39,868 nt of DNA from Candidatus Omnitrophota bacterium (GTDB taxonomy: Bacteria; Omnitrophota; Gorgyraeia; S143-82), in contig WGAY01000016.1 in assembly GCA_015494585.1 (NCBI GenBank), positions 1 through 39,868 of the forward strand. The letters are read 5' to 3'. A model generated the notes under the pieces. The model ran no database searches. It saw only the letters and a program-made list of their open reading frames with translations, and was not told the origin of the DNA. Positions within the stretch are counted from its first letter, which is position 1. Each line of letters starts with the position of its first letter. The position numbers and the translations under genes are program-made. Shown here piece after piece: positions 1-39,868 of the stretch.

Positions 1-150
1 GACACAAAAGAGGATGCGATAAAGCAGATAAAGGAGAGGCAGTATTATAGGAAATATGAGAATCAGGACAAGCCTATCTATCTGGTAGGGATAAAGATAG
101 GCAGTAAGGAGAGGAATGTAGTCGGGTTTGAATGGGAGAGGATGAATTGA
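1..150 (+). CDS. C-terminal fragment (49 aa) of a PD-(D/E)XK nuclease / AAA-ATPase-like family protein, truncated by the window start
   Basis: Open frame from base 1: DTKEDAIKQIKERQYYRKYENQDKPIYLVGIKIGSKERNVVGFEWERMN*, resembling the C-terminal end of PDDEXK_9/AAA-ATPase_like proteins (AI.QI....Y..KY......I.LVGI.....RN). Confidence 0.6.
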   Translation, partial: DTKEDAIKQIKERQYYRKYENQDKPIYLVGIKIGSKERNVVGFEWERMN

Positions 151-151
151 G
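1..151 (+). repeat. Left copy of a perfect 151-bp terminal inverted repeat
   Basis: Bases 1-151 equal the reverse complement of 39718-39868; identity stops at base 152, one base past the stop codon. Confidence 0.97.
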
Positions 152-269
152 GATGGGGGATAGAAACTGATTTTTGAGAACTGATATAAAAGGATAGGGC
201 TGGGGAAGGAATCAGTGGAGTGAAGGAGTTGGGGGAGGGATGGGAGTCTGATTTATAGAGGGGTGTTCT

Positions 270-1178
270 ATGGTGCGAGATGAGTTTGGGTTGATTGATT
301 ATGTCCGTTCGAGGCTGTCAAAGCTGGGCCGCGCGGATACGGTTGTCGGGATCGGAGACGATGCGGCGGTGCTGGATATGGGGCTTGAGAAGGATTACCT
401 GCTCTGGGCAACGGATTCGATTGTCGAGGGGAGGCACTTTAATTTCAATATTGGTGACCGATCTCTAATCGGCCGCAAGGCGGTTGGCGCGGTTATGAGC
501 GATATAGCGGCGATGGGGGGCTATCCTGTGCATATAACGGTGGATATGGGTATAGCACCTTATGTGGAGATGGAGGATGTGGATGAGATATTAAGGGGAA
601 TGATGTTTTTGACTGAACTTTTTTCGGTTGATATTGTCGGCGGGGATACGGTGGCCAGTGATAGGCTTTATATAAGTGTGGGATGCCTGGGGCGTGTGGA
701 AAGGGAGTGGTTGACTCTGCGTTCTGGAGCGCGGAAGTTTGATGAAATCTGGGTATCGGGGCCACTGGGCGGAAGTATCTACGGTAGGCATATGAGTGTC
801 TCGCCTAGGATACCTGAGGCGAGGTTTTTGGTGCAGAATTTCAGGCCGACTGCTATGATAGATATATCCGATGGACTGGTGGCGGATCTGTATCATATTC
901 TTGAAGAAAGCCGTGTGGTTGGTGAGATTGTGCGGGACTGGATTCCTTTGCACAAGGATGCGCGCAGTTTTGATGAGGCTTTGTATATGGGGGAGGATTT
1001 CGAGCTGTTGTTCTGTCTCTCTGAAGAGGATTCTCGGCGGCTTGAGGCGATAGGGAATAGGCTTGAGTATCGCTTTTATCGCATTGGGAAGGTGCTTGAG
1101 AGAGGTAACCCTGGGCTGTATATGCGGGATGGGGAGGCGGTATATCCGCTTGATAAACGGGGCTTCTCTCACTTTTGA
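270..1178 (+). CDS. thiL: Thiamine-monophosphate kinase
   Basis: GDDAAVL motif, MVRDEFGLIDYVRSRL N-terminus, VGGDTV and IDISDGL motifs, 302 aa. Confidence 0.92.
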   Translation: MVRDEFGLIDYVRSRLSKLGRADTVVGIGDDAAVLDMGLEKDYLLWATDSIVEGRHFNFNIGDRSLIGRKAVGAVMSDIAAMGGYPVHITVDMGIAPYVEMEDVDEILRGMMFLTELFSVDIVGGDTVASDRLYISVGCLGRVEREWLTLRSGARKFDEIWVSGPLGGSIYGRHMSVSPRIPEARFLVQNFRPTAMIDISDGLVADLYHILEESRVVGEIVRDWIPLHKDARSFDEALYMGEDFELLFCLSEEDSRRLEAIGNRLEYRFYRIGKVLERGNPGLYMRDGEAVYPLDKRGFSHF

Positions 1179-1199
1179 GGAAAAGGAATAGGATTTTGT

Positions 1200-2198
1200 A
1201 TGGAGGGGTTTGATATATCGAGGCTTGTGTCTGGGAATGAGATGGAGGAGGACAGGATAATAAATCTGTCCTTGAGGCCTAATTTGCTGGATGAGTTTAT
1301 TGGGCAGGAACAGCTTAAGGAGAACTTAAGGGTGGGGATATGTGCGGCCAGACAACGGGGAGAGCCGATAGAACATATCCTTCTGTCGGGTCCGCCGGGT
1401 CTGGGTAAGACGACGCTTGCGCATATTATTGCAAATGAGATGGGTTCGCATATGGTGGCTACATCAGGGCCTGCTTTAGAGCGGCCTGGGGACTTGATTG
1501 GGATACTGACTAATCTGGAAGAGGGGGATATATTGTTTATCGATGAGATTCATAGGATGCCGAGGGTGGTGGAGGAATTCCTCTATCCTGCAATAGAGTC
1601 GTTTAAGATAGATTTTGTGATAGATAAGGGGCCTTATGCGAAGACGATTAAGTTCAACTTGAAGCCTTTTACTCTAATTGGTGCTACGACGCGCAGCGGG
1701 CTTTTGAGCGGGCCTATGCGCAGTAGGTTTGGATTTTTTTATCATTTGGAGTTTTACAGCCCTGAGGATCTGGTGGAGATTATTAGTCGTTCGGCAAGGC
1801 TTCTTGATGTTGAGATTACGACGGAGGGTGCGATGACTATTGCGAGGCGTTCGCGGGGTACGCCGAGGATAGCAAATCGCCTCCTGCGAAGGGCCCGAGA
1901 CTATGCGCAGGTGAAGGGCAATGGGGTTATCGATGGAGATGTGGCCGGGCGGGCCCTTGAGCGGCTGGGTATAGATGAGTATGGGCTCGATGATCTGGAC
2001 CGCAGGTTCCTGGCGGTAATAAGGGATGTGTACAACGGCGGGCCTGTTGGGATTGAGTCGATTGCGGCGACGCTTAATGAAGAGGTAGATACACTGGTGG
2101 ATGTGGTGGAGCCATTTTTGCTTAAACTTGGTATACTGAGACGGACCCCACGGGGCAGGCAAATTTCGGAGTTCTTTGATAAATTCTATGTCAGGTAA
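1200..2198 (+). CDS. ruvB: Holliday junction branch migration helicase RuvB
   Basis: LRPNLLDEFIGQEQLKENL; Walker A GPPGLGKTTLAHIIANEM; DEIHR; GATTRSGLLSGPMRSRFG; C-terminal RTPRGRQ. Confidence 0.97.
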   Translation: MEGFDISRLVSGNEMEEDRIINLSLRPNLLDEFIGQEQLKENLRVGICAARQRGEPIEHILLSGPPGLGKTTLAHIIANEMGSHMVATSGPALERPGDLIGILTNLEEGDILFIDEIHRMPRVVEEFLYPAIESFKIDFVIDKGPYAKTIKFNLKPFTLIGATTRSGLLSGPMRSRFGFFYHLEFYSPEDLVEIISRSARLLDVEITTEGAMTIARRSRGTPRIANRLLRRARDYAQVKGNGVIDGDVAGRALERLGIDEYGLDDLDRRFLAVIRDVYNGGPVGIESIAATLNEEVDTLVDVVEPFLLKLGILRRTPRGRQISEFFDKFYVR

Positions 2199-3291
2199 TA
2201 TGGACAGGCATCAGTTAAAAGGGCTTCTTTTAGAATTGGATAGGCGGCTTGAAGATGCAGGCGCTATGCTCAAGGTTGAGGATAAACGCAGGCGTATTGG
2301 AGAGATAGAGCTGATGATGCAGGATGGTGAGTTCTGGCAGGATAAGGATGGGGCAAACAGGCTTATGCAGGAGCTTAAGGCACTGAGGCAGGTCGTGGAA
2401 CCCTGGGAGGGGCTTTCCCGGAGGGTAAAGGAGGACCTTGAGATGCTGGAGATCGCTGATGAGGTTATGCTGGAGGGGCTTGTGGAGGACGCTGTATCGG
2501 CAAGGGATGAGGTTGAACGCCTGGAGAGGCAGACGCTTTTTAGCGGCAGGTTTGATGAGAAGAATGCTATCCTTGAGATACAGGCAGGGGCAGGTGGGAC
2601 TGAGGCCTGCGATTGGGTGAGTATGCTTATGCGGATGTATGTTCGCTGGGCAGAGAAGAATGGGTTTGAGGTGCAAACGATTCATTTGCTTGCCGGCGAG
2701 GAGGCAGGGGTAAAATCTGTATCCCTTCTCATTAAGGGCCCTTATGCCTACGGGCACTTGAAGGCCGAAAGGGGAGTGCATAGACTGGTGCGGATATCGC
2801 CTTTTGATGCGAATAAGCGAAGGCACACCTCTTTTGCCTCTGTGGATGTAACTCCTGAGATAGATGAAGACATTGATGTAGAGATAAGGGATGAGGACCT
2901 TCGGATAGATGTGTTCCGAGGTACAGGGCCGGGTGGCCAGAGTGTCAATACGACTGATTCGGCGGTTAGGATAGTACACCTGCCTACAGGGATAACTATT
3001 ACCTGCCGTAATGAAAGATCTCAGCTTCAAAATAAGCAGACGGCGCTGCGGATGTTAAAGGCTAGGCTTTACGAGATTGAAGAACAAAAGAGGCGCCAGG
3101 AGCTGGATAGGGAAAGGGGAGAAAAGAAGAAGATTGAATGGGGCAGTCAGATTAGATCCTATGTGATGCAGCCGTATACTATGGTGAAGGACCACAGGAC
3201 TGGGGTTGAGACGAGTAATGTAGAGGCTGTCTTGGATGGTGAGATAAATGAGTTTATATTCGGGTGGCTGCAGTGGATCTCGAGCAGGTGA
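2176..3291 (+). CDS. prfB: Peptide chain release factor 2
   Basis: GTGPGGQSVNTTDSAVRIVHLPTGI with an RF2-type SPF (RISPFDANKRRHTSFASV). The ORF start at 2176 is TTG; ATG at 2188 or 2200 is likelier. Confidence 0.95.
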   Translation: MINSMSGNMDRHQLKGLLLELDRRLEDAGAMLKVEDKRRRIGEIELMMQDGEFWQDKDGANRLMQELKALRQVVEPWEGLSRRVKEDLEMLEIADEVMLEGLVEDAVSARDEVERLERQTLFSGRFDEKNAILEIQAGAGGTEACDWVSMLMRMYVRWAEKNGFEVQTIHLLAGEEAGVKSVSLLIKGPYAYGHLKAERGVHRLVRISPFDANKRRHTSFASVDVTPEIDEDIDVEIRDEDLRIDVFRGTGPGGQSVNTTDSAVRIVHLPTGITITCRNERSQLQNKQTALRMLKARLYEIEEQKRRQELDRERGEKKKIEWGSQIRSYVMQPYTMVKDHRTGVETSNVEAVLDGEINEFIFGWLQWISSR

Positions 3292-3303
3292 GGGCCGTTT
3301 CAT

Positions 3304-4386
3304 ATGTCTGAGGGGCTAATCTGGTTGATAAGCGGGGGATCAGGGGGGCATCTGTTTCCTGCGATTTCGTTTTACAAGATGATAGCTAGATCTTCCTTGG
3401 GAAAGGCCTGTCTTATTGTCGAGGATATTCCGTTTATTAGGAATGCACTTGCTGGATTTTCTATATATGAAGATGCTTTTTTTCTGCCGCAAGTTCCGAG
3501 TATAAGGAAGGATTTTAGGTTTTTTTTTCGAAAGGGGATAGAGGCCTTTGGTATCGGCAAGGGGCTTCTCGATAGGCTGGGACGACCGCGGGCGGCAATT
3601 GTATTTGGTGCACCGTCTACGCCTTGGCTAATACTGCCCTTTTTATTCGACAAAGAGACAAAATTATATGTGCAGGAGCAGAATGTGGTGATGGGAGATA
3701 TGAACGGGGTGTTATGTAGGTTTGCGGATCGAGTATTCTTCGGGTTTACGGACAGAAAGTTCCCTGGATGGATAGGGGAAAAGTCGCTTTTTTCTTCTAA
3801 TATGCCTTTTAATATATATAAGGGGATGGATTGTCATATGCCTGATATATGGAGAAATGGGGATAGGTTTAGGCTGCTTGTCATGGGAGGTAGCCAGGGG
3901 GCAAGGGCGATAAATGAGGCTATCTTGGAGATGGCGAGGGATGTAAAAGATGAGATTGCGATTGTACACATTACAGGGGCGAGGGATTGGCGACGAGTGC
4001 GGGAGGAGTATGCCCTTTTGGGGATAGATGCCTTGGTGCTGGCTTCGTTTTTCCCTGCCTATAAATTGATGGAGGCGGCGGATCTGGTTGTTGCAAGAGC
4101 AGGGGCAATGACATTGACGGATATTGCCCTGGCCGGGAAAGCGGCAGTGGTCGTGCCTTATCCGTTTGCGAGGGGACATCAGTATAGGAATGCGGCCTTT
4201 TTTGAAGAGAGGGATGCTGTTGTAGTGGTCTGCCAAGAAGATAAATTTTGGCAAAGGCAATTGAAATCTACTATACTTAGTCTTGTGGATAATGAATCAA
4301 GGAGAGGTGAGTTGGCATATAACGCAAAGGGGGTAATCAGGTGGCCAGGACAGGAGAGATTGCTAGAATTGATCTTCGAGGACTGA
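3304..4386 (+). CDS. murG: MurG-like UDP-N-acetylglucosamine:lipid I glycosyltransferase
   Basis: SGGSGGHLFPA N-terminus; LVMGGSQGARAINE; VVARAGAMTLTDIALAGKAAVVVPYPFARGHQYRNA. Confidence 0.82.
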   Translation: MSEGLIWLISGGSGGHLFPAISFYKMIARSSLGKACLIVEDIPFIRNALAGFSIYEDAFFLPQVPSIRKDFRFFFRKGIEAFGIGKGLLDRLGRPRAAIVFGAPSTPWLILPFLFDKETKLYVQEQNVVMGDMNGVLCRFADRVFFGFTDRKFPGWIGEKSLFSSNMPFNIYKGMDCHMPDIWRNGDRFRLLVMGGSQGARAINEAILEMARDVKDEIAIVHITGARDWRRVREEYALLGIDALVLASFFPAYKLMEAADLVVARAGAMTLTDIALAGKAAVVVPYPFARGHQYRNAAFFEERDAVVVVCQEDKFWQRQLKSTILSLVDNESRRGELAYNAKGVIRWPGQERLLELIFED

Positions 4387-5249
4387 GGACCATATTGCTT
4401 GTCTCCTGTGTATTGTTCTGGGGATTTTCAGGACAGGCTATGGCAAGGAGCCGAGCTATAGCTACAAGCGGCTGGTCCTTGTTTAAGGCCACGCACTTTA
4501 ATATTTATTACAGGCCGGGCATAGATAAGGCGTTCATATATAAAATGAAGCGATATGCTGAAAGCTATTACCGCAAGATCGTCCAGGACCTGGGGCTTAT
4601 ACGGGCAAATTACTGGGTATGGGATGAGAGGTGCGATATATATATCTATGCGAATAAGGAAGATTATCTGGATCACGTCAAGACACAGGAGTGGTCGGAA
4701 GGCGCAGCAGCCGTGGGCCAGAGAGAGATACACTGCTATTATCTGGCTGATGACGAGCATTTGTTTGCTACTGTATTGCCACATGAGATGACGCACCTGC
4801 TTTTCTATGAGGCACGGCAGGGCAAACCTGTGCCTCACTGTATAGATGAGGGAGTGGCTATGCGCGAGGAAAAGGATAGAAAGCGCGTGTATGTATCTCA
4901 GTATGTGGTAGCCAAGGCCTTTAGCGAGAATAAATATATCCCTTTGGAGAGGTTGTTCGACTGGAATAGCCAGTATATGAAGATGGACAAGGACACGGCA
5001 AACCTGTTTTATGCCGAGAGCTGTCTTTTTATTGACTTTCTCCTGACCAGATTCCCTAAAAACTATTTTTCTACATTTTGCTGGAGGATGAAGACGGGAA
5101 ATGATTTCTATAAGGCCTTTCGACTGTCTTATCCTAGGTATACTGCCTATGGAAAGATAGATATGGACAAACTTAATAAGGAATTTATTGACTATATGAT
5201 GGAGACGAATTATTATTGGAATGCGTTTAAGAAACAAGTTGGGTATTGA
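4341..5249 (+). CDS. Secreted peptidase MA-like (gluzincin) metalloprotease
   Basis: Hydrophobic N-terminal segment; HEMTH zinc motif followed by a CIDEGVAMREE glutamate segment; overlaps the murG 3' end by 46 bp (GTG start) or less. Confidence 0.7.
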   Translation: MARTGEIARIDLRGLRTILLVSCVLFWGFSGQAMARSRAIATSGWSLFKATHFNIYYRPGIDKAFIYKMKRYAESYYRKIVQDLGLIRANYWVWDERCDIYIYANKEDYLDHVKTQEWSEGAAAVGQREIHCYYLADDEHLFATVLPHEMTHLLFYEARQGKPVPHCIDEGVAMREEKDRKRVYVSQYVVAKAFSENKYIPLERLFDWNSQYMKMDKDTANLFYAESCLFIDFLLTRFPKNYFSTFCWRMKTGNDFYKAFRLSYPRYTAYGKIDMDKLNKEFIDYMMETNYYWNAFKKQVGY

Positions 5250-5287
5250 TCCTATATTGTTGGAGGATAGAAGATGGGGCATGAAAT

Positions 5288-6562
5288 ATGGAGTTAGGAT
5301 TTATGAAGAAAGGGAATCTGCCTAAGATAGACAAGAATATATGGTTGCTGGCCTGGACGAGTCTATTAAATGACATATCCAGTGAAATGATTATGCCTAT
5401 CCTGCCGATGTTTCTTCAGTCGCTGGGAGCGGGGGGAATAGTGGTGGCAGGCTTGGGTGGACTGCGGGACGGTCTAGGAAATATTCTCAAGATGTTCTTT
5501 GGTTACATCTCGGACAGTAGGGGCAGGCGCAAGCCGTTTATTGTAACTGGATACCTATCTTCTTCTATATGCAAGCTCCTTTTAGCGGTATCCAGATCCT
5601 GGCCCTGGGCGGTGGTATTTACCCTGCTTGAGAGGATAGGTAAGGGGATGCGCAATGCCCCAAGGGATGCCTTGATAGCCGAGTATATGCCACACCACGA
5701 GGGGATTGGCTTCGGTCTGCACAGGATGATGGACACTACCGGCGCAATACTGGGGTCTCTATTGGTGTTGGTCTTGTACTGGATCCTAAGGCTTGACTTT
5801 CGTATTCTTATAATCATTGCGGCAATCATTGGTTTTCTAACGATGATACCACTGGTGAGGTTAAAAGAACCCCAGCGGCCTTATGAAGAGACTCAGCAAG
5901 AGGCCCATCGGACTATGACGCTGGCCTTTAGTCTGAAGAAACTGCCTAGAAAGGTGCAGTTGTTTATCCTGATAGCTACTATATATTATCTGGGAGAGCT
6001 TAATTATATGCTCTTTATCTCGCGAGCAGAGTTTATGGCCTTTGGAAAGTACAGGGTCCTTGCGCCTTTGGCGTTTTATGTGGCCTTTAATATATTTTAT
6101 GCGGCCCTTTCTATGCCGTTTGGCATATTGTTTGACAGGATCGGTGGCAGGCGTACCATCGGATTAGGATATCTGCTTATGGCGATTACTATGCTGGGAT
6201 TTGTGTTCTTTAAACCGATGTTTGGATTTTTGCTGTTCGCCTTATACGGAATTGCAAAGGCATCGGTCCAGGGTAATCACATCGCCTATGTGGGCAGAAT
6301 GGCGCCCGAGGACCTTAAAGGCACGGCTATTGGGACCTTTCAAACGATGATAGGGATTGCTATGATCGTCGGCAATACGGTGGCTGGTATTATATGGGAG
6401 CACATAGGCCTTAAGTGGGCATTTGTTTACGGATTTTCTATGATAGTGGGTGCACTGATTCTTTTACTGGCTGTATGGAGGATTATGGGCGGTCTAAAGG
6501 ATGAATCCGATATGCATCAAAATACCTCAGGGTCTATCTGGAAAGGCAAAAAGTTAACATAA
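5288..6562 (+). CDS. Major facilitator superfamily (MFS) transporter
   Basis: Multiple hydrophobic segments; SDSRGRRKPFI MFS loop motif; FDRIGGRRT repeat of the motif. Confidence 0.85.
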   Translation: MELGFMKKGNLPKIDKNIWLLAWTSLLNDISSEMIMPILPMFLQSLGAGGIVVAGLGGLRDGLGNILKMFFGYISDSRGRRKPFIVTGYLSSSICKLLLAVSRSWPWAVVFTLLERIGKGMRNAPRDALIAEYMPHHEGIGFGLHRMMDTTGAILGSLLVLVLYWILRLDFRILIIIAAIIGFLTMIPLVRLKEPQRPYEETQQEAHRTMTLAFSLKKLPRKVQLFILIATIYYLGELNYMLFISRAEFMAFGKYRVLAPLAFYVAFNIFYAALSMPFGILFDRIGGRRTIGLGYLLMAITMLGFVFFKPMFGFLLFALYGIAKASVQGNHIAYVGRMAPEDLKGTAIGTFQTMIGIAMIVGNTVAGIIWEHIGLKWAFVYGFSMIVGALILLLAVWRIMGGLKDESDMHQNTSGSIWKGKKLT

Positions 6563-6579
6563 TATATATTATGCGAAGT
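6552..6579 (-). other. dif: Putative dif site (XerC/XerD chromosome dimer resolution site)
   Basis: AGTTAACATAA-TATATA-TTATGCGAAGT. Against the reverse complement of dif as recalled: about 23/28 to E. coli and about 24/28 to B. subtilis, with the 11-6-11 architecture preserved, at the sole convergent gene junction. Confidence 0.85.
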
Positions 6580-6581
6580 TG

Positions 6582-6599
6582 AAATCCTCTGAGGGATTT
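6582..6599. terminator. Hairpin beside the dif-like site; possible bidirectional terminator
   Basis: AAATCCT-CTGA-GGGATTT: 7-bp stem (one G-U pair) and 4-nt loop between convergent genes; no clear U-tract. Confidence 0.4.
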
Positions 6600-6711
6600 A
6601 TAGTATAGATTTTAAGTAGTACCTATAGTAGCATAGTAAGTATCTATATAGCTGGTAAGGTTTGCCACATTAGCGTTCCATTAGAGTTTAGGTAGTTTAT
6701 AGAGTCATATT

Positions 6712-7854
6712 CTACCGTAGTTTTGTTAGTATCTCCCCCAACTCTTCCCACGCCGACATATTATCTAGAGTGAGTGAGATTCTAAGTCTGCTAGTGCCTT
6801 CTGGGACGGTTGGTGGACGGATGGCGGGCACAAAGAAGCCCTTTTCCTTTAGTATATCAGCGGCACCTAGGGTGGTTTTATCATCACCCAATATGAACGG
6901 CACTATCTGAGATGGTTTGCTGGATTGGCCTTCTGGGAAAAGCTGTCTATGAAAATCTTGAATCTTATTTCTGTATATATTGAGCAATCTTTCAAAGTCC
7001 TTATCAGTTTTGTAGAGTTTCATAAGTGCATCTACTGCCATAAACAACATAGGCGGCGGTGCGGTGCTAAAGATAAATCCCCGACAATGGTTGATAATCT
7101 TATCTATATATTCTTGCCTATCCACGCACACATAGGCCCCCCATAGGCCAAATGCCTTTCCAAAAGTGCCTACCAATATATCGAATTTATCTAAGGCTGG
7201 CAGCTCCCATATTCCTGTGGAATGGGCCTCGTCTATGTATAGATGGCAATTGTATTCTTTGGCCAGAGCTGCCAGGTTGGTTGTATCGGCGAAGTCCCCC
7301 TCCATGCTAAAGAGTGTTTCGCTGATTATCCATGCCTCTTTATATTTTCTGCGGTATTTTTTCAGTTGTCTTTCTAGATCAGATAGGTCATTGTGCCTAT
7401 ATCGCCTGAAGCTTGCCCCAGATATAAGAATGCCGTCCAGTATGCTGGCATGGACCAGTCTATCCGCAAATATAATTGTTTCATCCTCTATCAAGGCCTT
7501 TATCAGGCTAATGTTTAGCTGGTAGCCAGAGGAGAAAAATAATGCATCTTTTTTCCCTTTGAATGCTGCCCACTTTTTCTCGACTTGACGATAATAATCC
7601 CTATTTCCGCTTAACAGACGGGAGGCAGTAGATCCTAAACAGCCCTGTTCTCTGAGCCTATCGATCAGATACATCAATATATACTCATTATGGGACAGCC
7701 CAAGATAGTCATTAGAGGCAAAGTCCCACAACCACTTATCGTCGATGATGACCTTGCCAGCTTCCCTGGCCTTTATATTATATAGATTCCGCTTTCTATA
7801 CCCAGCAGCTTGCATAGAAAAAACATTCCACCGCTTTTTTATTATCCTATACAA
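6712..7854 (-). CDS. bioF: BioF-like 8-amino-7-oxononanoate synthase / alpha-oxoamine synthase (PLP, fold type I)
   Basis: FASNDYLGLS; GSTASRLLSGN; DEAHSTGIW; PLP-lysine motif GTFGKAFG. Confidence 0.85.
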   Translation of the reverse strand: MYRIIKKRWNVFSMQAAGYRKRNLYNIKAREAGKVIIDDKWLWDFASNDYLGLSHNEYILMYLIDRLREQGCLGSTASRLLSGNRDYYRQVEKKWAAFKGKKDALFFSSGYQLNISLIKALIEDETIIFADRLVHASILDGILISGASFRRYRHNDLSDLERQLKKYRRKYKEAWIISETLFSMEGDFADTTNLAALAKEYNCHLYIDEAHSTGIWELPALDKFDILVGTFGKAFGLWGAYVCVDRQEYIDKIINHCRGFIFSTAPPPMLFMAVDALMKLYKTDKDFERLLNIYRNKIQDFHRQLFPEGQSSKPSQIVPFILGDDKTTLGAADILKEKGFFVPAIRPPTVPEGTSRLRISLTLDNMSAWEELGEILTKLR

Positions 7855-8686
7855 GTTTTATTTTCTTACTTCTCGTCGAATGGCATCCTATGTTTACCGC
7901 CAGTGGCAGGCCGGCGATATGTGTCGGGGCTGAAAGTATGTTCAGGCCCAGTATGGTCGGACCTTCTCCCAGCCCCAGCACTCCTATCCCAGATGCATTA
8001 ACGGCCTTGATTACTGCCTTGCGTATTTCAGGATATCTGGCGCGATATCTAGGTCCTATTGGCAGGGTCAGGGCCTTTTTCGCCAGGAAGGCTGCCTTAT
8101 CTGAGGTCCCCCCTATCCCTACCCCCACAACGAATGGCGGACAGGCTGCGGGCCCTGCAGAAACTATTGAATCAACTATCTCAGAAACCACCTCTTGAGG
8201 CGTGGCAGTAGGAAGCATCATCTTTAGTCTGCTCTTATTCTCACTCCCAAAGCCTTTTGCTAGTACAGTTAGGTAGGAGCTCCTTGCAGAGGTATACTCT
8301 GTATGAATTATAGCCGGACTAAAGCCGCTCTTTCCCCTGTAAACTGGGTCCTTAACTATAGATGCACGAAACCCCCCATCCTTATAGGCCCTGGCTACGG
8401 CCTTATTTATCTCTTTTTCTATATCTCCCCTGATGCATGTATTCCTGCCAAGTTCTAGAAAAACAACCACCATTCCAGTATCCTGGCAAAGCGGAAGGCC
8501 TTGCTTTTTAGCGATAGATGCGTTTTCGAGAAGTATCCCCAAAAACTCTTTGGCAGCTGATCTGCGCCTCATTCCTATATACGCCTCTTTTAAGGCCGAA
8601 AGGATATCAGACCTTAGCTTCAGGTTTATCTCGATACAGCTGTGATAGACGGCCTCGGCTATCTGTCCTGCATCTAGTATAATCAC
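7847..8686 (-). CDS. Class I fumarate hydratase / tartrate dehydratase-type alpha subunit
   Basis: LPLCQDTGMVVVF; GGFRASIVKDP; AGPAACPPFVVGVGIGGTSDKAAFLAKKAL; NIGCHSTR. Confidence 0.92.
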   Translation of the reverse strand: MIILDAGQIAEAVYHSCIEINLKLRSDILSALKEAYIGMRRRSAAKEFLGILLENASIAKKQGLPLCQDTGMVVVFLELGRNTCIRGDIEKEINKAVARAYKDGGFRASIVKDPVYRGKSGFSPAIIHTEYTSARSSYLTVLAKGFGSENKSRLKMMLPTATPQEVVSEIVDSIVSAGPAACPPFVVGVGIGGTSDKAAFLAKKALTLPIGPRYRARYPEIRKAVIKAVNASGIGVLGLGEGPTILGLNILSAPTHIAGLPLAVNIGCHSTRSKKIKLV

Positions 8687-8687
8687 T

Positions 8688-9341
8688 TTACTGCTCCTTG
8701 AGCTGTTTTATAGCCTCGACAGGGTCTGAGCTAAATACGAAACTCCCTGCTATTATGAAATTTGCTCCGGCATCCTTGACTATCTTTGCGGTGTAGTGGT
8801 TTATCCCACCATCTACTGCAATGTATCCTCCGAAGCCCTTCTCCTTCAGCCAGCCAATCTTGTAGACATTGCTGTCCATAAAGGTCTGTCCACCAAAGCC
8901 TGGTTCAACTGTCATAATCAAGATCATATCCAGATCATCTAGGTAAGGCAAAAGGACCTGTGGATGAGTTGCAGGTTTTAGAGATAATCCAACCTTCCGT
9001 CCATGGTCCTTTACTTTATCTATAAATTCCTTCACTTCCTCATCTGATTCTAGTGCCTCTATGTGAGCGGTGAGTATTTCTGCTCCCGCAGACAGAAATG
9101 CCTCTGAGTACTTCAAGGGATCTGTTATCATCAGATGCACATCCAATGGTTTGGTAACGATTGAGGATATGTGTTGGACTATAAATGGTCCCAAAGTGAT
9201 GTTTGGGACAAAGTGTCCATCCATGACGTCGATATGCCAGGCATCAACGAGGCCTTCTATCGCCTCTAATTGTTTCTTAAGGCAGGAAAAATCAGCGGAT
9301 AATAGAGATGGCGCAATAATAACTTTACTTTCCATTTTCAC
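8688..9341 (-). CDS. rpe: Ribulose-phosphate 3-epimerase
   Basis: IAPSLLSADF; WHIDVMDGHFVPNITLGP; MTVEPGFGGQ; VDGGIN. Confidence 0.96.
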   Translation of the reverse strand: MKMESKVIIAPSLLSADFSCLKKQLEAIEGLVDAWHIDVMDGHFVPNITLGPFIVQHISSIVTKPLDVHLMITDPLKYSEAFLSAGAEILTAHIEALESDEEVKEFIDKVKDHGRKVGLSLKPATHPQVLLPYLDDLDMILIMTVEPGFGGQTFMDSNVYKIGWLKEKGFGGYIAVDGGINHYTAKIVKDAGANFIIAGSFVFSSDPVEAIKQLKEQ

Positions 9342-10219
9342 ATTCTAGCGATAACTGCCTTAACTAAGGCCAAAAGCTTAGGTGCACTGTCATTTGCAAT
9401 GGCAATAATCTTCTCCAAGGTTGCAGGTTCAAGTGCATCTGGGAGGCACATATCCGTGATGACACTTATCCCCAATACTTTTATCCCGCTGTGCACTGCA
9501 ACGATTACCTCAGGCACGGTAGACATTCCGACTGCGTCTGCTCCGATTGCCCTAAAAAACCTGTACTCTGCCCTTGTTTCAAGATTTGGACCAGTAACAG
9601 CTATGTATACCCCCTTCTTTACTGGTATCCTCTCATCAAGGGCAGCATTCTCTGCCAATTCTATCAGCTCTCTGGAGTATGGTTCCGACATATCAGGAAA
9701 TCTAGGCCCCAGTTCGTCGTAATTTGGGCCTATAAGAGGATTGACCCCCATAAGGTTTATGTGATCATCTATTATCATGATATCGCCGGCCTTAAAGAGC
9801 GGATTTAGCCCACCAGCCGCATTCGATATTATAAGTTCCTCTATACCTAGAAGCTTCATAACTCGAATAGGATATGTAATCTGTTCTAGGGACCAACCTT
9901 CATAAAAGTGGAATCTGCCTTCCATCACCAGAACATCCTTGCCTTCTAGGCTACCAAAGAGCAATTCCCCTTTGTGGCTCTCTACAGTAGAGACAGGGAA
10001 ATGGGGTATATCTTTATATTCCAAAACGAACTCTGTATCTACATAATCTGCAAGATTACCCAAACCTGTTCCAAGGACTATCCCAATTTTAGGTCTTATA
10101 GAAACTCTCTCTTCGATAAACGACTTGGTCTCTCTTAATTTATTTAACAGGTCCATATCTGTCCCTCCTGTCTTGAATCGAGTATCGAGAAGAAATATAT
10201 TGCCTTCTCCATCATCCAC
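9338..10219 (-). CDS. Purine-nucleoside phosphorylase (PNP family)
   Basis: GIVLGTGLG; HFYEGWSLEQITYPIRVMKLLGIEELIISNAAGGLN; DDHINLMGVNPLIGPN; RFFRAIGADAVGMSTVPEVI. The start may be downstream (MDLLNKL). Confidence 0.92.
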   Translation of the reverse strand: MDDGEGNIFLLDTRFKTGGTDMDLLNKLRETKSFIEERVSIRPKIGIVLGTGLGNLADYVDTEFVLEYKDIPHFPVSTVESHKGELLFGSLEGKDVLVMEGRFHFYEGWSLEQITYPIRVMKLLGIEELIISNAAGGLNPLFKAGDIMIIDDHINLMGVNPLIGPNYDELGPRFPDMSEPYSRELIELAENAALDERIPVKKGVYIAVTGPNLETRAEYRFFRAIGADAVGMSTVPEVIVAVHSGIKVLGISVITDMCLPDALEPATLEKIIAIANDSAPKLLALVKAVIARM

Positions 10220-10253
10220 TTTAGGCCCTCATTATATCACATAGTCCCTATTC

Positions 10254-10694
10254 TTATAGGTCATTATATAATGAAATAATATCTTTCATAAAGAAATTCC
10301 TGCACAACTGTAACATAGGCCATATCACAAAGTCGCGTTCCTTTATCTTTGGATGAGGGATCTTAAGGTCAGGATTGTCTATAGTTATATCGTCGTAGAT
10401 GAGTATATCTATGTCGATGGTTCGGGGTAGATTCTGTCCCTTGGTTTTTCTGCCTAATATTCTCTCTATACCTTGCAATTGCAGAAGAAGCCTCTGGGGA
10501 TGGAGTAATGTATAGACAAGGCAAACTGCATTTATAAATTCATAGACTGCCCCATACATAGGAGGGTTGTAATAGAAATCCGACACTCCGCCAAGAGAAG
10601 TAAAGGGAAGTTTCCCTATCAATTCAAGGGCCAATCTTATATTTTTCTCGCGGTTACCAAGATTACTACCAAGCCCCAGAAATACTCTACTCAT
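10254..10694 (-). CDS. folK: 2-amino-4-hydroxy-6-hydroxymethyldihydropteridine diphosphokinase
   Basis: FLGLGSNLGNRE N-terminus; LGRKTKGQNLPRTIDIDILIYDD; IPHPKIKERDFV. Confidence 0.94.
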   Translation of the reverse strand: MSRVFLGLGSNLGNREKNIRLALELIGKLPFTSLGGVSDFYYNPPMYGAVYEFINAVCLVYTLLHPQRLLLQLQGIERILGRKTKGQNLPRTIDIDILIYDDITIDNPDLKIPHPKIKERDFVIWPMLQLCRNFFMKDIISLYNDL

Positions 10695-11891
10695 TTAATC
10701 CAATAAATGGCCCATTTTTTTCTTCTTAGTCTCCAGATAGAATTCGTTTTCCTGTTTTTTACCGACGACTATCGGAACCCGTTCAACTATCTCCAGGTCA
10801 TATCCTTGCAATCCTACTATCTTTCTGGGATTATTCGTCATAAGGCGCAGTTTTCTTATCCCAAGCTCTTTTAATATCTGGGCGCCAATACCATATTCGC
10901 GCAAATCAGCCGGAAATCCCAGGGCTATATTTGCATCTACTGTATCCATACCCTTATCCTGAAGGTGATAGGCCTTGATCTTATTGGCAAGCCCTATTCC
11001 TCGTCCTTCTTGTGACATATACAGAATAACCCCTTTCCCCTCTCTATCTATACGCTGCATTGCGGCATGGAGTTGTTCTCCACAGTCACACCTGCGAGAG
11101 TGGAATATATCGCCAGTCATACATTGAGAATGAACTCTTACCAGGACTGGCTCATCCTCTGACCAGTTGCCCTTCCATATGGCCAGGTGTTCTTGACCAT
11201 CTATAAGGCTGCGAAATATGGCCACATTAAACTCTCCAAAATCAGTGGGCATCTTGGCATCGGCGATCCTTTCTATAAGCCGTTCAGTCCTGCGTCTATA
11301 CTCTATAATGTCTGCCACCGAACACATAGATAGTTTATGCCTGCGGGCAAATACCTCAAGATCGGGCAGGCGTGCCATAGAACCATCCTCATTCATAATC
11401 TCACATATGACCGCCACAGGCTCAAGCCCTGCAAGCCTCATTAGGTCTATTGCCGCCTCAGTATGACCCGCACGCACCAAGACCCCTCCATTTACTGCCC
11501 TGAGGGGAAATACATGCCCAGGCCGCACTAAGTCTTCTGGGCGTGAATCAGGCGAACACAATACCTCTATGGTTCTGGATCTATCGTGTGCAGATATCCC
11601 CGTTGTTATGCCAACTGCCGCATCAACCGACATCGCCCAGGCCGTGGCAAACTGATCGCGAGTGGAATCAGGGGAAGAAAGAATAGGGATATCTAGGGCC
11701 TTGAGTCTCTCTTCGGTCATAGGAACACATATAAGCCCTCTGCCTTCTTTGGCCATAAAGTTTATTTTCTCAGGTGTCGCATAAACGCCAGCAACTATCA
11801 GATCACCTTCGTTTTCCCTGTCTTCGTCATCTACAACGATTACAACCTTGCCTTGTTTTATATCGGATAAAACCTTCTCAATGCTATCCAT
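10695..11891 (-). CDS. ribBA: Bifunctional 3,4-dihydroxy-2-butanone-4-phosphate synthase / GTP cyclohydrolase II
   Basis: DDEDRENEGDLI (RibB) and RVHSQCMTGDIFHSRRCDCGEQLHAAM / LYMSQEGRGIGL (RibA). Confidence 0.96.
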   Translation of the reverse strand: MDSIEKVLSDIKQGKVVIVVDDEDRENEGDLIVAGVYATPEKINFMAKEGRGLICVPMTEERLKALDIPILSSPDSTRDQFATAWAMSVDAAVGITTGISAHDRSRTIEVLCSPDSRPEDLVRPGHVFPLRAVNGGVLVRAGHTEAAIDLMRLAGLEPVAVICEIMNEDGSMARLPDLEVFARRHKLSMCSVADIIEYRRRTERLIERIADAKMPTDFGEFNVAIFRSLIDGQEHLAIWKGNWSEDEPVLVRVHSQCMTGDIFHSRRCDCGEQLHAAMQRIDREGKGVILYMSQEGRGIGLANKIKAYHLQDKGMDTVDANIALGFPADLREYGIGAQILKELGIRKLRLMTNNPRKIVGLQGYDLEIVERVPIVVGKKQENEFYLETKKKKMGHLLD

Positions 11892-11901
11892 ATATTGCTC
11901 C

Positions 11902-12534
11902 CTATAGTCGTGTTTTCTTCTCTTGGCCCTTTATTAACCTATTTATATTTCCCCTATGTCTATACAGAATTAGAATACTTATTATAACACCCATTATCTT
12001 TATAGCTAGGGGCTTTATAAAAAAGATAGAACCAACCAACACCAGTAATGACATAATGATAGAGGCTATAGAAACAAAGCCGGTCAGCCGATAGGCAAGA
12101 AGCCAAGAAAAAAGGCCTGCCAGTAGTATGTAAAATAGAGTATGGTAAAAAAAAGATACCCCCAGAAAAACACCTATCGCCGTTGCAACCCCCTTGCCTC
12201 CCCTGAACCCAATGTATAGAGGGAAGATATGGCCAATTATCGCAAATAAAGCAGCTGAAATGATGGCCATACTATTATCTGGGAAAACTATCCCTGCAAT
12301 AAAAACAGAGATAAGTCCCTTAAGGAGGTCTAAGAATAGTACAAATCTGCCCCACAGTTGGCTATTTAAGACTCTCGCTACATTCGTAGCACCTATATTG
12401 CCACTACCTAGCTCTCTAATATCTTTGCCCAATTTTAACTTTACTAGGATGTATCCAAACGGGATAGAACCCAATAGATATGGTACAACTCCAACGAAGA
12501 ACATTGCTGTGATGCTGTTATCTAAAACGAGCAT
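11902..12534 (-). CDS. plsY: Acyl-phosphate glycerol-3-phosphate acyltransferase PlsY
   Basis: LLGSIPFGYIL; LGSGNIGATNVARVL; FRGGKGVATAIGVFLG; multispanning hydrophobic profile. Confidence 0.95.
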   Translation of the reverse strand: MLVLDNSITAMFFVGVVPYLLGSIPFGYILVKLKLGKDIRELGSGNIGATNVARVLNSQLWGRFVLFLDLLKGLISVFIAGIVFPDNSMAIISAALFAIIGHIFPLYIGFRGGKGVATAIGVFLGVSFFYHTLFYILLAGLFSWLLAYRLTGFVSIASIIMSLLVLVGSIFFIKPLAIKIMGVIISILILYRHRGNINRLIKGQEKKTRL

Positions 12535-12623
12535 ATAATCTCTCCTCCTCGTTTAAGTCTTTTTGGCCGAAATTATCTTTTAAAGTTTATTTCCTAGCCT
12601 CTCACCTATTCCAATGAGATCCT

Positions 12624-13130
12624 TCAAATAAGCCTTATTATCGGAAAATCACGAACTTCCAAGGAAAAGACGGCCTCTGGGCCAAGGTCTGGATAACAAA
12701 CAAGACGGCTTGAAACGACCTTTGTAGCCAGATAGGCACCCGCTCCACCAGGCGCTATAAAGTACCTGGCCTCGTATCGTCTCATTGTCTCCACAATCTT
12801 TTGGTCTCGTTCTCCTTTGCCAATACAAAATCTCAGACCGTATTTCAGCAATATCTCCATAAACCTATCCATCCTGGAAGATGTAGTCGGCCCACAAGAC
12901 CCAATCGGTCTGCCTTCCCTGGCAGGTGTTGGCCCGCAATAGTATATCACGGCTGAAGACAAATCTATCGGAGATTTCCCTTGCTTAAGGCCTTCTATCA
13001 GTCTAACATGGGCCTGGTCGCGCGCTGTAAATATATGGCCGCTTATATACACCAGATCCCCAAGCCCTGTAGCCTTCAGTGCATCTAGACCATTGGGTTC
13101 ATCTATGTCTATTCTTCTATCTCTTGCCAT
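12624..13130 (-). CDS. Class I fumarate hydratase / tartrate dehydratase-type beta subunit
   Basis: GDLVYISGHIFTARDQAH; YYCGPTPA; GSCGPTTSSRMD; GKGER; APGGAGAYLA. Confidence 0.92.
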   Translation of the reverse strand: MARDRRIDIDEPNGLDALKATGLGDLVYISGHIFTARDQAHVRLIEGLKQGKSPIDLSSAVIYYCGPTPAREGRPIGSCGPTTSSRMDRFMEILLKYGLRFCIGKGERDQKIVETMRRYEARYFIAPGGAGAYLATKVVSSRLVCYPDLGPEAVFSLEVRDFPIIRLI

Positions 13131-14386
13131 ATCTTTGCTCCTAGACTGGATAATTTTTCCTCTAAGGCCTCATATCCCCTCTCCAGGTGGTATATTCTGG
13201 ATATATCTGTCCGTCCTTCAGCGGCCAGCCCTGCCAGGACCAGGGCCGCGGATGCCCTCAAATCAGATGCCATTACCGGTGCCCCTTTCAACTCCTTTAC
13301 GCCCTGCACTACTGCATAAGGCCCTTCCCTCTTTATATTTGCTCCCATCCTGTTGAGCTCTGGTACATGCATAAACCTATCAGGATATATCCGTTCAGTT
13401 ATAACGCTGGTTCCGCGGGATATGGTCATCATCGCCATAAATTGGGCCTGCAGGTCGGTTGGGAATCCAGGATATGGCAAGGTCGCTATGTTCTGGGCAA
13501 CCAAACCTCGCCTCTGGCAAATCCTTATAATATTATCATCTTTGTAGACCTTAATCCCTACACCACTACGTCTTAATACATCCAGTACCGCGCCAAGATG
13601 ATCAGGGACTGCATTCTTTACAACGACATCTCCTCTGGTCATAGCCGCCCCTATGATAAATGTCCCTGCCTCAATCCTGTCAGGTATTATTCTATGTTCA
13701 CATCCATGTAGTGTCTTTACGCCATTTATCCTTATCCAAGGGGTCCCTGCGCCTTCTATATCAGCCCCCATCTTTTTCAAGAATTTAGCCAGGTCATATA
13801 TCTCAGGTTCACAGGCCGCATTTTCTATAATGGTTTCCCCCCTCGCCAATACTGCAGCCATCATGACATTTGCTGTAGCCAGAACAGAGGATCCAAACAT
13901 ACCCCCCAGATAGATAGAGCTGCCCCTCAATCTGTTTGCCTCAGCAATCACATATCCAGCCTCTATCTCGATGCCTGCACCCAGGGCTGCTAGACCCTTT
14001 AGATGCAGATCCACTGGTCTGACTCCGATAACACAACCTCCAGGTAGAGAGACCCGTGCCTTTCTGCGTCTGCCAAGCAGTGCACCGAGTACGCAAAAGG
14101 AGCCGCGCATGGTCCTTACTATCTCATAAGGGGCCTCGTATTTAGAGGTATCAATTGGCCTTATTTTCAATACAGGATAATCTTCTTTCACATCACAGCC
14201 CAATACCCTGAGAAGCTGGACCATAGTCTCAACGTCTCTTAGTTTCGGAACATTGTGTAGAATGGTTTCTCCATCAGTAAGTAAGCTTGCGGCAAGGATG
14301 GGCAGAACTGCATTTTTTGCTCCGCTTACCTTTATCTCTCCTCGCAGGCTAACCGGGCCCTCTACTATTAGCTTTCTGATACCCAT
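13109..14386 (-). CDS. murA: UDP-N-acetylglucosamine 1-carboxyvinyltransferase
   Basis: GEIKVSGAKNAVLPILAASLLTDG; RTMRGSFCVLGALLGR (Cys loop); PGFPTDLQAQFMA; RFMHVPELNRMGA. Confidence 0.96.
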   Translation of the reverse strand: MGIRKLIVEGPVSLRGEIKVSGAKNAVLPILAASLLTDGETILHNVPKLRDVETMVQLLRVLGCDVKEDYPVLKIRPIDTSKYEAPYEIVRTMRGSFCVLGALLGRRRKARVSLPGGCVIGVRPVDLHLKGLAALGAGIEIEAGYVIAEANRLRGSSIYLGGMFGSSVLATANVMMAAVLARGETIIENAACEPEIYDLAKFLKKMGADIEGAGTPWIRINGVKTLHGCEHRIIPDRIEAGTFIIGAAMTRGDVVVKNAVPDHLGAVLDVLRRSGVGIKVYKDDNIIRICQRRGLVAQNIATLPYPGFPTDLQAQFMAMMTISRGTSVITERIYPDRFMHVPELNRMGANIKREGPYAVVQGVKELKGAPVMASDLRASAALVLAGLAAEGRTDISRIYHLERGYEALEEKLSSLGAKIWQEIEE

Positions 14387-14394
14387 TGCATTAA

Positions 14395-14988
14395 CTACCT
14401 TCTTGCCTTAATCAAAAACAGGGCCTCCTCTCCAAACAGGTTTGGCAGAAGAGATATCTTCTTATGACCGGAGAAAAATTCCGCCCTCAATACCTCTATA
14501 TTATGGGAACGGACAAAATTATAGAAATCCTTTATCGTGAGATAATGAATATTAGGGGTGTTGTACCATTCGTATGGCAATGCAGGATTCTTGGGGGCAG
14601 TGCCTGAAAACATCAATTGCAGTCTTATTTTCCAGTGCGCAAAGTTTGGGAAACTCACAATTGCCTGTTTGCCTATCCTTACTATCTCCATTAACACCTT
14701 AGCCGGATTTTTTATCTCCTGTAATGTGCGGGAGAGAACTACATAATCAAATGAATTATCAGGATAAACTGACAACAATTGTTCCATATCACCGTGATGT
14801 ACCTGTATACCTTTGCCAACGCAGGATATTATCTTTTCCTCATGCAGTTCTATACCGTATCCCCGCACATCCTTTGACAACTTAAGGGCATGGAGCAGAT
14901 CTCCCTCTCCACAACCGACATCTAGGATACGAGCTCCATTGGGTATTATCTCCTCAATTAACTGATAATCCTTCCTTCTCAAGGGCAT
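14395..14988 (-). CDS. metW: Methionine biosynthesis protein MetW (SAM methyltransferase-like)
   Basis: RILDVGCGEGDLL; DYVVLSRTLQEI; SFPNFAHWKIRLQLMFSGTAP; adjacent to metX. Confidence 0.92.
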   Translation of the reverse strand: MPLRRKDYQLIEEIIPNGARILDVGCGEGDLLHALKLSKDVRGYGIELHEEKIISCVGKGIQVHHGDMEQLLSVYPDNSFDYVVLSRTLQEIKNPAKVLMEIVRIGKQAIVSFPNFAHWKIRLQLMFSGTAPKNPALPYEWYNTPNIHYLTIKDFYNFVRSHNIEVLRAEFFSGHKKISLLPNLFGEEALFLIKARR

Positions 14989-15005
14989 TGTATTTCCCCC
15001 TAAAC

Positions 15006-16169
15006 TTAGGCATTGGCATATAGGTGATCCAGAAATCCTCTCATCAATTTATCCTGGGATTCATTATATAATAGAAATGAATCATGTCCATAATCAGAGG
15101 AGATGCAACAATAACTTACATCTTTATTATAACTTTCCAGGAACTTCGCAATCTCCTCTACCTGGGATGGTGGATAAAGCCAGTCCGAGGAAAAACTCAA
15201 TACGAGGAAATCCACATCTATTGCCTTTAATCTATCCGGATCCTGAATCTCAGTATATATCTCAAAATAATCGATTGCCTTGGTCAGATAAAGATATGAA
15301 TTGGCATCGAACCTGCGAACGAAGGAATCTCCTTGATAATCAAGATAACTCTCTATCTCGAAATCTATCGAAAAATCATAGCCATAGGCCTCTTTCTCCC
15401 TTAATCTCCTGGCAAATTTGATATTCATCGCCTCATCGCTTAAATATGTAATATGGCCTATCATTCTAGCAACTGCAAGTCCTTGAAATGGTAGGGCCTT
15501 ACCATAGTAGTTACCGTTATTCCAGTTAGGGTCCCTCATAATTGCCTGCCGCCCTACGGCATTAAAGGCGATCTGCTGGGCAGTATGTTGCATGGTAGTG
15601 GCTATTGGAATTGCCCCTTTGGTCTTTTCACTGTGATGAAATGCCCAGGAAAGGACCTGCATGCCCCCCATAGAACCGCCAATAACACACAACCATTTTT
15701 TTATCCCCAGATGTTCCATCAATCTGACTTGGGCATTTACCATATCGTTTATTGTAACAACAGGAAACTCTAGGCCAAATTCCCTGCCTGTATCTGGATT
15801 TATCATACTCGGACCGCTTGATCCATAACATCCACCTATCACATTAGAACATACCACGAAATACTTATTCGTATCTATTGCCTTGCCTGGTCCAATATAC
15901 ATATCCCACCATCCAGGCTTTTTGGCCCCCTCGTGCCAGAAGGCAGCATTGGCACTACCTGATAGGGCATGGCATATTAACACCGCATTGGTTCCCGCGC
16001 TGTTTAACCGTCCATAGGTTTCATAGGCAATCTCAAGTGGCTTTATAATCTTACCGCTTTCCAGTACAAGGCCATCATCGAATATTTCCTTCTCTGTATG
16101 AACTATTTCTCTATTTTCCATATCCTGAAAACTCAAATTTAAAGACTTAAGACTGGCAAACACTGACAC
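15006..16169 (-). CDS. metX: Homoserine O-acetyltransferase (MetX family)
   Basis: LICHALSGSANA; CSNVIGGCYGSSGPSMINPDTG; VIGGSMGGMQVLSWA; DYGHDSFL. GTG start in the ORF track; true start uncertain. Confidence 0.92.
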   Translation of the reverse strand: MSVFASLKSLNLSFQDMENREIVHTEKEIFDDGLVLESGKIIKPLEIAYETYGRLNSAGTNAVLICHALSGSANAAFWHEGAKKPGWWDMYIGPGKAIDTNKYFVVCSNVIGGCYGSSGPSMINPDTGREFGLEFPVVTINDMVNAQVRLMEHLGIKKWLCVIGGSMGGMQVLSWAFHHSEKTKGAIPIATTMQHTAQQIAFNAVGRQAIMRDPNWNNGNYYGKALPFQGLAVARMIGHITYLSDEAMNIKFARRLREKEAYGYDFSIDFEIESYLDYQGDSFVRRFDANSYLYLTKAIDYFEIYTEIQDPDRLKAIDVDFLVLSFSSDWLYPPSQVEEIAKFLESYNKDVSYCCISSDYGHDSFLLYNESQDKLMRGFLDHLYANA

Positions 16170-16267
16170 TTATCGCCTTTGAGACTTCCTCCTTTATTTT
16201 CAATATTTAGTTTTTTAGCTTTATTTTATCCTCAAACTTCCTGGCAGACAATCAATTAATGAAGCAA

Positions 16268-17002
16268 TCAAGACTGCATAGCAGTTGATCTGATATAAAG
16301 CATTGCCCTGGCAAGGTCAATGTCTGACTGTGTGTCTATGTTTATGCTTTCAAAGCTATCCATTGGTATACCTATAAATGGAAAACCAAATACAGGAAAA
16401 GGGTCTCTAGCTGTATCATAGTAGAACCTATGGGTAATATACATTGACCCATTGAAGTGATAGGCAGGTGGAAGTTCCTGCCTACGCATGGGACGAGGAC
16501 CATCTAAATCCATGTAATAATTCAGGAATCCCCTCTCATCCGGATAAAGGCACCAATAAGGATGGGCATCGCCGGCATAAGAAACCCCGCCTACAGAGAC
16601 AACACCCTGGTTGGAGATTATAGTAGATATCGCCTTGTCTATTAGATTAGCATTCCTAAATGGCGAAGTTGGCTGAAGGTACAAGACATAATCGTATCGT
16701 TTCCCACGGATGTCTTCCATCTCAAAAAGGGCATGCAGGAGTACGGCCAGAGACGAGGTATTATCCTGAGCCAGCTCTTTTGGCCGTATAAATGGTACAT
16801 AGGCCCCATAATCACCCGCCACTCTGGCGATTTCTTCATCCTCTGTAGTAAAGCACATATCTAAATCATAAGAAGAGTTTTGCACCGCCTCTATTGTCCA
16901 GGCAATCAAGGGTTTCCCGCCAAGATCTATAAGATTCTTACCTGGGAGGCCCTTTGAGCCAGCACGAGCAGGAATAATCGCCAGGATATTATACTCTACC
17001 AT
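16268..17002 (-). CDS. CMP-sugar / acylneuraminate cytidylyltransferase family protein
   Basis: AIIPARAGSKGLPGKNLIDLGGKPLIAWTIEAV; LQPTSPFRN. Confidence 0.85.
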   Translation of the reverse strand: MVEYNILAIIPARAGSKGLPGKNLIDLGGKPLIAWTIEAVQNSSYDLDMCFTTEDEEIARVAGDYGAYVPFIRPKELAQDNTSSLAVLLHALFEMEDIRGKRYDYVLYLQPTSPFRNANLIDKAISTIISNQGVVSVGGVSYAGDAHPYWCLYPDERGFLNYYMDLDGPRPMRRQELPPAYHFNGSMYITHRFYYDTARDPFPVFGFPFIGIPMDSFESINIDTQSDIDLARAMLYIRSTAMQS

Positions 17003-17041
17003 AATACCTATACGCCCCCTTTTATGCGAAGTAAAACAAAA

Positions 17042-17114
17042 AGCGGGCGACGGGATTCGAACCCGCGACGTCGAGCTTGGGAAGCTCGCATTCTGCCAAC
17101 TGAATTACGCCCGC
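17042..17114 (-). tRNA. tRNA-Gly (anticodon CCC)
   Basis: Minus strand GCGGGCG-TA-ATTCAGTTGGCAGAAT-G-CGAGC-TTCCCAA-GCTCG-ACGTC-GCGGG-TTCGAAT-CCCGT-CGCCCGC-T: cloverleaf stems pair, anticodon CCC, CCA not encoded. Confidence 0.96.
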
Positions 17115-17179
17115 ATTTAACCAGCTATATTTGATTATATAACTAGATACAGAGACGTCAAGGAAATCATGTGCCTATC

Positions 17180-17953
17180 TTATCCCTTCCGGCGGATATC
17201 AATTATTCGAAAGCTATAATTCTCGGTCATTTTAATACTACCGTCGACGTTATCATATATAACTATCTTTGTAGGCAACATAAGTTCAGGGTCTATATCT
17301 ACCTTTATTCTATAGCAATAGAAATTATTATATCTATCCTTTGGGAATCTTATATCCAAGGTAATTTTATCTTCTGTCTCAGAAAATTCTTCTATATCTA
17401 ACTTCAATCCCAGCTCTTTTACAAGCCCCAATTGATTCGAAAACATGGCAGTAATATAGTCAAAACCCATATCATATATAGGGTGAAGGCTGTTTTTCAT
17501 GGCAAGCTTACTTAGTGGGTGGAGTTTTATCTTGAAAAATCTACGCCATCCAGGCCCAGTTGCAATCAATCTACCATCATCTTTCGAGGCAGGCCACCAG
17601 GCCTGCTGTCCCTTATGACTACTGTCCAACCACTTTAGATGAACTCGCTTGGGCATAGAGTGTATCTCTGCATATATCAGCTCTGGATCGCTATAGACAC
17701 CACCCTTTAATGTCACCTTCTCCATTACAAAGGAATAATATATTAGGCTATCGACTCTTTTTATCATGTCATTCACGATATCATCTAGTCTGTCTTGATA
17801 ATTTAGAGGCTCTTCTACGCATATAGGTGGGCTTGAGACCTCTGCAGAGTGATTCTCAGGCCCCAGGAGGTCTTTTAGCCAGGCCATAATACCAAGCCAT
17901 ATAGAGAACGAAAGAAAGATTGTCAGCTCAAATCCTGAACACTTCTTCCTCAT
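17180..17953 (-). CDS. DUF1571-like membrane-anchored/secreted protein
   Basis: N-terminal hydrophobic segment; YYSFVMEKVTLKGG, HSMPKRVHLKWL, LHPLSKLAMKNSLHPIYDMGF pattern resembles DUF1571. Confidence 0.6.
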   Translation of the reverse strand: MRKKCSGFELTIFLSFSIWLGIMAWLKDLLGPENHSAEVSSPPICVEEPLNYQDRLDDIVNDMIKRVDSLIYYSFVMEKVTLKGGVYSDPELIYAEIHSMPKRVHLKWLDSSHKGQQAWWPASKDDGRLIATGPGWRRFFKIKLHPLSKLAMKNSLHPIYDMGFDYITAMFSNQLGLVKELGLKLDIEEFSETEDKITLDIRFPKDRYNNFYCYRIKVDIDPELMLPTKIVIYDNVDGSIKMTENYSFRIIDIRRKG

Positions 17954-18927
17954 CGAAAAAACTCCTCTCTTATACGCTCTCCAGCCAGGCTATCCAGGCC
18001 ATATCCTTCCTGCCACCAGCCCTTTTCCAACCCAAGAGAAATCGCCCAGTTCTGGACCCTTTTATACTCCTCTACAGTTATCCTCCTGTTTATTTCCTCA
18101 AATTGTCTAGATCGAAATACGGGCATATACTGGCTCATAAGGGATATAAATACCTCCTTTCCTAAGTTTTCTCTTATCCATGATAGGGTGGAGAAGGATC
18201 CTGATGCATCTTCGGGCAGGACTAGATGACGAATGATAAGTCCTCTAAGGATAACGCCAGTCTTGCTGTCAAAGATATAATCACTCACCTGACGATGCAT
18301 TTCAAGCACTGCCGCCCTGCTGGTCTTGGGGTAATCGGTAACAGAGGAAAGTCTAGATGACCAATAACGGGAAGAATACTTTATATCTGGAAGATAGATA
18401 TCGAAAATTCCTTCCAGAAGTCTTAATACCTCGACTCGTGCATATCCAGAGCTGTTATACACTATCGGTATACTTAATCCATTAGAAACGGCTATATCAA
18501 GGGCAGAGATAATATGGGGAATATAGTGTTCAGGGGTCACTAAGTTGATATTATGAGCACCCATTTTTTGTAGTTCTAGCATCATTTTGGCCAGATCACT
18601 AATACTATAATCTTCCCCTTCACCACACTGAGAGAAATTGTAATTTTGGCAAAAGACACACTTGAGGGGACAATTAGAAAAAAATATTGTTCCTGAACCT
18701 CTAGTACCACTTATAGGAGGCTCTTCCCCCCTATGAAGCATATACCCTGCTATCTTTAATTTATCATCTGAACCACACAGACCTTTCTCCCCTACACTCC
18801 TGTTTGCCCCACACTCTCTAGGGCACAGTCTGCATGGAGAAAAAAGCTGCCACAACTGCTTCGTTATTGACTTCAGCTCACCTATTTTATAAAGGTGAAT
18901 ATAGGATGGCGAGTATTTATTGGCCAC
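17950..18927 (-). CDS. PflX-like radical SAM protein
   Basis: CRLCPRECGANRSVGEKGLCG N-terminal Cys cluster; radical SAM motif CPLKCVFCQN; NLVTPEHY; YNSSGYARVEVLRLLEG. Confidence 0.85.
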   Translation of the reverse strand: MANKYSPSYIHLYKIGELKSITKQLWQLFSPCRLCPRECGANRSVGEKGLCGSDDKLKIAGYMLHRGEEPPISGTRGSGTIFFSNCPLKCVFCQNYNFSQCGEGEDYSISDLAKMMLELQKMGAHNINLVTPEHYIPHIISALDIAVSNGLSIPIVYNSSGYARVEVLRLLEGIFDIYLPDIKYSSRYWSSRLSSVTDYPKTSRAAVLEMHRQVSDYIFDSKTGVILRGLIIRHLVLPEDASGSFSTLSWIRENLGKEVFISLMSQYMPVFRSRQFEEINRRITVEEYKRVQNWAISLGLEKGWWQEGYGLDSLAGERIREEFFR

Positions 18928-18953
18928 TGTTTCCTTCTTCCTACTTGAGTATC

Positions 18954-20051
18954 TTATTTTTCAAGTAAATCTATGTATCTGGATATCATCTTATCCAGAG
19001 AAAATATCGACTCAACTCGCTCTCTAGCAAGGCGCCCTATCTCTATCCTGGTATTGACATCACTATAGAGACTCAATAATGCACCTGCCAGGTCCTGAGG
19101 ATTATTGGGATCCACATAGACCCCTGCCCTGCCTAGCACCTCTCTGTTAGGCATTATATCACTGGCTATAATTGGCTTGCCTGAGGCCATATACTCCAGA
19201 AGTGTATTTGACATCCCCTCACTCAAAGATACCTGCAGGCATATATCGCTATCTTTAAGTATATCCTCGACAGATTCAACCTTGCCTTTAAACTCTATCA
19301 CTGCCTCTAGTCCAAACATACGCACTAATTTCATTAATTGATCTCCATAACCCCTGTCTGAGCCTACAAATAAGACCCTTAGATGGTGGATTTTGTCTTT
19401 CAGTATATCCACTGCCCGTATCACCAGATCATGATTTTTTATAGGCGAAAGATTGGCCACGTAGACGACTGTGAATGTACCTTCTTTTTCCTTGCATCCC
19501 AGTCCAGGAGTAAATCTATCCAATTCTACTCCATTTGGAATAACACATAAATTAGAAGTTTTTAAGGCCTGTCTCTTCTTGATATTTTCAGCGACTGACT
19601 TTGAGACTGCGCAGACATAATCCATTCTTGGATTTATGAGCCATCTATATACAAGTCTGTGATACGGCCGCATCCAGAATCCGTCGTCACGACGCATAGA
19701 AATTATCTTTCCATTAAATGAGCCGCGGATAAACATAGCAAGCCATAGGTCAGATCCAAAATGATAGGAAAAAATAGCCCAATAACGCCTCTCTTTGATT
19801 CGTTTTCGCCACAAACAGGCTAACTTCTTTCCCGCTGAAGAGTAGACCCTTTTAATATTTTCCACGAACACCTCTATGCCCTTGCTCTCAAAGAGAAATC
19901 GGTCTTTGCACTCGGATTGTAGCACAAGAATATCTACCTGCCATCCCCTTTCAATCAGGCCTGATGATAACAGGTATATCTGCTTCTCTGCTCCACCCCG
20001 TATATTTTCAAGAAAATCCGTAACGATTAAAAGACGCTTCATAACTCCCAC
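18954..20051 (-). CDS. Glycosyltransferase family 4 (group 1)
   Basis: RGGAEKQIYLLSSGL; VIPNGVELDRFTP; VANLSPIKNHDLVIRAV; SLSEGMSNTLLEYMASGKPIIASD. Confidence 0.88.
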   Translation of the reverse strand: MGVMKRLLIVTDFLENIRGGAEKQIYLLSSGLIERGWQVDILVLQSECKDRFLFESKGIEVFVENIKRVYSSAGKKLACLWRKRIKERRYWAIFSYHFGSDLWLAMFIRGSFNGKIISMRRDDGFWMRPYHRLVYRWLINPRMDYVCAVSKSVAENIKKRQALKTSNLCVIPNGVELDRFTPGLGCKEKEGTFTVVYVANLSPIKNHDLVIRAVDILKDKIHHLRVLFVGSDRGYGDQLMKLVRMFGLEAVIEFKGKVESVEDILKDSDICLQVSLSEGMSNTLLEYMASGKPIIASDIMPNREVLGRAGVYVDPNNPQDLAGALLSLYSDVNTRIEIGRLARERVESIFSLDKMISRYIDLLEK

Positions 20052-20104
20052 CCTGAATTATGTCCCTGTCTTTAATTGTCCTTAATTAATACTTCTTCAT
20101 ACCG

Positions 20105-21451
20105 CTATTCTGCGTTTTGTGTCTTTAATTCATAATACATCCTGCTCACGATGCCGGCTGTCACTGCGAAATACATATTTATAGGTAGGTAAGCAAGCCT
20201 GGTACCAAACATATTGCCTAACAGCAGTGCAAAGGCACTACCAATTACCCCAAGGGCAAGTGTCTTTGAAAGTGAATCTCTAGCCTTATGATAGACCTGA
20301 TAAGCGGCAAATATAACTCTCCATATCAGATATAAAAGGGCCAACAAGGCCGGAATACCCATCTCAAGTGCAATATCGTAATACATATTATGCGTATCCC
20401 TGGGAAGCATAAATCCTGAGGCATTATAACCATATCCTATTATCGGTGACATAGCTATCTTCTGGCGGGCTATCCTCCATACCTGTTTTCGTCCCATTAC
20501 ACTAGCATCCTCGTGTTGTATAGAAGAAAATCTCTCTCTTACTGAGACAGGCCATAGTGGATAGGAAAATATAGTAATTAATACCAGAACAGCGAATAAC
20601 CTGCGGTCCTTTATAAAAGACATCACCCCTGCTCCAAAGAAAAAACTAAGATATGCCCCCCTTGAATATGTAAAAAATAGGGCCCTGACTGCTATAATGA
20701 TAAAGAGAACAAGCCCCCACCTTAGCCATCCAATCTGTGTATGCAATATTACAGAAAATACGAACGGCAGGCCCTGGGCAAAATAGGTACCGAGCTCATT
20801 TGCACCTCCGCCTCCTTCAAAGGTCCCCTTTATCCTCATCTTATCCGAGTAATGCCAGGATGATACTGCTGAGTGTTGGACAAATGTTACCCTGGTTTCA
20901 TAGGCCAGTGCTAATACCATAATAACAAACATTGCCTTTATAAAAATGGGCTTCTTAAAGATATTCATAGAGGCCAACATCACAATATAGAACATAATGT
21001 AACGCTTAAAACTATTTAATTCATCTCCCAATAGGTCATACCCAAAGTAACTAGAACCGCGCACATAAGCCAATATGGCAAAAAATAACATTACCAATAT
21101 GGGTAGGTTTATGGGGGATTGCCTTATAATATCCTCTCTTCTAAGGGCAGATCCCAAAAACCAGCCTAGGATTATTAGTGCAAAGAATATATTGGTCAGA
21201 TTTACCCCTGAACCAAAGTTAAATGTCGTAGTCATAAACGGCTCGTGAATAATTAAAGCCGTCCATACGAGCATCGGTATCTCAGGTGCAAATATAGAAG
21301 AGAAAAACAAGGCACTGCCCAGAAATACCGCAAGGGTTATCTTTAGGCCAAAAGAAAACATTAAAAACAACAGGACAAAGGAAAGGATTATCTCAATAAT
21401 TAAAAGCCATCGCCAATCAACAAATATATATTCTCTTTCATCAATAAACAT
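20105..21451 (-). CDS. O-antigen ligase/polymerase-like membrane protein
   Basis: Multispanning hydrophobic protein; FTYSRGAYLSFF and GYGYNASGFMLPRDTHNMYYDIALEMGIPALLALLYLI typical of the Wzy_C family. Confidence 0.78.
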   Translation of the reverse strand: MFIDEREYIFVDWRWLLIIEIILSFVLLFLMFSFGLKITLAVFLGSALFFSSIFAPEIPMLVWTALIIHEPFMTTTFNFGSGVNLTNIFFALIILGWFLGSALRREDIIRQSPINLPILVMLFFAILAYVRGSSYFGYDLLGDELNSFKRYIMFYIVMLASMNIFKKPIFIKAMFVIMVLALAYETRVTFVQHSAVSSWHYSDKMRIKGTFEGGGGANELGTYFAQGLPFVFSVILHTQIGWLRWGLVLFIIIAVRALFFTYSRGAYLSFFFGAGVMSFIKDRRLFAVLVLITIFSYPLWPVSVRERFSSIQHEDASVMGRKQVWRIARQKIAMSPIIGYGYNASGFMLPRDTHNMYYDIALEMGIPALLALLYLIWRVIFAAYQVYHKARDSLSKTLALGVIGSAFALLLGNMFGTRLAYLPINMYFAVTAGIVSRMYYELKTQNAE

Positions 21452-21535
21452 AATTTATTCTTTATATGCTTGGTTTTTAGTTTTATGCATTATATCATAA
21501 CAGAAACTGATTGTAATTAGCCTCATCTTAATTCC

Positions 21536-22174
21536 TTAATGAACAAGCAATTGTTGGAGGAACCATTTAGTCAGATAAAATTTGAGATCTTCAGAAGACA
21601 AATTATCCTTGGAAATGTTGTTTATTCCAAGGAATACTCCCTTCTCTCCGCAGGGGTATATCAGTCTATTTATGTCGTTTGGAGTTTGAAGGTTTATTGC
21701 CATGCCGTGGTAAGAACACCACTTCTTTATCCCAATGCCAAAAGATACTACTTTGCCCTTATCATACCATAACCCCCTATTTCGTGAAACCAGGCTAATA
21801 CCCGACAAATCCCTTATCGCAGAGATTGCCGATGTCTCTAACATATCCATAAAACGCTTTATTCCCATGCCATAGTATTTTAAAGACAATATCAGATATA
21901 CCACCAACTGATCTGGATAATGAGCAGTAATACTGCCCCCCCTATCGACCTCTATTACCTCTATACCACAGTTGGAAATAACATCAGCTGACACCTTGAA
22001 TAGCTCAGTCCCTGGATTGCGTCCTACCGTTATAACCGGCAAATGTGAACAAAAGATAAGATACCCCTGTTCAGGGTCATCAATTACCTTTTTCAACAAT
22101 GACTTCTGCTTGTCCCAGGCCGTTCGATAGTTGACAAGCCCCCAATCTAATAATTCAATTTTCATAGTGGACAA
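21536..22174 (-). CDS. lipB: Octanoyltransferase LipB-like
   Basis: VITVGRNPG; EVDRGGSITAHYPDQLVVY; KVVSFGIGIKKWCSYHGMAINL (Lys) and IYPCG (Cys) catalytic-site contexts. Confidence 0.88.
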   Translation of the reverse strand: MSTMKIELLDWGLVNYRTAWDKQKSLLKKVIDDPEQGYLIFCSHLPVITVGRNPGTELFKVSADVISNCGIEVIEVDRGGSITAHYPDQLVVYLILSLKYYGMGIKRFMDMLETSAISAIRDLSGISLVSRNRGLWYDKGKVVSFGIGIKKWCSYHGMAINLQTPNDINRLIYPCGEKGVFLGINNISKDNLSSEDLKFYLTKWFLQQLLVH

Positions 22175-22899
22175 AAATCAATGCCTAGGTATCTTTTTAT
22201 CTCCTCAAACACACGCTCAGGGATTGGCTCCTTCTGTATGAGATGGTATTCGTCAACTAGTCTATCCCGTGGAACCAAATTAATATATCCTTTATCGCGA
22301 GCCTCTTTTATCAGCTCAAGGCACCTATCAGAAAACCTAAATCCAAATCTTACTACATAGCGTATCCCGCGCAATATCCTGATAGGATCGTCACAAAAAC
22401 TTCTAGGATGAAGAACATCCAGCACCCCTCTAGAAAGATCATTTTTGCCGCCATGTATATCAATTAATTGACCGAACACATTTTCAGTAGCCTTGAGCAA
22501 TATAGCCATTGCATTTATAGTAAAGTCCCTCCTAAACAGATCATCCTCCAGCCTTGCAGGGGTTATCAAAGGCCGGCTAGCGCAGCTGGGATAGGTCTCT
22601 GTCCTGGCTGTTGCGAAATCCACCCTACCAATATCTGTCCAGACTGAACAGGTACGGAAATATTTATATACTCGCTTTTTGGAAGACGGAAACCAGTGTC
22701 TGACAAAATCTATTGCGTCAGCCTCTAAAACGATGTCGATATCGAAAGAGTCCCTCCCCAAGAGCATATCACGTACACTACCGCCCACCAGGGCAATACG
22801 TATACCTTCCTGCTTGGCATAATTCGCAAGCCTGCCCAGAAATACCTTAATCTTCCTCTCCATAATGGGCATTTTCCCAAGAGATTCGAAAGGCTGCAT
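22162..22899 (-). CDS. tRNA nucleotidyltransferase / poly(A) polymerase head-domain protein (short form)
   Basis: ALVGGSVRDMLLGRDSFDIDIV; RRDFTINAMA; DDPIRILRGIRYVVRFGF; only about 233-245 aa. Confidence 0.82.
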   Translation of the reverse strand: MQPFESLGKMPIMERKIKVFLGRLANYAKQEGIRIALVGGSVRDMLLGRDSFDIDIVLEADAIDFVRHWFPSSKKRVYKYFRTCSVWTDIGRVDFATARTETYPSCASRPLITPARLEDDLFRRDFTINAMAILLKATENVFGQLIDIHGGKNDLSRGVLDVLHPRSFCDDPIRILRGIRYVVRFGFRFSDRCLELIKEARDKGYINLVPRDRLVDEYHLIQKEPIPERVFEEIKRYLGIDFCPL

Positions 22900-23326
22900 C
22901 TATCAGACGTTGGGCAGCTTCGTAGTCCAATTTCATAGACCTGCTGTAAAGATATGACCCTTTAGCGTGTATTTTAAAGGCTTTATGACACAGGTCGCAT
23001 ATATCCTGGGCAACCTGTCTGGACGGTGCAAATCGCTTCTCAGGAGGAGAAGACTTATCCCTCATGCAAGCAACAAAGACCTCTGCATCCTTATTTACCA
23101 TCTCTAGAAACTCATTGGCCAGGTTATCTGCTTCTTTCAATATATCCACTAACTGCCTGCGTACATCCTCGTCCCCGGTTTTATTAAATGTAAATATAAG
23201 CGTCTTTTTAAGGAGGGCAAGCCCCATTGCGGCTACATAAGCCGCAACACTGCCTCCCCCGGGAGCAGGAGAATCTGAAGAAACATCCGCAAGAAAATCC
23301 CTCAATGACTTATCTATAAAGTCCAT
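22847..23326 (-). CDS. Cyclodeaminase/cyclohydrolase family protein (FTCD_C-like), short
   Basis: LRDFLADVSSDSPAPGGGSVAAYVAAMGLAL signature; helical remainder; 159 aa. Confidence 0.75.
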   Translation of the reverse strand: MDFIDKSLRDFLADVSSDSPAPGGGSVAAYVAAMGLALLKKTLIFTFNKTGDEDVRRQLVDILKEADNLANEFLEMVNKDAEVFVACMRDKSSPPEKRFAPSRQVAQDICDLCHKAFKIHAKGSYLYSRSMKLDYEAAQRLIDAAFRISWENAHYGEED

Positions 23327-23347
23327 ACCAATCCCCCTTAAATCTAG

Positions 23348-24430
23348 CTAATTTACATTCGGATAGGAGCCTAGCACTTTCAAATACCTGCACCTCTTTT
23401 CTAGATCTTCTATTGCCTGTTTCACAGGTTTGTCTTTTATATGCCCTTCCAGATCTACGAAAAAGTAATAATCCCATACCTTCTTCTTTGAAGGGCGCGA
23501 CTCTATCTTCGTCAGGTTTATCTTATTGCGTTTGAAAGGTAATAACATATGATGTAGCGCACCGACCTCGTCTTTTACTGAAAAGACTAGGGATGTTTTA
23601 TCCTTGCCAGTCCTTTCAGGTATCTCTTTCCCTATCACCAGAAATCTGGTGAAGTTATGCGAAAAATCCTCTATGGATTCTGCTATTACCTTTAGTCCAT
23701 ATGCCCTGGCCGCCAGATGGCTGGCAATGGCTGCAGAATGTTTTTCCTTCTTCACTAACCTGGCCGCATAGGCTGTACTTGGTACGGGCCTTAACTCAAC
23801 ACCAGGCATATTGGCTTCCAGCCACAACCTACACTGGCCAAATACAATTGGGTGGGAATAGATCCTCTTTATCTCCTGGTCATTTTGGGCCGCAAGCAAA
23901 TTGTGTGAGATCTCCAATAAGATCTGGGAACATATCTTCAGATCTGTGTCTATCAATAGGTCTAAGGTATATGTTACTGCCCCTTCAATAGAATTCTCAA
24001 CCGGTACAACCCCATAATCGGCCTTTCCCTTCTCTACACTAGAAAATACATCGCTGATATTTTGGCAATCGAGATAGTTCGCTGAGGAACCAAATCGCTT
24101 TTGGGCCGCCTCGTGCGTGAAAGAGGCCTGAGGGCCAAGATATGCTATAATAAGTGGTTTCTGCAAGGCCAGCGAGGCAGAAATGATTTCCCTATATATA
24201 GCCTCAAGACTCTTGTCAGGCAGATTACCATCAGAGTATTCCCTCAACTTGGCTATAAGCAGCTCTTCTCTAGCAGGGTCAAATACACTATGCTGATTCC
24301 TCTGCTTGAACAATCCTATCTTGCGACTTATCCTCGCCCTTTGATTCAGAAGCTTGACTATTCTCTGATCCAGACGTTCTATTTGAGACCTTAATCTCTC
24401 CAAGTCCAAGGTCAACCTCCTCTTCTGCAA
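23348..24430 (-). CDS. pheA: Bifunctional chorismate mutase / prephenate dehydratase
   Basis: Chorismate mutase helix LRSQIERLDQRIVKLLNQRARISRKIG; prephenate dehydratase IAYLGPQASFTHEAAQKRFG, PVENSIEGAV; ACT segment ESRPSKKKVWDYYFFVDLEGH. Probable start TTG at 24409 after an AGGAGG Shine-Dalgarno. Confidence 0.94.
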   Translation of the reverse strand: MQKRRLTLDLERLRSQIERLDQRIVKLLNQRARISRKIGLFKQRNQHSVFDPAREELLIAKLREYSDGNLPDKSLEAIYREIISASLALQKPLIIAYLGPQASFTHEAAQKRFGSSANYLDCQNISDVFSSVEKGKADYGVVPVENSIEGAVTYTLDLLIDTDLKICSQILLEISHNLLAAQNDQEIKRIYSHPIVFGQCRLWLEANMPGVELRPVPSTAYAARLVKKEKHSAAIASHLAARAYGLKVIAESIEDFSHNFTRFLVIGKEIPERTGKDKTSLVFSVKDEVGALHHMLLPFKRNKINLTKIESRPSKKKVWDYYFFVDLEGHIKDKPVKQAIEDLEKRCRYLKVLGSYPNVN

Positions 24431-24974
24431 CTTCTCCTATTATATGGTCAAATTCTTCCAATCTAGGCAGGTCCTCCAGAGAGGCCAGACCAAAATAATC
24501 CAAAAATTGAGCAGTTGTAGTATACAAAAATGGCCTGCCTGGAACCTCCTTACGGCCTTCTATCTTGATAAAGCCCTTCTCAAAGAGATTCTTTAACACA
24601 CCGTCACAAGAAACACCGCGAATATCTTCTATTTCTATTTTAGTAATCGGCTGCTTATATGCAATTATCGCCAGTGTCTCAAGCGCAGCCCTACTGAGAC
24701 GCTCTTGCTTGTAAGCCGCATACAACTTACGGATCCAGGGAGAATATTCAGGCTGCACAAATATCCTGTATCCACCGGCGATATGGCGTATACGAAAACT
24801 TCTCTCAGATGCCTCATATTGATTGTTCAACACATCTATAGCCCTGACTACATCAGCGCCCTTTACATCAGCGCCAATAACAGAACATATCTCCTTTACA
24901 GAAAGCGGATGGTCAGCAACCATCAACAATGCCTCTACCAGGGAAACAAGTTCATGACCTACTTCTTCCTTCAT
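24288..24974 (-). CDS. scpB: Segregation and condensation protein B
   Basis: LVEALLMVADHPLSVKEI; RLSRAALETLAIIAYKQPITKIEIEDIRGVSCDGVLKNL; GRPFLYTTT..FLDYFGLASLEDLP. Confidence 0.95.
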   Translation of the reverse strand: MKEEVGHELVSLVEALLMVADHPLSVKEICSVIGADVKGADVVRAIDVLNNQYEASERSFRIRHIAGGYRIFVQPEYSPWIRKLYAAYKQERLSRAALETLAIIAYKQPITKIEIEDIRGVSCDGVLKNLFEKGFIKIEGRKEVPGRPFLYTTTAQFLDYFGLASLEDLPRLEEFDHIIGEVAEEEVDLGLGEIKVSNRTSGSENSQASESKGEDKSQDRIVQAEESA

Positions 24975-25699
24975 GAGAATACTACCTGTTCATTCCTATA
25001 GATCTCGATATCCCCGAAGGCCCTGTCCTGCTTCAGTAGGACCTCACCCAACCTAGTTAGTTCTAGTACTGCCAAGAATAAGGCAACTAACTCTATCCTT
25101 GAGCGTGCCCGAGCAAATAATGCATTTACCCTTATTCGCTTATGATCAAGCAACATATGCAAGAGTTCATGCATCTTATCCTCTACGGTGTAATGCTCTA
25201 CTATAATTTCATGCACAACATCCTCTGGCATGGACTTTAACGCCCGTGAAAACGCCGTAAGCAGCTCAAAGACATTGTTGTTAAGGATAATCTCGCCATC
25301 CTCAAATACCTCATCTATCTCAGGGATAGACCGCCTTGAAAACATATCTTGACGCAACCCCTCTTTCTCTCTCAGTAAACTCGCAGCCTCTTTGACCCTC
25401 TGGTATTCAAGGAGTTGTTCGACAAGCTGTTTCCTAGGGTCCTCTATATCCTCTCCATCCTCAATCTGAGGCCTTGGCAAGAGCATCCTCGACTTAATCT
25501 GCATTAAGGTAGCGGCCATAACTAGGTAATCCCCTGCAAGGTTTACATCAAGCCAGCGCATGGCCTCAATATAATCCAGGTATTGTTCTGTTATATATGC
25601 AATAGGTATATCGTAAATATTTATCTCTTCCTTTTTGATGAGATATAGTAAAAGATCCAAAGGCCCTTCAAATATATCTAGGTTTACTTCGTAGGACAT
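24971..25699 (-). CDS. scpA: Segregation and condensation protein A
   Basis: FEGPLDLLLYLIKKEEINIYDIPIAYITEQYLDYI; AATLMQIKSRMLLP; FLAVLELTRL. Confidence 0.96.
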   Translation of the reverse strand: MSYEVNLDIFEGPLDLLLYLIKKEEINIYDIPIAYITEQYLDYIEAMRWLDVNLAGDYLVMAATLMQIKSRMLLPRPQIEDGEDIEDPRKQLVEQLLEYQRVKEAASLLREKEGLRQDMFSRRSIPEIDEVFEDGEIILNNNVFELLTAFSRALKSMPEDVVHEIIVEHYTVEDKMHELLHMLLDHKRIRVNALFARARSRIELVALFLAVLELTRLGEVLLKQDRAFGDIEIYRNEQVVFS

Positions 25700-26100
25700 T
25701 TCTCTTTTCTAATTCTATCCAATACCCCGTTAACAAATTTATAGGCATCATCATCCCCAAATCGCTTCGCTATTTCCACAGCCTCGTTTATCGAGACCTT
25801 TGGTGGAATATCGTCTAAAAAGATTAATTCAGCAGTCCCTAGGCGCAGGATATTCCTATCAACAACCCCCATTCTATCTATTGGCCAGTTAGAGGCAAAC
25901 TCTGAAATAATCTTATCTATCTCCTGGCGCCTATCATCTACAAGTGAGACCAATCTTCTGGCAAAGTCAATTACATCCCTATCAGTATAGCCCTCAATCT
26001 CAGCTACAGAGTCTAATACATCTGCTGCCTTTTTGCCATTGATATCTGCAGTATAAAGCACCTGAACAGCGCACTGTCTAGCAATAGAGCGTTTCCTCAT
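25684..26100 (-). CDS. nusB: Transcription antitermination factor NusB
   Basis: RKRSIARQCAVQVLYTADING; WPIDRMGVVDRNILRLGTAELIFLDDIPPKVSINEAVEIAKRFGDDDAYKFVNGVLDRI. Confidence 0.96.
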   Translation of the reverse strand: MRKRSIARQCAVQVLYTADINGKKAADVLDSVAEIEGYTDRDVIDFARRLVSLVDDRRQEIDKIISEFASNWPIDRMGVVDRNILRLGTAELIFLDDIPPKVSINEAVEIAKRFGDDDAYKFVNGVLDRIRKEKCPTK

Positions 26101-26102
26101 TT

Positions 26103-26561
26103 CTATTTCAACTTCTCTACAAGATTGACCATCTCCACCGCAGAACGTGCCGCAGATCGTCCTCTATTGCCTGCCTTGCTGCCGGCCCTATCTATTGCCT
26201 GGTCAACACTATCGGCAGTTATCACCCCATATATCACCGGCACCTCTGTAGCCAAAGACACCGAAGCTATGCCCTTTGCTGTTTCACTCGAAACAAAGTC
26301 AAAATGGGGCGTCTCCCCTCGTATTATAGCCGCCAGACAGATGACTGCATCTGCCTTTTTAGTCAATAATTTCGCAGTTAGAGGTATCTCAAACGCACCA
26401 GGAGTCCAGGTAATCGATATATTATCCTTAGAGACCCCCAGGCGCAAGAGTTCATCTACACATCCATCCAAAAGAGATTTCGTAATAAATTCATTGAACC
26501 TCGATACAACTATTGCAAATTTAGCACCTGTATTAACTAGAGAAACACGATATTCATTCAT
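26103..26561 (-). CDS. ribH: 6,7-dimethyl-8-ribityllumazine synthase
   Basis: FAIVVSRFNEFIT; WTPGAFEIPL; ALAAIIRGETPHFDFV-like segment CLAAIIRGETPHFDFVSSE; PVIYGVITADSVDQAIDRAGSKAGNRG. Confidence 0.96.
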   Translation of the reverse strand: MNEYRVSLVNTGAKFAIVVSRFNEFITKSLLDGCVDELLRLGVSKDNISITWTPGAFEIPLTAKLLTKKADAVICLAAIIRGETPHFDFVSSETAKGIASVSLATEVPVIYGVITADSVDQAIDRAGSKAGNRGRSAARSAVEMVNLVEKLK

Positions 26562-26599
26562 GGCATCCTCCTTTAGCTATGGCTAAATATTATCTAATT

Positions 26600-26628
26600 A
26601 GTATATATCCAAATAGACTATTGCTCAA
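26600..26628 (-). promoter_or_regulatory. Putative sigma70-type promoter upstream of ribH
   Basis: Minus strand TTGAGC - 17 nt - TATACT, about 40 nt upstream of the ribH start. Confidence 0.4.
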
Positions 26629-26720
26629 TGAAAATACGCAGCGGCGAGCACCGAAAAAAGCTATCCCAGAGTAATTATCTTCATATAATAAGCAATAATC
26701 CGTATTTTTTGAGGGATACT

Positions 26721-27215
26721 TTACTGTTCTAGTTCTATAATCTCTCCATGTACTTTACCTTTGTCGAGACTCAGTAGACCTACAGAATTAAACAAGCTAT
26801 ATATCCTATCAAACGAGGCGCCTGGATTAAAGAAATATACGCCATCTATTTGTTCATTCATTGGCTGATGTGTATGTCCAAATATAATACAATTAATGTC
26901 AGGGGGAAATTTCTGTCTTATCCTATCCGTGATACCTCCTGGTGGTCCCCATCCATGTATAAGGCCGACCTTTACTCCTTCTATCTCTTCAATAACCACC
27001 TCAGGCAAAGACAAAAGGGATTTATTCGTATCCATGTTGCCCCTTACAGCCGTGACCTTAGCAATAGAAGAAAGCTGCTCAAGCACACGTGGAGAGATTA
27101 TATCGCCTGCATGGAATATCCTATCCACACCTTTAAATACATCGATTATCTTAGCCGGCAATTTCACCTTTTCACTTATAAAATGGGAATCGGAAATAAC
27201 GCCTATCCTTACCAT
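26721..27215 (-). CDS. YfcE/MJ0936-family metallophosphoesterase
   Basis: GVISDSHF; DRIFHAGDII; AVRGNMD; LIHGWG; IIFGHTHQP. Confidence 0.9.
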   Translation of the reverse strand: MVRIGVISDSHFISEKVKLPAKIIDVFKGVDRIFHAGDIISPRVLEQLSSIAKVTAVRGNMDTNKSLLSLPEVVIEEIEGVKVGLIHGWGPPGGITDRIRQKFPPDINCIIFGHTHQPMNEQIDGVYFFNPGASFDRIYSLFNSVGLLSLDKGKVHGEIIELEQ

Positions 27216-28777
27216 ACTATCTCTCCTATATTATGGATTCGAAGGAGGTGATTTAATGTCCTGTATCCCCATATCCAGATATTTGTTTCCTTTGCGATTA
27301 CCTTCACAGGGGCCAAGATCGATTCCTTCGAGATAATAATCTTTCGATGACAAGTACTTCGCTTGAGTGCATCTACAAAATCGAATACATCTGTTTCTGA
27401 CCATTGAGGCCTGTACGAGAAAAGCCATACGATATTTTCAGGGGTTACTGCCTTATATATTTCAAGCCCTTTGTCCATTAGGGAAATATCCGAAAACCTG
27501 TAAAACCGTCTCTTCCTGCCATTGGGCATAACAATAAAACAGTCCTCAAATGCTCTAAAGAGTTGCAGTATCTTGTTCATCTCCCCCATGGAGTCTTCTT
27601 GGATGAAACTCGCAATCTCCTTTTTTATTATAGAAAAGGCCCTATCTCTATAGTGATCAATCGAAAGGTTTGGATATTCAACTCGCTGGGTATAAACATA
27701 CTTAAGCCAAAATTTAAACAAGCTATCTTCAAAAAATAGATGGTTATGGTCCTTGTATACCAGCCCCAGGTCGCTTAAGACATCTGCCTTATGGTCTATT
27801 ACCTGTCTTTGCCAGCGATAGGTATCTGCTAGTTTTTCAAGGCTCGATTCCCTAGTAGAGGCAAGCAAAAATGTCGAAACCTGAGGCCCCCTAGGACCGT
27901 CTGTTATGGAGGATACCAGACGCAGAAAGTGCTGATAAATAAGACCGTATTCTGAAAAGACCTGATCATATATTATAGTTATAATTTCATCCCAGAGTTT
28001 ATCCTGAGAAGTAAGATTCCTATTCTTTATATCCCTGCAGATAATATCCATATAAAAAGGGCTTCCCCCTGTAAAGGAAAAGAGAAATTTGTGTAAACGC
28101 ACGGGCATTTCAGGGACTAGCTCAGAAAGGTATCTCTTGCATGCCGAGGGAGAAACCGAATCCAGGAATATCTCTTCAAAATTGCCAAAGAGAAGGGAGA
28201 GATCTCCCCGTAGTATCTTGCGAGCACGTGATACTGAAGAACTTGAGAGCAGGAACATTACATCTTTTAGGTTCATTATATAATCAGATAAAGATTCGAA
28301 GACCCCTTCCCCAAATACACTAGGAAGATATTCAAAATTCTCTATAACAAAAAGGAGCCTGGCCCCTGTGTCTTTCAAAAAGGTCTGGAGGAGATCGAAA
28401 ATAGTCTCTAGTGATGCAACATTGGATAACAGTTCTCTTATAAGAGGACAGGTGCGAGGCAAGCTATCCTTAGAGGCCTGAAGTAATCCTTCAATATCAT
28501 CGAATTGTCTGCTGTCAAAGCGCAGATAGGAAGAAAGCAAAGAAGTGGTAAATGAACGCATAAGATAAACCGGATCAACAGATTTAGCATCTATCAATAC
28601 AGAGGCCATATTTTCAGGCAGGTCTTTAATCACCTGGGAAATAAGAAAAGTCTTGCCGATAAACGGTCTTCCCAGAACCGCGATATTCTGCCTGTAGCCC
28701 TTGCTATGTCCTTCTATTCTTCTCTTTAATAATTCGTATTCCTCTTTATAAGCAAGGCGTATAGTTGAGGTCTTCAT
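27209..28777 (-). CDS. AAA/STAND-like P-loop ATPase (archaeal-type ATPase family-like) with C-terminal extension
   Basis: Walker A-like VLGRPFIGKTFLIS; Walker B-like RLLFVIENFEYL; C-terminal segment RKIIISKESILAPVKVIAKETNIWIWGYRTLNHLLRIH. Confidence 0.65.
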   Translation of the reverse strand: MKTSTIRLAYKEEYELLKRRIEGHSKGYRQNIAVLGRPFIGKTFLISQVIKDLPENMASVLIDAKSVDPVYLMRSFTTSLLSSYLRFDSRQFDDIEGLLQASKDSLPRTCPLIRELLSNVASLETIFDLLQTFLKDTGARLLFVIENFEYLPSVFGEGVFESLSDYIMNLKDVMFLLSSSSVSRARKILRGDLSLLFGNFEEIFLDSVSPSACKRYLSELVPEMPVRLHKFLFSFTGGSPFYMDIICRDIKNRNLTSQDKLWDEIITIIYDQVFSEYGLIYQHFLRLVSSITDGPRGPQVSTFLLASTRESSLEKLADTYRWQRQVIDHKADVLSDLGLVYKDHNHLFFEDSLFKFWLKYVYTQRVEYPNLSIDHYRDRAFSIIKKEIASFIQEDSMGEMNKILQLFRAFEDCFIVMPNGRKRRFYRFSDISLMDKGLEIYKAVTPENIVWLFSYRPQWSETDVFDFVDALKRSTCHRKIIISKESILAPVKVIAKETNIWIWGYRTLNHLLRIHNIGEIVW

Positions 28778-29469
28778 CTAAGATACTCCAAAGGATTTAC
28801 TGGTTTTGCCCTTTTCCTTATCTCAAAATGCAGTCTTCCCTTGCCGTGGTTAAAGGCAAGGACCTTTTGCCCTTGCCTTACCACATCTCCAAGCGAACAC
28901 AAAGGCCTTGCCTGTGCAGACAATACAGATAAAAAGTTGTCTCCATGATCTATTATCATAGTTGTGCCATAGCCTCTCATATTGGTCTCCAGGAATACCA
29001 CTTTGCCTGTCTTGGGTGCACAGACATAATTCCTATGAGATACTATATTTATGCCCTTATTCACCCAGCCATCGCGAGTCTGGCCAAAAAACATAACCAC
29101 CTTGCCCTTAACAGGCCACATAAATCGCTGCTCTGTTTTTCCAGAATATCTATCTGAAAAATGATACTTTTCATTTGGTAGACCTTCTTTGATGGGTAGG
29201 AATATCTTTTGGCCCACCTTTATATCTGACGGGTTCTTTATTTTATTTATTCGAGTCACTTCATCAATAGGCACACCATAGTTAGTGCATATCCTCCATA
29301 AGGTTTCACCCTTACAGACTATGTGATAAGGAAGCCCTACAGGAAGGGATGCGTTATTTGAGATAGCAGCTGGCATAGATGGGGCAGGAATTGATAGTCT
29401 ATGTTTGCTAGGCCCACATCCATGCAAAAACAAAACCAATACTAGGTAACTCAGGATATATCTGAACAC
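28774..29469 (-). CDS. LysM + M23 (LytM) domain lipoprotein, NlpD-like
   Basis: Lipobox-like FLHGC; LysM YHIVCKGETLWRICTNYGVPIDEVTRINKI; LytM-like MWPVKGKVVMFFG..VNKGINIVS..GKGRLHFEIRKRAKPVNPLEYL. Confidence 0.85.
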   Translation of the reverse strand: MFRYILSYLVLVLFLHGCGPSKHRLSIPAPSMPAAISNNASLPVGLPYHIVCKGETLWRICTNYGVPIDEVTRINKIKNPSDIKVGQKIFLPIKEGLPNEKYHFSDRYSGKTEQRFMWPVKGKVVMFFGQTRDGWVNKGINIVSHRNYVCAPKTGKVVFLETNMRGYGTTMIIDHGDNFLSVLSAQARPLCSLGDVVRQGQKVLAFNHGKGRLHFEIRKRAKPVNPLEYLR

Positions 29470-29543
29470 TTCTTTTCCTCTTGGTTATGCAAATGGACAA
29501 TAAATATTCTATTGCCCCTGGGAAGAAACTACAAGATGTTTTT

Positions 29544-30530
29544 TTATCGCCAGAAATAGAGGGCCGAAGCCCAGATCAGATAACTTATTATAAGCAGATA
29601 GCTTACCGGACTCAGGGAAAACAATTTACGCCTCTGACGAAACATTGAAAAGATCACAAACAATGATGTCATGAGTACAATAGTTGCATAACTCACAAGA
29701 TGGGTTAGATTGGAATTAAGTATGCTACCGTTTGCAAATATATCGGCGAAGAATACGATAATCACATTAAACATATTGCTCCCAAATACATTACCAACCG
29801 CCATATCGACACTACCCAAGCGCACGGAAGAGATAGATACGCTCAATTCAGGCAAGCTGGTAGCCATACCCAACAAGAGTCCTCCAACAAAGGTCCCGCC
29901 TAGAGGCAGGCCGGCTACTTTTATCCTGGCTATAGCATCGCAAACAAAGGATATCGCAATACCAGCCACCACGATTACCATAGAAAGAAAAACAATCCTG
30001 ATAATCTGAGACGGCTTTGGAGATATTATACTGCCGGCGCTATTCTTCTCATCTCCCCACATCTGTCTGGCAATAATGATGTATGATATGAGTATCAACC
30101 AATCCACTAGTGGAATCCCAAATATATAGAATGTTACACTATGTGAAAACCCTATTAATCCAATGGATAGCAATGATATGAGAAAAATAGCTGAAAGACC
30201 CGTGACAAGGGTCTGTTGTGAGAGATTGAATCCCAGACTTTTATTATCTCGATAAAATACATCCGCCCAGATGAGCATACTCAGATTAAAGACATTTGAA
30301 CCATATATATTTCCCAAGGCCAGGTCAAAGTTGCCTATAATCCCTGCCGTACTAGTCGATAAAAGTTCAGGAAGCGAAGTAATCAATCCAAGCAGAAATA
30401 CACCCAAAAAACCCTTTCCAATACCGGTTGTCTCTGCCAGCTCATCAACTTCCTTGGTCAAGGAGACACCAGTAACCCATATCACCAAAGCCAATGCCAA
30501 AAATAGCAGAAACACCACGATTGTACTCAT
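29544..30530 (-). CDS. Sodium/calcium exchanger (CaCA) family transporter
   Basis: Two inverted alpha repeats: GLITSLPELLSTSTAGIIGNFDLALGNIYGSNVFNL and GMATSLPELSVSISSVRLGSVDMAVGNVFGSNMFN. Confidence 0.9.
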   Translation of the reverse strand: MSTIVVFLLFLALALVIWVTGVSLTKEVDELAETTGIGKGFLGVFLLGLITSLPELLSTSTAGIIGNFDLALGNIYGSNVFNLSMLIWADVFYRDNKSLGFNLSQQTLVTGLSAIFLISLLSIGLIGFSHSVTFYIFGIPLVDWLILISYIIIARQMWGDEKNSAGSIISPKPSQIIRIVFLSMVIVVAGIAISFVCDAIARIKVAGLPLGGTFVGGLLLGMATSLPELSVSISSVRLGSVDMAVGNVFGSNMFNVIIVFFADIFANGSILNSNLTHLVSYATIVLMTSLFVIFSMFRQRRKLFSLSPVSYLLIISYLIWASALYFWR

Positions 30531-32447
30531 CTATCCACCCCAGGATATGCCAATCTCAGGGATATTGTTCCAGACCTCTTCGACACTCACGCCCATCTCC
30601 TCTGCTTTTTTCTCAAACATATACTGCAAGACCTCTAACTCCCCCTTATCAAACCAAATAAGTCCACAAAGTCCACATATGTCTACCTGAACAGGAAATT
30701 TCTTCGCAAAGACTCTCTTGTACATCATCGAGATGGTCTCTTGTTTTGCGCCAAATTTGCGGTCTCCACATACAGGACATACAAAGGATGGCTCCCTCTT
30801 TATAGGCGCTATTTCATATCTCTTTCCTGAGATCTCCACCATACTGAATAACTTATCCCCCCATTGTCTTATATCATCAGAAAACCCAACCTCTTTCCTT
30901 AACAATATCTTCTTCAGATGGTCCCTATCCAACAACACTCCAAAACAATTCGGACAGGCAAGTACCAAAACACCTTCATAATCGGCCCTGGATAAAAGGA
31001 CATCCCTACACCTTGGACAGTAGACCTGCTTTTTTGCATTTCCAGAGACCTCATCACCGTCCTGAGCGCCTGCATCTTCCACACGGGCAGATACACCAAA
31101 CAACCCCATCATAAGTTCTGGATTATCCTGGATCATAGAGTGGCCTTCTTCGCCTTCTCTCTTTATAAACGTATCTGGCGGAAGTCCCATGGTAGCAAGT
31201 TCTTTCACAGTAAAGGGACCCCTCCATGCACTGTCAAGAAAGACCATCCATCTATCAGCCCCAGAATCAACCTGGAAATCGGCCCCATCTTCCTTATCGC
31301 CCAGAAATATCAGGCCTGTCTTGGACCGTGCCTCTATTTTGGCCTTTTCCTCGGCGATGATCTGACGTTCAAGCTCATCGGGGGAGACCCCAGCGATATT
31401 ACAGACAATAGATATCCTGTCAGTAATGGGTGGATGGGTATTGAATAGAGATTCGGCCAAAGAGGAACCTGAAGAGAGTCGTTCAGGTGTAAATGGATTA
31501 GAAATGAATAACGCCCCCACTGTCTTGTCAGTTATCAATTTCACACTCTTATGCCCGTTCTTTATCTTCAATAGCGCCCTTGCCAGGCTTATAGGGTCTC
31601 TTACTATCTTGATAGCCAGTGCATCGGCACGGTATTCTCTCTGTCTGGATATAAGGGTAATCAGCATATAATTTAGATATGACCACAGGAGGGATATAAT
31701 AAAAACAACCAGGCCAATTAAGGCCAGGACATTTATACCCGAAGAGCGACTAGCCCTTATGTTTACCCTGCTATCTCTATCCCTCGCCGACCTATAGCTA
31801 TAGACTCCTGCCAACCCCAGCTTCAACATACCCAGACCCACTTCCTTCATGGCCGCATATACGGACATAATGGCACTGAACATCGTGGTGGTAACCACAT
31901 CGCCTGACATAACATGGCCCATCTCATGACCTACCACTGCCTCCAATTCATGGCGGGTAAGTTTAGCCAGAGCACCCTCTGTAACACCGATGACGATCTT
32001 GCCTGAGAAGTCCTGACAGGTAAAGGCGTTTATATCTGTATCGGGCAGAATCCTAGGTTCTATATTCTTGATACCAGAGGCAATCTTGACCTCATCTATT
32101 ATGTTCACAAACTGCTTGTGATAGCGGTCATCTGGCTCTGGCGGATAGCCCTTGAACATAGATACAATATGGCGCAAGGAAAAACCAGACAGAAGCCAGG
32201 AGACAAGACTCAGCACAACTGCAGCCAGCAGAACCTGCAGGCCAAGCCTCGTATGAAACAACTGATGGTTGACCCAGCGTATGACTGACGGGAAAGATGC
32301 GCCGGACATAAAACCAATCCGCGCTACAAATAGCACGGCATAGGTGGTAACGAAAAAGCCAACCGTATAAGAAAGCATTAATAAAAGAAGAAGGAGAAAG
32401 ACATAGCGATCCTTTTTGCGTTTTATCTCTAGGAAATTAAACCGCAT
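30531..32447 (-). CDS. M48-family (HtpX-like) membrane metalloprotease with GYF_2-like and TFIIB-type zinc-ribbon domains
   Basis: HELEAVVGHEMGHVMSGD zinc motif with flanking TM helices; RWMVFLDSAWRGPFTVKELATMGLPPDTFIKREG; two CPxC...CxxC zinc-ribbon-like clusters. Confidence 0.85.
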   Translation of the reverse strand: MRFNFLEIKRKKDRYVFLLLLLLMLSYTVGFFVTTYAVLFVARIGFMSGASFPSVIRWVNHQLFHTRLGLQVLLAAVVLSLVSWLLSGFSLRHIVSMFKGYPPEPDDRYHKQFVNIIDEVKIASGIKNIEPRILPDTDINAFTCQDFSGKIVIGVTEGALAKLTRHELEAVVGHEMGHVMSGDVVTTTMFSAIMSVYAAMKEVGLGMLKLGLAGVYSYRSARDRDSRVNIRASRSSGINVLALIGLVVFIISLLWSYLNYMLITLISRQREYRADALAIKIVRDPISLARALLKIKNGHKSVKLITDKTVGALFISNPFTPERLSSGSSLAESLFNTHPPITDRISIVCNIAGVSPDELERQIIAEEKAKIEARSKTGLIFLGDKEDGADFQVDSGADRWMVFLDSAWRGPFTVKELATMGLPPDTFIKREGEEGHSMIQDNPELMMGLFGVSARVEDAGAQDGDEVSGNAKKQVYCPRCRDVLLSRADYEGVLVLACPNCFGVLLDRDHLKKILLRKEVGFSDDIRQWGDKLFSMVEISGKRYEIAPIKREPSFVCPVCGDRKFGAKQETISMMYKRVFAKKFPVQVDICGLCGLIWFDKGELEVLQYMFEKKAEEMGVSVEEVWNNIPEIGISWGG

Positions 32448-32486
32448 AATCTACACAGCATTGGTTTTATATCAACAAAGGCCAAT

Positions 32487-33062
32487 CTAAAACTCGATCT
32501 TGACTTCTTTTCTCTCCTCCTCATCCGCCTCAAATAAAGGCATCTTTTGAAAATTAAACATCCCGGCAATTATATTCATAGGGAACATCTCTATTTTGGT
32601 ATTGTAAAGGGTCGTCTCGTCATTATAGAACTGGCGAGCAAACGCAATCTTGTTTTCTGTAGATACTAGCTCTTCATGGAGCCTCATCATCTGGGCATCG
32701 GCCTTGAGGTTGGGATAACGCTCGGCCACTGCAAACAACGACCGCAGGGTCTGACTCAGAAAATTCTCTGCTTTTACCCGTTCCTCTAAGTTATCCGCAC
32801 TGACATTGATTGCCTGGGTCCTGGCCTTTATAACTGCCTCTAGCGTCTCTCTTTCGTGCTGCATATACTTCTTTGCCACCTCGACCAGATTCGGTATCAG
32901 GTCATGCCTTCGCTTGAGCTGTACATCTATTTGGGCCCAGGCGTTCTTGACGCGATTCCTTAACTGGACCAGACTGTTATAGGCGCCAGCTACGAGGACT
33001 ACCAGGGCTACTATGGTCAGTAAAAATAACAAAAATACACCCATCAAAATAGCCATAACCAC
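32487..33062 (-). CDS. lemA: LemA family protein
   Basis: N-terminal TM; YNSLVQLRNRVKNAWAQIDVQLKRRHDLIPNLVEVAKKYMQHERETLEAVIKAR; RQFYNDETTLYNTKIEMFPMNIIAGMFNF. Confidence 0.94.
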   Translation of the reverse strand: MVMAILMGVFLLFLLTIVALVVLVAGAYNSLVQLRNRVKNAWAQIDVQLKRRHDLIPNLVEVAKKYMQHERETLEAVIKARTQAINVSADNLEERVKAENFLSQTLRSLFAVAERYPNLKADAQMMRLHEELVSTENKIAFARQFYNDETTLYNTKIEMFPMNIIAGMFNFQKMPLFEADEEERKEVKIEF

Positions 33063-33068
33063 CTCCTT

Positions 33069-33917
33069 TTAATTTCCCCCTCTCTCTCCTCCAATAAGAT
33101 TCACCGTATAGGTCGTATAAGCGAGATTAACGTCCGCCACACCATCCACCCATTCCAGAAATTCCTCGCTTATCTTACTACTCGTTCCCCTGCGTTGTTT
33201 TGTCTCTATCATGTAGCGCAGCGTTAACTTTACTCCACTGTCCACGACCGAGACATAGACTATGGGAGTAAATTTATTAAAATGTATCATATAATTATTT
33301 GCCATCCGTCGTACCTTCTCTGCCACAATAGATTCTCTATCCTGGGCCCACTTATTGCCTATCTCAAGCAAGGCCTTTTTTGCCTTTTTCCAGTTGGAAT
33401 CAAATGTTACGATAAAACTCAATTCATTCCATATAAACTCAAAACCACGCGTATAATTGAAACAGGGATGCTTAAACACAAAGCTATTCGGTATATGCAC
33501 TATCCTGCCAGTGCTCTGCTCGGCCTCTACCCAGTTCCCAACCTCGAGAAGCGTAGTCTGAAAGGTCCTTATATCAATGACATCACCCTTGACCCCGTTT
33601 ATCTCTATCCTATCGCCAAGGTCATATGGCTTCTTTATCAGTATAAACAACCACCCCGCAATACATAACACCGCCTCCTGAAGGGCCATGGCAATTCCAG
33701 CACTGGCAATACCAAGGACAAGTGACAGATTCAGGTGTGAGATAACACGTCTGCCTGCGACCACAAAAAACAGAAAGATAAATACATAGACAATGACCTT
33801 GCGCAGAATATGACGCTTTTTAAGATCCCTTACTGTATTATTTACTACCAAAACAAGGAGATGTGCAATAAGCCACAGGAATGCCCCTAACAACAATAGG
33901 TAAATAGCCGTGCGCAA
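33069..33917 (-). CDS. MscS-family mechanosensitive ion channel
   Basis: TM-rich N-terminus; GIASAGIAMALQEAVLCIAGWLFILIKKPYDLGDRIEINGVKGDVIDIRTFQTTLLEVGNWV and HIPNS. Confidence 0.88.
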   Translation of the reverse strand: MRTAIYLLLLGAFLWLIAHLLVLVVNNTVRDLKKRHILRKVIVYVFIFLFFVVAGRRVISHLNLSLVLGIASAGIAMALQEAVLCIAGWLFILIKKPYDLGDRIEINGVKGDVIDIRTFQTTLLEVGNWVEAEQSTGRIVHIPNSFVFKHPCFNYTRGFEFIWNELSFIVTFDSNWKKAKKALLEIGNKWAQDRESIVAEKVRRMANNYMIHFNKFTPIVYVSVVDSGVKLTLRYMIETKQRRGTSSKISEEFLEWVDGVADVNLAYTTYTVNLIGGERGGN

Positions 33918-34036
33918 ACATACCCCCCTTTTATTAATTTATTAATATTAATTTTATAAAATTGCCTAACTTATGTCCAGACAAATATTTATTATCTATG
34001 TCTATGTAAAGTAGGAAGTTTTCCCAAAAATCAGTT

Positions 34037-34972
34037 TTATTTATCTAGCTGGATGGGAAATAGATTGTAGTCATAGGGAGCAGTTACTGCCATTGGTTTT
34101 CCAGAAAACGGATGTTTGAATTCTATCTTGTAGGCATGAAGCCCCATCCTTTTAAAATCATCCTTTCTTCCATACTTTTTGTCCCCTACTATCGGATGGC
34201 CAATATGCCTCATATGGACCCTGATCTGATGTGTTCGTCCAGTATGTATCTCTACCTTTAATAAGCTAGTACCATCTTCTAGCCCCTCTAATACCTTATA
34301 CTCTGTAATAGCCTCTCTAGCCGCACCTGAATACCCAACACGAAACAACTGCCTGCGAATAGGATGTCTCTCAATTGGCATATCTATTACATCCTCGTCA
34401 AACTCAAGGGGCCCCCATACCCTGGCCAAATATATCTTCTTCATCTTCCTCTTCTCAAACAGTCTAGAAAGGCGATAGTGAACATCATTACCCTTGGCAA
34501 TCAATATCACCCCTGATGTCTCCTTATCTAGTCTATGGACTACCCCAGGTCTATCCTTTCCCCCTATATCAGAGAGGTTAGACCCCCCAAGATAACCAAG
34601 GACCGCATTGGCTAATGTGCCAGAATCAACCCCAGCTCCAGGGTGAACTACCATCCCTGCAGGCTTATTTATAGCAAGTATGTACTCATCCTCATAGAGG
34701 ATATCCAGATCCACAGATTCAGGAGTAAGATTGGATTCTGGCCTCTGGCAAGCAGAGATAAAATCATCCGATAATAGCAAAATATCCCCATCTGAAAGCC
34801 GGTAAGATGGCCTTATAGATACAGGTGTCCCACCCTTTCTCTTTACCCTGACCATAGAAGTCCTGATAGCCGCCTTTATCTTTTCCCTTGAGAGTTCGGG
34901 AAAGAGCCGATGGAGGAATACATCTGTCCTTTCTCCAACACCATTTTCTGGAACAGCTATTCCCTCTTCCAT
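34037..34972 (-). CDS. RluA/RluD-family pseudouridine synthase
   Basis: S4-like N-terminus; VDLDILYEDEYILAINKPAGMVVHPGAG; GVVHRLDKETSGVILIAK; HTGRTHQIRVHMRHIGHPIVGDKKYG. Start chosen at MEEGIAV; the ORF track extends to 35017. Confidence 0.93.
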   Translation of the reverse strand: MEEGIAVPENGVGERTDVFLHRLFPELSREKIKAAIRTSMVRVKRKGGTPVSIRPSYRLSDGDILLLSDDFISACQRPESNLTPESVDLDILYEDEYILAINKPAGMVVHPGAGVDSGTLANAVLGYLGGSNLSDIGGKDRPGVVHRLDKETSGVILIAKGNDVHYRLSRLFEKRKMKKIYLARVWGPLEFDEDVIDMPIERHPIRRQLFRVGYSGAAREAITEYKVLEGLEDGTSLLKVEIHTGRTHQIRVHMRHIGHPIVGDKKYGRKDDFKRMGLHAYKIEFKHPFSGKPMAVTAPYDYNLFPIQLDK

Positions 34973-35709
34973 AGCAATAAAATAATACCACAAGTAACCA
35001 ATCCAAGGGACAACCACTGAGAAAACCTCAATCCCATATACGTTGGGACAAGATCATATCGCAGAAACTCAACCCCAAACCTGAACAGCCCATAAAGGAG
35101 CATATAGAAGCCAACTATCTTGCCCTTACCTATCCCATAACGTCTCCTGACCACAAGAAGAATGAGAAATATTATCAGCAATCCGACACTTGATATGAGC
35201 TGAGTAGGGATAAGCTTCTGTCCTAGAGCAGGCAGATATATCCCTAACCTATCCGAAGGCAGACCATAACAACATCCATTAAAGAAACAGCCAATTCGCC
35301 CAACAGAATGGGCCAGGGCGATACATGGACTTACAAGATCAAAGAAGCGTAACAATGACTGTCCCTTGACCTTCAAATACAGGCCCCCTGCAAGGAGCGC
35401 AGAAAACAGCCCTCCGTACCAGACCCTGCCGCTACCAAATATCCAGAGGAACTCTTTCATCCAGTTATCGACTTCATAGGGGTATTGCAACATATAGAGC
35501 CAATGCGAGCCGGCTATCCCTGCTAGTATGGACACAAACAAAAATCCTTCCAGGATATCCGGCGAAACCTCTTTATATCTTCTGGCAGACAAAAGGGCAC
35601 AATACCATCCCAAGGCTATACCAATTGCCGCGAGGACTCCGTAAGAATAGATTGCTATCTCCCTGCCAAATATGTGAACCGAAAACAAAATAGGATGCAT
35701 AGGAATCAA
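34957..35709 (-). CDS. lgt: Phosphatidylglycerol--prolipoprotein diacylglyceryl transferase
   Basis: IAIYSYGVLAAIGIALGWYCA; GSGRVWYGGLFSALLAGGLYLK; AHSVGRIGCFFNGCCYG; TQLISSVGLLIIFLIL. Confidence 0.94.
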   Translation of the reverse strand: MIPMHPILFSVHIFGREIAIYSYGVLAAIGIALGWYCALLSARRYKEVSPDILEGFLFVSILAGIAGSHWLYMLQYPYEVDNWMKEFLWIFGSGRVWYGGLFSALLAGGLYLKVKGQSLLRFFDLVSPCIALAHSVGRIGCFFNGCCYGLPSDRLGIYLPALGQKLIPTQLISSVGLLIIFLILLVVRRRYGIGKGKIVGFYMLLYGLFRFGVEFLRYDLVPTYMGLRFSQWLSLGLVTCGIILLLWKRE

Positions 35710-36785
35710 GTATGAAGTACTGCCTTTACCTCTTTTAAGACCCTATCAACGGTTATATCCTTGATACAGGCATAGTCCCTGCTGCACTCAGGCATCCTAA
35801 AATTTCTATAACATGGCCTGCAGTCTACCTCTGAAGTCACTATACGTATCTTAGCTGGATCTCCCAATGGTCTGTACACATCCTCTGGCACAGGCCCCAT
35901 AATGGATATAACCTCTGTTCCAGCCGCCGCTGATAGATGGGCCGGACCACCATCATTTGTAATCGAAAGCACTGCCAACTTCAATACAGAGACCGTCTCT
36001 CTTATAGTAAGCCTCCCCCTGAAATCAAAGGCCCGTCTGGTACGCTGAAGCTCGATCGGCAATTGCATTGTTTCCTTATCGGATTCATCGCCCATCACAA
36101 AGACATAAATAGAAGAGTCCAACAATAAAATCTTCAAAATTAGCTCTAAAAACTTCTCACCCTGCCAGAGTTTTTTGTGTCTTTCCCTTCCCCAGCTAGC
36201 TCCACCACCTGGAAATACGCAGACTACCCGCGCATTCTCATTCAATCCAAGGTTGTAGAGCAACAGGTCGGCAAACTCCTGTTCCTTTTCTGAAAGATAT
36301 ATCCGCACATCGTAATCCGTATAAGAGACCTCATCCCCAGGGGCAATCAATCCATAGAGGTCAAAATAATAACTCGCCATATGGCGATTGAGATTCGTTA
36401 TGGCCAATTTCTTAGACAAAAATGTTCCCCGTGACTTATAATCCAGTCCAACTCTCTCTCTTATCCCTGCCAGGAAAAGCAAAAACGATAAGTTCCTGTT
36501 GAGTGTCAGGTCTATGGCCAAATCAGCATGCACATTACAGAGTTGTCTGAAAAACTCCAGCTTTTTCCTCAATCCCTTTTTTATCTCATCTCTATCGTAA
36601 AGGATAATATCATCTATGTAGGGGTTGGCCTCCAGCACAGCCCTGGAACGGGAATTACATACATAAGCACAGTGTGAGATATTCTGTCTCTCTTTCAGGG
36701 CAGATAATAAAGGGATAGAGAATAAAACATCCCCTATCCCGTAGGGATTAAATATAAGCAGCCGCCTTCTTTTTTGCCTTTTCAC
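35706..36785 (-). CDS. Glycosyltransferase family 9 (heptosyltransferase-like)
   Basis: GIGDVLFSIPLLSALKER; VCVFPGGGASWGRERHKKLW; SITNDGGPAHLSAAAGTEVISIMGP. Confidence 0.87.
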   Translation of the reverse strand: MKRQKRRRLLIFNPYGIGDVLFSIPLLSALKERQNISHCAYVCNSRSRAVLEANPYIDDIILYDRDEIKKGLRKKLEFFRQLCNVHADLAIDLTLNRNLSFLLFLAGIRERVGLDYKSRGTFLSKKLAITNLNRHMASYYFDLYGLIAPGDEVSYTDYDVRIYLSEKEQEFADLLLYNLGLNENARVVCVFPGGGASWGRERHKKLWQGEKFLELILKILLLDSSIYVFVMGDESDKETMQLPIELQRTRRAFDFRGRLTIRETVSVLKLAVLSITNDGGPAHLSAAAGTEVISIMGPVPEDVYRPLGDPAKIRIVTSEVDCRPCYRNFRMPECSRDYACIKDITVDRVLKEVKAVLHT

Positions 36786-36788
36786 AAA

Positions 36789-37208
36789 CTACTTTTCCGC
36801 TTCGCTGCCGGCAGTCTCTTCTTCTTTTTGACTTTGTAGTTTTGCAGTTATTACCGCCTCGGCAATTGGGGTACCGTCATTGGAATAGGTATAACTGACC
36901 TCAATATCGTCGCCAGGATTTATTTCCTTCAACTTCATGCCTATATATTCGGTTTTATCGCTGGTAGATATAGTAATTACCTTGTCCTCATCATTCTCGA
37001 AATCATAGTAAGAAATATCTATCGTGCCATCTCCCAGGTTTACTGATTTAACTATACCCATTACCCATTCTCTTGCCGCAGTATCAGCCTTTGTAGTAGC
37101 TGATTGGGCAGAACTGTCCTCTTTAGATGTTTCTTCTGAAAAGCCATAATAAGGTGCCACAACCAGGACCAATCCACATACAAACACAGGAAACAATTTC
37201 CTTAACAT
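36789..37208 (-). CDS. Small secreted protein of unknown function
   Basis: ATG at 37208 behind GGAGGTG; signal-peptide-like MLRKLFPVFVCGLVLVVAPYYGFS; predicted beta-rich KSVNLGDGTIDISYYDF...DKTEYIGMKLKEINPGDDIEVSY. Confidence 0.7.
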   Translation of the reverse strand: MLRKLFPVFVCGLVLVVAPYYGFSEETSKEDSSAQSATTKADTAAREWVMGIVKSVNLGDGTIDISYYDFENDEDKVITISTSDKTEYIGMKLKEINPGDDIEVSYTYSNDGTPIAEAVITAKLQSQKEEETAGSEAEK

Positions 37209-37249
37209 CTTTACACCTCCCCCGTTTATAACTATCTCAATCTTTCTTT

Positions 37250-39679
37250 TCATTTTACAACAATATTCACCAATTTTTTAGGGACAATTATTATCCTATC
37301 TATAGTCTTGCCATCTATATAGCGATTAACTTCCTCTTTCGCCGCCTCCTCCAGCGCCTCTTTGTCCGCGTTAGCTGCAGCCTTGATGCGGCCCCTCACT
37401 TTTCCATTGACCTGTATTACATATTCAACCACATCTTCCTTCAGATAGGCCTCATCGTATTCAGGCCAGGGATGACTGTCAAGTGCCTCTTTCTCCCCCA
37501 GCCTTCGCCACATCTCCTCGCTTATATGTGGAACGAAAGGATAAAGAAGCAATATCATATTCCTTAATGCCGTACCAAACACATCTCTTCCAACTTCTCT
37601 GGTCCTATACTCGTAAAGTGTATTTACCAACTCCATTATACTGCTTACCGCTGTATTGAAGTGGAAGTCAACCTCCATATCCCTGGTCACCTTCTTTATT
37701 GTCGAATGGACCTTTTTTAGGACTGCTCGATTTGCATCGTCCTGCCCTTCTTCGGGCAGATTGTTGTATATGTCTATAAGATTCCAGACCCTATTTAGGA
37801 ACCTCCATATCCCCTCCACCGCGCGGTCATTCCATTCAGCATCCTTATCAGGGGGACCTATAAAGAGTATATAGAGACGCATCGTGTCTGCACCATATTT
37901 ATCTATCAGACTATCTGGACTGACGACATTGCCCTTTGACTTTGACATCTTTGCGCCGTCTTTTACTATCATCCCTTGGGTAAAGAGGCGGGCGAACGGC
38001 TCGTCAAACGACAACAGTCCCATATCATAGAGAACCTTTGTGAAAAACCGCGAGTACATAAGGTGGAGTATTGCGTGTTCCACTCCACCGATATACTGAT
38101 CTACTGGCAGCCACTTGTTTACCAATGCACTATCAAACGCCTTATCCTCATCCCTGGGGGAAATATATCGAAGGAAATACCAACTGGAATCAACAAAGGT
38201 ATCCATTGTATCGGTCTCTCTCTTGGCCTTAGCCCCGCAGGCTGGGCAGCTCGTATACAGGAATTCCTCAACGTATGTAAGGGGCGACTCACCAGTAGGA
38301 CGGAACTCCTTTACATCTGGTAATATCACGGGTAGATCCTCCTCAGGTACAGGGACAATCCCGCACTTATCACAATATATAATCGGGATAGGCGCCCCCC
38401 AGTACCTCTGACGGGATATAAGCCAATCTCTTAATCTGTAATTCACCTTTCGCCTGCCCCAGCCGTTTTCCTCAATCCAATCAGCTATCCTTTGTTTTGC
38501 CTCCTCAGAGTCAAGGCCATTAAATTGTCCAGAGTTTATCATTATTCCCTCATCTTCCCAGGCACAATCATCAAGATTGGCCTGGTTATTGTGAATTACC
38601 TCGATTATCCTCAGGTTATGTCTTTTAGCAAATTCCCAGTCCCTCTGATCATGGGCAGGGACTGCCATAACCGCACCCGTACCATACTCGGTTACCACAT
38701 AATTACCAATCCATAGAGGAACACGCTCTCCATTGACCGGGTTAATCACACAAAGACCGGTATCTATACCCTTCTTCTCGGCAACCGAACCGCGATCTAT
38801 GTGGCGTTCTCTCAATACCTCGTTGTTGAATGCCCTTATATCATCGGCCCTTGGAGACAGCTCTAATATCTTATCTATGTACTGATAATCTGGTGCAATG
38901 ACTACATAGGTTACACCAAATATTGTATCTATTCTGGTCGTAAAACACCTTATCTTTATATCCGAACCCTCCAAAGGAAACTCTATCTCTACGCCTTCAC
39001 TTTTACCTATCCAATTCCTCTGCATAGTCTTGACCCGCTCAGGCCATTCCACGAGTCTGTCTATGTCCTTTAAAAGGCGCTCAGCATAATCAGTAATTTT
39101 GAAGAACCACTGCTCTAGTTCCCTTTGTTCAACCAAAGTAGAACAGCGCTCGCACTTGCCCTCGATAACTTGTTCGTTTGCCAGAACCGTATTACAGGAC
39201 GGACACCAATTGACAGCTGCCTTTTTTTTATAGGCAAGCCCCTTTTTATAAAACTGGAGAAATAACCACTGCGTCCATTTGTAGTAATCAGGCAAACAGG
39301 TGGTAATCTCCCTTTCCCAATCGTAACCAATGCCCCAACTTTTCAGCTGCTCCTTTATCCTAGCGATATTCTTTAAAGTCCAGTCCCTCGGATGTATCCC
39401 TCGCTTAATCGCTGCATTCTCTGCTGGTAGGCCAAAGGCATCCCATCCCATCGGAGATAGGACCGAGTATCCGCGCATTCGTTTATACCGAGAGACCGCA
39501 TCTCCTATCACATAATTACGGGCATGACCAACGTGCAATTCAGCAGAGGGATAAGGAAACATTACCAGTGAATAATACTTTTTCTCCTTCGCCACCGCTG
39601 CAACATCTACATTGAATATACGATTCTCTTCCCAGTATTTCTGCCACTTCTTTTCTATATCCTTGAAAGGATAGCCCAT
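37250..39679 (-). CDS. leuS: Leucyl-tRNA synthetase
   Basis: MGYPFKDIEKKWQKYWEE; MFPYPSAELHVGHARNYVIGD (HIGH-like); CPSCNTVLANEQVIEG; KMSKSKGNVV; C-terminal VQVNGKVRGRI. Start at 39679 behind GGAGGG. Confidence 0.97.
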   Translation of the reverse strand: MGYPFKDIEKKWQKYWEENRIFNVDVAAVAKEKKYYSLVMFPYPSAELHVGHARNYVIGDAVSRYKRMRGYSVLSPMGWDAFGLPAENAAIKRGIHPRDWTLKNIARIKEQLKSWGIGYDWEREITTCLPDYYKWTQWLFLQFYKKGLAYKKKAAVNWCPSCNTVLANEQVIEGKCERCSTLVEQRELEQWFFKITDYAERLLKDIDRLVEWPERVKTMQRNWIGKSEGVEIEFPLEGSDIKIRCFTTRIDTIFGVTYVVIAPDYQYIDKILELSPRADDIRAFNNEVLRERHIDRGSVAEKKGIDTGLCVINPVNGERVPLWIGNYVVTEYGTGAVMAVPAHDQRDWEFAKRHNLRIIEVIHNNQANLDDCAWEDEGIMINSGQFNGLDSEEAKQRIADWIEENGWGRRKVNYRLRDWLISRQRYWGAPIPIIYCDKCGIVPVPEEDLPVILPDVKEFRPTGESPLTYVEEFLYTSCPACGAKAKRETDTMDTFVDSSWYFLRYISPRDEDKAFDSALVNKWLPVDQYIGGVEHAILHLMYSRFFTKVLYDMGLLSFDEPFARLFTQGMIVKDGAKMSKSKGNVVSPDSLIDKYGADTMRLYILFIGPPDKDAEWNDRAVEGIWRFLNRVWNLIDIYNNLPEEGQDDANRAVLKKVHSTIKKVTRDMEVDFHFNTAVSSIMELVNTLYEYRTREVGRDVFGTALRNMILLLYPFVPHISEEMWRRLGEKEALDSHPWPEYDEAYLKEDVVEYVIQVNGKVRGRIKAAANADKEALEEAAKEEVNRYIDGKTIDRIIIVPKKLVNIVVK

Positions 39680-39717
39680 AATCCCTCCTGATATAATTAT
39701 CACAGATAATACATTAA

Positions 39718-39868
39718 CTCAATTCATCCTCTCCCATTCAAACCCGACTACATTCCTCTCCTTACTGCCTATCTTTATCCCTACCAGATAGATAGGCTTG
39801 TCCTGATTCTCATATTTCCTATAATACTGCCTCTCCTTTATCTGCTTTATCGCATCCTCTTTTGTGTC
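39718..39868 (-). repeat. Right copy of the perfect 151-bp terminal inverted repeat
   Basis: Reverse complement identical to bases 1-151. Confidence 0.97.
39719..39868 (-). CDS. C-terminal fragment (49 aa) of a PD-(D/E)XK nuclease / AAA-ATPase-like family protein, truncated by the window end
   Basis: Identical on the minus strand to the fragment at 1-150; stop codon 40 bp upstream of the leuS start. Confidence 0.6.
   Translation of the reverse strand, partial: DTKEDAIKQIKERQYYRKYENQDKPIYLVGIKIGSKERNVVGFEWERMN

Follow-up and report, generated by a model that had tools for sequence, protein, structure and literature searches.

In the established model from E. coli and B. subtilis, FtsK joins two copies of dif at the septum and activates strand exchange first by XerD and then by XerC, and chromosome dimers are thereby resolved. 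Sites of this kind have been predicted near the GC-skew shift-point in 16 phyla, including Elusimicrobia and Verrucomicrobia (Kono et al. 2011, PMC3025954). The Omnitrophota are absent from the phylum table of that study, and a literature search, which cannot prove absence elsewhere, returned no published description of dif in this phylum. Here we analysed a stretch of 39,868 nucleotides (the window), which is contig C16 of the draft metagenome-assembled genome of an Omnitrophota bacterium (1.53 Mb, 80 contigs, 94% complete) and in which an earlier note, made from the letters alone, had proposed a dif site. Our results support that reading through a single copy, a nearby skew peak, encoded protein partners, and conservation in a congener and across the class, and we consider it almost certain that this 28-mer is the chromosomal dif of the bacterium.

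The 28-mer, AGTTAACATAA-TATATA-TTATGCGAAGT, was found exactly at 6552-6579, where it had been claimed (Table 1). Like known XerC/XerD-type dif sites, to which it is similar, it has a 6 bp centre flanked on either side by an arm of 11 bp, and we assigned the putative XerD and XerC arms after E. coli dif. The identities given in the earlier note also hold, with 23/28 positions shared with the reverse complement of E. coli dif and 24/28 with that of B. subtilis dif. Judged by base composition, matches of at least 23/28 to the former are expected 2.9e-3 times in the 1.53 Mb genome and 7.7e-5 times in the window, and matches of at least 24/28 to the latter 3.1e-4 and 8.2e-6 times, respectively; both resemblances are far beyond chance. 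Against the class consensus built in this analysis the site scores 25/28 (equally good matches expected in 1.53 Mb, 1.8e-5), although this consensus is not independent of the search. Nowhere else in the window did a dif-like place come close to the score of the site, the second-best being the reverse complement of the site itself (20/28).

Table 1. Coordinates of the dif site and its neighbouring features in the window.
Feature	Position	Strand	Remarks
MFS transporter gene	5288..6562	+	PF07690, 1.5e-40; stop codon in XerD arm; same arrangement in G003, ~80% nucleotide identity
dif site, 28 bp, AGTTAACATAATATATATTATGCGAAGT	6552..6579	+	XerD arm, centre, XerC arm; based on exact sequence, single copy and conservation
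Putative XerD-binding arm, AGTTAACATAA	6552..6562	+	Doubles as last codons and stop of MFS gene
Central 6 bp, TATATA (predicted strand-exchange region)	6563..6568	+	Layout by analogy with E. coli dif
Putative XerC-binding arm, TTATGCGAAGT	6569..6579	+	TTAT invariant in class
Block from bioF-like to plsY-like gene	6580..12600	-	Adjoins dif here; homologous DNA on another contig, beyond gatB, in G003
bioF-like gene (8-amino-7-oxononanoate synthase family)	6712..7854	-	TIGR00858, 1.8e-98, below curated cut-off; convergent to MFS gene

A chromosomal dif is present once per chromosome and is conserved in relatives. At up to three mismatches, the 28-mer has a single match in the 1.53 Mb, 94% complete draft, with none for a reversed control. 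In the congener G003, whose flanking DNA is ~80% identical, the 28-mer recurs without a single change, again at the 3' end of the MFS gene. Using a pattern in which four variable positions were opened and three mismatches allowed anywhere, we recovered a close variant in 51 of the 99 genomes searched (own genome included), compared with zero matches for the reversed pattern. All but three of the 51 contain one site each. The remaining genomes (G027, G033 and G088) have two dif-like sites each, which may reflect a second replicon, a mobile element, chance or contamination; the contamination of G033 is estimated at 8%.

Positions 3-4 and 6-11 of the XerD arm are the same in all 51 class sites, as are ACATAA and TTAT on the inner sides of the two arms; the first base of the centre and the outer part of the XerC arm are variable. 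The constancy is somewhat inflated because the search pattern itself fixed most columns. The class centre is mostly GATATA, with its first base variable, and the outer half of the XerC arm is mostly TTATAGGAAGT or TTATAGGACGT; GC at positions 22-23 is common to the site and its counterpart in G003. Nearly all sites in relatives are intergenic, mostly between convergent genes. Exact matches to a degenerate form of the site were, among the matches listed, mostly from Candidatus Omnitrophota and Bacilli, with scattered others. In two congeners, G001 (10 contigs, 96% complete) and G002, no clear dif was recognised. A looser 23-base pattern, run in 22 genomes, gave some matches with 0-2 mismatches that look real, but we did not use it as evidence because matches to the reversed control were about as numerous as real ones in several genomes.

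As the earlier note had described, the site occupies a convergent junction, between the end of the MFS gene (+) at 6562 and the end of the bioF-like gene (-) at 6712, and its XerD arm overlaps the MFS coding end, which reads AAA AAG TTA ACA TAA. The arm supplies the final AAG TTA ACA TAA both here and in G003. The MFS gene of G001 is not followed by dif, and its protein stops at about the same point (SIWLNKRLKV versus SIWKGKKLT in the window), so dif probably lies at the natural end of the gene. A rival reading is that of an AT-rich palindrome arisen by chance at a convergent junction, for example as part of a transcription terminator, and the core of the site is able to form a weak hairpin, with a second stem (AAAUCCU...GGGAUUU) at about 6582-6599. 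However, the terminator and hairpin readings were rejected, given a fold energy no better than that of shuffles (z -0.68) and a terminator scan that returned no terminator-like site. A palindrome of this sort also fits poorly with the non-palindromic outer arm bases kept across much of the class and with 51 site-bearing genomes against zero reversed-control matches, and we give a chance origin next to no credence.

The recombinases and the translocase on which a dif depends, xerC, xerD and ftsK in the wording of the earlier note, are all present in the genome. A profile search with PF00589 identified exactly two genes, one best matched by the XerD model TIGR02225 (311 bits, slightly below the curated cut-off of 329.6) and the other by the XerC model TIGR02224 (329.7 bits, slightly below the curated cut-off of 335.15), and both proteins can be aligned over nearly their full length to the E. 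coli XerD structure (PDB 1A0P). FtsK is spread over the ends of two contigs, C63 (4TM, alpha and the start of the motor) and C17 (motor and gamma, with a gamma domain match of 5.4e-30), and since the two overlap in nearly identical sequence we read them as one gene split by assembly. From E. coli and B. subtilis we infer XerC/XerD binding, the assignment of the arms, recombination and control by FtsK at this site. By this analogy, once recombination had joined the two sister chromosomes as a dimer, FtsK, located at the division septum, would pump DNA until the two dif copies met; XerD, on 6552-6562, and XerC, on 6569-6579, would then swap strands over the 6 bp centre and return the chromosomes to monomers.

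We also compared the site with GC skew, computed on stretches (the window, contigs and site flanks) of the 80-contig draft. The earlier note had suggested checking whether the site coincides with the cumulative skew maximum. In the window cumulative skew stands at 1012 at 6551, peaks at 1035 at 7066, ~0.5 kb from the site, and declines beyond, although skew and gene direction flip together there, so that the change in skew cannot be separated from the change in coding strand. On contig C24 of the same genome, cumulative skew reaches its minimum at 41039, inside dnaA, whose neighbours we take from sequence reading, rather than family search, to be rnpA, yidC, parA/soj and parB. The minimum at dnaA and the peak in the window are the expected ori/ter pair of switches.

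The orientation of the site to the skew switch is fixed, the XerD-arm flank having the higher skew in 17/17 genomes examined. In 13 of these the skew changes sign from one flank to the other, the exceptions being G080, G012, G029 (site 1.9 kb from a contig end) and G056. In a broad set of loci, with some genomes counted twice and Bacilli included, the skew was positive for 92 of 116 left flanks and negative for 89 of 113 right flanks. The genome of G056 is a single 1.97 Mb contig that begins with dnaA; its site lies at 797.6 kb, or 40% of the contig from dnaA, and its skew switch near 950 kb, ~150 kb apart. Both flanks of this site (L017:1501-1528; G056:C1:797592-797619) have the same skew sign. 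We looked for a better dif-like site at the G056 switch and found none; rearrangement would explain the offset. Counts of the KOPS-like GGGNAGGG in stretches of G056 were few and leaned with the skew. As to the earlier claim that a dif here would place the replication terminus in the window, the site lies near the skew switch, where FtsK and XerCD would act, but the exact meeting point of the forks is not implied. Replication forks need not meet at dif, as argued by Kono et al. 2011 (PMC3025954).

Mobile elements that use Xer recombinases carry dif-like sites of their own, which raises the question of whether the 28-mer is a native dif or instead an attachment scar or a plasmid-type Xer site (cer/psi, or that of a XerCD-integrating element). 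A class-type site lies close to the end of one viral-collection contig (L263), and the 6 kb block adjoining the site in the window differs between sister species. Yet no second dif-like site was found in the window or the genome, the neighbours of the site are housekeeping genes, and phage records gave no match to the locus. A site common to many families, at the skew switch and in fixed orientation, is also hard to reconcile with an element, and we judge such an origin very unlikely. Among viral-collection contigs, a class-type dif occurs in L263 (28.4 kb) alone, at 28-55 and beside HTH and methyltransferase-like genes, and the DNA there may come from the host or from the edge of a provirus.

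The adjoining block contains bioF-, fumA-, rpe-, pnp-, folK-, ribBA- and plsY-like genes and lies between dif and fumB/murA-like genes, so that the two fumarase subunit genes are separated by other genes. In G003, a fumarate-hydratase-beta-like gene and then a murA-like gene follow within ~0.2 kb of dif, whereas ~6 kb intervene in the window; the G003 counterpart of the bioF-plsY block is on C50, beyond gatB. In the genome studied here, gatB is on C80 and adjoins a carB-like gene. Part of these gene names, around the block and gatB, is presumed from sequence reading rather than family search. That DNA beside dif, such as this block, changes places with other parts of the chromosome in the genus, possibly aided by the terminus location or by Xer activity, while dif stays fused to the MFS coding end, is a speculative idea that we regard as improbable. 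At the contig edge, positions 1-150 hold the truncated end of a PD-(D/E)XK (PDDEXK_9) gene, and a 63 bp stretch within it and just beyond (94-156) shares 90% identity with the last part of the dif-bearing contig of G003 (5367-5429). This suggests a gene family present in repeated copies, at which assemblies break.

Taken as the native chromosomal dif, the site belongs to a well-known kind and is otherwise unremarkable, in a phylum that the table of Kono et al. does not list. It adds one more phylum to the known spread of XerCD/dif and leaves the understanding of the system unchanged. In a phylum known chiefly through draft assemblies of metagenomes, its practical value is to anchor the terminus region, and the consensus, AGTTAACATAA followed by mostly GATAYA, then TTAT, two variable bases and GAMGT, can be used for orienting drafts. 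The site closely resembles the dif of Bacilli, including B. subtilis (XerCD-type, CodV/RipX), which has the same 28 bp 11-6-11 layout and 24/28 identity; AGTTAACATAATATATATTATAGGAAGT-type sites were found verbatim in Bacilli, among the matches listed. The two differ at positions 22-23, which are GC here and AG there, and in the MFS stop codon that lies within the XerD arm here. With E. coli dif and its XerC/XerD/FtsK system, the locus shares the layout, 23/28 positions and an XerC arm beginning with TTATGCG; two Xer proteins and an FtsK with a gamma domain are likewise common to both. It departs from E. coli dif at the outer ends of both arms and at one centre base, and its activity is a prediction.
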